From Nitrospira sp. (GTDB lineage: Bacteria > Nitrospirota > Nitrospiria > Nitrospirales > Nitrospiraceae), in NCBI GenBank assembly GCA_016873495.1, contig VGXC01000017.1, positions 1-64,000 of the forward strand: a stretch of DNA of 64,000 nt. The letters are read 5' to 3'. Made by a program: the position numbers and the translations under genes. Of the stretch, positions 1 through 64,000 are shown piece after piece. The stretch's first letter is position 1. Every line of letters starts with the position of its first letter. The notes under the pieces were generated by a model. It worked only from the letters and a program-made list of their open reading frames with translations, ran no database searches and was not told the DNA's origin.

Positions 1-45
1 GATCACATAGACGATCTGCTCCTCGGAGAATTTCGACCGCTTCAT
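1..45 (-). CDS. IS3-family transposase OrfA, N-terminal 15 codons (partial)
   Basis: The reading frame starts at ATG (45-43) and runs off the window. The visible residues MKRSKFSEEQIVYVI match the usual opening of IS3-type OrfA proteins, whose N-terminus is a helix-turn-helix DNA-binding domain (family knowledge). A near-perfect Shine-Dalgarno sequence, AAAGGAGGG, lies at 50-58 just upstream. Whether OrfB and a frameshift signal follow cannot be seen. Confidence 0.7.
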   Translation of the reverse strand, partial: MKRSKFSEEQIVYVI

Positions 46-127
46 GGGTCCCTCCTTTCGCACAGGACCGTCGAAGCCGTCAGTCTACTCTAGTTTTGAG
101 TTGCCGTCGTTTTCCGGGGAGACGTCA
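1..127 (-). mobile_element. Terminal part of an IS3-family-like insertion sequence
   Basis: On the minus strand an element end beginning TGACGTCTCCCCGG can be placed at position 127, and a transposase start codon with a strong ribosome binding site lies 82 bp inside it. The outer 5'-TG end is typical of IS3-family termini. The boundary is inferred because a TPR lipoprotein reading frame loses its character exactly there. The rest of the element lies outside the window, so the second terminus and target duplication cannot be seen. Family assignment rests on the first 15 residues of the transposase only. Confidence 0.6.
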
Positions 128-356
128 CCAGGTTGTACTGGGACGCGGCCGACCGTGGATCGGCTTGGATCGCCGCCGCGCAGTGTTCCCTGGCGGCATC
201 CCATCGGCCCGCGTTGAACTGCGCGATCCCCGCCTCGTTGTGCGCGGAGGTGATCGGATCGGCGCCGGCGGTCGTGGCGAGCGGCGGACTTGCCGCGCAG
301 GCGCCCAACACCAGCAGGCGCAGGAGTCCGACGACGACGCGTCGAGAGCCGATCAT
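90..356 (-). pseudogene. TPR-repeat lipoprotein truncated by the insertion sequence
   Basis: The frame opens at ATG 356 with a lipoprotein signal (hydrophobic segment ending LVLGAC, cysteine about residue 20), followed by one tetratricopeptide-like unit (HNEAGIAQFNAGRWDAAREH). After residue ~76 (about position 128) it enters the insertion sequence and ends at a TAG at 90-92, so the downstream TPR units are lost. Its start overlaps the stop of the upstream CsbD-like gene (ATGA), so the two were translationally coupled. The intact protein would have been an outer-envelope TPR lipoprotein; the truncated one is probably non-functional. The homologous full-length gene is not in the window. Confidence 0.65.
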
Positions 357-613
357 TCCTCTTTCGCCCCGACGATTTTCGGGGACTTCACCTCCTGATA
401 CCCTTCGCACCAGCCGGTCCACTTGACGTACCACCGGTCGGCCCACTGGCTGACGTCGGCCCGCTTCTCGCCGTATGGTTTCTGCAGGACGGTCTGGAAC
501 GCGGCTTGGTGGCCGGCAATCTGCAGCAGATCCTCATCGGTGAACGATCCCCACTGCTTGTGCAGCCGGCCCTTGAGTTGCGTCCAACTGCGTTTGAACT
601 GTTCCTGGTTCAT
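353..613 (-). CDS. CsbD-like stress protein
   Basis: A small hydrophilic 86-residue protein with the CsbD-family opening: MNQEQFKRSW followed by QLKGRLHKQWGSFTDEDL. CsbD proteins are abundant general-stress proteins of unknown biochemistry. The C-terminal half (tryptophan-rich, residues ~50-75) is longer than the usual ~65-residue CsbD. ATG 613 was chosen because AAAGGA lies 6 nt upstream; an ATG two codons earlier would leave no spacing. It lies between a mini membrane protein gene and the truncated TPR lipoprotein, all on one strand, probably one operon. Confidence 0.7.
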   Translation of the reverse strand: MNQEQFKRSWTQLKGRLHKQWGSFTDEDLLQIAGHQAAFQTVLQKPYGEKRADVSQWADRWYVKWTGWCEGYQEVKSPKIVGAKEE

Positions 614-689
614 GCCCATTCCTTTCGTCAGGTCGGGTTTCCCGCGCCGGCTCCGGCGCGGGAATCCTCGTCGGTCGTGTTGCGGTCGT

Positions 690-809
690 TTATGGCTTTG
701 CCTGGTAGGGCTGGCCCCCCATCGGGTGCTTTTCTTCCACAAAGGAGGCCCAGATGGCGGCCCCCCAGGTCAACACCATCAAAGACAATAAGGCTAAGAC
801 TGGATACAT
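690..809 (-). CDS. Small single-span membrane protein (39 aa)
   Basis: This very short frame starts at ATG 809 behind GGGAGGTG. It encodes one hydrophobic helix (residues ~2-22, YPVLALLSLMVLTWGAAIWA) and a short charged tail. No family is recognised. It is supported by its strong ribosome binding site, typical one-helix architecture and position at the head of the CsbD-like cluster. A longer in-frame extension to 884 lacks a good start and is not preferred. Confidence 0.5.
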   Translation of the reverse strand: MYPVLALLSLMVLTWGAAIWASFVEEKHPMGGQPYQAKP

Positions 810-1085
810 GGCGCGCACCTCCCTTTCCGCATCGTGCACAGGCACGACACCGAATGACTGGAGACGGCGGCGTATCAGCGGCAAGACCGGAGAATCAGAC
901 GCGCAGGAAGAACATTGGGAGCGCGAGGGATAGGACAGTCGGCGTGGCTCAATACGTCATAAATTCACGCTACAGGGTATCGGGCACGCTGTCAACGCAC
1001 ATTCCGCGCCGCGATCGTATGGCCCTGATTCCATGCAAGTAAATTTTCGCGCGCCGGTCCGTGTCGCCGACGTTTCACCGTCCTG

Positions 1086-1862
1086 CTAGGGCTTCCAGCC
1101 GGACAGGCAGCAACGCTGCGCCAGCAGAGGCGTGAAACTCGGTAGATCGTCGGACACATTCGTCATGACCTCGTCCGCCAGACGCGGGTCGTCGAAACAA
1201 TCATAGGCATCGTCGAGAAATCCTCCCCGCAGCAACGGATGGTGCAGAAACGCCGGGCCCGGGCCGGTCACGATTTCCAAGGGCTGCTCGGTGACCCGGA
1301 TGCGTGCGAGCCCCAACGTCTCCAGCCACCTGCGGCCTTCGTCCGCCGACGGCCGCTCGGCGATGTAGTCCGCCAGTTTCTTCCGCTCGGCCGACAGCCC
1401 GCGAGCCTCCATGTCTCGGTCGATCCTCCGCCAGAGCGAACCGAACGTGCCGAGCGAGGGAAAGGTCAGCACCAGTTGGCCGCCCGGTTTGAGATGCTCG
1501 ACCAACCCCCGGACCGTGTCGAACCGGTTGGGGCGGAAGAACATGACCGACAGGTTGCCGGTGATGCGGTCGAAGGCCGGCAGGCCGGTCGGGAGCGCAC
1601 GCATATCCAGGCACACGAACCGCAGCCAGGGGAGATGGGGGCCCTGAATCACCCTGGCTCTGGCGACTTGATGCTCGCTCCAGTCGACTCCGAGCACCTG
1701 TCCGGTCGGGCCGACCTGCTCAGCCAGGTAGAAGGCCGGAATGCCGTCGCCGGAGGCCACGTCCAGAATGCTCGCGCCCGGCGCGAGATCCAGATGATCC
1801 AGCAACGTCTCGGCGAAGGGACGGGACCAATAGTCTTGTTTGGGAAGGGACCAACCCCTCAT
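1086..1862 (-). CDS. Class I SAM-dependent methyltransferase
   Basis: 258 residues with the Rossmann-type methyltransferase motif I (ILDVASGDG, ~residues 33-41), the acidic ribose-binding region (VLGVDWSEHQ) and motif IV/V region (FDRITGNLSVMFF; LKPGGQLVLTFPS). The fold and cofactor are clear but the substrate is not; the layout resembles small-molecule or quinone-type methyltransferases of the UbiE/COQ5 fold. ATG 1862 has AGGA upstream; a TTG one codon earlier is also open. The gene stands alone, divergent from the nitrobindin-like gene. Confidence 0.8.
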   Translation of the reverse strand: MRGWSLPKQDYWSRPFAETLLDHLDLAPGASILDVASGDGIPAFYLAEQVGPTGQVLGVDWSEHQVARARVIQGPHLPWLRFVCLDMRALPTGLPAFDRITGNLSVMFFRPNRFDTVRGLVEHLKPGGQLVLTFPSLGTFGSLWRRIDRDMEARGLSAERKKLADYIAERPSADEGRRWLETLGLARIRVTEQPLEIVTGPGPAFLHHPLLRGGFLDDAYDCFDDPRLADEVMTNVSDDLPSFTPLLAQRCCLSGWKP

Positions 1863-2051
1863 CAACGGGCTTCCTGTCTCGCCTGGCCCAGCCTACGCCT
1901 AATCCGCAACCAGGACGCAGCTTACCATGACCCGCGATTTTCTCGCACGATGACTCGACGGACCTTGGCGAATGGATGGCCGATCGCGTATTCTGGCGGC
2001 TGACGGTCTGGGCATCTTCGTCCTCATTATGCTTGCAAAGGGAGGCCTGCG

Positions 2052-2621
2052 ATGGAACAAGGTCAGCTGACACAACTGGGGCCCTTGGCGGCCTTAGCCG
2101 GAGTCTGGGAAGGAGACAAGGGCGACGACGTCGCGCCCTCGGACGACCGAGGGACGGAGCAGAACAAGTTTCGCGAACGGATCACCTTCGAGCCGATCGG
2201 GTCGGTCAACAACCATGAACAAACCCTGTATGGCCTTCGGTATGCGACCACGGCCTGGCGCATCGGGGAGGCGGCCCCGTTTCACGAAGAGGTGGGATAC
2301 TGGCTCTGGGACCCGAAGGAGAAACAAGTCCTGCGCTGTTTCATCGTGCCGCGCGGAGTCTCCGTCATTGCCGGGGGACCGGCGGAACCCACGGCGACAT
2401 CCTTCGCGCTCTCAGCGGAAGTAGGATCGGAAACTTATGGCATCTGCTCGAACCGGTTTCTGGACCGGGAGTTCAAGACGGTCCGTTACGAATTGACCGT
2501 CACCGTCCACGACGACCGGACCTTCACCTATGAAGAGGACACGCAGCTGCGCATCACGGGACAAGCGCACCTGTTCCATCACCGCGACAAGAATACCCTG
2601 AGACGCGTGAAGACCTTCTAA
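2052..2621 (+). CDS. Nitrobindin-like haem-binding beta-barrel protein
   Basis: 189 residues. The N-terminal GVWEGDKG (residues 17-24) is the GxWxG signature of the nitrobindin/THAP4-type barrel (older name DUF1794). The C-terminal AHLFHHRDK supplies histidines where this family places its haem-iron ligand. Family members bind ferric haem and react with NO or peroxynitrite. The insert from residue ~25 to 45 is charged. GGGAGG lies 6 nt before ATG 2052. No partner gene is adjacent, so a nitrosative-stress role is inferred from the family only. Confidence 0.75.
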   Translation: MEQGQLTQLGPLAALAGVWEGDKGDDVAPSDDRGTEQNKFRERITFEPIGSVNNHEQTLYGLRYATTAWRIGEAAPFHEEVGYWLWDPKEKQVLRCFIVPRGVSVIAGGPAEPTATSFALSAEVGSETYGICSNRFLDREFKTVRYELTVTVHDDRTFTYEEDTQLRITGQAHLFHHRDKNTLRRVKTF

Positions 2622-2891
2622 GCTCGGGCGAGTATGGTTCGCTTTACTCCTCAGGGGCGGAGCCTTTCGACCAAGCCCTATGGCAAGACTGGAGGCCCTG
2701 AGCAGGCGAAGGAAAATTCCGAGGAATCTTAGAACGTGGCTTGGTGGATTGCCTCTCTCGGCTCGGAGACAAGGCGCCGGTCGTCGCGAAGGCGGCACCC
2801 CGACATCCTCATCCCGGCGGGCATTTCGTTGAATTGGCTGAAACGGCGGGGCAGAGGTCATTGAGGCCCCGGATGTTGACTGTATAGCCCG

Positions 2892-3143
2892 CTAGCCGAA
2901 TCCCTGAATTGTGAGGCGGCCTCCCTGTCTCCCCCCCGCCAGGGCTGCTTCAACCGTTCCGGAAGGCTCTGAAGTCCCTCCACCAACCGCTACGCCCGCT
3001 GAGTCGGCTGCATGGTCTTCTCGCGGGCAGCCTGTCGGAGCCGACCGCTGCTCCGGTCGTTTCTGCCACTGCTCCAAGATCAGGACCGCCAGCAAGAGCA
3101 TGATCGGGAAGGCAAACGCGAAGTAGAGCATGAGCCACGGCAT
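2892..3143 (-). CDS. Small membrane protein with one transmembrane helix
   Basis: 83 residues starting at ATG 3143 behind a near-perfect AAGGAGGTG. One long hydrophobic helix (residues ~2-23, PWLMLYFAFAFPIMLLLAVL) is followed by a hydrophilic, Gly/Ser-rich tail without a recognised domain. The strong ribosome binding site argues for real translation; the tail may be disordered. No function can be assigned. The 270 bp between it and the nitrobindin-like gene holds nothing recognisable. Confidence 0.5.
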   Translation of the reverse strand: MPWLMLYFAFAFPIMLLLAVLILEQWQKRPEQRSAPTGCPREDHAADSAGVAVGGGTSEPSGTVEAALAGGRQGGRLTIQGFG

Positions 3144-3478
3144 GGTCCCCACCTCCTTGTGTGGTCTCTGACAGGGCACGCCTCCTCGTTTCGCGCTTTT
3201 CCCGCCGCTGGACGAGTTGCCTGCTTGCCCCAATAGACACCTTAATGGAGCAAGCCCAATGCCACGCAGCCAGCATGGAGCTGTATTCGCGGAAACTACT
3301 GATTCGGCACAGGACTGTTACGTGACAGTGCGGAAGGGGTCGAAATTCTTGGGGCTGAGGAGGCCCTCGGTCCTATCCCTTACGATACGCGGCTGAACCG
3401 AGAAGATACAGCCCCTGCACTCGGTGTGAGGCGGAGCTTGATAGAAGTTCGTTTCTTGCGGCGCCCCTAACTACTTTT

Positions 3479-3715
3479 CTACTGCACATACTCAATGCTT
3501 CTGACCCAAATCCTGTGACCCATGCGAGGGTCCGCCATCAATTCCATATTTGAGGACGCCTTTTTATATGCGGGGATTGTTCTGATCCACATCTTTCCGT
3601 TGCCCACCTGTCCCCCTGAATGTAGAATGAACACCTCTCGGTAAGGGCTTGGCTCCTTGTAGGATTGTGTTGTCCGAGAGCATGACCGAAACGACTCGGG
3701 GCACACTGCGCGCAT
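3479..3715 (-). CDS. Possible small ORF divergent from the RND operon
   Basis: A 78-codon frame whose ATG (3715-3713) shares the CATG palindrome with the RND start on the other strand. The product contains segments with ordinary protein composition (for example GQVGNGKMWIRTIPAYKK) rather than the Arg/Ala-rich look of shadow frames, but third-position GC is only moderate and no family is recognised. GAGG lies about 10 nt upstream. It may be a small acquired gene, a degraded one, or chance. Apart from this the 570-bp stretch 3144-3713 holds no clear feature. Confidence 0.25.
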   Translation of the reverse strand: MRAVCPESFRSCSRTTQSYKEPSPYREVFILHSGGQVGNGKMWIRTIPAYKKASSNMELMADPRMGHRIWVRSIEYVQ

Positions 3716-6700
3716 GAACCAGATTGTCCTCATCGCCCTGCGGAGGCCGTACACCTTCGTCGTGCTCGCGATCTTGATCGTGCTGTTCGGAGTCATGTCG
3801 GTGCGTAAATCGCCGACTGACGTCTTTCCGAATATCAAGATCCCCGTCATCTCCGTGGTCTGGTCCTATGGCGGGCTACTGCCGGCCGACGTCTCCGGTC
3901 GCATCACGTTCTACTTCGAGCGCGCCCTGACCTCGACGGTCGAGGGCATCAAGCACATCGTGAGCCATTCCTACTACGGCAGCAGCATCGTCAGCATCTT
4001 CCTTCAGGACGGAGTCAATCTGGCCGGCGCCGAGGCCGAGGTCACGGCGATCGCGCAGACCGTGGTCAAGTCGCTGCCGCCGGACATTTCGCCGCCCATG
4101 ATTATGCGCCTGGAAGCCTCCTCGGTGCCGGTGGCCATGCTGCAAGTCACCTCCGACACAATGACGCCGGCGGAACTCTATAACTTGTCCGTCATGCAAA
4201 TCCGTCCCCTGCTGGTCACAATCCCCGGGGCGATCCTCCCGGCCCCGTACGGGGGCAACCCGGTCATGCTGCTGGTCTCCCTCGATCAGCAGAAATTGCT
4301 CGCCCGACAACTCACCGCGACGGACGTTCACAAAGCCTTCGGGCGTCAAAACATTGTGCTGCCGGCGGGCGACCAGAAGATCAAGGCGACCGATTGGATG
4401 GTCCAGACAAATGCGACGCCGATGCAGGTCGAGGATTTCAACAATATCCCGATCAAGCGGGAAGGCAACGCCTTCATCTACATGCGCGACGTCGCCGACG
4501 TGCGCTTGGCCGGCCCGCCGCAAACCAACGCCGTTTTGGTGGACGGGAAACAGGCCGTCCTGATCGTGGTGATGAAGAGCGGCGAGGCCTCCACCCTGGA
4601 CGTAGTGGACGGGATCAAGAAAGCGATCCCGCGCATTGAAAAAATCGTGCCGCCCGGGGTGAAAATCAAAATCCTCAACGACGCCTCGATCTTCGTCAAG
4701 GATGCGATCACGGACGTGGTGCAAGAAATGGCGACCGCCGCCGCGCTGACCGGCCTCATTGTCCTGCTGCTGCTCGGGTCGTGGCGGGCGACGGTCATCG
4801 TCGCCACCTCGATCCCGCTTGCCATCCTGACCTCGATCATCGGCCTGCACGTGATCGGCGAATCGATGAATCTCATGACGTTGGGCGGATTGGCGCTGGC
4901 GGTCGGCATTCTCGTGGACGACGCGACCGTGATGATCGAAAACATCGATACCCACCTTGCCATGGGCAAGCCGCTGGAGCCTGCGATCATCGACGCCGCC
5001 AACCAGATCGTCATCCCGACGCTCGTCGCCACCCTCTGCATCGCCATCGTCTGGTTCCCGCTTTTTCAATTGAGCGGCGTGTCCGGCTATCTGTTCATGC
5101 CGATGGCGGAGGCGATCATCTTCGCGATGCTGGCCTCGTTTATCCTGTCGCGCACGCTGGTGCCGACCATGGCCAAATATATTCTTGCGGAGCACCACGC
5201 AGCGCAGGAGCAGGAGGGGCAACACGAAACGAAACGTCCCCCAGGCTTCTTTGCCCGCTTCCAGCAAGGCTTCGAGCGCGGTTTCGACCGATTCCGAGAT
5301 CGCTACAATAGCCTGCTCGAACAGGTCGTCGCCCAGCGCGGCGCCTTTGTCGGAGTCTGTCTGGCGATCGCGCTAGCCTCCCTCGTCCTCTACTATTTCA
5401 ACGGCCGCGAATTCTTTCCCGAGACCAAGGCTGGGTCGATGCAGATGCACATGCGGGCGCCGATCGGCACGCGCATCGAGGTGTCGGGACGCGTGGCCTC
5501 CCTTGTTTCCAACGATATCGCGGCGATGCTCCCCGGCCAGGTCGAGGGCATCGTCAGCAATTGCGGCCTGCCGGTCGGGCCGCACAACCTCGCCTTCATC
5601 CCGACGCCGACGATCGGCACACAGGACTGCGATCTGACAATCGACTTGAAAAGCGAAAAGTCGCCGGTCTGGGAGTATCGGCGCATACTCCGCAAAGGCT
5701 TAAAAGAGCGCTATCCTGGAACCGAGTTCACGTTTCAACCGGCCGATCTGACCGCAAAGATCCTCAACTTCGGCTCGCCCTCGCCGATCGACGTGCAGAT
5801 CAACGGCATGGAGATGAACGAGAATTACGAGTTCGCGCGCAAGCTGGCGGGCCGGCTGCGCCAGATTCCCGGCGCCAGCGACGTGACGATTCAGCAAACG
5901 ATGCGCACGCCGACCCTGTTCGTTGAGGGCAACCGCACGTTCGGACTCGGCATCAACCTGTCCGAGAAGGACATCGCCACCAATCTGCTCCTGACGACGT
6001 CCGGCAGCAAGCAGGTGGACCAGCAATACTGGCTCGATCACAAAACGGGGATGACCTACCAGGTCAATATCTATACGCCGCAGCCGCAGCTCACGAGAAT
6101 CCAGGATCTGTTGACCGTTCCGGTCGATCGGGGCGATTTCGGCGCGTCCGGCAGGAAACCGCAACTGCTCGGCAACGTGACCACGCTGTCGGCGGTCGGC
6201 ACGCCGGGCGTGGTGACGCATTCGGACATCATGCCGCTGTTCGACCTCTATGTGTCCGCGGAGGGACGCGACCTCGGAGGCGTGCTGGAGGACGTCAAGA
6301 CGGTGGCCAAGGAGATGGAGCCGGAGCTGCCCCGCAGCGCGGCGCTCGACATCCACGGCCAAGCGGAAACGATGCACAATGCCTATACGGAGCTGCTCGC
6401 CGGCTTGGTCCTGGCCATCGTGTTGGTCTATCTCCTGATCGTCGTGAACTTCCAGTCCTGGCTCGATCCCTTCATCATCATCACCGCCTTGCCCGGCGCC
6501 CTGGCGGGCATCGCCTGGTCTCTGTTCCTGACCCACACGAACATCTCCGTGCCGGCGCTGACGGGCGCCATCATGACGATGGGCACGGCGACGGCCAATT
6601 CGATCCTGGTCGTCTCCTATGCCCGCGAGCGGCTCGAAGCGCACGGCGACGCGCTGCTGGCCGCGGTCGAGGCCGGGAAGGCCCGCATCCGGCCGGTGCT

Positions 6701-6890
6701 CATGACCGCCTCGGCTATGATCATCGGCATGCTGCCGATGTCCATGGGCAATAGCCCCAATGCGCCGCTCGGCCGCGCCGTCATCGGCGGATTGGCGGTC
6801 GCCACCGTGTTCACGCTATTATTCGTGCCCTGCGTGTATGCCATCATCTACAGCCGGCGACCCGCTCGCCAAGAGGACCTGGCTTCATGA
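3714..6890 (+). CDS. RND-family efflux pump, inner-membrane permease
   Basis: 1058 residues, the usual size for an HAE/AcrB-like proton-driven pump. Helix 1 lies at residues ~10-30. A large periplasmic domain follows, then helices with GLALAVGILVDDATVMIEN, whose paired aspartates (D402, D403) are the proton-relay acids of the family. A second periplasmic domain and helices (TGAIMTMGTATANSILVV) complete the duplicated architecture. It pumps small molecules from periplasm or membrane to the outside through the adaptor and outer-membrane channel encoded next. Substrate cannot be read from sequence; it looks multidrug/solvent-like rather than metal (no CusA methionine triad noticed). An 11-codon frame at 3682 ends in ATGA at the start. 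Confidence 0.93.
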   Translation: MNQIVLIALRRPYTFVVLAILIVLFGVMSVRKSPTDVFPNIKIPVISVVWSYGGLLPADVSGRITFYFERALTSTVEGIKHIVSHSYYGSSIVSIFLQDGVNLAGAEAEVTAIAQTVVKSLPPDISPPMIMRLEASSVPVAMLQVTSDTMTPAELYNLSVMQIRPLLVTIPGAILPAPYGGNPVMLLVSLDQQKLLARQLTATDVHKAFGRQNIVLPAGDQKIKATDWMVQTNATPMQVEDFNNIPIKREGNAFIYMRDVADVRLAGPPQTNAVLVDGKQAVLIVVMKSGEASTLDVVDGIKKAIPRIEKIVPPGVKIKILNDASIFVKDAITDVVQEMATAAALTGLIVLLLLGSWRATVIVATSIPLAILTSIIGLHVIGESMNLMTLGGLALAVGILVDDATVMIENIDTHLAMGKPLEPAIIDAANQIVIPTLVATLCIAIVWFPLFQLSGVSGYLFMPMAEAIIFAMLASFILSRTLVPTMAKYILAEHHAAQEQEGQHETKRPPGFFARFQQGFERGFDRFRDRYNSLLEQVVAQRGAFVGVCLAIALASLVLYYFNGREFFPETKAGSMQMHMRAPIGTRIEVSGRVASLVSNDIAAMLPGQVEGIVSNCGLPVGPHNLAFIPTPTIGTQDCDLTIDLKSEKSPVWEYRRILRKGLKERYPGTEFTFQPADLTAKILNFGSPSPIDVQINGMEMNENYEFARKLAGRLRQIPGASDVTIQQTMRTPTLFVEGNRTFGLGINLSEKDIATNLLLTTSGSKQVDQQYWLDHKTGMTYQVNIYTPQPQLTRIQDLLTVPVDRGDFGASGRKPQLLGNVTTLSAVGTPGVVTHSDIMPLFDLYVSAEGRDLGGVLEDVKTVAKEMEPELPRSAALDIHGQAETMHNAYTELLAGLVLAIVLVYLLIVVNFQSWLDPFIIITALPGALAGIAWSLFLTHTNISVPALTGAIMTMGTATANSILVVSYARERLEAHGDALLAAVEAGKARIRPVLMTASAMIIGMLPMSMGNSPNAPLGRAVIGGLAVATVFTLLFVPCVYAIIYSRRPARQEDLAS

Positions 6891-8080
6891 CGCTTCGTGG
6901 CAGACGCATTGCGCTCGCAACCATTTTGATGGTCGGTCTGTACCTCGGCTATCGGATCTATGAGAGCCGACTCGACGCCGCCGCGCTACGCGACGAGACG
7001 CTCGAAGGCGCCGTCCCGACCGTAGCCATTACTCACGCCAAGCCGTCGGCGCCGACCGAGACCATTACGCTCCCCGGCAATGTCGCGGCCTGGTTTTCGG
7101 CGCCGATCTACGCGCAGGTCTCCGGCTACGTGAAGATGTGGCACAAGGATTACGGAGCCCAGGTGAAGACGGGCGACATTCTCGCCGAAATCAACGCGCC
7201 GGCACTCGACGCCCAATACGAGCAGGCCAAGGCGGATCTGGAGGCGGAGCGCGCCAAATTTATCCTCACGGAGGTGACCGCCAAGCGCTGGATCGCGATG
7301 CGCAAATCGCATGCGGTCTCCGAGCAGTCGATCACCGTGCAGGAGCAACACATGAAAACTCAAGCGGCTGTGGTCATTGCCGCGGAGCAAAAAGTCAAGA
7401 ACTTCGAGGCGCTGATTCGGTTCAAGACGATCGTCGCACCCTATGACGGCGTGGTGACCGTGCGCAACATCAACGTGGGCGACTACGTCAACAAGGAAGG
7501 CACGCTCAGCGCCAGCAAAGACAGCAATCTCTTTACCGTGGCCGACGTCGATAGGATGCGCCTCTTCGTCTCCGTGCCGGAATCGTTCGGGTCCTTTCTC
7601 CAGCCGGGCCTGACAGCCGACGTCACGGTGCCGCAACTTCCCAATCGTCATTTCACCGCCAAGTTCCTGACCGTCGCCCGAGGGTTTGACCCGGATACGC
7701 GCACCGCAGTCACCGAATTTACCATCGAGAACGAGGACCGAGCCCTCTGGCCCGGCTCGTACGCCACGGTCCGTCTCACAGTGCCGGTCGACAGGAAAGT
7801 GCTCACGATTCCGTCCAGCGCGCTGGTATTCCAGGAGAAGGGCACGCAAGTGGCCGTGGTGGCGGATGACGGCCGTCTGCATTTCAAATCGATCACCGTG
7901 AGCAGGATTCTCGACTCCACGGTCGAGGTGACGGAGGGGATTTCCACCAGCGACCGCATTGTGAACAACCCCAGCGCCGCGTTGCTCGAGGGCGACAAGG
8001 TGCGCATCGTCACGCCGGCGCCGGGCTATGATTTCGACACGACGGACGCGCCGGGGCCCAAGGAACCATCTGCAAAATGA
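6887..8080 (+). CDS. RND periplasmic adaptor (membrane fusion) protein
   Basis: 397 residues with an N-terminal anchor or signal helix (residues ~8-22), the lipoyl/barrel-sandwich motif (IYAQVSGYVKMWHKDYGAQV), a helical hairpin at ~110-170, and the second lipoyl half (TIVAPYDGVVTVRNINVGDYV). It bridges the RND permease and the outer-membrane factor. Its ATG overlaps the permease stop (ATGA), showing translational coupling in the order permease-adaptor-channel; many RND operons place the adaptor first. Confidence 0.92.
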   Translation: MTLRGRRIALATILMVGLYLGYRIYESRLDAAALRDETLEGAVPTVAITHAKPSAPTETITLPGNVAAWFSAPIYAQVSGYVKMWHKDYGAQVKTGDILAEINAPALDAQYEQAKADLEAERAKFILTEVTAKRWIAMRKSHAVSEQSITVQEQHMKTQAAVVIAAEQKVKNFEALIRFKTIVAPYDGVVTVRNINVGDYVNKEGTLSASKDSNLFTVADVDRMRLFVSVPESFGSFLQPGLTADVTVPQLPNRHFTAKFLTVARGFDPDTRTAVTEFTIENEDRALWPGSYATVRLTVPVDRKVLTIPSSALVFQEKGTQVAVVADDGRLHFKSITVSRILDSTVEVTEGISTSDRIVNNPSAALLEGDKVRIVTPAPGYDFDTTDAPGPKEPSAK

Positions 8081-8093
8081 CGGTCGCCCGCAC

Positions 8094-9722
8094 ATGATGA
8101 TCGCACGCTTACGAATGAGGCCGGGCCGGTCGCGTATCATTCCCGTCTGCGCCAGGAGCGCAGGGTTGTTTCTGCTGGCGCTGATTGTGTCGGCTTGCAA
8201 CAGCGACTGGCTGCCGCACGTGGACCTGGCACCTGAGTATCAACCGCCCCAATATGTCGTCCCCGCCTCATGGCGTGGGGCGAGTCCCTTCGTCGAGGCG
8301 AAGCCATCGGACGGCGAACTGCGTCCGGACTGGTGGAAGCTGTACGACGATCCGGTCCTGAACAAGATTGAAGAACAGGCCCTGGCGGCCAACCCGAACC
8401 TGCAGGCGGCCGCCGAGCGCTTCGTCCAGGCGCGCGATATGATGATGAAGGCCCGCTCGCGCCGCATCCCGCAGGCCGGCGTGGGATTCGGCGCCTCGAA
8501 CAATAGGCAATCCCCCGACACGCTGTTCCGCGCCCCCGACAGTCCGCTCCGCGAATCGGACGTGCTCATCTCGGGGCTCGCGTCATGGGAGCCGGACTTC
8601 TGGTCGACGATCCGCAATGCGACGCGCGTGGAGACCTATCGGGCCGAACAGCGCGCCGCCGAATACGGGCTCGCGCGCCTCAGCCTGCAAGCGGAAATCG
8701 CGGCGAACTATTTCACGCTGCGCGGCTACGACGCGCAGGATGCGATCTACACCCAGTCGATCGACCTCTACAAACATTCGCTCGACATCGTCAACACCCA
8801 GTTTGCCGGCGGGATCGCGTCGGCGCTCGACGTCGCCCGGGTCGAATCTCTGCTGTTCAGCACGGAGACGAAGAAAGCCCAGATTGAGGGAAAACGCCAG
8901 GTGATCGAACATGCGATCGCCATTCTCGTCAATATGGCGCCGGCCAATTTCACCATCGAGCCGGTGGATGAGCTTCGCATGCCGAATTACACGATTCCGA
9001 AGACGATCCCGTCCACCTTGCTTGAGCGCCGGCCAGACATCGCCGAGATGGAACGCCGGATGGCGCAGGCGAATCGCGAAATCGGCATCGCCCGCGCCGC
9101 TTTTTTCCCCGATGTGCGGTTCCGGGTCGGCGGGGGATTCGAAGATACCGGCTTCAACCTGGTCCGGCTTGCCGAAAGTTTCTGGTCCTACGGCTCCACC
9201 GTGTCGCTGCCGCTCTTTCAGGGCGGGTATCGCCGCGCCCAGTTGCAGCAATCCTGGTCGGCCTACCGCGAGACGGAAGACCGGTACCGTGCGACGGTGC
9301 TCAACGCGTTTCGCGAAGTCGAGAACGAGTTGAGCCTGACGAACCGGCTGACCCTCGCGGCCAATCGGCAGGACGCCACCGTCGGGGCCACGCTGAAAAC
9401 GCAAGAGCTGTCCATGGAGCTCTATCAGGGCGGGCTCATTTCCAGCCTCGATCTCATTTACGCACAAGTCAACACGCTCACGGCGCGCATCGAGGCCGTG
9501 GAGATCAAGGCCGAACTGCTGAGAGCCACGGCGACCCTTATCCGCGCGCTCGGCGGGGGCTGGAACCGCAAGCAATTGCCCGCCGACGAGGAGATCCAGC
9601 CTTTCGATACCCTCGAATATAACTTTGACAAACTCAAAAAGCCGCCGCCCGCCGGGGGCATCGATGTCAACGCGAGCGATAACTGGGTGAATAATGATTT
9701 AACCACCCCCTCCGTTCCGTAA
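8094..9722 (+). CDS. Outer-membrane efflux lipoprotein (NodT/OprM family)
   Basis: About 542 residues with a lipoprotein signal (hydrophobic run ending LIVSAC) and two repeats of the outer-membrane efflux (TolC-like) fold, each with long coiled helices; typical motifs include LAANPNLQAAAERFVQAR and LLERRPDIAEMERRMAQANREIGIARAAFFP. It forms the exit duct of the RND system. ATG 8094 is chosen as giving a normal signal peptide; the open frame extends to 8028 inside the adaptor gene. No clear Shine-Dalgarno is seen, consistent with coupling. Confidence 0.92.
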   Translation: MMIARLRMRPGRSRIIPVCARSAGLFLLALIVSACNSDWLPHVDLAPEYQPPQYVVPASWRGASPFVEAKPSDGELRPDWWKLYDDPVLNKIEEQALAANPNLQAAAERFVQARDMMMKARSRRIPQAGVGFGASNNRQSPDTLFRAPDSPLRESDVLISGLASWEPDFWSTIRNATRVETYRAEQRAAEYGLARLSLQAEIAANYFTLRGYDAQDAIYTQSIDLYKHSLDIVNTQFAGGIASALDVARVESLLFSTETKKAQIEGKRQVIEHAIAILVNMAPANFTIEPVDELRMPNYTIPKTIPSTLLERRPDIAEMERRMAQANREIGIARAAFFPDVRFRVGGGFEDTGFNLVRLAESFWSYGSTVSLPLFQGGYRRAQLQQSWSAYRETEDRYRATVLNAFREVENELSLTNRLTLAANRQDATVGATLKTQELSMELYQGGLISSLDLIYAQVNTLTARIEAVEIKAELLRATATLIRALGGGWNRKQLPADEEIQPFDTLEYNFDKLKKPPPAGGIDVNASDNWVNNDLTTPSVP

Positions 9723-9917
9723 CCGTCGTTCAGACGCTTGGCCCTGCCTCCGATTTCGCGATCCAGCCACCATGCCGGAGCGCCCATCACGTAGTGGATT
9801 GGCAAGCACCGTGATAGGTTGCACTCACGAAGAGTGCGTGACGGGTTCCCGCCGCTGAAATAAATGACAGGCGGTGGGTCTAGCTTTTTCGCAGTTGTAA
9901 AGAGATAGGACGAAGTA

Positions 9918-9994
9918 TGGGGTGAGTGACGGGTTTCGAACCCGCGACCTCCTGAGCCACAGTCAGGCGCTCTGACCAGCTGAGCTACACCCAC
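9918..9994 (-). tRNA. tRNA-His (GTG anticodon)
   Basis: The minus strand folds into a full cloverleaf. The acceptor stem is GTGGGTG/CACTCAC, the anticodon stem-loop is CCTGA-CTGTGGC-TCAGG giving anticodon GTG, and the T-loop is GGTTCGAAACC. The 3' CCA is encoded (9920-9918). The discriminator base is C and a G precedes position 1 (9995), the G-1:C73 pair that identifies histidine tRNAs. Confidence 0.95.
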
Positions 9995-10112
9995 CATCCG
10001 AGGACGTATCGGAGGATACGTGGCAGGGGGTCATCTTAACAAATGGGCGGATGGGCCGCAAGACGGCTCGCCAGGGCGAGTCGCGGGAGCACGGAGGGTG
10101 GCGGAGCCGAGG

Positions 10113-10496
10113 TCAGCGGTGCGAGTGGGTCGGGTGGAGGCGGGAGGAACGCTCGCCTTCACCCGATGGCCGGAGTGGCACAACCCCGGCCCCCAACTCA
10201 CACCTGTCTGATCGGTCGGTCATGCGGCTTTCTTGAGCGTGGGGTTCGGCTCCAGCGCGCCCGGATCCTCCTGCACGGAGGGTATATCCTCGCGCTCGGA
10301 GCCGGCACCCAGGAGCGCCATCCCGGCCACAAAAATGATCCAGGCGATGGCCCAATTTCTCATGGTGACCCGGGTCCTTGCTGCCATCATCCTGCACGTC
10401 GGTTGTCTGCTCCTCGCCCCACAACACTGAGCCCAGCAGACTGCTCGCCAGCAGAAACAGTCCCCATCCTATGAGTGCGGCCACAATCAAGATCAT
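10113..10496 (-). CDS. Small membrane protein, doubtful C-terminus
   Basis: ATG 10496 follows AGAAGG and opens a clear membrane helix (MILIVAALIGWGLFLLASSL). After about residue 35 the translated sequence becomes Arg/Gly/His-rich and overlaps a second small gene in another frame for its remaining ~90 residues. The true product may therefore be much shorter, with a frameshift or a sequence error near 10370. No family is recognised. The roughly 300 bp between this start and the pyrF stop shows nothing recognisable. Confidence 0.4.
   Translation of the reverse strand: MILIVAALIGWGLFLLASSLLGSVLWGEEQTTDVQDDGSKDPGHHEKLGHRLDHFCGRDGAPGCRLRARGYTLRAGGSGRAGAEPHAQESRMTDRSDRCELGAGVVPLRPSGEGERSSRLHPTHSHR
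10220..10363 (-). CDS. Small exported or membrane-anchored protein (47 aa)
   Basis: ATG 10363 starts a frame with one hydrophobic helix (MRNWAIAWIIFVAGMALLGA) and an acidic, proline-containing tail ending in Lys-Lys-Ala-Ala. AAGGAC lies upstream at a rather long spacing. It is below usual ORF cut-offs, but its composition fits a real mini membrane protein better than the overlapping frame does. Function unknown. Confidence 0.45.
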   Translation of the reverse strand: MRNWAIAWIIFVAGMALLGAGSEREDIPSVQEDPGALEPNPTLKKAA

Positions 10497-10793
10497 CTTA
10501 CCTTCTCCCGGCTGCCCGATGTGCGCCTCGACTTCTGATTCGTTCAGTTGTGAGAGCGAGCAAGGGTCGGGCCAGAAGGAGACCAGAACCGCATCCATTG
10601 GCAAGCCCAGTGCAAGCCATTGTTTTATCTCAAAGATCACGTCTAAAAGGACACAAGCGAAGCGGCGGGAAACAGGGGTACCTCTTTCGGACTGTACGCA
10701 AATGGATAAATGGCCGATCTGAAATGATAGACGCGGACCGCGCGGACAGGTGTGGGCAATGGAAAGAAAAGAGGTGCGAAACGGACTGCCGGC

Positions 10794-11510
10794 TCAGACC
10801 GGACGGGCGTCGAAGGCTGCCTGCATCTCGGCCAGGACCTCCTGCGCCGCTTCTTTCGGCTCCTCCGCATCGCGGATGGGCCGCCCCACGACCAGGTAAT
10901 CCGATCCGGCCTTGATGGATTGTGTCGGGGTGGTGGGCCGCGCATGGTCATCCAGCCCCTTGCCCGCCGGCCTGATGCCGGGCGTGACGATGAGCAGTTT
11001 GGGGCCGACGTTGCGGCGGATGATGGCCGGCTCTTCGCCCGACGCCACCACGCCGTCGCAGCCCAATTCGGCGGCCAGCTTGGCCCGCGCCACCACCAGA
11101 TCGGCGACGCTCCATTGGATGCCCATGTCGCGCAGATCGGCGCTATCGAAGTTCGTGAGCACGGTGACGGCCAGCAACTTGAGCGGATGCTCTTCCCGCC
11201 CCTCGACGGCGGCGTTCAGGGCTTTGCGGTTGGCATGGACGGTCAGGAACTCCACGCCCAGCTCGGCCACGCGGGCCGTGGCCCGGCGCACCGTCTCGTC
11301 GATGTCCAGGAACTTGAGGTCCAGGAACACTCGGTTGCCTCGGTCCAGCGCGCGCTTGACGATGTCGGGACCCGCCGCCGTATAGAGTTCGAGCCCGATT
11401 TTGACGAACCGGACCGTCCCCTCCACGCGGCGCATGAGCCGGTCGGCTTCTTCGGCCGACGGCACGTCCAGGGCCAGAATCAACCGATCGTGAGCGGCAA
11501 TCCTGGACAT
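10794..11510 (-). CDS. pyrF: Orotidine 5'-phosphate decarboxylase
   Basis: 238 residues. Last step of de novo UMP synthesis: OMP to UMP plus CO2. The N-terminal LILALDVPS, the catalytic DLKFLDI (Asp-x-Lys-x-x-Asp) and the C-terminal phosphate-gripping VVGRPI are all present. Its ATG overlaps the stop of the upstream lipoprotein gene (TGATG), so the two are cotranslated. The function is cytosolic and housekeeping. Confidence 0.95.
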   Translation of the reverse strand: MSRIAAHDRLILALDVPSAEEADRLMRRVEGTVRFVKIGLELYTAAGPDIVKRALDRGNRVFLDLKFLDIDETVRRATARVAELGVEFLTVHANRKALNAAVEGREEHPLKLLAVTVLTNFDSADLRDMGIQWSVADLVVARAKLAAELGCDGVVASGEEPAIIRRNVGPKLLIVTPGIRPAGKGLDDHARPTTPTQSIKAGSDYLVVGRPIRDAEEPKEAAQEVLAEMQAAFDARPV

Positions 11511-11842
11511 CAGTTGATGGCTCCGCAGTCTTTGCTGTTGGTCTGCCAACCCTTGAGCACCTTCTTGTCGTCGAAGAGCAGCTCGTAGTTGTAACATATT
11601 TCTGCGTCCGTATTGGCATAGGTCAGATAGGTCGCGGTGCTCACGTGGATGATATAGATCCACTTGGTCTCGCCGTTGTCCAATGCATAGCGATGATCGG
11701 GGGGGCCCAAGCGGGCCGTCACTTCGTCCTGTGTAGCTTTCCCGACGTTCTCCTTGAAGTAGGCGTCCGGCAGGCCCATGCAGGCCGCCAGCACCGCCGA
11801 GAGGGCGAGGACCAAGGCCAGGGTTGTGATGGATTTGCTCAT
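11510..11842 (-). CDS. Small lipoprotein, SmpA/OmlA (BamE)-like
   Basis: 110 residues with a lipoprotein signal ending VLAAC and the pattern GKATQDEVTARLGPPDHRY. This resembles the small two-strand fold of SmpA/OmlA lipoproteins, where a glycine- and proline-containing motif precedes a tryptophan strand (TKWIYI). BamE itself helps outer-membrane protein assembly, but many unrelated lipoproteins share this fold, so the role is open. GAGG lies 7 nt upstream of the start. It is coupled to pyrF. Confidence 0.6.
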   Translation of the reverse strand: MSKSITTLALVLALSAVLAACMGLPDAYFKENVGKATQDEVTARLGPPDHRYALDNGETKWIYIIHVSTATYLTYANTDAEICYNYELLFDDKKVLKGWQTNSKDCGAIN

Positions 11843-11956
11843 GATTCCCTCGCGCTTGTGGAGCATCTCGCTCCCGGCACCCGGCTGCTTGACCGAGCCG
11901 CCATGCCTATGTTACAAGAACGCTCCTTTACACTCAGAATCAACGGAGAACATCCC

Positions 11957-12232
11957 ATGCCAGTTGTGCACAAGTCAACGATTAAGGCCGCGCGTCAGGC
12001 CCTCAAGCGCCACCAGCGGAATCGGACGATCCAGAGCTCGGTCAAAGGGATCCTGAAGAAGGTCCTGACCGCTGTGGAGGAGAAAAAGGCCGACGAAGCC
12101 AAGGCCGGGCTGCGCGAAGCCGCGTCGGCTCTGGGGAAAGCGGTCAGCAAAGGCGTCCTCAAGCCCAACACGGCGTCCAGACGGATTTCGCGCCTCACCG
12201 TCAAGGTCAACGCCCTCGCCGCCGCGAAGTAA
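11957..12232 (+). CDS. rpsT: 30S ribosomal protein S20
   Basis: 91 residues, Lys/Arg/Ala-rich, with the family opening HKSTIKAARQALKRHQRNR and C-terminal NTASRRISRL. S20 binds 16S rRNA and supports 30S assembly. ATG 11957 with GGAG 8 nt upstream gives the expected length; the frame is open far upstream but not coding. It converges on holA, matching the common leuS-lptE-holA / rpsT neighbourhood. Confidence 0.95.
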   Translation: MPVVHKSTIKAARQALKRHQRNRTIQSSVKGILKKVLTAVEEKKADEAKAGLREAASALGKAVSKGVLKPNTASRRISRLTVKVNALAAAK

Positions 12233-12255
12233 CTCCCCGTTTCATCGCGTTCAGC

Positions 12256-13308
12256 TCATCGCGCGCCGGCGCGCAAAGCGTCCTTCGGGCTCGCGCAGAG
12301 ATCCCATAACAGCGTCTCCAGCACGCGGGTCTTGGAGCCGCCGCTCGCCCCTTTCAACTTGGAATCCGTCTCCGCAAACTTCTCGAAGGCCGACCGGAGG
12401 CGGGCTTCGGAAAAGGATCGGCCCAGGTCAAACCCCCTCCCCCACTGCCCTCCCTGCTCCTTCGCCTTCCAGATCCGCCGGTACTGCCAGGCCAGCGCGC
12501 CCAGAATGCGCAAGGGATCTTCCCCCGCTTCCAGGTTGCGCGCGAGGATGCGCAGCGCCTGCGCCCGATTCTGCGCGCCGATCGCACCGGTCAAGTCGAA
12601 GACCGAGGCGCCCGACTCCGTGCCCTTGAGGGTCTGCACGTCGGCCGCTTTGACCGCGCGCCCCTCGCCCACATAGGCCGCCAGCTTCTCCAACTCGCGC
12701 CGGATCAGGTAGAGGGAGCCGCCGGCCATATCTTTCAACGACGCGGCCATGTCCTTGAGCAACAGCACGGCATCGTCCTCCACCTTCACGCCGACCCGGC
12801 CCGCCTCCGCCTTGATCCAGGCCGGCAACTGGCCCTCGGGCGGCGGGGCGCAGTCCACGAGAACCGCACGCTTCATGAGCGTCTGGGTGAACTTCCGCCG
12901 CTCGTCCATTTTCTTCCCCACCACGAAGACCAGCGCGGTGGTCTCGCAGGGCTCCTTCAGGTAATCCAGGAACTTTTCCCCCTCCGCCGCGGGCAGTTTG
13001 TCGGCCGCCTTGACCAGGATCAGCCGGCGCGACGCGAAGACGGGGGACTCCCCGGCACGGGATAGGATCTCCGATGCGTCGGTTTCATCTCCATAGAGGA
13101 GATCGTAGTTGAAGGCTTCCGTGCCGCTGCTGTCCGCGCCCTCGGCCCCGCCGAGCGCCGCCGCTTTGATCGCGGCGACCGCCTGATCCACCAGATAATC
13201 GTCCACCTCGAAACTGTCTTTTCTAGCCCCCCGCTTCTCGCCGGTGACCAGATAGAGGGGCGCCGCCCCGTCCTTGGCGATGGTGGAAAGGATATCTTGG
13301 AGTCGCAC
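12256..13308 (-). CDS. holA: DNA polymerase III delta subunit (clamp loader)
   Basis: 350 residues with the HolA layout: an N-terminal AAA-like domain (PLYLVTGEKRGARKDSF; the family lacks a functional P-loop), a middle lid, and a C-terminal collar with LARNLEAGEDPLRILGALAWQYR. Delta opens the beta clamp. A ~14-residue insertion rich in Gly/Ala (residues ~50-64) is unusual. It starts at GTG 13308 behind AGAGG. Third gene of the leuS-lptE-holA operon. Confidence 0.92.
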   Translation of the reverse strand: MRLQDILSTIAKDGAAPLYLVTGEKRGARKDSFEVDDYLVDQAVAAIKAAALGGAEGADSSGTEAFNYDLLYGDETDASEILSRAGESPVFASRRLILVKAADKLPAAEGEKFLDYLKEPCETTALVFVVGKKMDERRKFTQTLMKRAVLVDCAPPPEGQLPAWIKAEAGRVGVKVEDDAVLLLKDMAASLKDMAGGSLYLIRRELEKLAAYVGEGRAVKAADVQTLKGTESGASVFDLTGAIGAQNRAQALRILARNLEAGEDPLRILGALAWQYRRIWKAKEQGGQWGRGFDLGRSFSEARLRSAFEKFAETDSKLKGASGGSKTRVLETLLWDLCASPKDALRAGAR

Positions 13309-13326
13309 GTGAGCCTCTGACGATCG

Positions 13327-13977
13327 TTACTTGGCGGTCCCGCCATCCGGTTTGGCAGGAGCGGGAGCCGGTGGTTTCGTGCCTTGATCCAAGTGGGCCA
13401 GGAAGCGCGTGGCCAGATCCGCCGCGATCTGTCGGCCCGCCTGTTCCAGCGCCCGGTTTTGGAGCACGCGGTTGAACTGCAAATCGTTCGTCAGGAAAAA
13501 CTCGCCGGCGCCGATGGACTGCTGCGCCCAGATTTCCTTCCCCTGGCGCAGATCCTGCACCGTGGCCTTGACGGTCACCATCACCCGCTGCTCGAAGGTG
13601 GCGCTCTGGTTGAAACTGAGCGACGGCGTGGAGACCGCCACGATCTGCGTCTTCATGAATAAGTCGGCAGCGACCTTGTCGTTGACGACCTCCACTCCAC
13701 CGCCGGCAGAAAATTCGCGCCTCGTATAGGCGGTGAACTTTTGCTCCAGGTTCGGCTCGAAGGTATGGTTGTCGAACGGGGCGATGGCCAATTTCGGCGT
13801 CGGCCCCTTGGGCTTATCGGCTTGGGCGGAGGACGGCTTGCCGCCCACGACCGGCCCGGCCCCTTCCACCCGAAACTGGTAGCCGCAACCGGCCGTGAAC
13901 GGTAAAAAGTAAAAAGTGAACAGTGAAAAGTAAAGAGCCAATGGCACCCTGGACCGACTTCCTACCAGACCTTTCAC
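13327..13977 (-). CDS. lptE: LPS-assembly lipoprotein LptE
   Basis: About 216 residues: signal peptide, lipobox ending TAGC, then GYQFRVEG and the LptE-like body (LAIAPFDNHTFEPNLEQKFT). LptE plugs LptD and helps place LPS in the outer membrane. The position between leuS and holA is the classic one. The hydrophobic core of the signal peptide (about residues 14-28) is encoded by a 7-bp-periodic repeat. The candidate GTG start (13977) lies in a second array of the same unit in opposite orientation; a GTG ten codons later is an alternative start. Confidence 0.88.
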   Translation of the reverse strand: MKGLVGSRSRVPLALYFSLFTFYFLPFTAGCGYQFRVEGAGPVVGGKPSSAQADKPKGPTPKLAIAPFDNHTFEPNLEQKFTAYTRREFSAGGGVEVVNDKVAADLFMKTQIVAVSTPSLSFNQSATFEQRVMVTVKATVQDLRQGKEIWAQQSIGAGEFFLTNDLQFNRVLQNRALEQAGRQIAADLATRFLAHLDQGTKPPAPAPAKPDGGTAK

Positions 13978-13998
13978 TGTTTACCTTTCACTGTTCAC
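13895..13998. repeat. Inverted pair of 7-bp repeat arrays at the leuS-lptE border
   Basis: Positions 13895-13936 hold six consecutive 7-mers of the form GTGAAAA/GTAAAAA. Positions 13971-13998 hold four 7-mers of the complementary form (CTTTCAC, TGTTTAC). The two arrays can pair across the 34-bp gap. The first array encodes the lptE signal-peptide core; the second carries the likely lptE GTG start and its purine-rich ribosome binding site. Confidence 0.8.
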
Positions 13999-14012
13999 GG
14001 TTCGTCGGCTGA

Positions 14013-16454
14013 CTAGACGACAAAGTTCACGAGCTTTTTCGGCACATAAATCACTTTGCGCGGCGGTTTGCCCTGGAGCCATTCGACGAGCTTGGGGTCC
14101 TGCTGCGCCAGCGCGACGATCTCCGCTTCGCCGGCATCCGCCGCCACCTCGATTTTGCTCCGCAGTTTCCCGTTCACCTGGAGCGGGATCTCCAACCGCT
14201 CGCTCACGACCAGAGCCGGGTCATAAGCGGGCCAAGTCTGGTGGGAGACGCTGGACTGCTTGCCCAGCCGCTCCCAGAGTTCTTCGGCCAGGTGCGGGGC
14301 GAAGGGCGCCAGCAGGAGGAGGAACGGCTCCAACAGAGCCCGCGGCCGTTGATCGAGCTTGGTCATCTCGTTGGTGAAGACCATCATTTGTGCGATCGCC
14401 GTATTGAAATGCAGTGCGTCGATATCCTCCGTCACTTTTTTGATCGTCTGGTGCAGGATGCGTTGCTGGTCGGAGGTCGGCACGGCTCCGGTGACGGCCC
14501 GGCTCAGATGCCCCTCGTCATCCATGGCCAGCCGCCAGACCCGGTCCAGAAACCGGGTGATGCCCTCGACGCCCCGACTGCTCCAAGGCTTGGCCGCTTC
14601 CAAGGGCCCCATGAACATTTCATAGAGGCGCACGGCGTCCGCCCCGAACTGGTCCATCATGTCGTCCGGATTCACCACGTTGCCGCGCGACTTGGACATC
14701 TTCTGATTGTCTTCGCCCAACACCGTCCCCTGATGGACCAGCTTCTTGAACGGCTCCGGCTGGCTCACCACCCCGATGTCATGGAGCACCTTGTGCCAGA
14801 AGCGCGCGTAGAGGAGGTGCAGGACCGCATGTTCGCTGCCGCCGATGTAGAGGTCCACCGGCATCCAGTAGCGCTCTTTGGCCTGGTCCACGAGGCGCCG
14901 GTCGTTCGCGGGATCGATGAAGCGCAGGTAGTACCAGCAAGAGCCGGCCCACTGGGGCATGGTGTTGGTCTCGCGGCGAGCCGGTCGGCCCGAAGCCGGG
15001 TCAGTGGTCTGGAGCCAGTCGGTCAGGTTGGCAAGCGGGCTCTCGCCGCTCCCCGAAGGTTTGAAGATCGTCGATTCGGGCAACCGCAACGGCAACTGGT
15101 CCTCCGGCAGGGGCCGAGGCTCTCCATCCACCCAGACGATGGGAAAGGGTTCGCCCCAATAACGCTGCCGGGCGAAGAGCCAATCGCGCAGCTTGTAGTT
15201 GACGGCCTTGCGGCCCTTGCCCGAAGACTCCAGCCAGGCGGTGATCTTCGGAATGGCATCGGCGGGCAGAAGGCCGTCGATCGAGAAGGACCCGTCCGGC
15301 GTGGTGGAATTGATGACCGTCCCGCGCCCCTGATCTACGAACGCTTCTCGTGCAATGTTTCCCCCGGCGACGACTTCCCGGATCGGCAACCGATAGGTGC
15401 GGGCGAACTGCCAGTCCCGTTCGTCATGGGCGGGCACCGCCATGATCGCGCCGGTGCCGTAGCTCATCAGCACATAGTCGGCGATCCAGACGGGCAGCCG
15501 CTCCCCGTTCACGGGATTGATCGCATAGCCGCCCGTGAAGCAGCCGGTTTTCTCCTTTTCCAGCTCCTGCCGTTGCAGATCGCTCTTGCGCGCTGCGGCT
15601 TCACGATAGGCCGTCACCTCGGAGCGATGCGAGGCGGTCGTCACCGCCTCCACCAGCGGATGCTCGGGCGCCAGCACCATATACGTCACGCCGAAAAGGG
15701 TGTCGGGTCTGGTGGTAAAGATCCGGAGGTTGCCGTGGACGTCGGCCAGGGGAAACTCCACTTCGGCGCCGATCGAGCGGCTGATCCAGTTTTTTTGCAT
15801 TTCCAACGTACTGGTCGGCCAATCCACCAGCGTCAGGTCATCCAACAGGCGGTCCGCATAGGCCGTGATCTTCAACACCCACTGACGCATGGGTTTGCGG
15901 ACGACCTCGAAGCCGCCGACCTCGCTCTTCCCGTCCACGATCTCTTCGTTGGCCAGCACCGTACCCAAAGCCGGACACCAGTTCACCGGTACCTCCGCCA
16001 CATAGGCCAGGCCCCGCTCGAAGAGTTTCAGAAAGATCCATTGGGTCCAGCGGTAGTAGTCCGGGTCGGTCGTGCTGAACTCGCGTTCCCAATCGTAGGA
16101 GAGCCCCGCGCGCTTCATCTGGCGCCGGAAGGTGGCGATATTCTGGGCGGTCGTGACGGCCGGGTGGATGCCGGTCTTCACCGCATACTGCTCCGCCGGC
16201 AGGCCGAAGGCGTCCCAGCCCATCGGGTGCAGGACGTTGAAGCCCTGCATCCGTTTGTAGCGAGAGACGATGTCCGTGGCCGTGTAGCCCTCGAGATGGC
16301 CGACATGCAGGCCGGAGCCGGAGGGATAGGGAAACATGTCGAGGCAGTAAAACTTGGGTTTGCCCGGATCGTCCGTCACGCGGAACGTCCGGTGCACTTC
16401 CCAATAGGCCTGCCACTTGGCCTCGATCGCCCGATGGTCGTAGGTTTTACTCAT
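14013..16454 (-). CDS. leuS: Leucyl-tRNA synthetase
   Basis: 813 residues, normal for bacterial LeuRS. The HIGH-like motif is in [17 protein letters not shown] (residues ~42-58), the CP1 editing domain follows (threonine-rich region, [15 protein letters not shown]), and KMSKSRGNV is the class I catalytic loop. It charges tRNA-Leu. First gene of the leuS-lptE-holA operon; a hairpin with a short T-run lies about 35 nt upstream. Confidence 0.97.
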
Positions 16455-16487
16455 GAATCACGAACGTCCGAACATCATACCGTCTAA

Positions 16488-16526
16488 AAGTCTTCAAGTC
16501 CGTCAAACTCTATGACGTGAAGACTT
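16488..16526 (-). promoter_or_regulatory. Stem-loop in the leuS leader, built from 7-bp repeats
   Basis: A nine-base inverted repeat (AAGTCTTCA at 16488-16496, TGAAGACTT at 16518-16526) encloses a second five-base pair (CGTCA/TGACG). Read in the leuS direction, the stem is followed by TTTT, so it could act as a terminator or attenuator. The arms show a 7-bp periodicity (AAGTC every seven bases), like the other border arrays in this window. No T-box motif was found. Confidence 0.45.
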
Positions 16527-16730
16527 GCCGACTTTCGGACCATCGTTGCGACGCGAATCTAACATAGACCGCCAGGGGTCACAAGATTCCGGAACTCGTT
16601 CGCCTGGACATCGTCCCATGAACTACGCTAGGCTACAGGGCGGTCAGGCGGTCCGTCGGCTCGCCCGGTCATGTCACGATCGGCGCGCGGCCACGATACT
16701 CGAATGCCTCGGAATCCGATGAGGTGAGGC

Positions 16731-19487
16731 TTGCGGAGTAAACGGGACAGCCGGAGCGAGAAAGCCGGCAAGCAGCCGCCCGGCCGTAACCGGATCAGAC
16801 CGCCCCTGACGAACGTGCTGCCGAAGCTTTCGGCCATCAAGCACCTTGTCCCCCTCGCCATGTTTTGCCTCGACGCGCAAGGGCGCGTGACCTCCTGGAA
16901 CAAAGCCGCTGAACAGCTCCTGGGCTGGACCGAAGCCGAGACTCTCGGCCGGGAGCTTCCCTATGTCCCGGCCGGAAGCGAACAGGAATCGGACGCACTC
17001 TGGCGTCGGGTCATGCAGGGCGAGGAGTCTCTGGGGACGGAAATTCGCCGCGTCCGGAAGGACGGCCGGCCCGTTTATCTCCAGCTCTGGACCACCATCA
17101 TCAAGGACGAGGCCGGCGCCTTCGTCGGCACGCTGGGGCTGCTGGCCGACATTTCCCATCGGAAACGGGCAGAGGCGACAAAGAGTATCGGCGAACAACA
17201 CTGGCGGACGCTCATCGATGCCGAACCCGAATGCGTCAAAATCACCAGCGCCGACGGGCTGCTTCTCGACATGAATCCCGCCGGCCTGGCCATGATCGAG
17301 GCGGACGCTCTGGAACAGATTCGAGGCCGGTCCATCCTCCCGATCGTCGCGCCGGAGCACCGCGAAGTCTTTGCAGCGTTCATCCAGCGAGCCGCGAACG
17401 GTCAACCCGGCAGGCTCCAGTTCCAGATCGTCGGGCTGAAGGGCACACGACGATGGATGGAGACCCATGCCGTGCCGTTCGGGAACGAGCGCGGCGAGCA
17501 GGCGACCGTCCTCGCCATCGCCCACGACGTCACCGAGCGCAAACGGGCCGAAGAGGCGCTGCGGGAGAGCGAGCGCCGGCTCTCCCTGGTCCTGGACGCG
17601 ACCAGCGAAGGCATTTGGGATTGGAACGTGAAGACCGGCCATGTGTATTTCAGCCCTCAGTGGATTGCCTCACTCGGCTATGCTCCGGAGGAGGTCCCCC
17701 CTCATGTCTCGTTTTGGGAGTCGATCATCCATCCCGACGATAAACCTCGTGTGCAGGAAACCCTGCGCGCCCACTTCGAAGGCCGGACCTCTTTCTACGC
17801 ATGCGAAAACCGCTTGAGGGAAAAGTCGGGGCGTTGGCGGATCAACCTGGATCGCGGCAAGGTGGTGGAGCGGGATGCCGACGGACGCCCGGTGCGCATG
17901 GTTGGATCGGACACCGACATCACCGAGCGCAAGCGGGCGGAGGACGCCCTGCACGAGAGCGAACGGGCCCTGAACGCGCTGGTCTCCAACCTGCCCGGCG
18001 TCGTATATCGCTGCCAGAACGATCCCGATTGGACCGTGAGTTATATCAGCGATCAGGTCCGGACCCTTCTTGGATATCCGCCGCATGAGTTCTACTCGAA
18101 GGGGATCGCCTGGGCTCACCGCACGCACCCGGACGACCGGGAACGGATATGGAACGAGGTGCAGTCGGCTCTCAGCCGTCGCGAGCCTTTTTCCTTCGAA
18201 TACCGCATGCAAACGCGCGACGACCGCAAGGTTTGGGTGTGGGAGCAGGGGGAGGGCGTCTACGCGCCGGACGGAACGCTCGCCTTCCTGGAAGGTTTCG
18301 TCATCGACATCACCGAGCGCAAGCATCTGGAAGAGTCGCTGCGCCAGGCGCAGAAGATGGAGGCGGTCGGGCGGCTGGCCGGCGGCATCGCGCACGACTT
18401 CAACAATATGTTGACCGTGATCGGCGGATGCAGCGACCTCGTCCAGCGCCGGATCGACCCCCAGGACCCGCTGAGCCGGTACATCCAAGACATCAAGGCA
18501 GCCTCCGATCGGGCCGCGGAGCTGACCCGGCAGTTGCTGGCGTATAGTCGGCGGCAGGTGATGGAAACCAGGGTGCTGAGCCTCAACGGCTCCATCCTCG
18601 CCATGGAGTCGATGCTCCGGCGGCTGATCGGCGAACATATCGAGTTGACGCTGGATTTGAGCCCGGACCTCGGCGCGGTCAAGGCGGACCCGGGGCAGAT
18701 CGAGCAAGTCATCATGAACCTGACCCTCAACGCGCGGGATTCCATGCCGAACGGGGGCCGGCTGACCATTGCCACCGTGAATGCGGCCATCGACCAAGGC
18801 AACGCCGGCACGCTTCCCAACGTCCACGTCCCGCCAGGCGCCTACTCGCAGCTGATCGTCAGCGACACCGGACAGGGCATGGACAAGTTCACCTTGACCC
18901 ACCTGTTTGAGCCATTTTTCACGACGAAGGAGGTGGGGAAAGGGACCGGGCTCGGGCTGGCGACGGTCTATGGGATCGTGGCGCAAAGCGGCGGAGTCGT
19001 CTGGGCCAGCAGCGAGCCGGGTGAGGGCGCCACGTTTACCGTCTGCCTTCCGCACGTGGCGCAAGCGCCGGAGCCACCGATACCCTCGGCGGCAACCCCT
19101 CGGTCGCCCCGAGGGTCCGAGACGATTCTTCTGGCCGAGGACGAGGAAAGCGTCCGCGCCCTGGCGCGCGAGGTGCTGCAAAGGCAGGGCTACCGGGTCT
19201 TGGAAGCGCGCAATGGGGTTGACGCCTTGGCGCTTGCCACCCAACATGCCGGTCCGATTCACCTCCTCTTGACCGACCTCGTCATGCCCGAGATGGACGG
19301 CCACGCGCTCGCGCGCCGGCTGACGTCGGACCGTCGAGAGCTCAAGGTCTTGATCATGTCCGGTTACACAGATGATACGAACCTGCAACGAGGGATCTTC
19401 GACGTACGGGCTGCTTTCATACCCAAACCCATGCGGATCGAGACGCTCCTCAAAAAAGTTCGGGACGTGTTGGAGGACTCTTCCTAG
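16731..19487 (+). CDS. Multi-PAS hybrid sensor histidine kinase
   Basis: 918 residues, no transmembrane helix seen, so probably cytosolic. Four PAS/PAC units lie at ~36-140, 150-275, 280-400 and 405-540, each ending in the DITERK-type linker. Then come a HisKA helix with H555 (GGIAHDFNNML), a GHKL ATPase ([21 protein letters not shown]) and a C-terminal receiver with D849 (LLLTDLVMPEMDG). The phosphoryl flow is His to its own Asp; the final partner is unknown. TTG 16731 follows GAGGTGAGG. Its stop overlaps the convergent HAD gene by four bases (CTAG). Confidence 0.92.
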   Translation: MRSKRDSRSEKAGKQPPGRNRIRPPLTNVLPKLSAIKHLVPLAMFCLDAQGRVTSWNKAAEQLLGWTEAETLGRELPYVPAGSEQESDALWRRVMQGEESLGTEIRRVRKDGRPVYLQLWTTIIKDEAGAFVGTLGLLADISHRKRAEATKSIGEQHWRTLIDAEPECVKITSADGLLLDMNPAGLAMIEADALEQIRGRSILPIVAPEHREVFAAFIQRAANGQPGRLQFQIVGLKGTRRWMETHAVPFGNERGEQATVLAIAHDVTERKRAEEALRESERRLSLVLDATSEGIWDWNVKTGHVYFSPQWIASLGYAPEEVPPHVSFWESIIHPDDKPRVQETLRAHFEGRTSFYACENRLREKSGRWRINLDRGKVVERDADGRPVRMVGSDTDITERKRAEDALHESERALNALVSNLPGVVYRCQNDPDWTVSYISDQVRTLLGYPPHEFYSKGIAWAHRTHPDDRERIWNEVQSALSRREPFSFEYRMQTRDDRKVWVWEQGEGVYAPDGTLAFLEGFVIDITERKHLEESLRQAQKMEAVGRLAGGIAHDFNNMLTVIGGCSDLVQRRIDPQDPLSRYIQDIKAASDRAAELTRQLLAYSRRQVMETRVLSLNGSILAMESMLRRLIGEHIELTLDLSPDLGAVKADPGQIEQVIMNLTLNARDSMPNGGRLTIATVNAAIDQGNAGTLPNVHVPPGAYSQLIVSDTGQGMDKFTLTHLFEPFFTTKEVGKGTGLGLATVYGIVAQSGGVVWASSEPGEGATFTVCLPHVAQAPEPPIPSAATPRSPRGSETILLAEDEESVRALAREVLQRQGYRVLEARNGVDALALATQHAGPIHLLLTDLVMPEMDGHALARRLTSDRRELKVLIMSGYTDDTNLQRGIFDVRAAFIPKPMRIETLLKKVRDVLEDSS

Positions 19488-20173
19488 CCTCCGTCCATCA
19501 GCACGTGGAACGTCTCGATGGACCGGTGGCGGGACGAAGGCTGAGGCGGGAGCTGCGAGCTGGAGGTGGAGCGGTGAAAGATATGGCCGATCCCGAACGC
19601 CTGCGCCGCGGCCAGGCAGGACTCGTCGTCGTCGATATAGAGGGACCGGGCAGGATCGAATCCGATGAGTTGTCGGCAGACAGGCCAATACTCCGGCCGC
19701 ATTTTCAGGTAGCCGATCTCGAAGGCGTTCACGATCCGCTCCACATGCTTGTCTACGCCGGTCTTGGCGGCCTTGATCGCAATTCCGCTTTCATGGGCGT
19801 TCGTGACGATATGGACGCGCTTGCCTTGCTCGCGCAGGTGACGGAGGAACGGCTCCGCGTCGGGCAGGAACCGGATCAGATGGTCGAATTCCTCGGTCAG
19901 CGCCACCAGGTCGATGTCGAGCAGGCTGCTCCAGTAATGGAGGTCGGTCCAGGCCAGCTCCGTCTCGACCGACCGGTACATGGCGAGCAGCTTGGCCAGG
20001 GCCTCCTCGAACGTCAGCCCCTGCTTGGCCGCATAACGTCGCGGCAGCTCTTCCTCGAAAAAGAAATTGTCGAAGTGCCGGTCGAGCAGGGTCCCGTCCA
20101 TGTCCAAGAGGACGTCGTCCACGACATCCCAATCGAAGGCGTGAGGCGTGAAGGGTATGGGATACGGCGTCAT
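19484..20173 (-). CDS. HAD-family phosphatase (YrfG-like nucleotidase)
   Basis: 229 residues. HAD motif I is DVVLLDMDGTLLD-like (VLLDMDGTLLD), motif II is HIVTNAH, motif III has the Lys in YLKMRPEYW, and motif IV is SLYIDDDESCL. The overall pattern matches the GMP/IMP 5'-nucleotidase YrfG type. ATG 20173 is used; a TTG three codons upstream is open. It follows the two caspase genes on the same strand with an 18-bp gap, so they may share an mRNA, although no functional link is known. Confidence 0.8.
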   Translation of the reverse strand: MTPYPIPFTPHAFDWDVVDDVLLDMDGTLLDRHFDNFFFEEELPRRYAAKQGLTFEEALAKLLAMYRSVETELAWTDLHYWSSLLDIDLVALTEEFDHLIRFLPDAEPFLRHLREQGKRVHIVTNAHESGIAIKAAKTGVDKHVERIVNAFEIGYLKMRPEYWPVCRQLIGFDPARSLYIDDDESCLAAAQAFGIGHIFHRSTSSSQLPPQPSSRHRSIETFHVLMDGG

Positions 20174-20191
20174 AGGGAGCAAGAGAATCCG

Positions 20192-21736
20192 TTACGGCCC
20201 GGCCCGCTCGACCAGGCGGACCCCGCGCTTTAATAGCTCGGGGCTTCCGAGGAGCTGCGGAGTCTGTTCGTTGTTGAAGTCCCGCCGCGCCTTCCGCTCG
20301 ACCTGCGGCTTCAGATAGTTGAAGAGCTCGGCGAGGTCGAGCGATCCGTCCTTGTTCTTATCCGCCTCCCCCTGCAATCCCTTGAGGAAGAAATAGGTCA
20401 GAAGCCCGTGGCCTTTCTGATCGTAGGTGCTCGACACTTGATCGCCCTGGCTGGCCGCCAGCACGACCGTCTTGCCTCCGGCCAGGACCGGATTCTCCAC
20501 CGAGAGGACCATCGGCCGCATGCCTTTTGCGATCACCGACCGGCCCCCCGCGCCGGAGAAACAGGAATCCAACATGACGACGACTTCTTTCGCTTGAAGT
20601 TTTCCCACCTGCTCGTAAAGCCGTTTCAAGGGGTATCCGGTGGCATCCACAAAGGCCGGATCTCCGTCGTAGGGCACCAGATAGGCATCGCCGGTCTTCG
20701 CATTGGGCGCGCCGTGCCCGGAGAAATACACGAACACCGAGGCGCCCGGCTCGACCCGCTTGGGGAGCCAATGTTCGAGGTATTTTTCGATGTCGGTCTT
20801 GGCGGCCCGGTCGTTGAGCAGCACCGCGACATTCTCTTCCTCGTACCCCATGACTTTTGTCAGATAGGTGCCCACGACCTCTGCATCGTGGGAGGCATAG
20901 TCGGCCTTCGGAAGCTTATTGCGATAGGTGTCGATGCCGATGACGACTGCATAGGCGTTCTCGCGGCTTTTGACGCGAGTAACCGGCAGCACATCCACGT
21001 CGCTCGCCGCGACGGCTGCTGGTGCGGGTGACGCGGGCGCCGCAGTGGGCGCCGACGGGGCATCGGCCGCTCCCGATAGCCGGGCTTCAGCCTGTTGAAG
21101 CAGACGGATGATTTTGGTATTGCCCTTCTCCTGCGCGACCGTCAAGGGTGGCCGCCAGTCCTGCATGATGTCGATTTCCCGTCCCTTGATGCCGGGATCT
21201 GCGCCATGCGCCAACAATAATTGCACGACCTCGGCATTCCCAGCATCCCTCACCGCCCACCAGAGAGGCTGCGTGCCCCAGTAATCTGGTATAGAGACGT
21301 CCGCCCCTCGCTCCAGCAATAACCTCACGATTTGCGTATGGCCTTTTGAAGCCGCTATTGCCAACGGGGTGAACTTGAAACGATTTTGGCTGTTGACGCC
21401 GGCCCCACGGTCAATCAGAAGCTGCGCAATCGGTAAATGTCCGCCAGCAGCCGCAAGATGCAGCGCCGTACTCTCAAAGTCGTTTGCCTTGTTTACATCA
21501 GCGCCGCGATCGAGCAGGAATTGCACAACCTCCAACTTGCCGCTTCCCGCCGCTCCGACGAGAGGAACATCTCCATCAATACCGGTTCGCTCGTTAATCG
21601 TCCCCCCTTGCCCCACCAAGGTCTGAACGGCCTTAAGATCGCCCCGCTCCGCCGCGTTATAGAGTTCCGAGGCGCAACCGACCGACAGACCGGCGCACAC
21701 CGCCAGACTCAGTACAAGCCCACGTTGTCCGCTCAT
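20192..21736 (-). CDS. Ankyrin-repeat caspase-like lipoprotein (paralogue 1)
   Basis: 514 residues. A lipoprotein signal (LSVGC, Cys21, followed by Ala-Ser, suggesting outer-membrane retention) precedes five or so ankyrin repeats (residues ~25-215) and an Ala/Pro linker. The C14 caspase-fold domain (~257-514) has the catalytic dyad His341 (YFSGHG) and Cys392 (MLDSCFSG). A canonical EF-hand loop, DKNKDGSLDLAE, sits at 459-470. Bacterial caspases of this kind cleave unknown substrates; the lipid anchor would place this one in the periplasm. ATG 21736 is preferred because GAGGTG lies just upstream. Confidence 0.9.
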   Translation of the reverse strand: MSGQRGLVLSLAVCAGLSVGCASELYNAAERGDLKAVQTLVGQGGTINERTGIDGDVPLVGAAGSGKLEVVQFLLDRGADVNKANDFESTALHLAAAGGHLPIAQLLIDRGAGVNSQNRFKFTPLAIAASKGHTQIVRLLLERGADVSIPDYWGTQPLWWAVRDAGNAEVVQLLLAHGADPGIKGREIDIMQDWRPPLTVAQEKGNTKIIRLLQQAEARLSGAADAPSAPTAAPASPAPAAVAASDVDVLPVTRVKSRENAYAVVIGIDTYRNKLPKADYASHDAEVVGTYLTKVMGYEEENVAVLLNDRAAKTDIEKYLEHWLPKRVEPGASVFVYFSGHGAPNAKTGDAYLVPYDGDPAFVDATGYPLKRLYEQVGKLQAKEVVVMLDSCFSGAGGRSVIAKGMRPMVLSVENPVLAGGKTVVLAASQGDQVSSTYDQKGHGLLTYFFLKGLQGEADKNKDGSLDLAELFNYLKPQVERKARRDFNNEQTPQLLGSPELLKRGVRLVERAGP

Positions 21737-21759
21737 GGCGCACCTCATGACATCACGAC

Positions 21760-23121
21760 TCACGGTGCCCGTTCGACCAGGCGGATGCCCTTTGTGAGCA
21801 GCTCCGGATTGCCGAACAGTTGCGGCTGCTGGTCATTATTGAAGTCGCGCCGCGCCGTCCGTTCCACCTGCGGTTTGACATAGCCGAAGAGTTCGGCCAG
21901 ATCAATCATGCCATCCTTGTTCGTGTCCGCCTCGCCCTGCAAGCCTTTCAGAAAATAGTACGTCAGCAGGCCATGCCCTTTCTGGTCATAGGTGCTGGAC
22001 ACCTGAGCGCCCGAGCTGGCCGCGAGCACGACCGTCTTGCCGCCGGCCAGGAATTGGTTCTCCATGGTCAGGACCATCGGACGCATCCCTTTGCCGATCA
22101 CCGACCGGCCCCCTGCGCCCGAGAAACAAGAGTCCAGCATGACGACGACTTCTTTGGCCGGCAGTTTTCCGAGGTGGTCGTAGAGCCGTTTCAGGGAATA
22201 GCCTGTGGCCTCGACAAAAGCCGGATCGCCGTCATAAGGCACCAGATAGGCATCGCCGGTCTTCGCATTGGGCGCGCCGTGCCCGGAGAAATACACGAAC
22301 ACGGTGCCGGTTTTCTCGACCCGGTTGGGCAGCCAGTGCTCGATGTATTTCTCCACATCGCCTTTAGTCGCCCGATCGTTCAGGAGGATCGCGACGTTTT
22401 CGTCCTGATAGCCCATGACTTTGGTCAAATAGTCCCTGGTCGTCTGCGCATCCCGCGCCGCAAAATCCGCCTTGGGAAGGTTCTGGCGATACTGCTCGAT
22501 GCCGATCACCACGGCATAGGCATTCGGCTTGGGTTTCACGCGCCGCGCGGGCGGGGTATCCACATCGTTCGCCGAAACGCCGGCCGCTGCAGCTGGCGGC
22601 ACGGGGACTGGGACCGGAACAGCGGCCGGCGGCGGCGCCATCGTTGCAAGCTGCTGCGCTTGGGCCTGCTCCAGCATCCGGACAATTCTGAGGTGCCCGT
22701 GGCGCCTGGCGTTCTGGATGATATCGTAGCCTTCTGGACAACATAGGATTCCTCGATCCAGCAGAAGTTGGACGACCGGAGCCTGGCCGTTTGTGGCAGA
22801 CCAAAACAGGGCGTTGTGTCTATCGCGCTCTGTACCAGCGTCCCTGTCCAGCAGGAAACGCACAACCTCGACGTGGCCATAGTAAGCAGCGATCCCCAAG
22901 GCGGTCGGTGGTTTGGCAATGGCATTGGCATAACCGTATTGATCATTGATCGGAACGCCTTGGTCCACCAAGGCACGCACCGCCTGGAGGTCTCCTTGCT
23001 CCGCTGCCTTCCACAGTGGAGGGGCGAACAAGGGATAGTCCAGGAAGTCAAAGGCGCTACATCCGGCCGACAACCCTGCCAGTAACACCAAGCCCGGCAC
23101 GATTCCGATCCGTGGCTTCAT
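21760..23121 (-). CDS. Ankyrin-repeat caspase-like lipoprotein (paralogue 2)
   Basis: 453 residues with the same plan as its downstream neighbour: lipobox LSAGC (Cys21), three to four ankyrin repeats (~35-155), a Pro/Val/Ala linker, and a caspase domain with His281 (YFSGHG), Cys332 (MLDSCFSG) and an EF-hand loop DTNKDGMIDLAE (399-410). The caspase halves of the two paralogues are nearly identical while the ankyrin halves differ, as expected if they keep one activity but recognise different partners. Only 23 bp separate the genes, so they are almost certainly one operon. Confidence 0.9.
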   Translation of the reverse strand: MKPRIGIVPGLVLLAGLSAGCSAFDFLDYPLFAPPLWKAAEQGDLQAVRALVDQGVPINDQYGYANAIAKPPTALGIAAYYGHVEVVRFLLDRDAGTERDRHNALFWSATNGQAPVVQLLLDRGILCCPEGYDIIQNARRHGHLRIVRMLEQAQAQQLATMAPPPAAVPVPVPVPPAAAAGVSANDVDTPPARRVKPKPNAYAVVIGIEQYRQNLPKADFAARDAQTTRDYLTKVMGYQDENVAILLNDRATKGDVEKYIEHWLPNRVEKTGTVFVYFSGHGAPNAKTGDAYLVPYDGDPAFVEATGYSLKRLYDHLGKLPAKEVVVMLDSCFSGAGGRSVIGKGMRPMVLTMENQFLAGGKTVVLAASSGAQVSSTYDQKGHGLLTYYFLKGLQGEADTNKDGMIDLAELFGYVKPQVERTARRDFNNDQQPQLFGNPELLTKGIRLVERAP

Positions 23122-23246
23122 GGGTCTTCCTCACATGCCGGCGATGAGCTGCCAGAGACTTGAACGGATCTTATTATAGCCCTCCCTCGCCGGCCTGTCT
23201 TACGTTTCTTGTCTTTGTCGAAACCCCTGTGGTACGGTCCGTTGCC

Positions 23247-24566
23247 ATGTCTGCACCATTGATCGCGATTATTGGAAGGCCCAATGTGGGCAAGTCCACG
23301 CTGTTCAACCGCATCCTGGGCGGCAAGCCCGCGATCGTGGACGACGTGCCGGGCGTGACCCGCGACCGCAACTACGCGGACGGGACCTACCGGGGCCGTC
23401 CCTTCCGCCTGGTGGATACGGGGGGGCTGGACCCGGCCGCCAGCGAGGGGATGCTGGCGCTGATCAAGCGCCAGTCGCAGATCGCGATCGCGGAAGCGGA
23501 CATTTTGATTTTCGTCATGGACGGTCGCGCGGGCCTCACGCCTCCGGACGAGGAGGTGGTCACCCTCCTGCGCGGCATCAACAAGCCGGTGTTCTATGCC
23601 ATCAATAAAATCGACACGCTCAAGGCCGAGGCGCTGATGGCCGATTTCTACCGGATCGGGCAGGGCCAGTTCTTCCCGGTCTCGGCCGAGCACGGCATCG
23701 GGGTGGACGATCTGCTCGACGCCTTCCATCACCTGCTGCCGGAAGGAGATGCCGACACCAGCCTGGCCCCCCTGCCGCACATCGCCGTGGTGGGCCGCCC
23801 CAACGTCGGCAAGTCCACGCTGGTGAACAGCCTGCTGGGGGAGGATCGAGTTCTGGTCAGCGACGTGGCCGGCACCACGCGCGATCCGATCGACACGCTC
23901 GTGACCTACCGGGACCGCAAGTACGTCTTCACCGACACGGCCGGCATCAGGCGCCGCGGCAAGATCGAACGGGGCATCGAAGGCTTCAGCGTGGCCCGGG
24001 CGCTCAAGGCTATGGGCCGGTCGGACATCGCCGTGCTGCTGCTGGACGCGGTCGAGGGCATCACCGAGCAGGACACGAAGATCGCCGGCCTCGCCCTGAA
24101 GCAGGGCCGCGCCTGCATCCTGGTGGTCAACAAGTGGGACCTGCGCGAAGGCGACCCGGAGGCCCGGCAGGACTATGAGGCCGAGCTGGCGCGCAAGTTT
24201 CCGTTCCTGCCCTGGGCGCCGGTGCTCTACGGCTCGGCCATGAAACCGGACTCGGTGCGCGAGATCTTCCGGCTGATCGATCGCGTGATCAACGCCTTCA
24301 CGGTTCGCGTGCCCACCGGGCCGCTGAACAAGTTCCTGCAGGCTATTCTGGAAGAGAATCCCCTCCCGGTCCGCAAGGGCAAGCCCAGCAAGGCGATCAA
24401 ATCCGTCTTCATCACCCAGGTGGCGTCCAAGCCGCCGGCCTTTGCGCTCTTCGTGGGCCACCCGGACGACGTGGGCAAGACCTATCTGCGGTTTCTGGAA
24501 AACCGCCTCCGCGAACAGTACGACTTCCTCGGGACCCCGCTCCGCATTCTCGTCCGAAAGAAGTAG
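23247..24566 (+). CDS. der: Ribosome-assembly GTPase Der (EngA)
   Basis: 439 residues with two consecutive G domains, each with GRPNVGKST (residues ~9-17 and ~182-190), a G3 DTGG or DTAG motif, and NKID/NKWD base-recognition motifs, followed by the KH-like C-terminal domain. Der is needed for 50S subunit maturation. ATG 23247 gives the family-standard start; the frame is open upstream to 23160. Divergent from the caspase operon with a 125-bp gap. Confidence 0.96.
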   Translation: MSAPLIAIIGRPNVGKSTLFNRILGGKPAIVDDVPGVTRDRNYADGTYRGRPFRLVDTGGLDPAASEGMLALIKRQSQIAIAEADILIFVMDGRAGLTPPDEEVVTLLRGINKPVFYAINKIDTLKAEALMADFYRIGQGQFFPVSAEHGIGVDDLLDAFHHLLPEGDADTSLAPLPHIAVVGRPNVGKSTLVNSLLGEDRVLVSDVAGTTRDPIDTLVTYRDRKYVFTDTAGIRRRGKIERGIEGFSVARALKAMGRSDIAVLLLDAVEGITEQDTKIAGLALKQGRACILVVNKWDLREGDPEARQDYEAELARKFPFLPWAPVLYGSAMKPDSVREIFRLIDRVINAFTVRVPTGPLNKFLQAILEENPLPVRKGKPSKAIKSVFITQVASKPPAFALFVGHPDDVGKTYLRFLENRLREQYDFLGTPLRILVRKK

Positions 24567-24601
24567 CCTCCCTCTCGGAGCGAGCCCCGTGTGTTAAGAA
24601 C

Positions 24602-24632
24602 TTGACAAATAATAGTTTTAGAATTAGTCTAA
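24602..24632 (+). promoter_or_regulatory. Promoter with overlapping PerR-like box; apparently leaderless
   Basis: TTGACA (24602-24607) and TAGTCT (24625-24630) are 17 bp apart. A near-palindrome TTAGAATTAGTCTAA (24618-24632) covers the -10 region. It differs by one base from TTAGAATNATTCTAA, a common PerR/Fur-type box. The expected start of transcription falls at about the ATG (24638), and no Shine-Dalgarno is present, so the mRNA may be leaderless. Regulator binding here would block its own promoter. Confidence 0.65.
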
Positions 24633-24637
24633 GCACC

Positions 24638-25042
24638 ATGAAGACGCCGGCCCAACATCTCACCGAAAAATCCGTCAAGGTCACGGCGCAACGGGCGGCC
24701 GTGCTGGAGTTCCTCCAGGGAAACCGCGACCATCCCTCGCCCGACGAGGTCTATCGCAAGGTCCACAAGCGGTTTCCCTATATCTCCCGCGCCACGGTCT
24801 ACAACACGATCAAGACGCTGGTGAAGGCCGGCATGCTCCAGGAAGTGCTGATCCAGCAGGACAAGACGCGCGTGGACCCCAATGTGTCTCAGCACCACCA
24901 CTTCAAGTGTCTTCGCTGCGGAACGGTGAAAGATATGCCCTACGCCCTCATGACAGCCGATCATGTGCGCAAGAGTCTCAAGAACTACCAAGTCAAGGAA
25001 GTGCGCATGGTGGTCGAAGGGCTTTGCAAACAATGCCGTTGA
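24638..25042 (+). CDS. Fur/PerR-family transcriptional repressor
   Basis: 134 residues. N-terminal winged helix (VKVTAQRAAVLEFLQ; ISRATVYNTIKTLVKAGML) and C-terminal metal/dimer domain with HHHFKCLRCG and GLCKQC, the two CxxC pairs of the structural zinc site. The peroxidase downstream and the PerR-like box upstream favour a peroxide-sensing PerR role over iron-sensing Fur; this is inference. ATG 24638 is the family-length start. Confidence 0.88.
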   Translation: MKTPAQHLTEKSVKVTAQRAAVLEFLQGNRDHPSPDEVYRKVHKRFPYISRATVYNTIKTLVKAGMLQEVLIQQDKTRVDPNVSQHHHFKCLRCGTVKDMPYALMTADHVRKSLKNYQVKEVRMVVEGLCKQCR

Positions 25043-25098
25043 AGCCATGGTTTCTTCATGTTGCCTAGCCTATTGCATGTTCTGAAAGGAGGTCTGCG

Positions 25099-26172
25099 AT
25101 GACGTTCAAACCGTTCCTGGTCTCGTTGCCCATCTTTGTCTTGATCGTCTTGGGACTGGGAGGTGTAGTCTCGGCCGATGCGGCACAGAACAAGCCTGCC
25201 GCACCGGCGTCGCAAGGGGAATGGACGCTCGCGATCCCCTTCGGTCTGGATGATAGCGCCATGGTCGTCCCGGCCGACAATCCTCTGGCAAAGAACAAGG
25301 TCGAGTTAGGGCGGCTCCTGTTCTTCGACAAGCGCTTGTCGAAAAACAATACGATCGCCTGTGCCAGCTGCCACATGGCGCAGTTCGCCTTTACGGATGG
25401 CAAGCAGGTCTCGGCCGGCATCCATGGACTCAAAGGAGGCCGCAGCGCGCCCGCGTCCCTCAATCGGCTGTTCAGTAATGCCCAATTTTGGGATGGCCGG
25501 GCCGCCACGCTGGAGGAGCAGTCGGTCGGGCCCTTCGTCAGCCCCGTGGAACACGGCTTCGCCAACCACGACGAGATGGTCGCCAAGATGAAGAAGATTC
25601 CCGGCTATCGGAAGCTGTTCAAGGACGTCTTCGGCGAGGAGATCACGATCGCCGGGGTGGGGAAGGCGATCGCCAGCTTCCAGCGGACGATCCTCTCCGG
25701 GAACAGCCCGGCGGATCGGTTCGATCTGGGCGGGGACGCGACCGCCATTTCGCCGGAGGCCCAGAAGGGGCTGGAGCTGTTCCGCACCAAGGCCCGCTGC
25801 ACCCGGTGCCATTCCGGATTCAACTTCACCGACGAGAAGTTTCACAACCTCGGCATCGGCTGGGACACCAACAGCGTGGACCTCGGCCGGTACATGGTCA
25901 CCAAGAACCCAGCGGACATCGGCGCGTTCAAGACGCCGACCTTGCGGGAAATCGCCAGGAGCGCGCCCTACATGCACGACGGCCGCTTCAAAACCCTTGA
26001 GGAGGTGGTGAACTTTTACAACGGGGGCGGCGTGAAGAACCCGCATCAGGACGAGCTGGTCATCCCGCTCGAGCTGACGGACCAGGAGAAGCGCGATCTC
26101 GTGACGTTCCTCCACACCCTGAACGGGGAAGGCTGGCAGCACGTCAAGGCGCCGACGTCCTTCCCGAAGTAA
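25099..26172 (+). CDS. Di-haem cytochrome c peroxidase (MauG/CcpA family)
   Basis: 357 residues. Signal peptide (cleavage near VSADAAQ, ~residue 26-30), N-terminal haem site CASCH (88-92) and second haem site CTRCH in the C-terminal half, with KTPTLREIARSAPYMHDG as the family signature. The periplasmic enzyme reduces hydrogen peroxide to water using cytochrome electrons. AAAGGAGG lies 8 nt before ATG 25099. It is 56 bp after the PerR-like gene, so peroxide-induced co-expression is likely. Confidence 0.93.
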   Translation: MTFKPFLVSLPIFVLIVLGLGGVVSADAAQNKPAAPASQGEWTLAIPFGLDDSAMVVPADNPLAKNKVELGRLLFFDKRLSKNNTIACASCHMAQFAFTDGKQVSAGIHGLKGGRSAPASLNRLFSNAQFWDGRAATLEEQSVGPFVSPVEHGFANHDEMVAKMKKIPGYRKLFKDVFGEEITIAGVGKAIASFQRTILSGNSPADRFDLGGDATAISPEAQKGLELFRTKARCTRCHSGFNFTDEKFHNLGIGWDTNSVDLGRYMVTKNPADIGAFKTPTLREIARSAPYMHDGRFKTLEEVVNFYNGGGVKNPHQDELVIPLELTDQEKRDLVTFLHTLNGEGWQHVKAPTSFPK

Positions 26173-26196
26173 AGGCGGCCGCGCGGGCCGACAAAC

Positions 26197-26225
26197 GGCC
26201 GGGGCCTCAGGACGAGGCTCCGGCC
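26197..26225 (+). terminator. Strong GC hairpin after the cytochrome c peroxidase gene
   Basis: A 12-base stem with one mismatch (GGCCGGGGCCTC / GAGGCTCCGGCC) and a 5-base loop starts 24 bp after the stop codon. No T-run follows, so it may be a Rho-assisted or bidirectional terminator rather than a classic intrinsic one. Confidence 0.45.
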
Positions 26226-26600
26226 GCCCGATCCAGCGCCGCGATCACCTCTCCGTCTTCCACTTGCGCGAAATCCCCATAGTGCAGGCCCACCGCGAAG
26301 AAGGGCTCCGGCGCCAACAGGTACGCCAGTTCATCCACCTTCGCGGCGAGCCGCAGACGTTCGTCATGCCGAAGCTGCCCAAGTAGGCACCCGCCGGTGG
26401 GACGAAGCCCCCGCAGTCCCACCGGTTTCCTTCCCCTCCCATACACTCGATTCAAGATTTCTTCCCCTTCGACCGATAGAGGGAAGTCGAGAGCTATCCG
26501 CTTCCGACGGGTCGGGCAGGGACCTTGCCTGCGAGCACCGCTCGATCCTCGCTGAGGCGGTTCCCCGAACCGATACAGGCCACTCTCTGACGGGACACCC
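26226..26600. other. Gene-free stretch with a perfect 10-bp palindromic hairpin
   Basis: No confident gene lies between the peroxidase and the next kinase. A minus-strand frame (26207-26728) has a protein-like C-terminal part (DELAYLLAPEPFFAVGLHYG) but no plausible start and overlaps the kinase; it may be a remnant. At 26394-26425 a perfect inverted repeat CCGGTGGGAC / GTCCCACCGG with a 12-base loop stands out; it matches no riboswitch pattern I could recall. Confidence 0.4.
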
Positions 26601-29153
26601 ATGTACGATCTGACGTCGTTCTCACTCCGCGACATGATCGCCTGCGGCCAGGCCCTCCGTAAATTCGGCGAGGGCGCCCGCAGCATGGAGGAGACGGCGA
26701 ATCGGACCGTCCAGTACCTGTATCGCAACCTCGTCGTGTCTCAGACGGGCGAACCGGCTTGCGCCTTAATCCGACTGTTCAAAACTCATCTCTACGGCGA
26801 GCTCGACCCGCTCCGTCAGGAGGCGGTTCGGACAAAGCTCGGACGGACTCCCGATCAGCCGAACATGAAATGTAATGCGCTGCTGGCCAGCGCGGGACAA
26901 CTTCCCGAGTGGAACCACGCCGACCGCTCCAAGCGCTATCGGGCCATTCCTTTGGCCAGCCCGGAAGCGGTGGCGCAATTGCCGATGTTCTCGCAACTCT
27001 TCGCGCAGTTCGGGGTGGAACTCCCGACGTTCTTGAGCGCGGACTCCAGCTTGCTCGTGGATATCCATCACACCTCCTTCAATGTATTTTTCGTTCCGAC
27101 GGCGCTGGATAGTCCTTACGTGCCGGTGCAAGAAGACTTCGTCCGGCGATATGGGATCCAGTCGGTCCTGGGGTTCGGCGGATTGCTGCCCACCGGACAG
27201 GCCTTTGCGGTGATCCTCTTCGCCAAAGTCACGATTCCGCTGGAAACCGCCCAGCTCTTCAAGACCGTGGCCCTGTCGACCAAGCTGGCGCTCCTGCCGT
27301 TCGACGGACATGCCGTCTTCGCACCGAGCGACCGCGCGACGACCGCCGAGTTGCCCGCTGCTTCCCACCCAAGCCCGGCTGTGGAGCTTGCCGCACTTCG
27401 CGTGAAGCTGGCCACGCAAGAGCTGCTGTTGACGGTCCACGAGCAGTGCGTGGCGGAACAGGACGGCCGCATCGAGTTGCGCAACCTCGAGTTGGCACAA
27501 GCCCGGGATGCGGCGATGGAGGCGGTGCGGCTGAAGTCCGAGTTCCTAGCCACCATGAGTCACGAGATCCGGACCCCCATGAACGGGGTGATCGGCATGA
27601 ATGACCTGCTCCTGGGCACAGAGCTGACGCCGGAGCAACGGAAGTATGCCGGAGTGGCGCGGGAGAGCGGGGAGGCCTTGCTCCAGATCATCAACGACAT
27701 TCTAGACCTGTCCAAACTGGAATCGGGCAAAGTCACCCTGGAGCCGATCAACTTCGACCTTCGGACCACGATCGAGGATACGCTCGAAATCCTGGCGGCA
27801 AAGGCCCACGGGAAGGGGCTCGAGTTGGCATGGTTGCTGCCGGCCGCCACCCCTTCGGCCCTCCACGGCGATCCGGGGCGATTGCGCCAGGTCCTGACGA
27901 ACCTGGTCGGGAACGCGATCAAGTTCACCGAGCAGGGCGACGTGATCCTCCGCGTGACGCCGGTCGAGCAAGTCGACCGCCACGTGTGCTTGCGATTTGA
28001 CATCACCGACACCGGGATCGGCCTCACCGCGGAACAACAGGTGCGCATGTTCCAACCATTCTCCCAGGCCGACGGCTCGACGACGCGCAAGTATGGCGGC
28101 ACGGGGTTGGGACTCGCCATTTGCAAGAAGTTGGCGGCGGCCATGGGCGGGACGGTCGGCGTCGAGAGCGTCTACGGCAAGGGCAGTACCTTCTGGTTCA
28201 CGGCGCGATTTGAGGTTGTCGCGACCGAAGCCTCAGCGCCCCCGCCCCTCCCGGCGGACCTACGCGGGCGGCGAGTCTTAGTCGTGGACGACCATCCGAC
28301 CAACCGACTGTTGCTCGAACATCAACTCACCAACTGGGGGATCGTGACGGAATGCGCCGACTCCGGCTTACAGGCTTTGCATCAGCTCAGGGACGCTGCG
28401 GCCCGCACACAGTTGTATGACGCGGCGATTCTGGACATGCAGATGCCCGTCATGGACGGGCTGGCGTTGGCCCGAACGATCAGGGCCGACCCGGCGCTGA
28501 ACGCCGTTTCGTTGGTCATGTTGACATCCTTGTCGCAGGGAGGAGACGCGGCCAAGGCGCGGGCGGCGGGTTTTATGGCCTACCTCACCAAGCCGGTGCG
28601 CCAACGGGAGTTACGCGAATGCTTGATGCAAGTGCTGCATCCCATGCCCCAGGCCTCGAGGCCATGTGAAGGCCCGCCCATTGCGCCCACCCCGACGGCC
28701 TTCGTCACCCGGCACAGCCTCGCCGAAGCCAACGCCCCGCGCCGGATTTTGGTCGCCGAGGACAACAGCGTGAATCAATTCTTGATCATCGCCCTGCTGG
28801 AAAAAATGGGGTACCGGGCCGACGTGGTGGTGAACGGACAAGAGGTGCTCGAGGCTCTGGCCCGGACCTCCTATGTGGCCGTGCTCATGGACTGTCTGAT
28901 GCCGCAGATGGATGGCTTTCAAGCCACCCGGGTCATTCGCGAACGAGAGTTGCCCGGTCACCATTTGCCCATCATCGCCCTCACGGCCTCTGCGATGGAA
29001 AACGACCGCAAGCGTTGTCTGGACGCCGGCATGGACGATTACCTGTCCAAGCCGCTTAAACCCTCGGCCTTGGCCGAGGTGCTCGAACGCTGGGTTCCGC
29101 CCTCGGCCATGAAGGCCCCTCCCACCCCGACGCTCGCCGAGCCCTCTCTTTAA
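26601..29153 (+). CDS. Hybrid sensor histidine kinase with two receivers
   Basis: 850 residues. An N-terminal sensor region of ~250 residues of unrecognised, GAF-like type begins [19 protein letters not shown] coiled linker (~260-310) follows, then HisKA with H321 ([11 protein letters not shown]), a GHKL ATPase ([19 protein letters not shown]), receiver 1 with D612 ([11 protein letters not shown]) and receiver 2 ([24 protein letters not shown]). This is BarA/ArcB-like kinase architecture but without an HPt domain, so the phosphoryl group must leave to a separate HPt or stay. No membrane helix is seen, so a cytosolic signal is likely. Confidence 0.92.
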
Positions 29154-29199
29154 ACGAACGGGACCTCGATGGATCGGCCCCTCCGTCCCCGTCGGAGGC

Positions 29200-29221
29200 C
29201 GGCCACAGGCCGAATTTCTTT
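29200..29221 (+). terminator. Probable intrinsic terminator of the hybrid kinase gene
   Basis: A short CGGCC-ACA-GGCCG stem-loop is followed by AATTTCTTT. A second hairpin (CCTCCG/CGGAGG, 29180-29198) lies immediately upstream. Together they close the kinase transcript before the convergent dehydrogenase gene. Confidence 0.45.
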
Positions 29222-29240
29222 GGACGGCTCAGCGTGCCCC

Positions 29241-30275
29241 CTATCCCCGGACCGGCAGCACGCTATCGTCCCGTCCGCCCATGACCAACAGGCCTGCGCC
29301 TTGGATAGTCCCGGCCTTCAACTGCTGGAGCGCTTGATTCGCCGCCTCCAGCCTGAAGCGTTGCGTATGCGGTCTGATGGGGATGGCGGCGGCGTCCCGC
29401 AGGAGGTCGAGCCCATCCTGTTTCGTATTGGCCGTGACGCTGCGGATCGTCCGCTCGCCGAAGAGCTCGCGGTCATAGTCGATCGCCGGGATCGGCGTCA
29501 TGTGGATGCCCGCCAGGGCCAGGGTGCCGCCCCGGTCCAACGCCCGCAGGGCCGGCGGGACCAGTTCGCCGGCCGGCGCAAAGATGATCGCCCCGTGGAG
29601 TTTGTCGGGCGGAGCCTCGGCTGCGCCGCCGACCCAGACCGCGCCCAGGTCCCGCGCCAGCTGCCGATGTTCTTCTCGGAGCGAACAGACGTAGACGGCA
29701 CAGCCCCACTGTCGCGCCACCTGGATCGTCAGGTGGGCGGAGGCGCCGAATCCATAGAGGCCCAGCTTCTGGCCCGGTTGTACACCGCTAAGCCGCAACG
29801 CCCGATACCCGATGATGCCGGCGCAGAGCAACGGCGCGGCTTCTTCATCCGTGAACACCGAAGGAATCGGATAGGCGAAAGCTGCCGGCGCCAGGGCGTA
29901 CTCCGCGTAGCCTCCGTCCTCGTGGTAGCCGGTAAACCGCGCGCCGAGGCAGAGGTTTTCGCGGCCGCTCGCGCAAAACTCGCATCGGCCGCAGGTCTCC
30001 CGCAGCCAGGCAATCCCCACGCGATCGCCTTCCTTGATCGTACGCACACCAGAGCCGACTCGGTCCACGATGCCGACGACTTCATGGCCGGGCACGATGG
30101 GCCGCTTGGCCGGCGGCAATTCCTCTTCGACGAGATGAATGTCCGTTCGGCAGACACCGCAGGCAGACACCTTCACCCGCACAAGGCCCGGCCCCGGCTC
30201 AGGCGTCGGCAGCTCTCGAAGTTCCAAGGGGCTCCGGTTCACGTCACCGCCCTTGCTCATGACCATGGCGCGCAT
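29241..30275 (-). CDS. Zinc-dependent alcohol dehydrogenase
   Basis: About 344 residues of the medium-chain dehydrogenase family: catalytic zinc region ACGVCRTDIHL and GHEVVG, structural zinc lobe CGRCEFCASGRENLC, and a nucleotide-binding region (LGLYGFGASAHL; one glycine of the usual GxGxxG is replaced by Phe-Gly-Ala spacing). It oxidises alcohols or reduces aldehydes with NAD(P). Both ATG 30275 and GTG 30278 are possible behind GGGAGG. Converges with the hybrid kinase. Confidence 0.88.
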   Translation of the reverse strand: MRAMVMSKGGDVNRSPLELRELPTPEPGPGLVRVKVSACGVCRTDIHLVEEELPPAKRPIVPGHEVVGIVDRVGSGVRTIKEGDRVGIAWLRETCGRCEFCASGRENLCLGARFTGYHEDGGYAEYALAPAAFAYPIPSVFTDEEAAPLLCAGIIGYRALRLSGVQPGQKLGLYGFGASAHLTIQVARQWGCAVYVCSLREEHRQLARDLGAVWVGGAAEAPPDKLHGAIIFAPAGELVPPALRALDRGGTLALAGIHMTPIPAIDYDRELFGERTIRSVTANTKQDGLDLLRDAAAIPIRPHTQRFRLEAANQALQQLKAGTIQGAGLLVMGGRDDSVLPVRG

Positions 30276-30567
30276 CACTGTGCCTGAGCCTCCCTTCGGT
30301 CTTCATCTTAATCGGAATTGCGGCCGGCCGCACGCAGCTTTTTCGTCCCGCCGAAATGTGTGTGCTGTTGCGTTTTGCAACAGCGCCGTGATTCTCCCCT
30401 GTGGCAAGTCGCCGTCGCGCGGGGCCCAGCCTCTCACACCCTTCGATAAGAGACTGGTTTATCAACGACCTGCACATCGTCGAAGAGCTTGTCACTGGCA
30501 TTGCCCTTGCTTATTTATTGACCCGGACTATGTATGCGAGACCTTCCGTTCCATGGAGGATCGGCTC

Positions 30568-31044
30568 ATGGAATTATGCAGCATTCGAACGTTTTTCCAG
30601 CAGGACCATGCCAAGCTTGATGACTTGTTTGGCAGGTTTCAAACGTTGAAGCGATCCGATTACGCCGCAGCCAAGGGCCGCTTCATTGAATTCAAGTTCG
30701 GTCTGCAGCGGCACATCGTGTGGGAGGAAGACCTGTTGTTTCCACCCTGGGAAGAGGCCACCGGCCTGATCGAGGGAGGTCCCACCCAGGTCATGCGCCG
30801 GGAACATCGGCAGATCGCCGACGCCCTGGAAGCCCTGCACAGAAAAGTGCAGGCGGCGGACCCGGACAGCGACGAGGAGGAGCGGGCCTTGCTGGCGCTC
30901 CTGTCGTCGCACAACCGGAAGGAGGAATTGATCTTGTACCCGGCGCTCGACGAGACCTTGAGCGAAGAGGAGCGAGCCGGGATCTTCCGCGCGATGGCCT
31001 CAATCCCGGACCAACGGTACAAGGTTTGTTGTGCAGGCCACTAG
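30568..31044 (+). CDS. Hemerythrin-like (HHE) domain protein
   Basis: 158 residues forming a four-helix HHE cation-binding domain. Candidate di-iron ligands are His in QQDHAKLDD, His and Glu in LQRHIVWEEDLLFP, His in RREHRQI, and His/Glu in SSHNRKEELILYP. Such proteins bind O2, NO or sense iron/redox state. ATG 30568 has GGAGG nine bases upstream (an ATG at 30553 lacks one). It heads a redox cluster with a b-type membrane protein and a pentahaem cytochrome. The 290 bp upstream shows no gene. Confidence 0.82.
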   Translation: MELCSIRTFFQQDHAKLDDLFGRFQTLKRSDYAAAKGRFIEFKFGLQRHIVWEEDLLFPPWEEATGLIEGGPTQVMRREHRQIADALEALHRKVQAADPDSDEEERALLALLSSHNRKEELILYPALDETLSEEERAGIFRAMASIPDQRYKVCCAGH

Positions 31045-31074
31045 ACGCCGGCGTCAGGCAGGCGGGCGGTCAGC

Positions 31075-31659
31075 GTGAACGTGGTGGGACGGCGGACCCT
31101 GACGGTGATCGCGCTGGTCGCCCTGGCAATCGTGGGCGCCCTGACTGCCGAATGGTGGTTGAGCCAGTCCCCTGACCGCCCCTTCGGCCATACGCAGGCA
31201 GGGCATGTCCTGGGCTGGGCAGGGTTGCTGCTGATGCTCCTGGTTCTGGCCTATCCGTTCCGCAAGAGACATACGCCGGGACAGCGTTGGTCCAAATCGT
31301 TATTCCAGGTCCATATCGTCGGCGGGCTCGTGGGGCACCTGCTGATTCTCCTCCACGCGGGCGCCCACCTGCACGCGCTCATCCCGGTCCTCGCCATGCT
31401 GGCCATGGGACTCGTGGTCGTCAGCGGGATCGTGGGGCAGGTCTTGCACGCCTTGGCCTTTCGCACCATGAACGAGCAGCGCCGCCTCTTGCTCCATCAA
31501 GGCCTGCCCGAGCCGGAGGTCGAAGCGCGCCTACAGGCTCTGGCCAAGCAAGAAGAGACCTTCCGCCTGTGGCAGGTCATCCACGGCCCCCTCACCGTGA
31601 CCTTCGTGGCCCTTGCGATGTTACACATCGGCGGGGCGCTCTATTATGGAGGGTTTTGA
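31075..31659 (+). CDS. Four-helix membrane protein, probably b-type cytochrome
   Basis: 194 residues with about four membrane helices (~10-27, 45-62, 80-125, 170-192). Conserved-looking histidines lie inside or beside helices (FQVHIVGGLVGHLLILLHAGAHLH; VIHGPLTVTFVALAMLHIGG), the arrangement expected for bis-histidine haem b. It lies 3 bp before a pentahaem cytochrome gene, suggesting a quinol-to-cytochrome electron path across the membrane. No named family is recognised. Start GTG 31075 is weakly supported. Confidence 0.65.
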   Translation: MNVVGRRTLTVIALVALAIVGALTAEWWLSQSPDRPFGHTQAGHVLGWAGLLLMLLVLAYPFRKRHTPGQRWSKSLFQVHIVGGLVGHLLILLHAGAHLHALIPVLAMLAMGLVVVSGIVGQVLHALAFRTMNEQRRLLLHQGLPEPEVEARLQALAKQEETFRLWQVIHGPLTVTFVALAMLHIGGALYYGGF

Positions 31660-31662
31660 CCC

Positions 31663-32229
31663 ATGACGTGGCCGCCGCCGTTTTCGATGTACCCGGTGCT
31701 GTTGACCGCCACGCTGGTGCTGATCATCGGATTGGGGTGGGCCTCGGCCCGTGATCCGGAATCCTTCTGGGCGCCGGGCGATCTCAGCGTTCACCATGCG
31801 GGCCGAATGTCCTGTACTCAGTGCCACGAACCCTTTCGCGGCGCCACGACAGCCAACTGCATCGCCTGCCATGCCGATGCGACGTTCATATCGCAGCCCG
31901 ATTCACCCCCACAGATTTTTCACCGGCAGGCAGCCCGGGAGCGGGCCCGTTGCCTGACCTGTCACACGGAACACCGGGGGACGACGGCACGGATTACCAC
32001 CGATCCCCTCAATCCCCACAGCGAATTCATCTTCCGGGTCACCGGGACCCAGTCCTGCCGGGACTGTCATGCGGGAGTACAGAAGCCAGGACCCAAGTAC
32101 GGCCTGCTGAACAATGATGCAGTACGAAGACTGGTCGCCAAAGGCAAGGGCGCGCATGGGCCGGGGCGGTTCGCCGACTGCTTCCGCTGCCATGCCGGCG
32201 GACGAACGGGGGCCGAACGCGGTTCGTAA
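31663..32229 (+). CDS. Membrane-anchored pentahaem cytochrome c
   Basis: 188 residues with one N-terminal helix (residues ~8-27) and five CxxCH haem sites: CTQCH, CIACH, CLTCH, CRDCH and CFRCH. Spacing and additional histidines suit multihaem electron transfer of the NrfH/class III-like type. It faces the periplasm and would take electrons from the preceding b-type membrane protein. GAGGG lies upstream of ATG 31663. Confidence 0.88.
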   Translation: MTWPPPFSMYPVLLTATLVLIIGLGWASARDPESFWAPGDLSVHHAGRMSCTQCHEPFRGATTANCIACHADATFISQPDSPPQIFHRQAARERARCLTCHTEHRGTTARITTDPLNPHSEFIFRVTGTQSCRDCHAGVQKPGPKYGLLNNDAVRRLVAKGKGAHGPGRFADCFRCHAGGRTGAERGS

Positions 32230-32281
32230 CCGAGCCCGCTTGACTCCCTCCCGCACCCCCCTTACACTCCCTCCATACTCT

Positions 32282-32908
32282 ATGGCCACGCGCGCACAAG
32301 GACATGCCGGCAAGACCCGCCGGCAGGACGGAGCGGATGCAGCCTCCTTAGATGGCCACCTCAACGCAGCTTTCGATCAACTCTACCGTGACCATGTGGA
32401 TCGGATTTTCCGGTTTGCCCAACGGTTGTGCGGCCAAGCGGAGGACGCCAAAGATCTGGTCCAGGATACGTTCCTCAATGCGTACCGAGGTCTCGACCGG
32501 TTTCGGGGGGACGCGCAGCTCTCGACCTGGCTCTACACCATCGCCTCGCGGGCCTGCCTGCGCATGCGGCGCAAGCGGAAGGGCGAGCCGGAACGGGAAC
32601 TCTCGCTCGATGAGTTCATCCCGACCTCGGAGGGCGAGTTCCGCTTGCAGATCCCCGCGGGGGGATTGACGCCCCAAGAGGCGCTGGAGAACAAGCAGCT
32701 ACGGCGGGCACTCGACCAGGCCATCCAACGGCTGCCGAAAAAGTATCGTCTGGTGCTCGTGTTGCGGGACATGGAAGGGCTGAGCGCCAAAGAAGTGGGC
32801 TCGGTCATGGGCCTGAACGAGCGGGCCGTGAAATCCCGCCTGCACCGGGCCAGGCTGTTCGTGCGGAAAGAATTGAGCGCCAAAGGGCTCGACGGAGGCC
32901 ATTCATGA
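32282..32908 (+). CDS. ECF-type RNA polymerase sigma factor
   Basis: 208 residues with sigma region 2 (FDQLYRDHVDRIFRFAQRL; DAKDLVQDTFLNAYRGL; STWLYTIASRACLRMRR) and region 4 (IQRLPKKYRLVLVLRDMEGLSAKEVGSVMGL). It redirects RNA polymerase to a stress regulon. ATG 32282 is chosen after the cytochrome stop; no good Shine-Dalgarno. Its stop overlaps the anti-sigma start (ATGA). Confidence 0.9.
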   Translation: MATRAQGHAGKTRRQDGADAASLDGHLNAAFDQLYRDHVDRIFRFAQRLCGQAEDAKDLVQDTFLNAYRGLDRFRGDAQLSTWLYTIASRACLRMRRKRKGEPERELSLDEFIPTSEGEFRLQIPAGGLTPQEALENKQLRRALDQAIQRLPKKYRLVLVLRDMEGLSAKEVGSVMGLNERAVKSRLHRARLFVRKELSAKGLDGGHS

Positions 32909-33201
32909 GCACACCCCAGCGCCGCGCCGCGCGCCCCAGGCCGGCGCACAAGCACCGAGGCCATTCCAAAGCCGACTGTCTGAAGATTCTCCGCGGCCTT
33001 TCGGCCTATCTGGACGACGACCTGGCCGGCAACGTCTGCCGAGAGATCCGCAAACATCTGGGTGCTTGCCCGAACTGCGAAGTCTTTCTGGCCTCGCTTC
33101 GGCAGACGATTACCCTCTGCCGGCACGTCGAACCGCCTCCCCTCTCCCCCGCGGCCAAGATTCGACTCCGCGGTCAGATTCTCAAAGCCGCGGGTCGTTG
33201 A
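32905..33201 (+). CDS. Zinc-finger anti-sigma factor
   Basis: 98 residues. The zf-HC2-like arrangement (ADCLKILRGLSAYLDDDL ... KHLGACPNC, with the H-x3-C-x2-C core) matches ZAS-type anti-sigma domains that hold cognate ECF sigma factors inactive. There is no membrane helix, so this is a soluble, probably redox- or metal-sensing type like RsrA. Coupled to the sigma gene by a 4-base overlap. Confidence 0.85.
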   Translation: MSTPQRRAARPRPAHKHRGHSKADCLKILRGLSAYLDDDLAGNVCREIRKHLGACPNCEVFLASLRQTITLCRHVEPPPLSPAAKIRLRGQILKAAGR

Positions 33202-33228
33202 TCGCCAGGCCGGTCCCCGTGAATCCAT

Positions 33229-33261
33229 TGTCCCATCCGGGTCTCTCAGAGAAATGGGACA
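33229..33261 (+). other. Inverted repeat between anti-sigma and cupredoxin genes
   Basis: TGTCCCAT (33229-33236) pairs perfectly with ATGGGACA (33254-33261), and the loop contains a second small palindrome (TCTCTCAGAGA). It could end the sigma operon or be an operator for the cupredoxin gene; no T-run follows. Confidence 0.35.
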
Positions 33262-33307
33262 GGCCTGGAAGACAGGTGACTGGCGCGCGGTTTGCGCCCA
33301 CAATTAA

Positions 33308-33793
33308 ATGCACGATATGGCATCTCCGATGCGGCAGTCCATGGTTTCCCTGCGACCCGGCGTAAGGCGGCTCATCGCCTGGGTCTGGCTGGCGTGGTGT
33401 GTGCCCGGCGCCTGGGCCGGTCCGTCGCTCTGGGCCGCGTCCACGCTGGCTCCGTCCAATACCGATCCGGAAGAACGGATCCTCGTCACCATCAAGGCCA
33501 GGGCGTTCGAACCGGATAAAGTGACGCTCCGCGCCGGCCACAAAACCAAGCTCGTGTTCCACAACCAGGATGCGGAACTGCACGCGTTCGTCCCTGTCGG
33601 GCTGTTTGCGGGGCTTAGTCTCAATGTCAGCGGCAACGGCGCGCCGGAATTCGGACCCGACGGATTCAAGCGCGTGCTCATCCCGTCCGAGGGCCAGGCG
33701 GAGTTCCGGTTTGTGCCGGAGAAGCCTGGCGTCTATCCGTTCTTTTGCGACATGCCCGGCCACGAGATGCGGGCGACGATCATCGTCGAATGA
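33308..33793 (+). CDS. Exported cupredoxin-domain protein
   Basis: About 161 residues: signal peptide (RRLIAWVWLAWCVPGAWA) and a cupredoxin fold (VTIKARAFEPDKVTLRAGH). Type 1 copper ligands are visible as His in ELHAF and the Cys-x3-x-His pattern in FFCDMPGHEM. It would carry electrons or bind copper in the periplasm. The start is uncertain (ATG 33308, 33317 or 33329). A c-type cytochrome follows 10 bp later. Confidence 0.82.
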   Translation: MHDMASPMRQSMVSLRPGVRRLIAWVWLAWCVPGAWAGPSLWAASTLAPSNTDPEERILVTIKARAFEPDKVTLRAGHKTKLVFHNQDAELHAFVPVGLFAGLSLNVSGNGAPEFGPDGFKRVLIPSEGQAEFRFVPEKPGVYPFFCDMPGHEMRATIIVE

Positions 33794-33803
33794 AACATGT
33801 AAG

Positions 33804-34205
33804 ATGAGAAATTCAAAAATCAGTGTGTCCATATTTTGCATGTTGAATTCTGCCTTTTTCATAGCGGCGACGTCCGCCGCCGCGCCGGGCGGCGTTCCGG
33901 AACAGGGCAAGCCGATTTTCGAAGCACGATGCGCCTCTTGCCACGGCCTCCAGGGCCGGGGGGACGGGCCGCAGGCCCCGTTTCTGTCTCCCCGGCCCGC
34001 CAGCCTGATCTCCGCCGGAACGTCGGTGAAAACGGATGTCGAGCTGTTCGCCATCATCAACAATGGGAAACCCCGCACCGCCATGCCGGCCTGGAAAGAC
34101 GCGCTCAACGAACAAGAGCGCCGCGACGTGCTTGCCTACATCCGCACGCTGGTCCGCTTCCAGCCCAAGCCCCTCACTCCGCCGCCGCCGAACCCGCAGC
34201 ACTAA
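33804..34205 (+). CDS. Small monohaem cytochrome c
   Basis: 133 residues: signal peptide ending near TSAAA, then haem site CASCH (EARCASCHGLQG) and distal methionine in TAMPAW, class I cytochrome layout. Probably a periplasmic electron shuttle, paired with the cupredoxin upstream. The weak ribosome binding site and 10-bp gap suggest coupling. Confidence 0.9.
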   Translation: MRNSKISVSIFCMLNSAFFIAATSAAAPGGVPEQGKPIFEARCASCHGLQGRGDGPQAPFLSPRPASLISAGTSVKTDVELFAIINNGKPRTAMPAWKDALNEQERRDVLAYIRTLVRFQPKPLTPPPPNPQH

Positions 34206-34288
34206 TCTCTCTTGCCGATGCCCTTTCGTCTGACCCTGGCCCCATGGTAAAGTATCGGCTCTTTTGCCAAGTGAATGGAGGGTTGGGC

Positions 34289-35968
34289 ATGGTTCGTCTG
34301 CGCGGATCGCGTATCCTGAGCTTGTTGTGTTTCGGTCTTGTGACCATTGTGTTGACCTGGCCAACCACGTCGGTGGCGGCACAGAAACGGGACCGGCCGC
34401 CCGCCAAGCCCTCGGCCGCCGCGCAAGTTGCGCAACGCTACGCCGAAGCCCTGGCCTCCGGCGACCGCACCTCGTTCGGGCAATTGGATTTTGCCTGCCA
34501 GTACAAGATGGTCGCGAGCGGAGCCGCGCCGGCGAAAGCGTTTCCGCCTCCCACCGATCCCGTCTACGCCGCTTGCTGGGACCAGCTGGCACTGGCGCAC
34601 CAGACCGCCGTGGACCTTCGTGAACAGGGCATGGATACGATGTGGCCGGGCAAGAACGGCCTGGTGTTCTTCCGCGAGCCCCTGGAAAAATACAGCGCTT
34701 CGTTCTTCGTGATGGATGTCCTGGGCCAGTCGCCCCCCGGGGGAGGACTGAAGCTGGAGGTGGTGGAGAGCAAGCCGATACCCGCGGCCTCGTTCCGCCT
34801 GCGCGAGGACGGACCCGTCCTGGGAGCGCCGGCCACCCTCGTGAAACTCCGCGTGACCTATAAAGACCCCCTCAGTTCGCCGGTGGCCTATGCGCCGGGC
34901 AGCTACAAATATACGAACACGGTAAAAAGGCCGCGCGCCGCCCTTAAGGACGTGACGGTCCAGTGGGTCGTGTTGTCCGGTTTGAAGAAAGCCGGATTTG
35001 CGGGGGATGTGGCCGTCGCCAATCTGCCCGTGTCGGAACGAGAAGGGGCGCGGGTTCCGTTCGTGACGGAGACGAGCCGTTACGTCGACGGTTCGGCCAC
35101 CTGGTTCGGCCCGGCCGACGCGCCGGGCACGCTCATCGCGGCGGTCGCGCGGGCGGCGCTGTTCCCGGATTTGCGCGATCGTGTCGCCATGTTCAACCGC
35201 GTGCTGATCGTGGACCCAGGCCAGCAGGACGCATTGACGGCACTCGCCCAGGACTTGTACCAGACACTCCTGAGGGCGGCGGCGGTTGCGCACCATTTCC
35301 CCCTCACCGACCCGGCCCTCGCGGCCCGTTTCGACGAATTCTATTGGGACACCTATTCGCAGACCACCAGAATGGATATTTCGCTGAGCATGGAAATCGG
35401 GGGACTCGCACAACCGACACCGGCGGATTATCTCTACCGGATCATTCCCGCAATGGAGATGCTCGCAAAGGTTCGGCCGGGAGATTTGGAAAACCGGCTC
35501 CGTCTCGGAGTCGTCTACCGATGGAACAACGACCAGCTCGCGGCCATCAACACCCATGAGGCCCTGGTGAAAGCCCTTCCTGCGGAGCGGTACGCGCCAA
35601 GGTCCAGGGCCTTGATCGAGCTGGCCTGGTCGCGGATCGCCAAAGTGTCCTGGAACCGTATTTTCGACGATCCCAACATCACACAGGCTTATCAGAACGC
35701 CCAGGAAGCCTACAAGTTCACCGACCGACCGCTGGACAAGTTCGCCGCCGCCTACACCATGGCCTACAGCCTGGCCTTTATGCCGCAGCGTGACAACCAG
35801 GCCATGCTGGACCTCCTGACCGAGGCAAAACGCTGGTACCTGGAATTGGATGGCGCGTCCGACGCGTCCTGGCACTACCTGCTGGGAAACGATACGTTGA
35901 AGGGCGTGCTCGAGGCGGACCCGCTGTTCAAACCGCTGCTTGCTTCGGAAATGCAGAAGGATAAATGA
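34289..35968 (+). CDS. Exported protein of unknown function with helical C-terminal half
   Basis: 559 residues with a signal peptide (LSLLCFGLVTIVLTWPTTSVAA). The N-terminal half is beta-rich (FFVMDVLGQS; VKLRVTYKDPL), while the C-terminal half is Ala/Leu-rich and helical, reminiscent of TPR-like hairpins (DLENRLRLGVVYRWNNDQLAAINTHEALVKAL). No family is recognised. ATG 34289 follows GGAGGG. The last codons (EMQKDK) are encoded by a 7-bp repeat array shared with the convergent peptidase gene. Confidence 0.75.
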   Translation: MVRLRGSRILSLLCFGLVTIVLTWPTTSVAAQKRDRPPAKPSAAAQVAQRYAEALASGDRTSFGQLDFACQYKMVASGAAPAKAFPPPTDPVYAACWDQLALAHQTAVDLREQGMDTMWPGKNGLVFFREPLEKYSASFFVMDVLGQSPPGGGLKLEVVESKPIPAASFRLREDGPVLGAPATLVKLRVTYKDPLSSPVAYAPGSYKYTNTVKRPRAALKDVTVQWVVLSGLKKAGFAGDVAVANLPVSEREGARVPFVTETSRYVDGSATWFGPADAPGTLIAAVARAALFPDLRDRVAMFNRVLIVDPGQQDALTALAQDLYQTLLRAAAVAHHFPLTDPALAARFDEFYWDTYSQTTRMDISLSMEIGGLAQPTPADYLYRIIPAMEMLAKVRPGDLENRLRLGVVYRWNNDQLAAINTHEALVKALPAERYAPRSRALIELAWSRIAKVSWNRIFDDPNITQAYQNAQEAYKFTDRPLDKFAAAYTMAYSLAFMPQRDNQAMLDLLTEAKRWYLELDGASDASWHYLLGNDTLKGVLEADPLFKPLLASEMQKDK

Positions 35969-36028
35969 TGATCGCTGAGTGACGGATTGCCCCGTTCAGC
36001 GTTCTGCATTCATCGTTTATCATTTCCC
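35951..36028. repeat. Inverted pair of 7-bp repeat arrays between convergent genes
   Basis: 35951-35985 holds five 7-mers such as ATGATGA and TCGCTGA; 35994-36028 holds five of the complementary type such as GTTCAGC and ATTCATC. They face each other across 8 bp. The left array encodes the end of the exported protein and its TGA; the right array contains the M20 peptidase stop. Confidence 0.7.
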
Positions 36029-37387
36029 CATCTTCGCCAGTTCTTCGAAGTACGCCGCCAGCGCCTTCATCCCGCCGGACGCCTGGCCCCAATCGAAGTA
36101 TTCGTTGGGCGCATGGTAGCCGTGCTCCGGCAGGCTGAGCCCCATGAAGATGATCGGCACGTGCCAGGCCCGCTGCATGGTCGTGACCGCGCCGATCGAG
36201 CCGCCTTCCCTGATCAGCGCCGGCTCCTTGCCGAATCCGGTCTTCATCGCGCGACGGGCCGCATCCGCATAGGGCCCACTGAACGACCCCTTGAACGGTT
36301 GCAGCATCCCCTCCACTTCCATGTGCACATCGGGATTCCGCTCAGCCAGAAAGCGCTTGAAGAGGCGGAAGATCTGCTCCGGTTTCTGATTCGGCACCAG
36401 GCGCATGCTGACCTTGAGTTCCGCATAGCCGGGGACGATCATCTTGACGCCGGGGCCGACATAGCCCCCGACCAAGCCATGCACCTCGAACGTGGGCGAC
36501 GCCCAGATGCGCCGCAGCACCTGGGCCGGGTCCTGGGTCCGCAGGGACCGGAACCCGTAGGTTTGCTTGAAGCGTTCGACCTGGAAACCCGATGCAAGAA
36601 AACTCTCGATCTCTTTCTTCGTGGGCGGCACCACGTCGTCGTAGAACCCAGGAATCTTTACGCGCCCGCTCCGCGCATCCACGCAATCGTCGACCAGCGC
36701 GCAGAGTTCCGTGAGGGGGTTCCTGGCCGCGCCGCCGGTCACGCCGGAATGGGCATCGGCCCGGCCGGTCTTGAGCGAGAGCCGGACTCCCAGCGCCCCG
36801 CGCAAGCCGTAGGGCATGGCCGGCCGGCCTTTGGCGATCCAGATCGTATCCGACACCAGCACCGAGTCGGGCTTGTGGACGAGCGTGCGCTGCGTCAGCG
36901 CCTCGGCAAAATGCGGACTGCCGATCTCTTCCTCCAGCTCCCAGAGGAATCGGATGTTGATCGGCTGGCCCTGCTCGATCGCATAGCGCGCGGCGAGCAG
37001 CGCCGTCAGCGCCGGCCCTTTGTCGTCGGTCGCCCCGCGCCCGTGATATAGGCCCCGGTCCTTGCGAAACACGAACGGCGCCTGCTTCCACTCCGGCTCC
37101 TGCGCCGGCTGTACGTCCAAATGGTTATAGACCAGAATAGTAGGATGGTGTTTGCCCGTCGTCCACCCGCCCTCGACGACCGGATAGCCGCTCGTTTCGA
37201 TGACGCGCGCCTCGGCGCCTGCGTCTTTGAGCACCTGCACCGCCAGCGTGGCAGTCTTGCGCATGTCCGCCGCGCGCGACGGGTCCATGCTGATGGAGGG
37301 CAGCTCCACCATTTCGGCCAACATGTGCTCGAAGCCAGGCCTGACGGCCTTAATGTAGGGGGCCATCTTCCGGTCACGTCCGGTCAT
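36020..37387 (-). CDS. M20-family zinc peptidase (dipeptidase-like)
   Basis: 455 residues. Metal ligands and catalytic residues of the M20 family are visible: His in YNHLDVQP, Asp in YHGRGATDDKG, the Glu-Glu pair in WELEEEIGS, and the late His in EHGYHAPNEYFDW; the dimerisation domain lies between ~200 and 320. Such enzymes hydrolyse dipeptides or acyl-amino acids in the cytosol. AAAGG lies upstream of ATG 37387. Confidence 0.9.
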   Translation of the reverse strand: MTGRDRKMAPYIKAVRPGFEHMLAEMVELPSISMDPSRAADMRKTATLAVQVLKDAGAEARVIETSGYPVVEGGWTTGKHHPTILVYNHLDVQPAQEPEWKQAPFVFRKDRGLYHGRGATDDKGPALTALLAARYAIEQGQPINIRFLWELEEEIGSPHFAEALTQRTLVHKPDSVLVSDTIWIAKGRPAMPYGLRGALGVRLSLKTGRADAHSGVTGGAARNPLTELCALVDDCVDARSGRVKIPGFYDDVVPPTKKEIESFLASGFQVERFKQTYGFRSLRTQDPAQVLRRIWASPTFEVHGLVGGYVGPGVKMIVPGYAELKVSMRLVPNQKPEQIFRLFKRFLAERNPDVHMEVEGMLQPFKGSFSGPYADAARRAMKTGFGKEPALIREGGSIGAVTTMQRAWHVPIIFMGLSLPEHGYHAPNEYFDWGQASGGMKALAAYFEELAKMGK

Positions 37388-37441
37388 ATCCGCTACCTTT
37401 CAAAAGTTCCGATGTGCCGGAAGGCAGGCTGAACAGGTGCG

Positions 37442-37903
37442 TCACGGGCGTTTGGGCCTGGCCCGCTTGGTCCGTCGCGCCTGCGCCATCTCGTCGATCA
37501 ATTTGACCTGGGCGATCAGGTGTTCACGGAGGTCATGCTCGGATCCATTAAGGATCTCGACGCAACGCAGCAGCAGCCCCCGCTCATCGGCATCCATGTG
37601 AGCCCAGGCCTGACTCACCCGTTGCCACATCTCCGGTTGCGACTTGTCGCCATAGGCAGGCGCCGGGGGTTCCGCCAGGAGAGCCCCATGCCAGGCAGGC
37701 CCCTTGCCGGTCTTCAGCCACTCGATGCTTCGTCCTGTCCGGTATGCTACCCGGTAGAGCCAGGCTTCCGGAACCTCACCCCGGTTGAGCGCGGAGACGA
37801 TGGATTGCGGCCTGATCTCCAGACTGGCGGCCAGCTGAGCCTGAGTCTTGAGGTCAAGCGCCACGATGAGGCGATCAATGATGTCGCGCGGCTCCTGCGG
37901 CAT
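37442..37903 (-). CDS. CI-repressor-like HTH regulator
   Basis: 153 residues. Residues ~8-68 resemble the bacteriophage CI-repressor helix-turn-helix (RLIVALDLKTQAQLAASLEIRPQSIVSALNRG; RTGRSIEWLKTGKG). The C-terminal part lacks the LexA/CI peptidase fold and ends in a basic helix. It reads away from an AT-rich control region with two identical 12-bp boxes and a promoter facing the response regulator, so it is probably an autoregulated repressor of both genes. Confidence 0.7.
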   Translation of the reverse strand: MPQEPRDIIDRLIVALDLKTQAQLAASLEIRPQSIVSALNRGEVPEAWLYRVAYRTGRSIEWLKTGKGPAWHGALLAEPPAPAYGDKSQPEMWQRVSQAWAHMDADERGLLLRCVEILNGSEHDLREHLIAQVKLIDEMAQARRTKRARPKRP

Positions 37904-37909
37904 GTGACG

Positions 37910-37952
37910 TTAGCTTATTTTGGTTGACAAATGATAAGTTTTAGCTTATTTT
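37910..37952 (+). promoter_or_regulatory. Twin operator boxes overlapping a promoter
   Basis: TTAGCTTATTTT occurs at 37910-37921 and again at 37941-37952, 31 bp apart (three DNA turns). The second copy also forms the palindrome ATAAG-TTTTAG-CTTAT (37934-37949). A consensus-like promoter, TTGACA (37924-37929), 17 bp, TATTTT (37947-37952), reads rightward to the response regulator and would be covered by a repressor bound to the boxes. Confidence 0.65.
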
Positions 37953-38045
37953 AGGCTTCGCGATTGCCGGAGCTCGTCGACATCCACACGCGGCAGGCTC
38001 CGACTTTCGGAGAAGGGAGTCTAGCCTCATTTCAGCGGGGATTCA

Positions 38046-38459
38046 ATGCCAACGGAGCCAAAGACTCTCCTCAGCGCCGAGGGCGAATCGAAAACCATTC
38101 TCCTGGTGGACGATGACGCAGACGTGCGGGAGTTCGTCGGCAGCCTGCTGCAACGAGAAGGGTATCGAGTGTTGGAGACGTCGGGAGGGCTGGAGGCTCT
38201 CCACATCTGCGCCCGACACGAAGGACCGATCCACTTGCTTCTCACCGATGTCCAGATGCCCGACATGACGGGACCGGAGCTCGTGCCGCGCGCCCTGGCA
38301 ATTCGCCCGCATCTCCCGGTCCTCTACATGTCCGCCCAATCGAGCGAGGCCTTCCATGCCCTGCTGAAAGGCCAACCGGCCGGGCCCTTCATCCAGAAGC
38401 CTTTTACGCCAGATGCCCTTGTGAAGAAGGTGCGCGACCTGCTCGGCGCCCCCGAATGA
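38046..38459 (+). CDS. Single-domain response regulator (CheY-like)
   Basis: 137 residues, one receiver domain: acidic pocket LLVDDDADVREF, phospho-acceptor Asp in LLTDVQMPDMTGPEL, and Lys in FIQKPFTPDAL. No output domain, so it acts by protein contact or within a phosphorelay; the two hybrid kinases in this window lack a visible partner, but a link is speculative. Weak GGGG ribosome binding site upstream. Confidence 0.88.
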   Translation: MPTEPKTLLSAEGESKTILLVDDDADVREFVGSLLQREGYRVLETSGGLEALHICARHEGPIHLLLTDVQMPDMTGPELVPRALAIRPHLPVLYMSAQSSEAFHALLKGQPAGPFIQKPFTPDALVKKVRDLLGAPE

Positions 38460-38510
38460 TCCCGGCTTCGGCTTGACGCTGCCACAGGGCCTATGGTCTG
38501 CTGGACAACG

Positions 38511-38981
38511 ATGAAGCCGTCCTTGCTTGCCGCTCGCGCCGCCGGAACCTTCGTTGGGATGCCCCTGCTCTGCCTGACACTGGCCATGCCGGTCTTTGCC
38601 GAGGAACCGGTGACGATCGGCGCAATCCGGGAGAGCCCGGAGCCCTTCCACCTGAGGTATGTCGTCGTGCAGGGCACACTCAAGGACGTGCGCGCCTTGG
38701 AGCCCTACTACCTGGCGTCCGGAGCCGGTTGTTATGGAGCCTATCTATTGACGCTGGAAGACGAGACCGGCTCCCTGCCCATTGCCGTGCTTGGCATCTG
38801 CGGGGTTCCGACGATCAGGATGGCCCCCGCCGCGGTCGGCGACCGGGTGCGCGTCCGCGCGCAGATCCATGCGCCGGGCCGCCTCGGATCGTTCTATGGG
38901 ATCGACCGCAGGCCGATCCCGGGGGCCAACCCGGACGCACTCCACGGCGTGGCCTCCGAGATCACCGTCCTCCAACCATAA
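38511..38981 (+). CDS. Exported OB-fold-like protein of unknown function
   Basis: 156 residues with a signal peptide ending MPVFA. The mature part (VVVQGTLKDVRAL; YLLTLEDETGSLPIAVLG; GDRVRVRAQIHAPG) has the strand pattern of a small nucleic-acid-binding-type OB fold, often seen in periplasmic proteins of unknown role. ATG 38511 gives the cleaner signal peptide; 38493 is also open. Confidence 0.65.
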   Translation: MKPSLLAARAAGTFVGMPLLCLTLAMPVFAEEPVTIGAIRESPEPFHLRYVVVQGTLKDVRALEPYYLASGAGCYGAYLLTLEDETGSLPIAVLGICGVPTIRMAPAAVGDRVRVRAQIHAPGRLGSFYGIDRRPIPGANPDALHGVASEITVLQP

Positions 38982-39023
38982 ACTCAGGACCGGCCGCATA
39001 TGGGAGAACCAAAGAGGCACGAC

Positions 39024-39935
39024 ATGACGACCAGCGGGACAACCATCGGATGGATCGGGACCGGGATCATGGGCGCGCCCATGTGCGGACACCTGCTCGC
39101 ACGAGGCTACCATGTGCGCCTGCACAACCGCACGCTTGCCAGGGCCGCGCCGCTCCTCGATCGAGGAGCGGTCTGGGCCGTCTCGCCGAGACAAGTCGTC
39201 GAGCAATGCGACGTCGTGTTCACGATGGTGGGCTTCCAGCAAGACGTGCGCCAGGTCTATTGGGGGGAGGCCGGCCTGCTGGCCGGCCTCCGGCCCGGCG
39301 TGACGCTCGTGGATATGACAACCTCGTCGCCAAGCCTGGCGCAAGAAATCCATGCGGCCGCCAGGGCGAAGGGGGCGCAGGCGCTGGATGCGCCGGTCTC
39401 AGGAGGCGATATCGGCGCGCGCAACGCCACCCTCTCGATCATGGTCGGCGGGGACAAGGAGGCGTTGGACCGACTCACGCCCCTGCTGGAAGTCATGGGC
39501 AAGATCATTGTCCATCAAGGCGGGCCGGGCGCGGGCCAGCATGCCAAGCTGAGCAACCAGGTCGTAGTCGCCGGGACGATGGTCGGGATCTGCGAGGGCC
39601 TGCTCTACGGCTATATGGCGGGACTCGACCTGCCGATGCTGTTGCAATCCATCGCGGGCGGCGCGGCGGCCTGCCGTTCATTGGACGTCCTGGCGCCGCG
39701 CATGCTGAAGCGGGACTTTGCGCCTGGCTTTCGCGTGGACCATTTCGTGAAGGACATGGGGATGGTGCTGGACGAGGCGAAACGGATGGGCCTGGCGCTG
39801 CCCGGCCTGGCGCTGGTTCACCAGCTCTACCTGGCGGTCCAAGCCCAAGGGCACGGGAAGCAGGGCACGCAGGCGCTCCTGCTGGCGTTGGAACAGTTGT
39901 CGAATACTCAGCTGGCGGGGCCGGCCGTAGGCTGA
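39024..39935 (+). CDS. 3-hydroxyisobutyrate dehydrogenase-family oxidoreductase
   Basis: 303 residues. NAD(P)-binding WIGTGIMGAPMCGHLL (residues ~9-24), substrate motif DAPVSGGDIGARNATLSIMV, and catalytic lysine in HAKLSNQVV. The family reduces or oxidises beta-hydroxy acids (hydroxyisobutyrate, tartronate semialdehyde, succinic semialdehyde). AAAGAGG before ATG 39024 decides the start. Convergent with the WD40-caspase gene. Confidence 0.88.
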   Translation: MTTSGTTIGWIGTGIMGAPMCGHLLARGYHVRLHNRTLARAAPLLDRGAVWAVSPRQVVEQCDVVFTMVGFQQDVRQVYWGEAGLLAGLRPGVTLVDMTTSSPSLAQEIHAAARAKGAQALDAPVSGGDIGARNATLSIMVGGDKEALDRLTPLLEVMGKIIVHQGGPGAGQHAKLSNQVVVAGTMVGICEGLLYGYMAGLDLPMLLQSIAGGAAACRSLDVLAPRMLKRDFAPGFRVDHFVKDMGMVLDEAKRMGLALPGLALVHQLYLAVQAQGHGKQGTQALLLALEQLSNTQLAGPAVG

Positions 39936-39952
39936 CCGGCCGGCGAAGCGCG

Positions 39953-42900
39953 TCAGTCCACCAACGCAATCGGCACGTGCTGGTAGCCTTCGGGGGTATG
40001 GGTGACGGGATATTGCGCGCCGTTCGTGAGGAGCGGGACCGCCTCGGTCACATAGGCATCCAGCTCCTCCAGCGTTACGACCTGGTCCCGGCTCAAGTCC
40101 GCTTTTCCCCTCAGTCCATGGATGAGCGCCTTCGCCAGCGCCCCGTCGCTCCAGGCTTCCTGTTGCACCGCCCGCTCGGTCCCGCGGCAGGAGGTGTAGG
40201 AGACGGCGTTGAACTCCTGCAGGTCCTTGGACAATTGCTCGTTGTCCACGCCCCGCGCCTTGTGCTCCCCGATGCTCTCCCAATAGCAGGTGTCGACAAA
40301 AATCAGCTTCCTGGCCGGCAGGTCCAGCAGGGGCTGGAACTCGCGCCAGGAAATCGCGCCGTCCACCCCGCCGCCGTCCCGCAGTCTCGCGTCCCGGGGC
40401 AGGAACAGAAATTCCCCCTGCCTGTCCTCCGCGCCATGGCCGGCCAGAAAGAGCAGCACGATATCGCCGGGCCGGGCCTGCTCGAGTCTGGACAGGCCCC
40501 GCCTGATGTTCTCGCCCGTCGGCTGCGCCGCGGCCATGTCGGCCAGCACGAAGGCATGCACGTCGCGGAAGATCTTCCCGCGCTGCTGCGTCAAGGCTTG
40601 CACGAGCGCCTCGGCATCCTGCCCCGCATAGGGCAAGGGCGGAATGTGACTGTCCTGATAGGCGTTGACCCCGATGGCCAGGACCCAGAGATCGGGTTTC
40701 ACCTGCGCGGCAGCGGCAGTGGGCGGCAAGACCGTGAGACGGAGGGAGCGTCGTTCTTCCGCAAAGCCGTTTGACGCGAACACCTCCACCACGTTGTCGC
40801 CCGGCTGTAAGCGCAGCGGCAGGTTCAAATCCATCGCCGAACGATGGCCCAAATCGGGGCAGCCGGCGGCGGTCGCGCCCGGCCCGCCGGCCGACCCGGC
40901 CAACAGGGACGCCGGTATGGGGAATGGCCCGGCTTGGTTCGCAGCCGTTCGTCCGTGGAGCGTCTCTGAAACCTCCGGCACGCCGTCGTCGAGGCGCCGC
41001 GTCGAACGATCGCCGGTGGGGCGACAGCTGCCGTTCTTCGCCGAGGAGCCGACGCCCGACGGCGTTTCCTCGGCCGACAGGACCTGCCGCTCCCCGTTGA
41101 CGTAGACCTGGACCTTCCGGACCGGCCGGGGCCCTCCTTCCACATGCACGGCCAGCACCGGCAGCAACGTCTCCAGCCGGGCTCCGTTCGACGGCGCCGA
41201 GACGGTCACCGCCGGAGGCTCCAGCTCCCGCAAGGACGCCACCGTCGGCACGGACTTCTGCCCGCCCAGCACCTGCGCAATCCCCTGCGCGCTGCTGCCC
41301 AGCCGGATCGCCGCCTCGACCGCCGCCGGTTTGTAGAAGGTGGCCCGAAACCGGTCGAGCCCGTAGACGCGCGAGCCGATACGGGCGATCATGTGCTCGT
41401 CCCCATGCTCCGACGCCGTGTAGTAGCCTTCCGGGGTCATGATGATCCATTCCCCATCCCGGAATCCGACCAACATCGCGACGGCCTGGCCGGTCGCGAT
41501 TTCCCAGAGGCGCATCGTGCCGTCCAGACTGCCCGAGAGCAGAGTCCGGCCGTCGGACGAGAACGACGCCGCGACCACCACGCCGTTGTGGCCGCGGAAG
41601 GTCCGCAGCTCCTGCCCGGTCTGGACCTGCCACAGCTTGATGGTCTGGTCCTCGCCGCCGGAGAGGAGCTGCTTGCCGTCCGGCGAAAAGGTCACGGCCC
41701 AGATGGAATCCTCGTGGCCGCTGAAGGTCTGCGTCTCGCGGCCCGTGGCCGCCTCCCAGAGTTTGATCGTCCGGTCCACGCTGCCCGAGGCGGCCAGCTT
41801 GCCGTCCGGCGAGAAATCCACCGCCCGCACGGCCTGCGTATGGCCGGTCATCGTGCGCAAGGTCCGGCCCGTCGCCATGTCCCAGAGCCGCACCGTCTGG
41901 TCGCCGCTGCCGGACAGCGCCCACTTCCCGTCCGGCGAGAAGGCCACGGCCCATACGGCCTGGGCATGGCCGGCCAGAGTCCGCACTTCCTTTCCCGTCG
42001 CCACGTCCCAGAGCCGCACCGTCTGGTCGCCGCTGCCGGACAGGGCCCATTTGCCGTCCGGGGAGAAGGCCACGGCGGTCACCCCCCAGGCATGCCCGCG
42101 GAACGTCCGCAGCTCGCGCCCTGTCGCCACGTCCCACAGTTTCAGCGTCCGGTCATCACTGCCGGAGAGGGCGACCTTGCCGTCCGGGGAAAAGGCCACG
42201 GAGGTGACGACCCGGTCGTGACCGCGCAACGTCCACAGGGCCCGGCCCGTCGCCAGCTCCCAGAGCTTCAGCGTACTGTCCCGGCTCCCGGTCAGGACCC
42301 AGCGCCCGTCCGGCGAGAACGCCACATCCCGCGCCTCACGGATGACCCCGGCGAAGGTCCGCAGCTCCCGGCCCGTTGCGAGATCCCACAACTTCAGCGA
42401 CTGGTCTTCGCTCCCGGACAAGGCCATGGTCCCATCGGGCGAGAAGGCCACCGCGACCACGGCCTCCGTATGGCCCAGAAACGCCCGTTGCTCCCTCCCG
42501 GTCGCCACGTCCCAGAGTTTCAACGTTTGATCCTGGCTGGCCGAAAGGACCTGCGTGCCGTCCGGCGAAAAGGCCACCGAGATGACCGCCTGCACGTGCC
42601 CGCTGAACGTCCGCAACGCCAGGCCGGTCTTCACATCCCACAGCCGCAGTGTCTGGTCTTCGCTGGAGGAGATGAGTCGCCTGCCGTCCGGCGAGAAGGC
42701 CACCACCGTGATCCCCTGCGCATGCCCTTTGAAGGTGCGCACTTCCTCGCCCGTCCCGACCTTCCACAACTTGATCGTCTGGTCCACACTGCCCGAGACC
42801 GCAAGCTTGCCGTCCGGCGAGAAGTCCACATCGGTGACCGCTTGCTGGTGGCCCGTGAAGGTGCGGACTTCGTCGCCCGTGGCCAGGTTCCAGAGCTTCA

Positions 42901-43354
42901 TGGTCTGGTCCGCGCTCCCGGAGAGAGCCCACTTGCCGTCCGGCGAGAAGGCCGCATCCCACACGCCTTCGCCATGGCCGCGGAAGGTGCGGATCTCCCG
43001 TCCCGTGGCCGCGTCCCACAATTTGAGGGTCCGGTCGTAGCTGGAGGAGAGGATCTGCCGGCCGTCCGGCGAGAAGACCGCGAAGGTGATCGCTTCGGCA
43101 TGGCCGACGAAGGTGCGCACCTCCCGCCCCGTCGCCGCCTCCCAGAGGCGGAGGGTCTGATCTTCGCTCCCGGAGAGGGCCCACTTGCCGTCCGGCGAGA
43201 ACGCGACGGCGCGCACGCCGCCTGCATGGCCCAGCGGGACAAAGACCTCGCTGGACTCTTCGACCGCCTGCGCCGGCGCAAGAAAGAGGCCGAGCGCCAA
43301 GGCCGCTGTGGCGATCGTCCCCGCCGGCCCCTGTGATCTCACCTGCCTGGTCAT
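39953..43354 (-). CDS. Exported WD40-repeat caspase-like protein
   Basis: 1133 residues. Signal peptide (cleavage near AQA, ~30); fourteen 42-residue WD40 repeats (41-628) enough for two seven-blade propellers; a linker region with an immunoglobulin-like strand set (~690-880); and a C14 caspase-fold domain (888-1133) with His973 (FLAGHG) and Cys1023 (FVDTCYWES). The usual small residues after the catalytic Cys are replaced by Tyr-Trp. A degenerate EF-hand-like loop (ADLSRDQVVTLEEL) follows. The propellers probably present substrates or assemble a platform in the periplasm. Repeat 8 lacks the typical GH dipeptide. Confidence 0.92.
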   Translation of the reverse strand: MTRQVRSQGPAGTIATAALALGLFLAPAQAVEESSEVFVPLGHAGGVRAVAFSPDGKWALSGSEDQTLRLWEAATGREVRTFVGHAEAITFAVFSPDGRQILSSSYDRTLKLWDAATGREIRTFRGHGEGVWDAAFSPDGKWALSGSADQTMKLWNLATGDEVRTFTGHQQAVTDVDFSPDGKLAVSGSVDQTIKLWKVGTGEEVRTFKGHAQGITVVAFSPDGRRLISSSEDQTLRLWDVKTGLALRTFSGHVQAVISVAFSPDGTQVLSASQDQTLKLWDVATGREQRAFLGHTEAVVAVAFSPDGTMALSGSEDQSLKLWDLATGRELRTFAGVIREARDVAFSPDGRWVLTGSRDSTLKLWELATGRALWTLRGHDRVVTSVAFSPDGKVALSGSDDRTLKLWDVATGRELRTFRGHAWGVTAVAFSPDGKWALSGSGDQTVRLWDVATGKEVRTLAGHAQAVWAVAFSPDGKWALSGSGDQTVRLWDMATGRTLRTMTGHTQAVRAVDFSPDGKLAASGSVDRTIKLWEAATGRETQTFSGHEDSIWAVTFSPDGKQLLSGGEDQTIKLWQVQTGQELRTFRGHNGVVVAASFSSDGRTLLSGSLDGTMRLWEIATGQAVAMLVGFRDGEWIIMTPEGYYTASEHGDEHMIARIGSRVYGLDRFRATFYKPAAVEAAIRLGSSAQGIAQVLGGQKSVPTVASLRELEPPAVTVSAPSNGARLETLLPVLAVHVEGGPRPVRKVQVYVNGERQVLSAEETPSGVGSSAKNGSCRPTGDRSTRRLDDGVPEVSETLHGRTAANQAGPFPIPASLLAGSAGGPGATAAGCPDLGHRSAMDLNLPLRLQPGDNVVEVFASNGFAEERRSLRLTVLPPTAAAAQVKPDLWVLAIGVNAYQDSHIPPLPYAGQDAEALVQALTQQRGKIFRDVHAFVLADMAAAQPTGENIRRGLSRLEQARPGDIVLLFLAGHGAEDRQGEFLFLPRDARLRDGGGVDGAISWREFQPLLDLPARKLIFVDTCYWESIGEHKARGVDNEQLSKDLQEFNAVSYTSCRGTERAVQQEAWSDGALAKALIHGLRGKADLSRDQVVTLEELDAYVTEAVPLLTNGAQYPVTHTPEGYQHVPIALVD
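41471..43234 (-). repeat. Fourteen tandem 126-bp repeats encoding WD40 blades
   Basis: The coding sequence repeats every 126 bp with FSPDGK and LWDxATGRE cores. Blades 10 and 11 (roughly 41975-42100) are nearly identical in DNA, a sign of recent duplication or conversion. Because of the repeat, long open frames appear on both strands and in other frames here. Confidence 0.9.
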
Positions 43355-43499
43355 GTCCTGATCCTATCCGGAACACCGAGGTCGAAATGCAAACCGAGCG
43401 GGTATTCTGACGAGGCGAGGAGCCACTTGCAAGTACAGGCCGGTCATCGCTCGCGGCGAAACAGCCGGCCATTGCAGGGAGCGGTTGCTCGTGTTACAG

Positions 43500-43515
43500 T
43501 GCCCACATATGGGCA
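43500..43515. promoter_or_regulatory. Palindrome TGCCCA-N4-TGGGCA over the activator start codon
   Basis: The 16-bp inverted repeat contains the ATG (43509-43511) of the sigma54-type activator. The same arms recur upstream of the exporter operon (45613-45628). This is the likely binding site of the activator, and occupancy here would directly limit its own expression. No Shine-Dalgarno is seen. Confidence 0.6.
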
Positions 43516-45566
43516 CATCAAAACTCGACACTCAAGGATTCCTGCTGGAGACCGTCAGCGCGCTGATCGGCGCCGGCGGGCTGCGGGAGTTCGACCGGGT
43601 GTTGGCCAGGGAGCTGACGCGCCGCCTCCACGGCGATGCGGCCGGGCTCTACCTCTACAACGAGTCGGCCCATTCGTTTACCCCCGCCTCCTCCAACTTC
43701 GCCGATCCGGCGCATCTGGCGAACCGGGTCGGACAGCTTCCGGCGGCCGGCACCATGAAAGAGGCGGCGGTGCGGACCGGGACGGCGCTGATCTGCGAGG
43801 ATGTGCGCGCATCCCGTTGGACCGAGGTCGCGGTCGTCGGCAAGGCCGGGTTTCGGTCGGCCGTGATGGCGCCGTTGCTGCTCCGCCGCGGCCAGGGAGC
43901 CTATGCGGACGGACGGCCGATCGCCGTGGTCTTCGTGGGGGCCAGGGCCCGATCCGCCTTTTCCGAATCCGACCGCCTGCTGCTCCAGGAGCTGGCTCTG
44001 CAGATCGCTCCGGTGCTCCAGAACGTGCTGGCCACCGAAGAGCGGGACGCGCTGATGGCCCTCAACAGCCGCATCACGGTGGGGACGGTCACGATCGAAA
44101 GCTTGCTGCCGGCGATCACCGACATTCTTCAACGGGCGATCCCGCACGAGATGCGCGGCCTCGTCCGATTCACCGGAGACGCCCACAACCCCTGGTTCGA
44201 GCCGATCTATACCGACGGCCTCGAGTTGGACCTGGCGCAACTGCGCCGATACCCGTTCGAACGGATGGCCCCGGCGGAGATGCTGGCCACGGGCAAGCCG
44301 GTGCTGATCACCGGCTACGGCCACGAGCGCTTCGCGGAGCGGGATTATATCGAGTCCCTCGGCGTCCTCTCAGCGATGCTCTGCCCCCTGACCGTGCGCC
44401 GCCAACCCTTCGGCTTCCTGGCGATCGGCAGCCGCAGGAGAAACGCCTTTTCGGAGCGGGACCTGGCCCTGGCCGAGCAGGTCGGCCACCACCTGTCCCA
44501 GGCCATCGCGAACATCCTGGCCTACGAGGAAATCCGCCAGCTCAAGGATCAATTGGAACAGGAGAACGTCTATCTGAAGGAAGAGCGCGGCGCGGCGATG
44601 GACCGCAAGGAGTTGGTCGGCGAGAGCCCCGCCCTGCAAAAAACGCTCAAAGCCATCGAGAAGGTGGCGCCGACCGACTCGACCGTGCTGATCGCCGGCG
44701 AGACCGGGACCGGCAAGGAGCTGGTCGCACAGGCGATCCACCAGCTCTCGCCCCGCAAACACAAGCCGCTCATCAAGGTCAACTGCGCGGCGCTCCCCCC
44801 CTCCCTGATCGAAACGGAACTCTTCGGCCACGAGAAGGGGGCCTTCACAGGCGCCACGGCCCGCAAGATCGGCCGCTTCGAGCTGGCGGACGGAGGCACG
44901 ATTTTCCTGGACGAAGTGGGCGACATCCCGCTCGAACTGCAAGCGAAGCTGCTGCGGGTGCTGGAAGCGCAGGAGCTGGACCGGGTCGGCGGCAGCCGAA
45001 CCATCACGTTGAACGTCCGGGTCCTCGCCGCCACCAACGCGGACCTGGAACAGGCGGTGGAGAAGGGGACCTTCCGGGCCGATCTCTATTACCGGCTCAA
45101 CGTCTTCCCGATCCGCATCCCGCCGCTCCGGGAGCGACGCGACGACATTCCCATGCTCGCGCGGCATTTCGTCAGGAAATACGCCGCCCGCCACCGCAAG
45201 GCCGTGAGTCGGATCGCCCACCCAGCCTTGCAGGCTCTCACGGCCTACGCCTGGCCCGGCAACGTCCGCGAACTGGAGCATCTGATCGAGCGGGCCGTCA
45301 TCCTCGCCCAGGGTCCGATCCTGACACTCGAAGAGCTCGAAAGCGACGTGGCCCCCGGACGTCCGGAGGGAATGGACGAGGCCGCCGCAACCCCGCGCAC
45401 CATGGCGGATGCGGAGCGGGCGCATATCCTGGATGCGCTCGCCCAGACCAACTGGGTCGTGGCCGGGTCCAACGGCGCCGCCGCGCGCCTGGGCTTGAAA
45501 CGCTCGACGCTCCAACACCGGATGAGAAAACTCGACATCAGGAAGCCTTCGACCATCCGCACCTAG
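43509..45566 (+). CDS. GAF-containing sigma54-type activator (FhlA-like)
   Basis: 685 residues: two GAF-like sensor regions (~10-180 and ~190-350), a short coiled linker, and an AAA+ domain with Walker A (GETGTGKE), the sigma54 contact loop GAFTGA and Walker B (GGTIFLDEVGDI). A C-terminal Fis-type helix-turn-helix (NGAAARLGLKRSTLQHRM) completes it. It should activate RpoN-dependent promoters in response to a small ligand. ATG 43509 is the likely start but TTG/GTG codons upstream (43485, 43491) stay in frame. The exporter operon follows directly. Confidence 0.9.
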   Translation: MGTSKLDTQGFLLETVSALIGAGGLREFDRVLARELTRRLHGDAAGLYLYNESAHSFTPASSNFADPAHLANRVGQLPAAGTMKEAAVRTGTALICEDVRASRWTEVAVVGKAGFRSAVMAPLLLRRGQGAYADGRPIAVVFVGARARSAFSESDRLLLQELALQIAPVLQNVLATEERDALMALNSRITVGTVTIESLLPAITDILQRAIPHEMRGLVRFTGDAHNPWFEPIYTDGLELDLAQLRRYPFERMAPAEMLATGKPVLITGYGHERFAERDYIESLGVLSAMLCPLTVRRQPFGFLAIGSRRRNAFSERDLALAEQVGHHLSQAIANILAYEEIRQLKDQLEQENVYLKEERGAAMDRKELVGESPALQKTLKAIEKVAPTDSTVLIAGETGTGKELVAQAIHQLSPRKHKPLIKVNCAALPPSLIETELFGHEKGAFTGATARKIGRFELADGGTIFLDEVGDIPLELQAKLLRVLEAQELDRVGGSRTITLNVRVLAATNADLEQAVEKGTFRADLYYRLNVFPIRIPPLRERRDDIPMLARHFVRKYAARHRKAVSRIAHPALQALTAYAWPGNVRELEHLIERAVILAQGPILTLEELESDVAPGRPEGMDEAAATPRTMADAERAHILDALAQTNWVVAGSNGAAARLGLKRSTLQHRMRKLDIRKPSTIRT

Positions 45567-45592
45567 CCCGCATGAGTCATGAGGGCTCGCAC

Positions 45593-45628
45593 TGCCCATA
45601 TTCCAGCACCACTGCCCATTTACGGGCA
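45593..45628. promoter_or_regulatory. Putative activator sites upstream of the exporter operon
   Basis: TGCCCATTTACGGGCA (45613-45628) is an inverted repeat with the same arms as the palindrome at the activator start. A further half-site TGCCCA lies 20 bp upstream (45593-45598), within a repeated CACTGCCCAT. This is an enhancer-like arrangement about 100-130 bp before the first exporter gene. I could not find a convincing -24/-12 (GG-N10-GC) promoter between the sites and the gene. Confidence 0.55.
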
Positions 45629-45726
45629 CAATCCGACGACACAAGCCCATTCGTCCCCCAGCGGCGACCGCTGCGTCGCCCCATAGTTTCAACAGCCTCC
45701 GCCGGATCCGATCGATCTTCTCCGTG

Positions 45727-46176
45727 ATGGCATCGTCTGTGCTCCTTTTTACGGGCATGCACGAGCAGGACCTGCACGTACAGCCGGAGACCATCGGCCG
45801 GGCGCTGCAAGATTACCTTGGCGAGCGGCAGGCGCAGATCGCGCCACCCGGCGATCGGTCTCGCACCGGCCAGGTCTTCGACTGGTGCGGGGACGTGCTG
45901 GAGTTTCTGGCGGAGGGGGTCTCCGAGCGGTTCGCCGCGCGGGGGATCAGTTTCTCGAGCCCCTTCCCCGGCCCTTTCCGCCTGTGGGACGAGGACCAGC
46001 AGCCGGACGGCGAGCATATCCGCCGGTTCTGGACCACGGCGCTGTTGCACGGCTGCCCGGTGGCCAAGCTCTGCACCTTCTTTTTTCACCGGCACGATAC
46101 GCCGGCGATTCCCAGGCCGCTCCGCGTGGTGGCCTTTCCGCCGGACTATCGAGGCGAGGACGCCGACCCCCCATGA
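45727..46176 (+). CDS. Protein of unknown function, first gene of exporter operon
   Basis: 149 residues with no recognised domain, signal peptide or membrane helix. Notable are a conserved-looking WCGDVLEFLAEG and a Cys/His cluster (LHGCPVAKLCTFFFHRHD). It overlaps the ABC permease start (ATGA) and lies just after the activator sites, so it is probably a dedicated cytosolic partner of the exporter. Confidence 0.6.
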   Translation: MASSVLLFTGMHEQDLHVQPETIGRALQDYLGERQAQIAPPGDRSRTGQVFDWCGDVLEFLAEGVSERFAARGISFSSPFPGPFRLWDEDQQPDGEHIRRFWTTALLHGCPVAKLCTFFFHRHDTPAIPRPLRVVAFPPDYRGEDADPP

Positions 46177-47303
46177 GTTATGTGGCGCTCAAGATGCTCT
46201 TCGGCGATCGGGCCAAGTACCTGATGCTGCTCTGCGGCTTGACCTTCTGCGTCATGCTGATCGTGCAGCAAGGCTCCATTTTCTGGGGCTTGATGATCTG
46301 GTCGCAGTCCGGCATTAGCAACCTGAACGCTCCGATCTGGGTGACGGACCCGAACATTAGCCAGGTGGCGGAGGTCAAGCCCATTGCTTCCACCACCGTG
46401 GAGCGCGTGCGCAGCGTGCCGGGCGTCGAGTGGGCCGTGCCGCTCTATCGGGGCGTGGGCCGAGCCCGCCTGGCCAACGGCGAGTATCACCAGATCACGC
46501 TCATGGGGCTGGACGCCTCGACGCTCATCGGCCGGCCGGGCCACATGCAAGAAGGCCGCATCGAAGACCTGCGGACCCCGGACGCGGTCGTGGTGGACCA
46601 GTGGGCGGTGGAGCGGATGGGCGGGCCGGAGGCGATCAAGGTCGGCACGATCTTCGAGATCAACGACAAGAAGGCCCGCGTCGTGGGCATCGCCCACGTC
46701 CAGAAGGACTTCCAGAACATTCCTTCCGTCTATGCGACGTTCGAGCGGGCCACCACCTATGCTCCGCCGGAACGGCGCCTGCTCTCCTACGTGCTGGCCA
46801 AGGCCAGGGACAACGAACCGGTAGAGGCGGTGACCAGGCGCATCGCCGAACAGACGGGCCTGGGCGCCTTTACCCAGGAGGAATTCGGCTGGAAGACGAT
46901 CCTGTGGGTGCTCAAGAATACCGGCATCGGGATCAACTTCGGCACCACGATCTTGCTGGGCTTTATCGTGGGCATGGCCATCGCCGGACAAACCTTCTAT
47001 TTGTTCACGGTCGAGAACCTGAAGCAGTTCGGAGCCTTGAAGGCCATGGGGGCCAGCACCTTCGCGTTGGCCCGCATGATCATCCTGCAAGCCTTTACCG
47101 TCGGACTGATCGGATTCGGCGTGGGCATCGGCCTGGCCACATTATTCGGAACACTGGCCGCGTCCAGGGGCCAGTTGCCTTTTTCAGAGACCTGGCCCTT
47201 GCTCTGGCTCGTGTTCGGCTCGTTGCTGGCCATCTGCATCTTCTCGGCGACGATCAGCATCATCAAGCTGGCAAAGTTGGAGCCAGCCATCGTCTTTAGA
47301 TGA
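46173..47303 (+). CDS. ABC exporter permease, FtsX/DevC type
   Basis: 376 residues: one N-terminal helix (~18-38), a periplasmic domain (~40-265), and three C-terminal helices (~270-300, 320-345, 350-370), the MacB/DevC layout. It works with the ATPase, adaptor and outer-membrane channel encoded next, a tripartite mechanotransmission pump. Substrate unknown; DevBCA homologues export glycolipids, MacB toxins or lipoproteins. Confidence 0.88.
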   Translation: MSYVALKMLFGDRAKYLMLLCGLTFCVMLIVQQGSIFWGLMIWSQSGISNLNAPIWVTDPNISQVAEVKPIASTTVERVRSVPGVEWAVPLYRGVGRARLANGEYHQITLMGLDASTLIGRPGHMQEGRIEDLRTPDAVVVDQWAVERMGGPEAIKVGTIFEINDKKARVVGIAHVQKDFQNIPSVYATFERATTYAPPERRLLSYVLAKARDNEPVEAVTRRIAEQTGLGAFTQEEFGWKTILWVLKNTGIGINFGTTILLGFIVGMAIAGQTFYLFTVENLKQFGALKAMGASTFALARMIILQAFTVGLIGFGVGIGLATLFGTLAASRGQLPFSETWPLLWLVFGSLLAICIFSATISIIKLAKLEPAIVFR

Positions 47304-47313
47304 TCGGGGAACC

Positions 47314-48132
47314 ATGGAACTGGATACTCACACAGCAGAAGCGAGTGTGGAAGGGGCGCCCAAAGGGCCCCCTCCCGCTGTGATGGTCCGCGGGGTCATC
47401 AAGTCGTTCGGCACCGGCGACACCAAAGTCACCGTGCTGAAGGGCATCGACCTGGACGTCCGTATGGGCGAGCTGCTCTTGCTGGTGGGCGAGTCCGGCG
47501 GCGGCAAGACGACCCTGCTTTCGGTGATTGCCGGCATCCTGGACATCGACGAAGGGCAATTGGACGTGCTGGGCGTGCCACTTCCGCATTTGCCCGGCGG
47601 CAAGAAGACCAAGTTTCGCGGGCAGACGATGGGGTTCATCTTTCAGCAGTTCAATCTGTTGCCGACCTTAACCGCCGTCGAGAATGTGGCCGTGCCTCTG
47701 CTCATCCACGGGACGCCCAAGAAGGAGGCGCTCCACCGCGCGCGCACGATGCTGGAGACCGTGGGATTGGGGGATCGGACGGAGTTCGTGCCGGCCAAGC
47801 TGTCCGGCGGGCAGCAGCAGCGGGTCGCCATCGCCCGCGCCCTGGTCTCCGAGCCACGCCTCCTGATCTGCGACGAGCCGACGGCCGCCCTGGACGGCGA
47901 AAACGGACAAAAGATCATGGCGATACTGCGGGACGTCGGCCGCTCGCCCGAGCGGGCGGTGATCGTCGTGACCCACGACAGCCGCATTTTCCGTTTTGGC
48001 GATCGGATCGCCGAGTTGACCGACGGACGTATTGTCAGCGTGCGTGGGGTGCCGAAGACCCCACCCGGCGAATTGACCGGACCGACGGTGGGCGGAGGGG
48101 CGCCTTCCGCTTCTACGGAGTCGCCATCATGA
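47314..48132 (+). CDS. ABC exporter ATPase, MacB/DevA type
   Basis: 272 residues with Walker A (GESGGGKTT), Q-loop (FIFQQFNLLPT), signature LSGGQQQR, Walker B (LLICDEPTAALD) and H-loop (VTHDSR). The C-terminal ~25 residues are a Pro/Gly-rich tail. It powers the permease encoded upstream. Stop overlaps the adaptor start (ATGA). Confidence 0.93.
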   Translation: MELDTHTAEASVEGAPKGPPPAVMVRGVIKSFGTGDTKVTVLKGIDLDVRMGELLLLVGESGGGKTTLLSVIAGILDIDEGQLDVLGVPLPHLPGGKKTKFRGQTMGFIFQQFNLLPTLTAVENVAVPLLIHGTPKKEALHRARTMLETVGLGDRTEFVPAKLSGGQQQRVAIARALVSEPRLLICDEPTAALDGENGQKIMAILRDVGRSPERAVIVVTHDSRIFRFGDRIAELTDGRIVSVRGVPKTPPGELTGPTVGGGAPSASTESPS

Positions 48133-49091
48133 TCGTGCTCAAACGACTCAGCGTCTGGGTCTCCCTGGCCGGATTGCTCTTCACCGCCTGGATCCTGATC
48201 GCGGCCAAGAAGCAGGAACCGATGCCGACGCCGATCGAGCCCCCGCCGACGAGTCCCTATGAGAGCACCGTGGCGGCCTCCGGCATCATCGAGGCGGAGA
48301 ACGAGAACGTGCGGATCGCCCCGCCGGCCGCCGGGTTGATCACCAAGGTCTTCGTGAAAGTCGGCGACCAAGTGGCGTTGGAGGCTCCGTTGCTCCAACT
48401 GGACGACCGGGAATTGCGCGCGCAGCTCGCCGTCCGCCAGGCGGCCATTCCCCCGGCCCAGGCGCGGATCGAAGAACAGAAGCATCGGGTGGAAGACCTC
48501 CAGGTCCAGTACAAGCGGCTCCAGGCGGTGCACGACCGCCGGGCGGTCAGCGAAGACGATGTGAAGCGGACCTGGTACGCGATGGAAGCCAACAAGCGGG
48601 TGCTCGTGCGAAACGACGCCGACTTGATCCAGGCCGTCGCCCAACGGGACGAGACCAAGATACTGCTGGAACGGCTGACGGTACGCTCGCCTCGCGCCGG
48701 GACGATCCTGCAAGTCAACGTACGCGCCGGCGAGTATGCGACGCCCGGCGCCTCGGAGACGCTGATACTCCTCGGCGAGACCCAACGGTTGCAGATCCGC
48801 GCCGACGTGGACGAAGTGAACGCGCCGCTGGTGAAAGCCGGAAACCCCGGCGTCGCCTACCTCAAGGGCTCCACCGCGCAGGCGATCCCCCTGACCTTCG
48901 CCCGCATCGAACCCTACATCGTGCCCAAGAAATCCCTGACGGGCGACAACACGGAACGGGTGGACACCCGCGTGCTCCAGATCATCTACCATTTCACGCG
49001 CCCGCCTTTTCCGGTCTACGCGGGGCAGCAAGTGGACGTATTCATCAAACGGGACAGGGCGACGAACACACCGGGCAAGGCCGCTCCATGA
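48129..49091 (+). CDS. HlyD-family periplasmic adaptor of the ABC exporter
   Basis: 320 residues: N-terminal membrane anchor (~10-26), lipoyl half (VRIAPPAAGLITKVFVKVGD), a helical hairpin (~110-185), and the second lipoyl half (LTVRSPRAGTILQVNVRAGE). Couples the DevC-like permease to the outer-membrane factor. ATGA overlaps on both sides show tight translational coupling. Confidence 0.9.
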   Translation: MIVLKRLSVWVSLAGLLFTAWILIAAKKQEPMPTPIEPPPTSPYESTVAASGIIEAENENVRIAPPAAGLITKVFVKVGDQVALEAPLLQLDDRELRAQLAVRQAAIPPAQARIEEQKHRVEDLQVQYKRLQAVHDRRAVSEDDVKRTWYAMEANKRVLVRNDADLIQAVAQRDETKILLERLTVRSPRAGTILQVNVRAGEYATPGASETLILLGETQRLQIRADVDEVNAPLVKAGNPGVAYLKGSTAQAIPLTFARIEPYIVPKKSLTGDNTERVDTRVLQIIYHFTRPPFPVYAGQQVDVFIKRDRATNTPGKAAP

Positions 49092-50701
49092 TAAGCCATC
49101 ACCGCAGCGTATCTCGCGAAGCGTTTCTCGTCGTTCGACAGAGGCCTTCCTTTTTGCGCTTCACGCTTCACGAGCGACGTTTCACGGGAGCGCCGACGGC
49201 CTTGTTCACCATCCTGCTGCTGGCCGGCTGCGTGCAAGGACCCGACTACAAAAAGCCAGACGTGGCGGTGCCCTCTGCCTGGGATGCAATGGCGACCGGC
49301 AAGGACCAGGCTGGCGCGCCCATGGCGACCGGTAGACTCCCGGAAGCCCGCTGGTGGCGGGAATTTCAGAACGAGGAGCTGACCGCCCTCATCGAGCAGG
49401 CACTCGAGCGCAACCACGACGTGCGCCGGGCCGCTTCCCGGGTGATCGAGGGGCGTGCCGCATTGATGGCGGCCGGCGCCGGCCTCTACCCACAGGTCAA
49501 CGTGCAGAGCCAATACTCGCGCATCGAGATTTCCAAAAACACCTTGGCTGGGCTCGCGCTGGCCGGCGGTCGCGCGACGCCCCAAACCTTCGCGACACCC
49601 GGCACCGGGTTCAACCTCTGGAACGGCGCGGCGGACCTGAGTTGGGAATTGGACCTCTGGGGCCGCATCCGCCGTGGCATGGAAGCCGCGTCGGCGGAAG
49701 CGGTCGCGCTGGAACAGGATCACCGGGCCGTGGCCCTGGCGTTGATCTCGGACCTGGGACAGGCCTATTTTCGGCTGCGCGAGTTGGACGAGCAGGTGGC
49801 GATCGCGGAGAAGAACCTGGCGTTACGGATGGACTCCCTCTCGATTATCCAAAGCCGCGCATCGGTTGGCTTGGCTTCGGAGTTGGACGTGAAACGGACC
49901 GAGGTCCTGGTAGCGGAGAGCGCGGGCCAGATCCCTGAGTTCCAACGACTGCGCGCCGTCGAACTGCATCGGCTCGAGGTGCTGACCGGCGCCACGCCAG
50001 GCTCGGTCCAGCTCCCGCCCAAGCCGCTTCGAAGCGTCGCCGCCCAGCCGGAGATTCCGGTCGGCCTGCCGTCCCAGTTGCTCGAACGGCGTCCCGACAT
50101 TCTGCAAGCCGAGCGGACCCTCATCGCGGCCAATGCGCGGATCGGCGAGGCCCGCGCCTACTTTTTCCCGTCCTTGTCCATCACCGGCCAGGGCGGGTTG
50201 CAGAGCGTCGAGTTCTCCAACTGGTTCAACGGGAACAGCCGCACCTTCACCATCGGCCCGGCGGTCACGCTCCCCATTTTCTTAGGCGGCACCAATGTGG
50301 CGCGCCTGGACCAAGCCGAGGCCCGTTACGAGCAGATGCTGGAGAGCTACCAGCAGACGATTCTGAACGCCTTCCGTGAAGTGGCGGACCAGCTGGTGTC
50401 CATCCGGTCCCGGACGGAACAGCGGGACCGCCAACGCGAGCAGGTCAAGGCCTCGGAAACGGCCCTGGAGCTGGCCCAGATTCGATATCGCGAGGGATTG
50501 GTGAATTACCTGGACGTGCTGGAGGCGGAGCGGAGCGTGCTGACGGCCGAGACCCAACTCGTCCAGACGGAGCGGGCCAGGCTGACCGACATGGTCACCC
50601 TCTTCAAAGCGCTCGGCGGCGGCTGGGATTCAGCGCCGCAAGCCCTGCCGGTGCCCTCGCCGTTCCGTCCCCCGTCGGCATCGCCACTCTTTGGAGGGTG
50701 A
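49088..50701 (+). CDS. Outer-membrane efflux lipoprotein of the ABC exporter
   Basis: 537 residues, NodT/TolC-like with lipobox LLLAGC at Cys48, OMF repeats (TALIEQALERNHDVRRAASRV; LLERRPDILQAERTLIAANARIGEARAYFFP). The lipobox lies unusually far from the start because residues ~8-33 are encoded by a 77-bp 7-mer array. A TTG inside the array (49153) would give a normal-length signal peptide. Confidence 0.9.
   Translation: MISHHRSVSREAFLVVRQRPSFLRFTLHERRFTGAPTALFTILLLAGCVQGPDYKKPDVAVPSAWDAMATGKDQAGAPMATGRLPEARWWREFQNEELTALIEQALERNHDVRRAASRVIEGRAALMAAGAGLYPQVNVQSQYSRIEISKNTLAGLALAGGRATPQTFATPGTGFNLWNGAADLSWELDLWGRIRRGMEAASAEAVALEQDHRAVALALISDLGQAYFRLRELDEQVAIAEKNLALRMDSLSIIQSRASVGLASELDVKRTEVLVAESAGQIPEFQRLRAVELHRLEVLTGATPGSVQLPPKPLRSVAAQPEIPVGLPSQLLERRPDILQAERTLIAANARIGEARAYFFPSLSITGQGGLQSVEFSNWFNGNSRTFTIGPAVTLPIFLGGTNVARLDQAEARYEQMLESYQQTILNAFREVADQLVSIRSRTEQRDRQREQVKASETALELAQIRYREGLVNYLDVLEAERSVLTAETQLVQTERARLTDMVTLFKALGGGWDSAPQALPVPSPFRPPSASPLFGG
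49109..49185 (+). repeat. 77-bp array in strict 7-bp register inside the OMF gene start
   Basis: Eleven consecutive 7-mers share the pattern G-T/C-T-T-C-N-C, for example GTTTCTC (49123-49129), GCTTCAC twice (49158-49171) and GTTTCAC (49179-49185), with weaker units between. The array encodes the N-terminal ~26 residues before the signal helix. Confidence 0.65.
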
Positions 50702-50708
50702 GGGTCGG

Positions 50709-51170
50709 CTACTTGACTGAACTACCCAATACACACCACATGCGACGCGTCCCGGACTTCTGATCGGTCACCGGCTCGCCGGAGAAAAAACTCACCTGCC
50801 AGGCCACGATGTCGTCGGTGGGATGGGGCGTAGCCGTCCAGTAGATGGCTGACTTGATATTCGAAAAGGGATGGCCTGGCGGCAGCGACGGGTCCTTCTG
50901 CGCCGGATCGATGAGGCTCTTCATCTCCTGAATCGTCGGCGCCCGCCAGCCGCGCTTGCCGCCGACCGTCTTCGTCGTGCAACGCTCGACCGACCGACTC
51001 CAGACATCATGCTCCGAGTCCGGCGCCTGCTCCCAAATCAAGCCTGTCTGGTTGTCCTGCACCGCGGCCCTGTCGAACACGAGGACAAAGCGATCCGCCC
51101 CGTGACCTATCGTGCTTGCAAACAGCACAACCAGGACTGACGCCGCTGCCGAGATGCGTGGCTTGGGCAT
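50709..51170 (-). CDS. Exported DUF1566 (Lcl-type) domain protein
   Basis: 153 residues: signal peptide (ASVLVVLFASTIGHG) and a DUF1566-like domain marked by VQDNQTGLIWEQ, RGWRAPTIQEMKSLID and YWTATPHP near the end. Such domains occur in surface proteins and adhesins; function unknown. Four cysteines could form disulfides. GAGGTG before ATG 51170 decides the start. Confidence 0.8.
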   Translation of the reverse strand: MPKPRISAAASVLVVLFASTIGHGADRFVLVFDRAAVQDNQTGLIWEQAPDSEHDVWSRSVERCTTKTVGGKRGWRAPTIQEMKSLIDPAQKDPSLPPGHPFSNIKSAIYWTATPHPTDDIVAWQVSFFSGEPVTDQKSGTRRMWCVLGSSVK

Positions 51171-51216
51171 GAAACACCTCAACCGCCGACCGCGCACGCA
51201 TGCCAGAAGAGGCACC

Positions 51217-51546
51217 TCACCGGTTGGCGCGGGCAGCCAGGGCGAACGCAAAGGAATAGCGGTCCAGGCTCTCCAGGTTGCTCCCATACTGGTGCCCGCC
51301 CAGCATCGCATCGCACAAGCATTCCCGCGCGGGCGTGAGCTCTTTCCTGCGCCCCGCCCACCGTGGGTCGCCGATCGTCAGATCGAGGAGCTCCAAGGCG
51401 CGCACGAACGCATGCTCGCACAGTTGCGCATCTTTCCCGTGCCAACGACGAACGCGAGCCACTTCGCTGCCGACGTTGGCCATCTGCTCCGCCAACGACA
51501 GCGTCTGCCAACGCCCTGCGGCCAAGCTTGCATGTTGGGCGGTCAT
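51217..51546 (-). CDS. Small conserved helical protein, partner of DUF5674-like remnant
   Basis: 109 residues, mostly helical (WQTLSLAEQMANVGSEVARV; AFVRALELLDLTI), ending in an aromatic/alanine helix (YSFAFALAARA). I recall similar short proteins in many environmental bacteria but know no function. Its ATG follows the stop of the DUF5674-like remnant by 4 bp, so the two formed a pair; this one is still intact. Confidence 0.6.
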   Translation of the reverse strand: MTAQHASLAAGRWQTLSLAEQMANVGSEVARVRRWHGKDAQLCEHAFVRALELLDLTIGDPRWAGRRKELTPARECLCDAMLGGHQYGSNLESLDRYSFAFALAARANR

Positions 51547-51550
51547 CGGA

Positions 51551-51750
51551 TCAGCCCCGCACCAATTGGCCGACGACGCTCGTGATGGCGTCCCGTATCT
51601 CCCGGCTTTCCACGTCTCTCGACCGGTTGCCGTGCGATGGCCACACGTTGATCATGAAGTCGAACTCGATCCATTCGTCCGGCGGTTTCTCCGGGTAGAG
51701 GTTGATGCCCCACAGATGTCAATGGCATCGCGGACAACCATGATTTCCAT
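51551..51750 (-). pseudogene. DUF5674-like gene with internal out-of-frame deletion
   Basis: ATG 51750 opens MEIMVVRDAI, the N-terminus I associate with DUF5674 proteins. From about 51718 a different frame continues with LWGINLYPEKPPDEWIEFDF and SHGNRSRDVESREIRDAI, the C-terminal half, ending TGA at 51551-51553. About 50-60 central codons are missing and the frames do not match, so the gene is dead. The family name is from memory and not verified. Confidence 0.6.
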
Positions 51751-51912
51751 CGAGAACCCCACCCCATCGCCGCACCAGTGGGCGGATTGCGCCGCTCCGT
51801 ACAAGGCTCTTTGCCTTTGGCTCACGCAGTATAAGCCTGCTTGCTTTTCGCGGCAAGAAATCTGGGACAGACCGGCCGACTCGCGCCGCTGGAGGCCTTT
51901 TTCAGCATCCTG

Positions 51913-52878
51913 CTAGTGGACCGAGAATGGGATCGGCGCAAAGGTCAGCACAAAAATCGCCAGCGCTCCCCAGCCGATCCAGATGCGGGTCTTTCCGAGG
52001 GCCGCTTCCGGGTCCATGACCGGAGGATGGGCGAAGCCCATCAGACCGGCCATTCCCGCCCAAAGAAACCACCCGGGCCAGCCCACAAACCCCAGCACGA
52101 TGAGGATGGGCAGTATCGCCAGCGCGATGGTTCGCTGCCTGGGCCCCCAGAGCGCATAGGCCACGTGGCCTCCATCCAGTTGCCCGATGGGGATGAGATT
52201 CAGCGAGGTCACGAAGAGCCCGAACCAGGCGGCGAAGCCGACCGGATGCAACAGCACGTCGTAACCCTCCGGCAGCGGCCCGAGCACGAGCCAGGAGACG
52301 AATTGCAGCAGCAGCGGCTCGCCGAGATGTAAGCCGTAGGTATTGTCCAGGTGCACGACCTGGGACAAACGCAAACCGATCACCAGCGCCGCCACCGCGA
52401 CCACAAACCCTGCGATCGGACCGGCCACGCCGATGTCGAACAAAGCTTTACGGCTCAGGATCGGCCCGCGCATGCGGATGATCGCGCCGAAGGTCCCGAT
52501 GAAATGCGGCGGCCCGGGGATGAACAACGGCAACGAGGCGGGCACACGGTGAATGCGCGAGAGGACATAATGGCCCAGCTCATGCGTGACCAGGATGCCC
52601 AGCAGGGTCCCGGCAAAGGGCAGGCCTTTCAGAAGAGCCGTCGGGTCGTTGATCAGGAACTGCCAGGCGCCAAGCAGCGGGCTCGTATTGGTTTGGTAAG
52701 CCCCGGCCCAGAGCGTAGTGAACACCGTGGCGAGAAACAGGCCGATCGGAACGGCGACCGAGGAGCGAGGCGGCGGGTCCGGATCGTCATCCATCGGAAC
52801 CACGCCATATCCGTGAAGCTCCCGCGCCGGGACCATCCGGATAAAAGGGTCGTTGGGATCGGGCCGCTCGTCATCCAT
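51913..52878 (-). CDS. Site-2-protease-like M50 membrane metalloprotease
   Basis: 321 residues with several membrane helices. Zinc motif THELGHYVLSR (HExxH) and the second motif NLIPIGQLDGGH (the Asp ligand) are intact. Such proteases cleave within membranes. No PDZ domain is present; an acidic N-terminal tail (~1-38) precedes the first helix. The 160 bp on its downstream side shows no gene. Confidence 0.9.
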   Translation of the reverse strand: MDDERPDPNDPFIRMVPARELHGYGVVPMDDDPDPPPRSSVAVPIGLFLATVFTTLWAGAYQTNTSPLLGAWQFLINDPTALLKGLPFAGTLLGILVTHELGHYVLSRIHRVPASLPLFIPGPPHFIGTFGAIIRMRGPILSRKALFDIGVAGPIAGFVVAVAALVIGLRLSQVVHLDNTYGLHLGEPLLLQFVSWLVLGPLPEGYDVLLHPVGFAAWFGLFVTSLNLIPIGQLDGGHVAYALWGPRQRTIALAILPILIVLGFVGWPGWFLWAGMAGLMGFAHPPVMDPEAALGKTRIWIGWGALAIFVLTFAPIPFSVH

Positions 52879-52893
52879 GGTTTACCCAATAAG

Positions 52894-52998
52894 AGCTGAT
52901 AGCGTATGGCTGATGGCCTATAGCTGAGAACAAAGCACAAAAGAGTTGCGGCTTCTGATCCTCGATAAACCGCCATTCGCCATCTGCCATCAGCTCTT
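52894..52998. repeat. Inverted pair of 7-bp arrays between M50 and HTH-MBL genes
   Basis: 52894-52928 holds five 7-mers such as AGCTGAT and GGCTGAT; 52971-52998 holds four complementary units such as CGCCATC and TGCCATC. The second array includes the stop codon of the HTH-metallo-beta-lactamase gene (52990-52992). Confidence 0.75.
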
Positions 52999-53838
52999 GC
53001 TCCCCTCTGCAAAGGGATTATGAACCAGTTCTTCTCCTACCGTCGTGGCCGGACCGTGGCCCGGCAAAAGCACCATCTGGGCCGGCTGCGTCAACACCTT
53101 CGTTCTCACCGATTCCAGGTGCGCCGGATAGAGCGTTGCGGGATTGGCCCGACCTATCGACCCGGCAAAGAGCGTGTCTCCGACGAAGCAGAGTTCACGC
53201 TCGCCCCGTTGCACCCGATAACAGATGCCGCCGGGCGTGTGCCCCGGCGTCGTCATGCAGGTCACGGTCAGACCGCCCACCGCGATCGTCCTGCCGTCTT
53301 CGCTAGGGCCCATCAGCTTCTGCGGCGGCTTCCACGGGAGGAGTTTCACGTCCTCGCGGCCGATATAGACCGGCGCCTGGAGATGCTGCAGGATCACATC
53401 CAACCCGTCCGCATGGTCGGAATGGCCGTGCGTGAGACAGACGGCTTTCAGCGTCAGGTTTTTCCGATTGACGACATCCAGCATGGCCTCGGCATGATAG
53501 GCCGTGTCCACCATGATGGCCTCGCCTTCATCGTACAGCACATACCCTTTGACCAGGTACCCGCCGACATCCCCGAGCACCGTTTCGACGCAGGCGAGCG
53601 CCGGAGGATCGGCCGGCTGCCAGCCTTCGAGGGCGATCTGAGCCAGCGGCTCAGGCCTGAGCCCCAACACTGTCGCAAGCGCCGCGACTTCCGCCCTCGT
53701 CGGCTGCCGCCCCGCCCGTTCCAGCACCGTGATGTCGCCAGGCGGAAGGCCGCTCTTTGCCGCCACCTCGCCGATCGAGAGCCCGAGCCCAGTCCGGGCC
53801 TTCTTGATGATGTCGCAGAAGTCGTCTTCTAAAGGCAT
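52990..53838 (-). CDS. HTH domain fused to metallo-beta-lactamase-fold hydrolase
   Basis: 282 residues. Residues ~8-70 form a Cro/CI-type helix-turn-helix (ARTGLGLSIGEVAAKSGLPPGDITVLERAGRQPT). Residues ~80-275 form a glyoxalase-II-like metallo-beta-lactamase domain with THGHSDHADG, TTPGHTPGG, GDTLFAGS and a terminal GHGP. The fusion suggests either a DNA-targeted hydrolase or an autoregulating enzyme; unproven. ATG 53838 has no strong Shine-Dalgarno. Confidence 0.85.
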   Translation of the reverse strand: MPLEDDFCDIIKKARTGLGLSIGEVAAKSGLPPGDITVLERAGRQPTRAEVAALATVLGLRPEPLAQIALEGWQPADPPALACVETVLGDVGGYLVKGYVLYDEGEAIMVDTAYHAEAMLDVVNRKNLTLKAVCLTHGHSDHADGLDVILQHLQAPVYIGREDVKLLPWKPPQKLMGPSEDGRTIAVGGLTVTCMTTPGHTPGGICYRVQRGERELCFVGDTLFAGSIGRANPATLYPAHLESVRTKVLTQPAQMVLLPGHGPATTVGEELVHNPFAEGSKS

Positions 53839-53847
53839 AGTCTGAAC

Positions 53848-53924
53848 GGCTCAGAGCTTATGGCAGATGGCTTATGGCAAGATCTTTCCGGCCATCAGCG
53901 ATCAGCCATACGCGATAAGCTCCC
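53848..53924. repeat. Inverted pair of 7-bp arrays between HTH-MBL and macro genes
   Basis: 53848-53882 holds five 7-mers (for example AGCTTAT, GGCTTAT); 53890-53924 holds five complementary ones (for example GGCCATC, AGCCATA). Same unit family as the previous locus. The second array encodes the last residues (ELIAYG) and stop of the macro-domain protein. Confidence 0.75.
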
Positions 53925-54417
53925 GTTGCCAGGCGTTCACCATCGCCGGGTCCACGTCCACCAGGATGACTGACTGAAGCGATTTTGGCCGGAACGTCTT
54001 GATCTCCTGCACCATCGCTCTCGCGGCCTCGGCATGGGCCACGCCGCCGACTCCCGTGCCCATGCCGGGAAGCGCAATCGAGGCAAGGCCCTTTTGATCG
54101 GCCAGCCTGAGCGTCGCCCTTGTCGCCAGGGCCACGTTGGCTGCTGGAATAGCCATGCCCGGCTGCGGCATCGTCGGTGCGTGGATGATGTGGGCAAACT
54201 TCGTTGCGCCGCCGGAAGTCATCACCGCGCTCCCCACCGGAATCGGCGCCTGCCTGACCGCTTCCTGCTCCACCTCGATCCCCGCTGCTCGCTTGATCGC
54301 CCCGGCCACACCCCCGCCCATGTAGCCGGAGCTGTTCGCTGCGTTCACGATCGCTTCGACGTTGGACTCCAAAATGCTTCCCTGCACGACTGGGACGTGG
54401 AGCAGCGTAGCGGCCAC
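53902..54417 (-). CDS. Macro-domain ADP-ribose-binding protein
   Basis: 171 residues, a stand-alone macro domain: NAANSSGYMGGGVAGAI (the Asn and glycine loop of ADP-ribosyl hydrolases) and ALPGMGTGVGGV. Related YmdB/MacroD-type proteins remove ADP-ribose or deacetylate O-acetyl-ADP-ribose. GTG 54417 follows AGGA. It lies 9 bp after the ParE-like remnant. Confidence 0.9.
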   Translation of the reverse strand: MAATLLHVPVVQGSILESNVEAIVNAANSSGYMGGGVAGAIKRAAGIEVEQEAVRQAPIPVGSAVMTSGGATKFAHIIHAPTMPQPGMAIPAANVALATRATLRLADQKGLASIALPGMGTGVGGVAHAEAARAMVQEIKTFRPKSLQSVILVDVDPAMVNAWQRELIAYG

Positions 54418-54426
54418 GAGGATTTC

Positions 54427-54724
54427 CTACCTCTTCCGCCAGTACCCAGGTTTTCGACGACCATGGGCCACCGCAACGACGGTAATCCGGTTTTCCTCTG
54501 TGCGATAGATGATGCTGTACGGAAAGCGACGAAGGAGATAGCGTCTGGTGTGATGATCGTAAGAAGGCCACCGGTTTGGGTGATCACCGATCAGAGCGAT
54601 CGCCTGATCCAATTCGGCGACAAAGGCTTCACCGGCAGCGGGATTTTGATTATGCGTACCACTCTCGAGCCGCCCTGGCTTCAGCGATCGCATCAGGGTG
54701 AAACTCAAGCGCGACGGGATTCAC
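54427..54724 (-). pseudogene. ParE/RelE-type toxin gene with frameshift
   Basis: From GTG 54724 a typical ParE N-terminus is read (NPVALEFHPDAIAEARAARE, then WYA). At about 54652 one extra base breaks the frame, and the toxin continues in the next frame with NPAAGEAFVAELDQAIAL and RYLLRRFPYSIIYR through to TAG 54427. Either the toxin is inactivated or the base is a sequencing error. The 5' end overlaps the antitoxin gene by 20 bp, usual for these modules. Confidence 0.75.
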
Positions 54725-54950
54725 TCGATAGACCCATGATCTGACTTCGGGCTTCCGACCAGGGAATCGTTTTGACCTTTCCGGTTTCCAGATCCTTCAG
54801 CCGTTTTGCAATCTCCGCACTCCAGGCTGCCTCCGCCCCTTCATCCGCCTCGGTGTCGAGACTCTGAAGAAGTTGAGCGGCCAACGCCGCGCGGGCAGAC
54901 GTCGGCAACTGGAGTGCATCGTCCAATAGCTTCTTGGCTTCGGGGCTCAT
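54705..54950 (-). CDS. Addiction-module antitoxin (TIGR02574-like)
   Basis: 81 residues: SPEAKKLLDDALQLPTSAR then LLQSLD and AAWSAEIAKRLKDLETGK, the signature of the short antitoxins partnered with ParE/RelE toxins. It neutralises the toxin by binding. AAGGAGG lies 5 nt before ATG 54950. Its toxin partner appears frameshifted, so it may persist as an orphan. Confidence 0.85.
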   Translation of the reverse strand: MSPEAKKLLDDALQLPTSARAALAAQLLQSLDTEADEGAEAAWSAEIAKRLKDLETGKVKTIPWSEARSQIMGLSSESRRA

Positions 54951-55061
54951 AGAAGCCTCCTTCCGTGTCGCAATCCCTTCAAGTTTCACGCGCCGAACAC
55001 GTCTAGTCTAGCACATTCAGCCGTCTTCACGATCACCTGCGCCGTTCGTCAGCCGCGTTCC

Positions 55062-56537
55062 TTATCCCTCCGGCGGCAGCTTGATCTCTTTCACCTCGCC
55101 GAACCCCGACAAGACCTGCGGCAGGGCATTGGCCTGGCCGACGGCCAGGATCCGGAGCTGCTCCGGATGCAAATGCTTGCGGGCCACTTGCAGCAAGTCG
55201 TCTTTCGTCAGCTTCACGACTTTGTCCCGCGTCTGCTGGAGAAAATCCTTGGGCAGGCCGTCATATTCCAGGCCGATCAGGCGGCTGACGATGCTGGAGG
55301 CGCTGGTGAACGAAAAGACGAAGGAATTGACGAAAGCCTCTTTGGCTTCGGCCAGCTCCCGGTCGGTCACCGGTTCCTGCTGGAGCCGCTCCATGTTGGC
55401 CACCAGACGGCTCACCACCTCCTGCGTCGAGGCCAGCTTGGTTTCCGCGCGCATCCCCCAGACCCCCTGCTCGCGCACCCCGGCTCTGAGCGAGCTGCCC
55501 ACCGAGTAGGCGAGCCCCTGCTTGGTCCGCACGTCCTGAAACAGGCGGCTGCGGAACCCGCCCCCGCCCAGGATGTCGTTGAGCAGCGACAGGGCCGGAT
55601 AATCGGAGTCGCTCTCCTTGATCGAGAGGTGGCCGGCCCGCAGATGGGTTTGCTGGCTCCCCTTGCCGATCACCCGTACCAGACGTTTTCCCTCGCGCAC
55701 CGGCTCGGCCTGTACCGTCGGGAGGTCGATCTTGGGCACCGCCCCCTTGGGCCAGGCGCCGAAGGTCTCGCGCAGCGCTGCCAGCATCGGGCCCTTCTCG
55801 AAATCCCCCGTCACGCCCAGTATGATCCCATTGGGATGGACCGTGCGGGCATGGAAAGCGCGCACGTCGTCGCGCGTGACCCCGGTCACGGACGCCACCG
55901 AACTTTCGCGCGCAAAGGGGTGGTTTGCTCCATAGATCAGTTTGGCGAACTCGCGCCCGGCGATGGATTGCGGCTGGTCCTGGCGCCGGCGGATGCCCTC
56001 GATCGCCTGGAGTTTGGCCAGCTCGATCCGGCTCGGATCGAAGGCCGGGGTCATGAGGACGTCGGCGAAGATGCGGAGGCCGCGGGGCAGGTCCTTCTTC
56101 AGCACGTCCAGCATGGCCGAGCCGGATTCGGTGCCGATGCTCACCGAGACCGCCGCCGCCAGCTGTTCCAGCTCCTGGTCCACCTGCTCGGCGGACATGC
56201 GCGCGGTCCCGCCGGTCCGCATGGTGGCGCCGGTCAGGCCGGCCAGGCCGACTTGGTCCGACGGGTCCAGCCAGGCGCCGGTCTGTATGGTGGCGGTGAT
56301 GGTCACCAGCGGCAGTTCGTGATCCTCCAGCAGGTAGACGATCAGGCCGTTTTCCAGGACCACCCGCTCCGGCTCCGGCGGCGTGAACTGGACCGGCTCG
56401 AATTGCATGGTGCGCGGGTCGTCCTGCGCCCACAGGGCCGGCGCGCCGACGCCACAGCCCAGTGCCAATGCCGCCGCCAATGCCGCGATGCGCGCGATCG
56501 GCCTTCTTACCGCTTTTCTCTTGAGATTCTTTTCCAC
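55062..56537 (-). CDS. M16-family protein, non-catalytic partner
   Basis: 491 residues with signal peptide (LAAALALGCGVGAPALWAQ) and two M16 halves. The zinc motif HxxEH is absent: its position reads GLTGATMRTG. The C-terminal half retains the substrate-ring features (LNDILGGGGFRSRLFQDVRTKQGLAYSV). It should pair with the catalytic protein encoded upstream, as in PqqF/YmxG-like two-subunit peptidases. It starts at GTG 56537 inside a 7-bp repeat. Confidence 0.88.
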   Translation of the reverse strand: MEKNLKRKAVRRPIARIAALAAALALGCGVGAPALWAQDDPRTMQFEPVQFTPPEPERVVLENGLIVYLLEDHELPLVTITATIQTGAWLDPSDQVGLAGLTGATMRTGGTARMSAEQVDQELEQLAAAVSVSIGTESGSAMLDVLKKDLPRGLRIFADVLMTPAFDPSRIELAKLQAIEGIRRRQDQPQSIAGREFAKLIYGANHPFARESSVASVTGVTRDDVRAFHARTVHPNGIILGVTGDFEKGPMLAALRETFGAWPKGAVPKIDLPTVQAEPVREGKRLVRVIGKGSQQTHLRAGHLSIKESDSDYPALSLLNDILGGGGFRSRLFQDVRTKQGLAYSVGSSLRAGVREQGVWGMRAETKLASTQEVVSRLVANMERLQQEPVTDRELAEAKEAFVNSFVFSFTSASSIVSRLIGLEYDGLPKDFLQQTRDKVVKLTKDDLLQVARKHLHPEQLRILAVGQANALPQVLSGFGEVKEIKLPPEG

Positions 56538-56565
56538 GCTTCACGCCTCACGCTTAACGTTTCAC
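56531..56565. repeat. Five 7-bp repeats filling the junction of the M16 gene pair
   Basis: Units TTTCCAC, GCTTCAC, GCCTCAC, GCTTAAC and GTTTCAC follow each other without gaps. Read on the coding (minus) strand, the array contains the TAA stop of the upstream gene, a GAGG that can serve as ribosome binding site, and the GTG start of the downstream gene. Confidence 0.8.
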
Positions 56566-58110
56566 GTCTGTTCCCGCAGTCGGCTTGACCAGGGTCGCCA
56601 CGGTTCGGTTGGGCTTGACGAAATATTGCGCGGCCACACGCTGGATGTCGGCGGGCGTCACCGACGCAATCTTGTCGCGCACCTTCAGGATGTACCGCCA
56701 GTCTTTGGCCACCGTCTGAAAGAAGGCGAGTTGCGAGGCCAGGCCGCTGTTGGACCGCAGCGACCGGACCAGGGAGGCGTCCAGGTTGTTCAGCACTTTT
56801 TCCAGTTCCTTGGCCGACACCGGCTCGGTTTTCAACCGTTCCAATTCCTCCTCGACTGCCGCTTCCAATTCCGCCGTCCGGTGCGGGGCCAGCGGCGCGG
56901 CGCTGATCACGAACAGGTTGGGATCGCGCTGGCCGGGAAATCCGGAATCGGTGCCGACGGAGACCGCGAGCCGTTTTTCGCGCACGAGCTTTTGATACAG
57001 CCGCGAGGTCACGCCTTCCGACAGGACCGAGTCCAGCACGTCGAAAACGAAATCGTCCGGATGGCCCAGGGCCGGCTTGTGATAGCCCATGATCAGGATC
57101 GGCTCCGCCTCGAACTCCACCTCGATGCGCCGCTCGCCTTTCTGTGGTGGTTCGACCGTCACCACGGGTGGCGGCGGCGGAGCCGCGGGCAAGGCGCCGA
57201 ACGTCCGTTCGATCAGGGCGATCACCTCGGAAGGCTTGATGTCACCCGCAATCGCCACGACGGCATTGTTCGGACCGTAATAGGTGCGGAAAAACCGCTC
57301 GGTCTCGGCCGGCGTGAGGGCCAGGATGTCCGAGCCCCAGCCGATCGTCGGAAAGCCGTAGGGATGGGCCTGGAACGCCGCGGCGGCGAAGGCCTCGAAA
57401 AGCAGCCCGTTGGGGCTGTCCTCCGTCCGCAAGCGGCGTTCCTCCATCACCACGGCCCGCTCCTTGTAAAACTCACGCAGGACCGGGTTCGCCATCCGGT
57501 CCGCTTCGATCGCGGCCCAGAGCGGCAGGCGGTTGGCCGGCAAGCTCACGGTGTAGCGCGTGACGTCCTTGCCCGTAGAGGCGTTCAGCCCCACCGCCCC
57601 ATGGCGCTGGTAGAGCAAGGGCATCTCGTTGCCCACGACCAAGGCATCGGCCGCCGCCTGGACCTCCTTGAACGATTGAAGCTTCTGCTGCAAGGCGGGG
57701 GAATCTTGCTGGCCGGCGGCGCGGAGCTGCTCGCGCAGGACCTCGATCTCTCCGTTGAGCCGGTCCAATTCCATCAGCAGCGGCCGTTCCTTGGCATAGT
57801 CCTTGGTGCCAAAGGTCTTGGTCCCCTTGAAGGCCATGTGTTCATAGAGATGCGCCACGCCGGTGATGCCGGTATGTTCGTTGATCCCGCCGACGCCGAA
57901 GGTCATGTTGATGGAGAGGACCGGACTCTCGTGACGCTCCACCATCAGGACCGTGAGGCCGTTCGCCAATCGGTGTTCGATGACGCGCTCGGCCAGGCCG
58001 GCTCCCTGGGCCTGCAGGATGAGGCTAAGGGTAAGGCCGAGAGTTAAGAGAACACAGACCGCCAGCGCATTTCCGCTCAACCTGATCCTCGACTTTGTCC
58101 TGCTTTTCAT
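56554..58110 (-). CDS. M16-family zinc peptidase, catalytic subunit
   Basis: 518 residues with signal helix (VCLLTLGLTLSLILQAQGAG). The inverted zinc motif HLYEH is intact in GVAHLYEHMAFKG, with the downstream Glu in KERAVVMEERRLR. A charged coiled insertion (~residues 105-150) sits after the motif. The exported peptidase would work as a pair with the next gene. ATG 58110 overlaps the HAD stop. Confidence 0.9.
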   Translation of the reverse strand: MKSRTKSRIRLSGNALAVCVLLTLGLTLSLILQAQGAGLAERVIEHRLANGLTVLMVERHESPVLSINMTFGVGGINEHTGITGVAHLYEHMAFKGTKTFGTKDYAKERPLLMELDRLNGEIEVLREQLRAAGQQDSPALQQKLQSFKEVQAAADALVVGNEMPLLYQRHGAVGLNASTGKDVTRYTVSLPANRLPLWAAIEADRMANPVLREFYKERAVVMEERRLRTEDSPNGLLFEAFAAAAFQAHPYGFPTIGWGSDILALTPAETERFFRTYYGPNNAVVAIAGDIKPSEVIALIERTFGALPAAPPPPPVVTVEPPQKGERRIEVEFEAEPILIMGYHKPALGHPDDFVFDVLDSVLSEGVTSRLYQKLVREKRLAVSVGTDSGFPGQRDPNLFVISAAPLAPHRTAELEAAVEEELERLKTEPVSAKELEKVLNNLDASLVRSLRSNSGLASQLAFFQTVAKDWRYILKVRDKIASVTPADIQRVAAQYFVKPNRTVATLVKPTAGTDVKR

Positions 58111-58772
58111 GCGAAGAGTCCCATCAATTCTTCCGGTTGTTCGATGAACCAGTCCGGCCGGCAGGCGGCCATCTTCTCCCGGTTCCCCATCCCATAGCCG
58201 ACCGCGCAGACCCGGATCCCCGCGTTATGTCCGCCATTGATGTCGTTCGTGCTGTCCCCGATGAGCACGGTCCGCTCCTTGTCGACCTGCAGCTCTTCCA
58301 TCACCTTCAATAGCATGCCCGGCTCCGGCTTGAGCCCATAGCCGTTGTCGCCGCCGACGACGTAGGTAAAGTGATGCGCCCCGAGCCCTTGCAAGATTTT
58401 CATGGTGTATTCGATGGATTTGTTCGTGGCGACCGCCTTCTGCTTCTGGGCGAAGTGGGCCAAGACCTGTTCGACGCCGGAGTAAAATTGCGTCCGGTCG
58501 AGGCAATGGGCCAGGTAATGGCCGCGGAACACCCGCAAGGCCTCCTCGTAGCGGGTCTGATTGGCCTCCCCGACGGAGAGCCGGAGCAGCCGCTTGACGC
58601 CGTCGCCGACGAACCCGAAAATTTCTTCCTGCGGGCGGAGCGGCAAACCCAATTCGCCCAGCGTCAGATTGACCGCCGTGGCAATGTCCCACTTGGATTC
58701 GATCAACGTCCCGTCCAGGTCGAAGATCAAGAGATCGACCGGCACGGCCGCTTGCGGCGTGGCCTTCGTCAT
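58107..58772 (-). CDS. gph: HAD phosphatase, phosphoglycolate-phosphatase type
   Basis: 221 residues. Motif I LLIFDLDGTLIES, motif II VATNKS, motif III Lys in GLKPEPGML, motif IV VLIGDSTNDI. Gph removes phosphate from 2-phosphoglycolate; other small phosphates are possible. Overlaps both neighbours by four bases, so it is in an operon with the M16 pair. Confidence 0.85.
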   Translation of the reverse strand: MTKATPQAAVPVDLLIFDLDGTLIESKWDIATAVNLTLGELGLPLRPQEEIFGFVGDGVKRLLRLSVGEANQTRYEEALRVFRGHYLAHCLDRTQFYSGVEQVLAHFAQKQKAVATNKSIEYTMKILQGLGAHHFTYVVGGDNGYGLKPEPGMLLKVMEELQVDKERTVLIGDSTNDINGGHNAGIRVCAVGYGMGNREKMAACRPDWFIEQPEELMGLFA

Positions 58773-59326
58773 GGCGCCTGCCTCAGGCTATCCCGAAGCT
58801 CCGTCAGTCTCGCCGCCTTGACCCCGTCGGTCTCCTCGATCATCGCCTGCCGCACGTAACCGATTAAGCGCTTCTGGCCGACGTGCGGCGGCAGAGTCGG
58901 CTCGATGATCCGCCAGCGGTCTCCGACGGCCTTCACATGAAATCGGACCTCTTCGACATGCGGCTCCGGCTTGAAGACGACCTCGTCCCATTCCATCGTC
59001 CCGAGCACCTTGAACTTGACGGGAATCCACACCTCCAGCAAGTTCACCACTTCCCAGGCCTTGATCTCGTCGATCACCTCATAGTTCTCGATCACCACCA
59101 CGATTCCCCAGGACAGTTCCCGCGTCCAATTGACGTAGGGCCGGAGCGTCTCCCAGGACATGGACTCCAGCCGCGCCCCCTTCATGTCCAGGGATAGGTA
59201 GGCCTTGACCACGTTCGCCGGATCCTTCTTCAGATCGCCGGTGAACGCCAGGCCGTCCGCCACCATTGCCCCCGACCAAACGAGCAGGAACATCATGACG
59301 ACCGGAAAGATCGCCCGTTTGCTCAC
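58769..59326 (-). CDS. Exported protein of unknown function
   Basis: 185 residues with a signal peptide (VVMMFLLVWSGAMVADGLA) and a mixed alpha/beta body whose order (VVKAYLSLDMKGARL; WEVVNLLEVWIPVKFKVLG; VRFHVKAVGDRWRIIEPTLPPHV) resembles NTF2-like domains; no enzyme residues are recognised. GTG 59326 follows GAGGG. First gene of the operon leading to the M16 peptidases. Confidence 0.65.
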   Translation of the reverse strand: MSKRAIFPVVMMFLLVWSGAMVADGLAFTGDLKKDPANVVKAYLSLDMKGARLESMSWETLRPYVNWTRELSWGIVVVIENYEVIDEIKAWEVVNLLEVWIPVKFKVLGTMEWDEVVFKPEPHVEEVRFHVKAVGDRWRIIEPTLPPHVGQKRLIGYVRQAMIEETDGVKAARLTELRDSLRQAP

Positions 59327-59350
59327 GATACCCTCAGTCGGCCAATGGCG

Positions 59351-60799
59351 CTATGCCAGGTCATGGAGCTTCATTAAGTTGGTCCCGCCGGGCTGGCCTA
59401 TGCGCGTTCCAGACAGGATCACGATCCGTTGCCCCGCGGTCGCGAGGCCCTCGGCCTTCAGACGACGCTCTGCCTCCTCCACACGCTCGTCTGTCTGGTC
59501 GATCTGCCGCATGGTGTGGGGGATCACCCCCCAGTAGAGCGCCATTCGCTGCAGGACGCGCTCGAACGGCGTAAAGGCGATGATCGGGGCGACCGGACGC
59601 TGCTTCGACATCAGCAACGCCGTCATCCCCAACTCGCTGAATGCCACGATCGCGCTGGCCCCAATCGCGGAAGCCGCCGCAGAAGCCGAGGTGCAGATCG
59701 CTTCAGGAGAAGAGACCTCCGGGCGGCCCCTCGCGGGCCATCCGGCTGCGGCGTTGAGCGTGCTTTCCGGCTGGGGACTGTGCATGGCCGCGGCCTCGGC
59801 CGCCCGCACGATCCGGTCCATGACGCGCACGGTTTCAACCGGATAATGCCCGACGGCCGTTTCGCCGGACAGCATCACGGCGTCCGTTCCATCGAACACC
59901 GCATTGGCGACATCGGAGGCTTCCGCTCTGGTCGGCTTCGGCTGCTGGGTCATGGATTCCAACATCTGCGTCGCCGTGATCACGAGGCGGCGGCGGCGAT
60001 TGGCGTCCGCGATGATCCGTTTCTGCAGGATCGGCACGGCCTCGGGGCTCATCTCGACGCCCAGATCGCCCCGCGCGATCATGACGCCTTCCGCCTCGGC
60101 GAGGATCGCCTCCAGGTGATCCATCGCTTCGGGCCGCTCGATCTTGGCGATTACCGGCACGTCGCCCCCCCAGGCGGCGATCAACCGCTTGGCCTCGGTC
60201 ACATCTTCCGGCCCTCTGACGAACGACAACGCCACATAGTCCACGCCTTGCGTCACGCCGAACCGGAGATCCATCCGGTCCTTGTCGCTCAGGGTCGGGG
60301 CACTGACACAGGTGCCGGGCAGGTTGATCCCCTTGTGCGACGCGATCCGTCCTCCGGTGAGGACCTTGCATTCCACCGCCTCACCGGACACGACGGTAAC
60401 CACCAACTCGATCAGCCCATCGTCGATCAGAATGCGGGCGCCGGATTTGACATCCCGAGCCAGATTTTCATACGTGACCGGGATGTCCTCTCCCGCCGGT
60501 GTGGCATGGGCGTGCTCGGCTACCAGGCGCACGGTCTGGCCCGAAACCACGTCCACTCCGCCGTCGACCATCGCCCCGACGCGGATACGGGGTCCCTGCA
60601 GATCCTGAATGATCGCGACCACGACGCGTCGACGACCGGCCGCTTCACGGATCGCCTTGATGGCGCGACCGTGTGATTCGTGGGTGCCATGAGAAAAATT
60701 CAGCCGGGCCACGTCCATGCCGCTCTCGATGAGGCGGTCCAAGACCTCGGGAGAATCGCTGGCAGGACCGATCGTGCAGACAATTTTGGCTTTTCGCAT
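59351..60799 (-). CDS. pyk: Pyruvate kinase
   Basis: 482 residues. N-terminal MRKAKIVCTIGPASDSP, barrel motifs ARLNFSHG and KIERPEAMDHL (catalytic Lys and Glu), ARGDLGVE, and the C-terminal allosteric domain. Transfers phosphate from PEP to ADP. It lies downstream of the phosphofructokinase fusion on the same strand, a glycolytic pair. Confidence 0.96.
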   Translation of the reverse strand: MRKAKIVCTIGPASDSPEVLDRLIESGMDVARLNFSHGTHESHGRAIKAIREAAGRRRVVVAIIQDLQGPRIRVGAMVDGGVDVVSGQTVRLVAEHAHATPAGEDIPVTYENLARDVKSGARILIDDGLIELVVTVVSGEAVECKVLTGGRIASHKGINLPGTCVSAPTLSDKDRMDLRFGVTQGVDYVALSFVRGPEDVTEAKRLIAAWGGDVPVIAKIERPEAMDHLEAILAEAEGVMIARGDLGVEMSPEAVPILQKRIIADANRRRRLVITATQMLESMTQQPKPTRAEASDVANAVFDGTDAVMLSGETAVGHYPVETVRVMDRIVRAAEAAAMHSPQPESTLNAAAGWPARGRPEVSSPEAICTSASAAASAIGASAIVAFSELGMTALLMSKQRPVAPIIAFTPFERVLQRMALYWGVIPHTMRQIDQTDERVEEAERRLKAEGLATAGQRIVILSGTRIGQPGGTNLMKLHDLA

Positions 60800-60811
60800 A
60801 GTCTGAGCCTT

Positions 60812-60907
60812 CGGCTATCAGCGGTCAGCTTTCAGCCACAATTACGGAGATCGAGAGCGACGCGCCACTTGCCAGCACTGACGGCTGATTACTGACGGCT
60901 AGCTTTA
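60812..60907. repeat. Two 7-bp repeat arrays between pyk and the PFK fusion
   Basis: 60812-60839 has four 7-mers of the type CAGC-N2-T; 60873-60907 has five such as GACGGCT (twice), GATTACT and AGCTTTA. They lie in the leader of pyk. The unit is related to those at 52.9 and 53.9 kb. Confidence 0.7.
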
Positions 60908-60957
60908 GGCATACTAACAAACGACCTCCGACCCGGCAACGACTCAGCCTGGCGGAT

Positions 60958-63273
60958 CTATGGGAGGTCGTTGCCGTGCATCTGGGCGAAGACCTCCCAA
61001 TCGAACGGCTTGGGCGCCACCGCGTGGAGAGGGATCGGTTCGACGGTCCCGGGTTCGCGATAGGCGACCATACACCCCACGACGTGATCGGGACGTTCGA
61101 CCAAACGACGGATCGTCTCGTAAGCGAGGTGTTGTGCGATGGCCTTGTCTTCCGGCACCGGAGGCGCGCCCCTCAGGGTGTGGCCCAGGATTGTCGCCTT
61201 GGTCGCCGGCGCCAGAGGGTAGCAACCGGGCTTGGCCTGAAACTGCGGCCATTTGGCGATCGTGCCGCCGACGTAGTCCACAAGCCCGTGGACGCCCCCA
61301 TCCCGATGATGGCGATGAGGGGTCTGTTCGGCCACCACGAAAAAATGGCTTTTGTTCGACACGCCCAAGGTCTGCTTGAGCGTACCCAGGATGACCTCAT
61401 CGATGTACGCGTCGGGGTCGGGATACTCGTTGACCAGCACCCCCTCGGCCCTCGCTTGGTACGCGCAGGCCAACGCGAGGTGACCAGACCCCGCCCCCAT
61501 AATTTCGATGAAGAACACGCTGCCCATGGCCGAGCTGGTCGCCTTCAGCGACTCGATGGATTGATTCGCCAGCGCCACGGCGGAATGAAAGCCCAACGAC
61601 GTCGTGCCGGCAAGATTGTTGTCGATCGTCCCGGGGAGCCCCACAACCTGGACGCCGAATTGCTCATAGAGAGCGCGCGCGCCGCGAAGGCTTCCGTCGC
61701 CGCCGATGACAACCAGAGCGCCGTCCCGCATATAGGGCGTGAGATGCCGTATGGTCGCCTGCTGAACACGCTCGTCCTTAAAGTCTTCGAAACGGCTGCT
61801 GCCGATCGGGGAACTCGCATGGCTCCCCATTCCTCTGGTGTCCTCTCCGGTCACGGCTTCGATCCAGTTGTTGGCCAGCCCCAGGAACCCGTGACGCACG
61901 AAGTGCACCTCGAGGCCCAGCCTGGTTCCCGTCACGTGCAGCTCTTTCAACGCCGCGCCGGCGCCGGCGAAGTCGCCGCCCGATACCAACGCCACGATCC
62001 GCTTGATTTGGCGAGGCTTCAGCGTCACCCGATCCCGTCGTTCGCGTTCGACCGTTACCCAAGCGTCTCGCGTCGCCCGCTCCCGTTCCGACAGCCCCAC
62101 CGCCGTCGAATACCCGGACAAGAGGCCGTGCTCGAAGGCCAGGTGGACCACGTTATCCTGCCCTTCCTTATATTCACCGAACTCCGTGAAGGCCTCGCGA
62201 AACGGCCGAGAATCCAGAAAAATCATGAGCGCCCGCAGCGTGGAGCTGTGGGTATACAAACACACGACCTTCCCCTGATGCGACCGGCCCATTTGATGGA
62301 ATCCGTCGATCACGTCGATGTAGAGATCGAAGTACGAGTGGCCGCCGGGGTAACTATAGAGCGGATGCTTGATCAGACGCTTGGCCGTCTTCACGTCCAC
62401 ACCGAACGCCTTGGCTGCTTCCTCGGCCTCCGCCTGCTTCTCCAGCCCGGTGACCCAGCCGAAGTCCTGCGATTCCAACGCCGTCTCGACGAACGGTTGG
62501 ACGGCCACGGCCTGGTCCGGCACCAGCGCGGCAATCACTCGCTCGCACAGTTGCCTCGTATTGGGGCTCCGGCTGACCAGATGGACGAACGTCCTCGGAT
62601 CGAGGTAATTGTGAAGATGCAGGAAGTCGAGTTGTTGCGCGACCACGCCGACCATCCTGGCGAGCGAGGCGCCGACCGCGTCGGCCTTCGGGATCCCCTG
62701 GGCGGGATCCAGCACGTTGGCGAGGCGCCGACCGACTCGAAACGTTTTGCTCTCCACGCGCGACACCCCATGTCGCATCGTGAAGAGGAGCGTTCGATCC
62801 GTCAGGTCGCGGGGTAACAGCCAGAACCGGTTATCCCCGAGGTCCAGGACGATGCGCCCCTCCACCAGTTGCGGGGTCAAGTGCTCGCGCGGCACGATCG
62901 CGACCGGACGGCGGTGGGTCGGCTTCTGCACCGTCGCGATCGGCATGCGAAACAGCGGCGCGAGGTCTCCTTCCGCAAGGAGCCGGTTCCAGGCGACGAA
63001 AAAAACGAGTTCGTCGCCCCCGCACCCCTCGTCGATCAGGGCCCGGCGCGCATCCCGATACGCCCGTGCGTCCGGAAACCCGGCTTGCGCACGCTGGGCG
63101 AACGCTCGAATCTTCACCATGGCGTCTTGAGCCAGCCGCGCGCGATCGACCGAGGCAGCCGGGAGCGGAGGCGAAACGATCTCTCCATCGAGCACACGGC
63201 GAGCGAGACCCTCCCCATAGGCCACCAAGCCTTCCACGGTCACGAAGTCTAGCTTGTCCGCGTCGGGTTCCAT
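60958..63273 (-). CDS. Histidine-phosphatase / phosphofructokinase-like fusion
   Basis: 771 residues. Residues ~90-400 have the histidine phosphatase (phosphoglycerate-mutase) fold: FTMRHG (R167, H168), VETALESQDFGW and CLYTHSSTLRAL (H342). Residues ~425-771 are PFK-like: VSGGDFAG, GGDGS (524-528) and PGTIDNN (547-553). Gly in both key sites predicts ATP rather than PPi. Compared from memory with E. coli PfkA, Arg162 and Arg171 align to Ser and Ala (IEIMGA) and Asp129 to Asn. The substrate may therefore differ from fructose 6-phosphate. AAGG lies before ATG 63273. Confidence 0.85.
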   Translation of the reverse strand: MEPDADKLDFVTVEGLVAYGEGLARRVLDGEIVSPPLPAASVDRARLAQDAMVKIRAFAQRAQAGFPDARAYRDARRALIDEGCGGDELVFFVAWNRLLAEGDLAPLFRMPIATVQKPTHRRPVAIVPREHLTPQLVEGRIVLDLGDNRFWLLPRDLTDRTLLFTMRHGVSRVESKTFRVGRRLANVLDPAQGIPKADAVGASLARMVGVVAQQLDFLHLHNYLDPRTFVHLVSRSPNTRQLCERVIAALVPDQAVAVQPFVETALESQDFGWVTGLEKQAEAEEAAKAFGVDVKTAKRLIKHPLYSYPGGHSYFDLYIDVIDGFHQMGRSHQGKVVCLYTHSSTLRALMIFLDSRPFREAFTEFGEYKEGQDNVVHLAFEHGLLSGYSTAVGLSERERATRDAWVTVERERRDRVTLKPRQIKRIVALVSGGDFAGAGAALKELHVTGTRLGLEVHFVRHGFLGLANNWIEAVTGEDTRGMGSHASSPIGSSRFEDFKDERVQQATIRHLTPYMRDGALVVIGGDGSLRGARALYEQFGVQVVGLPGTIDNNLAGTTSLGFHSAVALANQSIESLKATSSAMGSVFFIEIMGAGSGHLALACAYQARAEGVLVNEYPDPDAYIDEVILGTLKQTLGVSNKSHFFVVAEQTPHRHHRDGGVHGLVDYVGGTIAKWPQFQAKPGCYPLAPATKATILGHTLRGAPPVPEDKAIAQHLAYETIRRLVERPDHVVGCMVAYREPGTVEPIPLHAVAPKPFDWEVFAQMHGNDLP

Positions 63274-63283
63274 TCTATCTACC

Positions 63284-63355
63284 TTACTTCTGATCGAGCA
63301 TCGCCGGCTGGTCGCCGGCCGGCCCGATGGTGCAGACGAGTGTGGCTTTGCGCAT
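63284..63355 (-). pseudogene. Pyruvate-kinase-like N-terminal fragment (23 codons)
   Basis: ATG 63355 opens MRKATLVCTIGPAGDQPAML, closely matching the first residues of the pyk gene 2.5 kb away, and stops at TAA 63284-63286. The stop overlaps the ribosome binding site of the PFK fusion. It may be the stub of a deleted second pyk, or a translated leader peptide. Confidence 0.6.
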
Positions 63356-63394
63356 GCGATCGGTCCGATCGATCGGCTGGATGGGATTGTCCGC

Positions 63395-64000
63395 TTAGGC
63401 TTCCGGACCCAGCATCTTCTCCGGCTTGACGAGCGAATCGAATTCCTCGCCGGAGAGAAAGCCCAGGGCCAGGCAGGCCTCGCGCAGCGTGGTCCGTTCC
63501 TCGTAGGCCTTCTTGGCGACCTTCGCCGCCTTGTCGTAGCCGATCTTGGGATTGAGGGCCGTGACCAGCATCAGGGAATTGGTCACGCTCTTGTGAATCT
63601 GCGCCACATCCGGCTCGAGACCGACCGCGCAATGCTCCGTGAAAGAGCGGCAACTGTCCGCCAACAACCGGATCGAGTGCAGCAGGTTATGGATGATCAC
63701 CGGCTTGAAGACGTTCAGTTCGAAGTTGCCCTGGCTGCCGGCCATGGAGATGGCCGTATCGTTTCCGATCACCTGCACGCAGACCATCGTCATCGCTTCG
63801 CTCTGGGTCGGGTTCACCTTCCCCGGCATGATCGAGGACCCCGGCTCGTTGGCCGGCAGGATCAGCTCGGCCAGGCCGCAGCGCGGGCCTGAGCCCAGCC
63901 AGCGAATGTCGTTGGCAATCTTCATCAGGGAGCAAGCCAGAGTCTTCAACGCCCCGCTGGCCATGACCAGGGCATCGTGCCCGGCCAGCGCAGCGAATTT
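63395..64000 (-). CDS. fumC: Class II fumarate hydratase, C-terminal part (runs off window)
   Basis: The last 201 residues: the lyase signature [13 protein letters not shown], catalytic-region [19 protein letters not shown] and a normal C-terminal domain ([18 protein letters not shown]). FumC interconverts fumarate and malate in the TCA cycle. The 5' end lies beyond 64000. Confidence 0.93.

Follow-up and report, generated by a model that had tools for sequence, protein, structure and literature searches.

A lineage-wide fusion of a histidine-phosphatase-like domain and a phosphofructokinase with an altered substrate pocket in Nitrospira

Bacteria of the genus Nitrospira are among the most widespread nitrite oxidizers and include complete ammonia oxidizers. 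A gene carried by one of them raises the question of what a phosphofructokinase (PFK) does when residues of its sugar-phosphate pocket have been exchanged and an additional domain precedes it in the same chain. The gene lies in a 64,000-nucleotide stretch of Nitrospira sp. DNA (contig VGXC01000017.1 of assembly GCA_016873495.1, positions 1 to 64,000), hereafter called the window. Genome papers describe Nitrospira glycolysis as complete (PMC8115632, PMC7078480). For no fewer than ten genomes, this claim would hang on the candidate enzyme described here.

The open reading frame occupies positions 60958–63273 of the reverse strand and encodes 771 amino acids, with its ATG at 63271–63273 and its stop codon at 60958–60960 (Table 1). 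The C-terminal half is recognized by the Pfam profile PF00365 over residues 425–722 (E = 1.1e-54, 186 bits against a cut-off of 30.9), and its predicted fold matches PFK structures 2pfk and 1pfk in Foldseek searches (E of about 1e-18, TMt 0.73). Residues 1–420 give no match above a curated profile cut-off; the histidine phosphatase profile PF00300 stays below its own (E = 0.0023, 18.0 bits, cut-off 21.7). Among 46 family members, however, 44 match the profile of histidine phosphatase branch 1 at E ≤ 1, the lowest value being 5.6e-6, and profile–profile comparison by hhalign with twelve genuine histidine phosphatases yields E = 5e-5 and a probability of 67%. Moreover, a predicted structure of residues 1–418 (pLDDT 82, pTM 0.84) retrieves PFKFB, phosphoglycerate mutases, TIGAR and CobC with Foldseek E values of 3e-7 to 3e-5. 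These results bear out the initial annotation, which had proposed a PFK domain fused to a histidine phosphatase: the protein consists of a phosphatase-like domain followed by a PfkA-type PFK, and the latter carries fixed substitutions.

Table 1 Features of the fusion gene and its neighbours in the window
Feature	Position	Strand	Basis
Fusion gene, 771 amino acids and stop	60958..63273	-	Open reading frame; relatives in 69 Nitrospirota loci, mostly full length
N-terminal helical region, residues 1-120, without known family	62914..63273	-	AF2 helices 13-25, 44-62, 69-83, 88-100
Histidine-phosphatase-like domain, residues 121-415	62029..62913	-	His_Phos_1 in relatives, hhalign, Foldseek
RHGVS 167-171, nucleophile His168 and Arg167, invariant	62761..62775	-	Alignment
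SxSPNT 234-239; expected second phosphate Arg at variable residue 240 (R/E/T)	62557..62574	-	Alignment, hhalign
[ED]SQDFGW 267-273; catalytic Glu column is Ser268	62455..62475	-	Alignments
YPGG[HN]S[FY] 308-314, counterpart of (Y)P.GGES of PGM/FBPase-2, Glu replaced by His/Asn	62332..62352	-	Alignments
[TS]HSSTLR 341-347, second active-site His342, invariant	62233..62253	-	Alignments
PFK domain, residues 421-771	60961..62013	-	PF00365 E = 1.1e-54; Foldseek to E. coli PFK
GSSRF, Arg494 (= E. coli Arg72), invariant	61789..61803	-	Alignment
GGDGS, ATP-type donor signature: Asp526 = Asp103, Gly527 = Gly104	61690..61704	-	Alignment
PGTIDNN: base Asp551 (= Asp127) kept, Asn553 replaces Asp129	61615..61635	-	Alignment
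MGS 583-585: Gly584/Ser585 at R/T-switch positions 161/162	61519..61527	-	Alignment
MGA 592-594: Ala594 replaces Arg171	61492..61500	-	Alignment
TKATILGHTLR: Lys692 (= Arg243), His698 (= His249), Arg701 (= Arg252)	61171..61203	-	Alignment
Pyruvate kinase, 158 bp downstream of fusion, conserved neighbour	59351..60799	-	PF00224 E = 1.4e-118
fumC (class II fumarase, truncated at the window end), 121 bp upstream of fusion	63395..64000	-	TIGR00979

An artefact, in which annotation or a sequencing error joined two genes, is already refuted by the intact full-length frames found in dozens of independent genomes, including the complete chromosomes of Nitrospira defluvii and N. moscoviensis. The frameshifts or gaps in copies from metagenome-assembled genomes (loci L018, L050, L061, L065 and L068) are what could be cited in its favour. 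The defects in L068 (4941–7318), L061, L018 and L050, such as that of Candidatus Manganitrophus GAC4 near residue 433, are probably sequence errors. Locus L065 had been considered a lone N-terminal domain, but the truncation is caused by an assembly gap of N.

Of the 137 Nitrospiria genomes sampled, about 84 carry the fusion; in the remaining Nitrospirota classes, matches were confined to the PFK domain and no full-length fusion was seen. Its relatives come solely from Nitrospirota-type genomes, including two contigs labelled Nitrospinota and Nitrosospira, as judged by a contig scan whose patterns derive from one sequence and which could miss relatives beyond the class. Plasmid searches returned ordinary PFKs only, and our literature search found no published mention of the fusion. 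In a phylogenetic tree, eleven fusion PFK domains fall on the side of the ATP-PFKs as a single clade (support 100/100), whose stem is the longest of the tree (3.45 changes per column). The fusion is a real, lineage-wide and uncharacterized variant of the PfkA superfamily.

Residues were assigned by sequence alignment with 26 other PFKs, that of E. coli included. The equivalents of the catalytic base Asp127 (Asp551) and of Asp103 (Asp526) are invariant in 58 relatives, and those of Arg72, Glu222, His249 and Arg252 are also kept. A review by Compton and Patrick gives GGDG and a glycine in place of Lys124 as criteria for ATP-type enzymes (PMC12203962). The donor positions of the fusion, Gly104 within GGDG, glycine at 124 and Gly108, are of this type, whereas the markers of pyrophosphate (PPi)-dependent PFKs are Asp104 (GGDD) and Lys124 (PKTID). 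The ATP-type nucleotide site, from which the initial annotation predicted ATP use, is supported.

Conservation of this kind also bears on whether the PFK domain is catalytic at all. The joint loss of Arg162, Arg171 and Asp129, together with a pyruvate kinase gene that often adjoins, could indicate that the domain has become a sensor or regulator of pyruvate kinase. We consider this very improbable, because Asp127, Asp103, Arg72 and the donor loops are unchanged throughout the 58 relatives. In muscle PFK, by contrast, the C-terminal half that serves regulation has a serine aligned with Asp127.

The sugar-phosphate pocket is changed in a consistent manner. Asp129 is replaced by Asn553 and Arg171 by Ala594, with the same residues in all 58 relatives, and Arg162 is replaced by Ser585 (Ser in 55 relatives, Thr in 3). 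Among the 26 other PFKs, by comparison, Asp129 occurs in 26, Arg162 in 24 and Arg171 in 23 (His in the other 3). These three exchanges had been noticed before, and they prove to be fixed in the family: the pocket arginines are absent at 162 and 171 and present at 72 and 252. Beyond these previously noted changes, Arg243 is Lys692 in the fusion family, Asn17 of ordinary bacterial PFKs is Gly, 20 near-universal PFK positions are altered, and 81 positions are invariant in the family yet rare in other PFKs. Lysine at 243 is uninformative by itself, since an ordinary Bacillus PFK has it too. Three of the four ligands of the 6-phosphate are still basic (Lys, His and Arg). We make no claim about pocket geometry because the mapping is by sequence and the predicted loops are unreliable, with pLDDT values below 50 at residues 550–555, 592–595 and 693–701.

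Position 162 also bears on regulation. In the R state, Arg162 of the neighbouring subunit is one of four ligands of the phosphate of fructose 6-phosphate (F6P), and Glu161 takes its place in the T state (PMC12203962). The fusion has Gly-Ser at 161–162, and thus the textbook R/T switch cannot operate in that form. Furthermore, the equivalents of Arg25, Arg54, Arg211 and Lys213, basic residues that we take to be part of the ADP/PEP effector site, are not conserved; Lys641 was considered as a retained effector-site lysine, but a fuller alignment places Asn640 there. As judged from the alignment, the textbook bacterial control, comprising Arg162 with residue 161 and most of the effector site, has most likely been lost.

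These departures also place the protein outside the usual definitions of its class. The motif P(G/K)TIDXD reads PGTIDNN in the fusion, F6P ligands 162, 171 and 243 are Ser, Ala and Lys, and scores remain below the NCBIfam cut-offs for ATP-PFKs (TIGR02482, 167.9 bits against 371; PRK03202, 182.8 against 253). Because of the motif and these scores, filing the fusion as an ordinary ATP-dependent 6-phosphofructokinase requires an assay, although it could well turn out to behave as such an enzyme.

Strong purifying selection acts to the same degree on the two domains (dN/dS of about 0.1). In close relatives the phosphatase domain shows dN near 0.10 while dS is about 1 or higher, which indicates that it is not drifting, and the PFK domain is almost equal; the N-terminal helical region is less conserved (dN 0.20–0.42). 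A domain that evolved fast, as its stem reveals, and then stayed tightly conserved suggests a changed function or a changed control. One form that a changed function could take is kinase activity on another phosphosugar, such as sedoheptulose 7-phosphate. The concerted fixation of R162S, R171A, D129N and R243K, the 81 family-specific invariant residues and the long stem would fit such a shift, as would the fact that a PPi-type PFK or a PfkB-type kinase coexists in most of the genomes. However, a glycolytic substrate is favoured over an exotic one by the linkage to pyruvate kinase described below and by the basic residues kept at three of the four positions that bind the 6-phosphate. In ten genomes, moreover, no other 6-phosphofructokinase candidate was found, so we regard a different phosphosugar as unlikely. 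The initial annotation had raised a possibly new reaction. It was right that this is not an ordinary PFK, and a new reaction is possible, but the gene context is not in its favour.

A pyruvate kinase gene, a neighbour that the initial annotation had not pointed out, lies within the flanks of 55 of the 69 fusion loci, in co-directional, divergent or convergent orientation. Two pyruvate kinases that are only 35–38% identical share this place, whereas the fusions beside them are orthologous and about 65–75% identical (compared in the window, 59351–60799, and at loci L019, L030, L035, L038, L042, L044, L059, L065 and L070). Association in three orientations and with two non-orthologous partners argues for a glycolytic role. 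Also consistent with this role is the fact that pyruvate kinase, usually as its sole copy, adjoins the fusion in 15 of the 17 genomes in which the fusion is the only PfkA-type PFK. Among the loci compared, fumC is near the fusion in the window only; another genome of the genus (G053; L157 152–3139, G053:C6) has fumC directly beside pyruvate kinase and lacks the fusion, which represents presence or absence of a single gene at a syntenic position. Barstar-like genes and ribonuclease-like genes of the barnase type recur in the flanks of about 32 loci (for example, L016 3306–3926 and L014 4091–4729).

In ten fusion genomes, no further PfkA-type PFK and no PfkB-type kinase above cut-off was found, which leaves the fusion as their sole 6-phosphofructokinase candidate. 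A search of 35 genomes for KDPG aldolase of the Entner–Doudoroff pathway found none, and thus this bypass is not available. Glycogen phosphorylase occurs in 81 of 84 fusion genomes compared with 33 of 50 others (Fisher p = 3e-6, a value that ignores shared ancestry). In addition, streamlined genomes devoid of any PFK also lack pyruvate kinase, in agreement with the PFK absence published for Great Lakes Nitrospira (PMC9239080).

Other observations weaken the case for F6P. A second PFK of about 420–470 amino acids with the PPi signature (GGDD, PKTIDND) exists in most Nitrospira genomes (L113–L118), including most of those with the fusion. The window's genome has a PfkB-type kinase above the TIGR03168 cut-off, so that the sole-candidate argument rests on the ten genomes; the proposal that the fusion is the only F6P kinase of the window's genome holds for the PfkA superfamily alone. 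The F6P step is thus often covered otherwise. Moreover, the joint loss of Arg162, Arg171 and Asp129 with 20 near-universal changes could signal another substrate, and the structure model is of low confidence at the very loops that form the pocket. Five genomes (G270, G292, G304, G308 and G212; 90–99% complete) retain pyruvate kinase with no PfkA-superfamily PFK and no PfkB-type kinase above cut-off.

PfkB-type kinases are also present in four genomes of the window's family that lack the fusion, and none was found in the tested genomes that have the PPi-signature PFK. At L154 (3–935) and L156 (1044–2009) the PfkB-type gene is followed by one for a two-domain universal-stress-like protein, an arrangement reminiscent of the mycobacterial dormancy regulon, in which PfkB is likewise paired with a universal stress protein.

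The N-terminal domain shares the fold of FBPase-2 (1fbt, TMt 0.68 at 20% identity), including the two active-site histidines. If it is an active phosphatase, the protein could be bifunctional, with the N-terminal domain hydrolysing the PFK product or a regulatory sugar bisphosphate and so setting the direction of flux. Invariant His168, Arg167 and His342, an evolutionary rate as slow as that of the PFK domain and closest folds among PFKFB, phosphoglycerate mutases and TIGAR are in keeping with this arrangement. By contrast, the catalytic Glu column is Ser268 in four alignments (Ser in 57 of 58 sequences), the second phosphate arginine falls on residue 240, where no more than about half of the sequences carry Arg, and the glutamate of GGES has become His or Asn. 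The domain is not devoid of acids, as had been considered: residue 267, beside the Glu column, is acidic in 57 of 58 sequences, Asp270 is invariant, and Glu/Asp267 might stand in for the missing glutamate. From the motifs, phosphatase activity is uncertain, and the domain could represent either an atypical enzyme of this type or a relic that binds ligands. Since, in addition, G000 and all tested fusion genomes encode a distinct class I FBPase, we consider bifunctionality somewhat unlikely. The same FBPase disposes of the idea that the fusion supplies a missing FBPase for gluconeogenesis.

A more specific proposal, that the fusion is an independent bacterial counterpart of PFK-2/FBPase-2 in which the kinase makes and the phosphatase breaks a regulatory sugar bisphosphate controlling pyruvate kinase or class I FBPase, appears quite improbable. 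A likeness to the eukaryotic fructose-2,6-bisphosphate switch had been suggested for this locus. The resemblance to FBPase-2 in fold and in the YPGG.SY segment is real, though other phosphoglycerate-mutase-like folds are resembled equally, but there is no sign of a fructose-2,6-bisphosphate-like switch: the catalytic Glu and the second Arg are missing, and class I FBPase is separate.

We propose, with a probability of roughly one-half (about 0.48), that the fusion works as an ATP-dependent kinase of sugar phosphates within the PfkA superfamily, that it most likely remains an F6P 1-kinase for glycolysis or glycogen breakdown, and that control has probably passed to the phosphatase-like domain. 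The enzyme would phosphorylate F6P with ATP, alongside pyruvate kinase, during the use of stored glycogen. The equivalents of Arg252, His249 and Lys243 would hold the distal phosphate, and that of Asp127 would deprotonate the acceptor. With the classic allosteric machinery gone, a replacement regulator is most naturally sought in the N-terminal domain, which could act on the kinase by sensing sugar phosphates or through weak or atypical phosphatase activity. The invariant catalytic and donor residues, the pyruvate kinase linkage, the co-occurrence with glycogen phosphorylase and the strong purifying selection on both domains all point in this direction. Domain architecture, substitutions, selection and gene linkage are observed, whereas kinase activity, its substrate and regulation by the N-terminal domain are inferred.

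The usual place of the fusion beside pyruvate kinase suggests that an early step of sugar breakdown is controlled or executed in an unusual way. The fusion is a natural and fixed PFK that lacks Arg162, a core residue of the textbook R/T switch, and in which a new domain is a candidate regulator. Sugar-phosphate binding and control in a PFK that has lost the switch can therefore be tested on it.

The PFK domain resembles E. coli PfkA and Geobacillus stearothermophilus PFK in its fold, its GGDG and PGTID motifs and its Asp127, Asp103, Arg72, Glu222, His249 and Arg252 equivalents. It differs from bacterial ATP-PFKs by Ser at Arg162, Ala at Arg171, Asn at Asp129, Lys at Arg243, Gly at Asn17 and Gly at 161, by a largely lost effector site and by an N-terminal extension of 420 residues. 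PPi-dependent PFKs belong to the same superfamily, but they carry GGDD and PKTID where the fusion has GGDG and PGTID. With histidine phosphatases of branch 1 (phosphoglycerate mutase, TIGAR, CobC and PhoE), the N-terminal domain shares the RHG motif, the second His within its LRA context and the fold; it is distinguished by the missing canonical Glu and second Arg, by GG[HN]S in place of GGES, by its helical extension and by the fusion to PFK.

PFKFB is similar in that a kinase and a phosphoglycerate-mutase-like phosphatase domain occupy one chain, in the YPGG.SY segment and in its place among the best PDB folds. However, its kinase is a P-loop PFK-2 kinase, the domain order is reversed, and its catalytic Glu and second Arg are not conserved in the fusion. 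A Pfam profile search of the fusion found no P-loop 6-phosphofructo-2-kinase domain, and its kinase half is PF00365. The fusion is thus not a PFKFB, because its kinase half comes from another superfamily and its phosphatase half is without two defining catalytic residues. A precedent for the addition of an N-terminal domain from another enzyme family is provided by yeast PFK, which carries an extra glyoxalase-like domain (PMC12203962), although that domain is a different one and precedes a duplicated PFK of the eukaryotic type.
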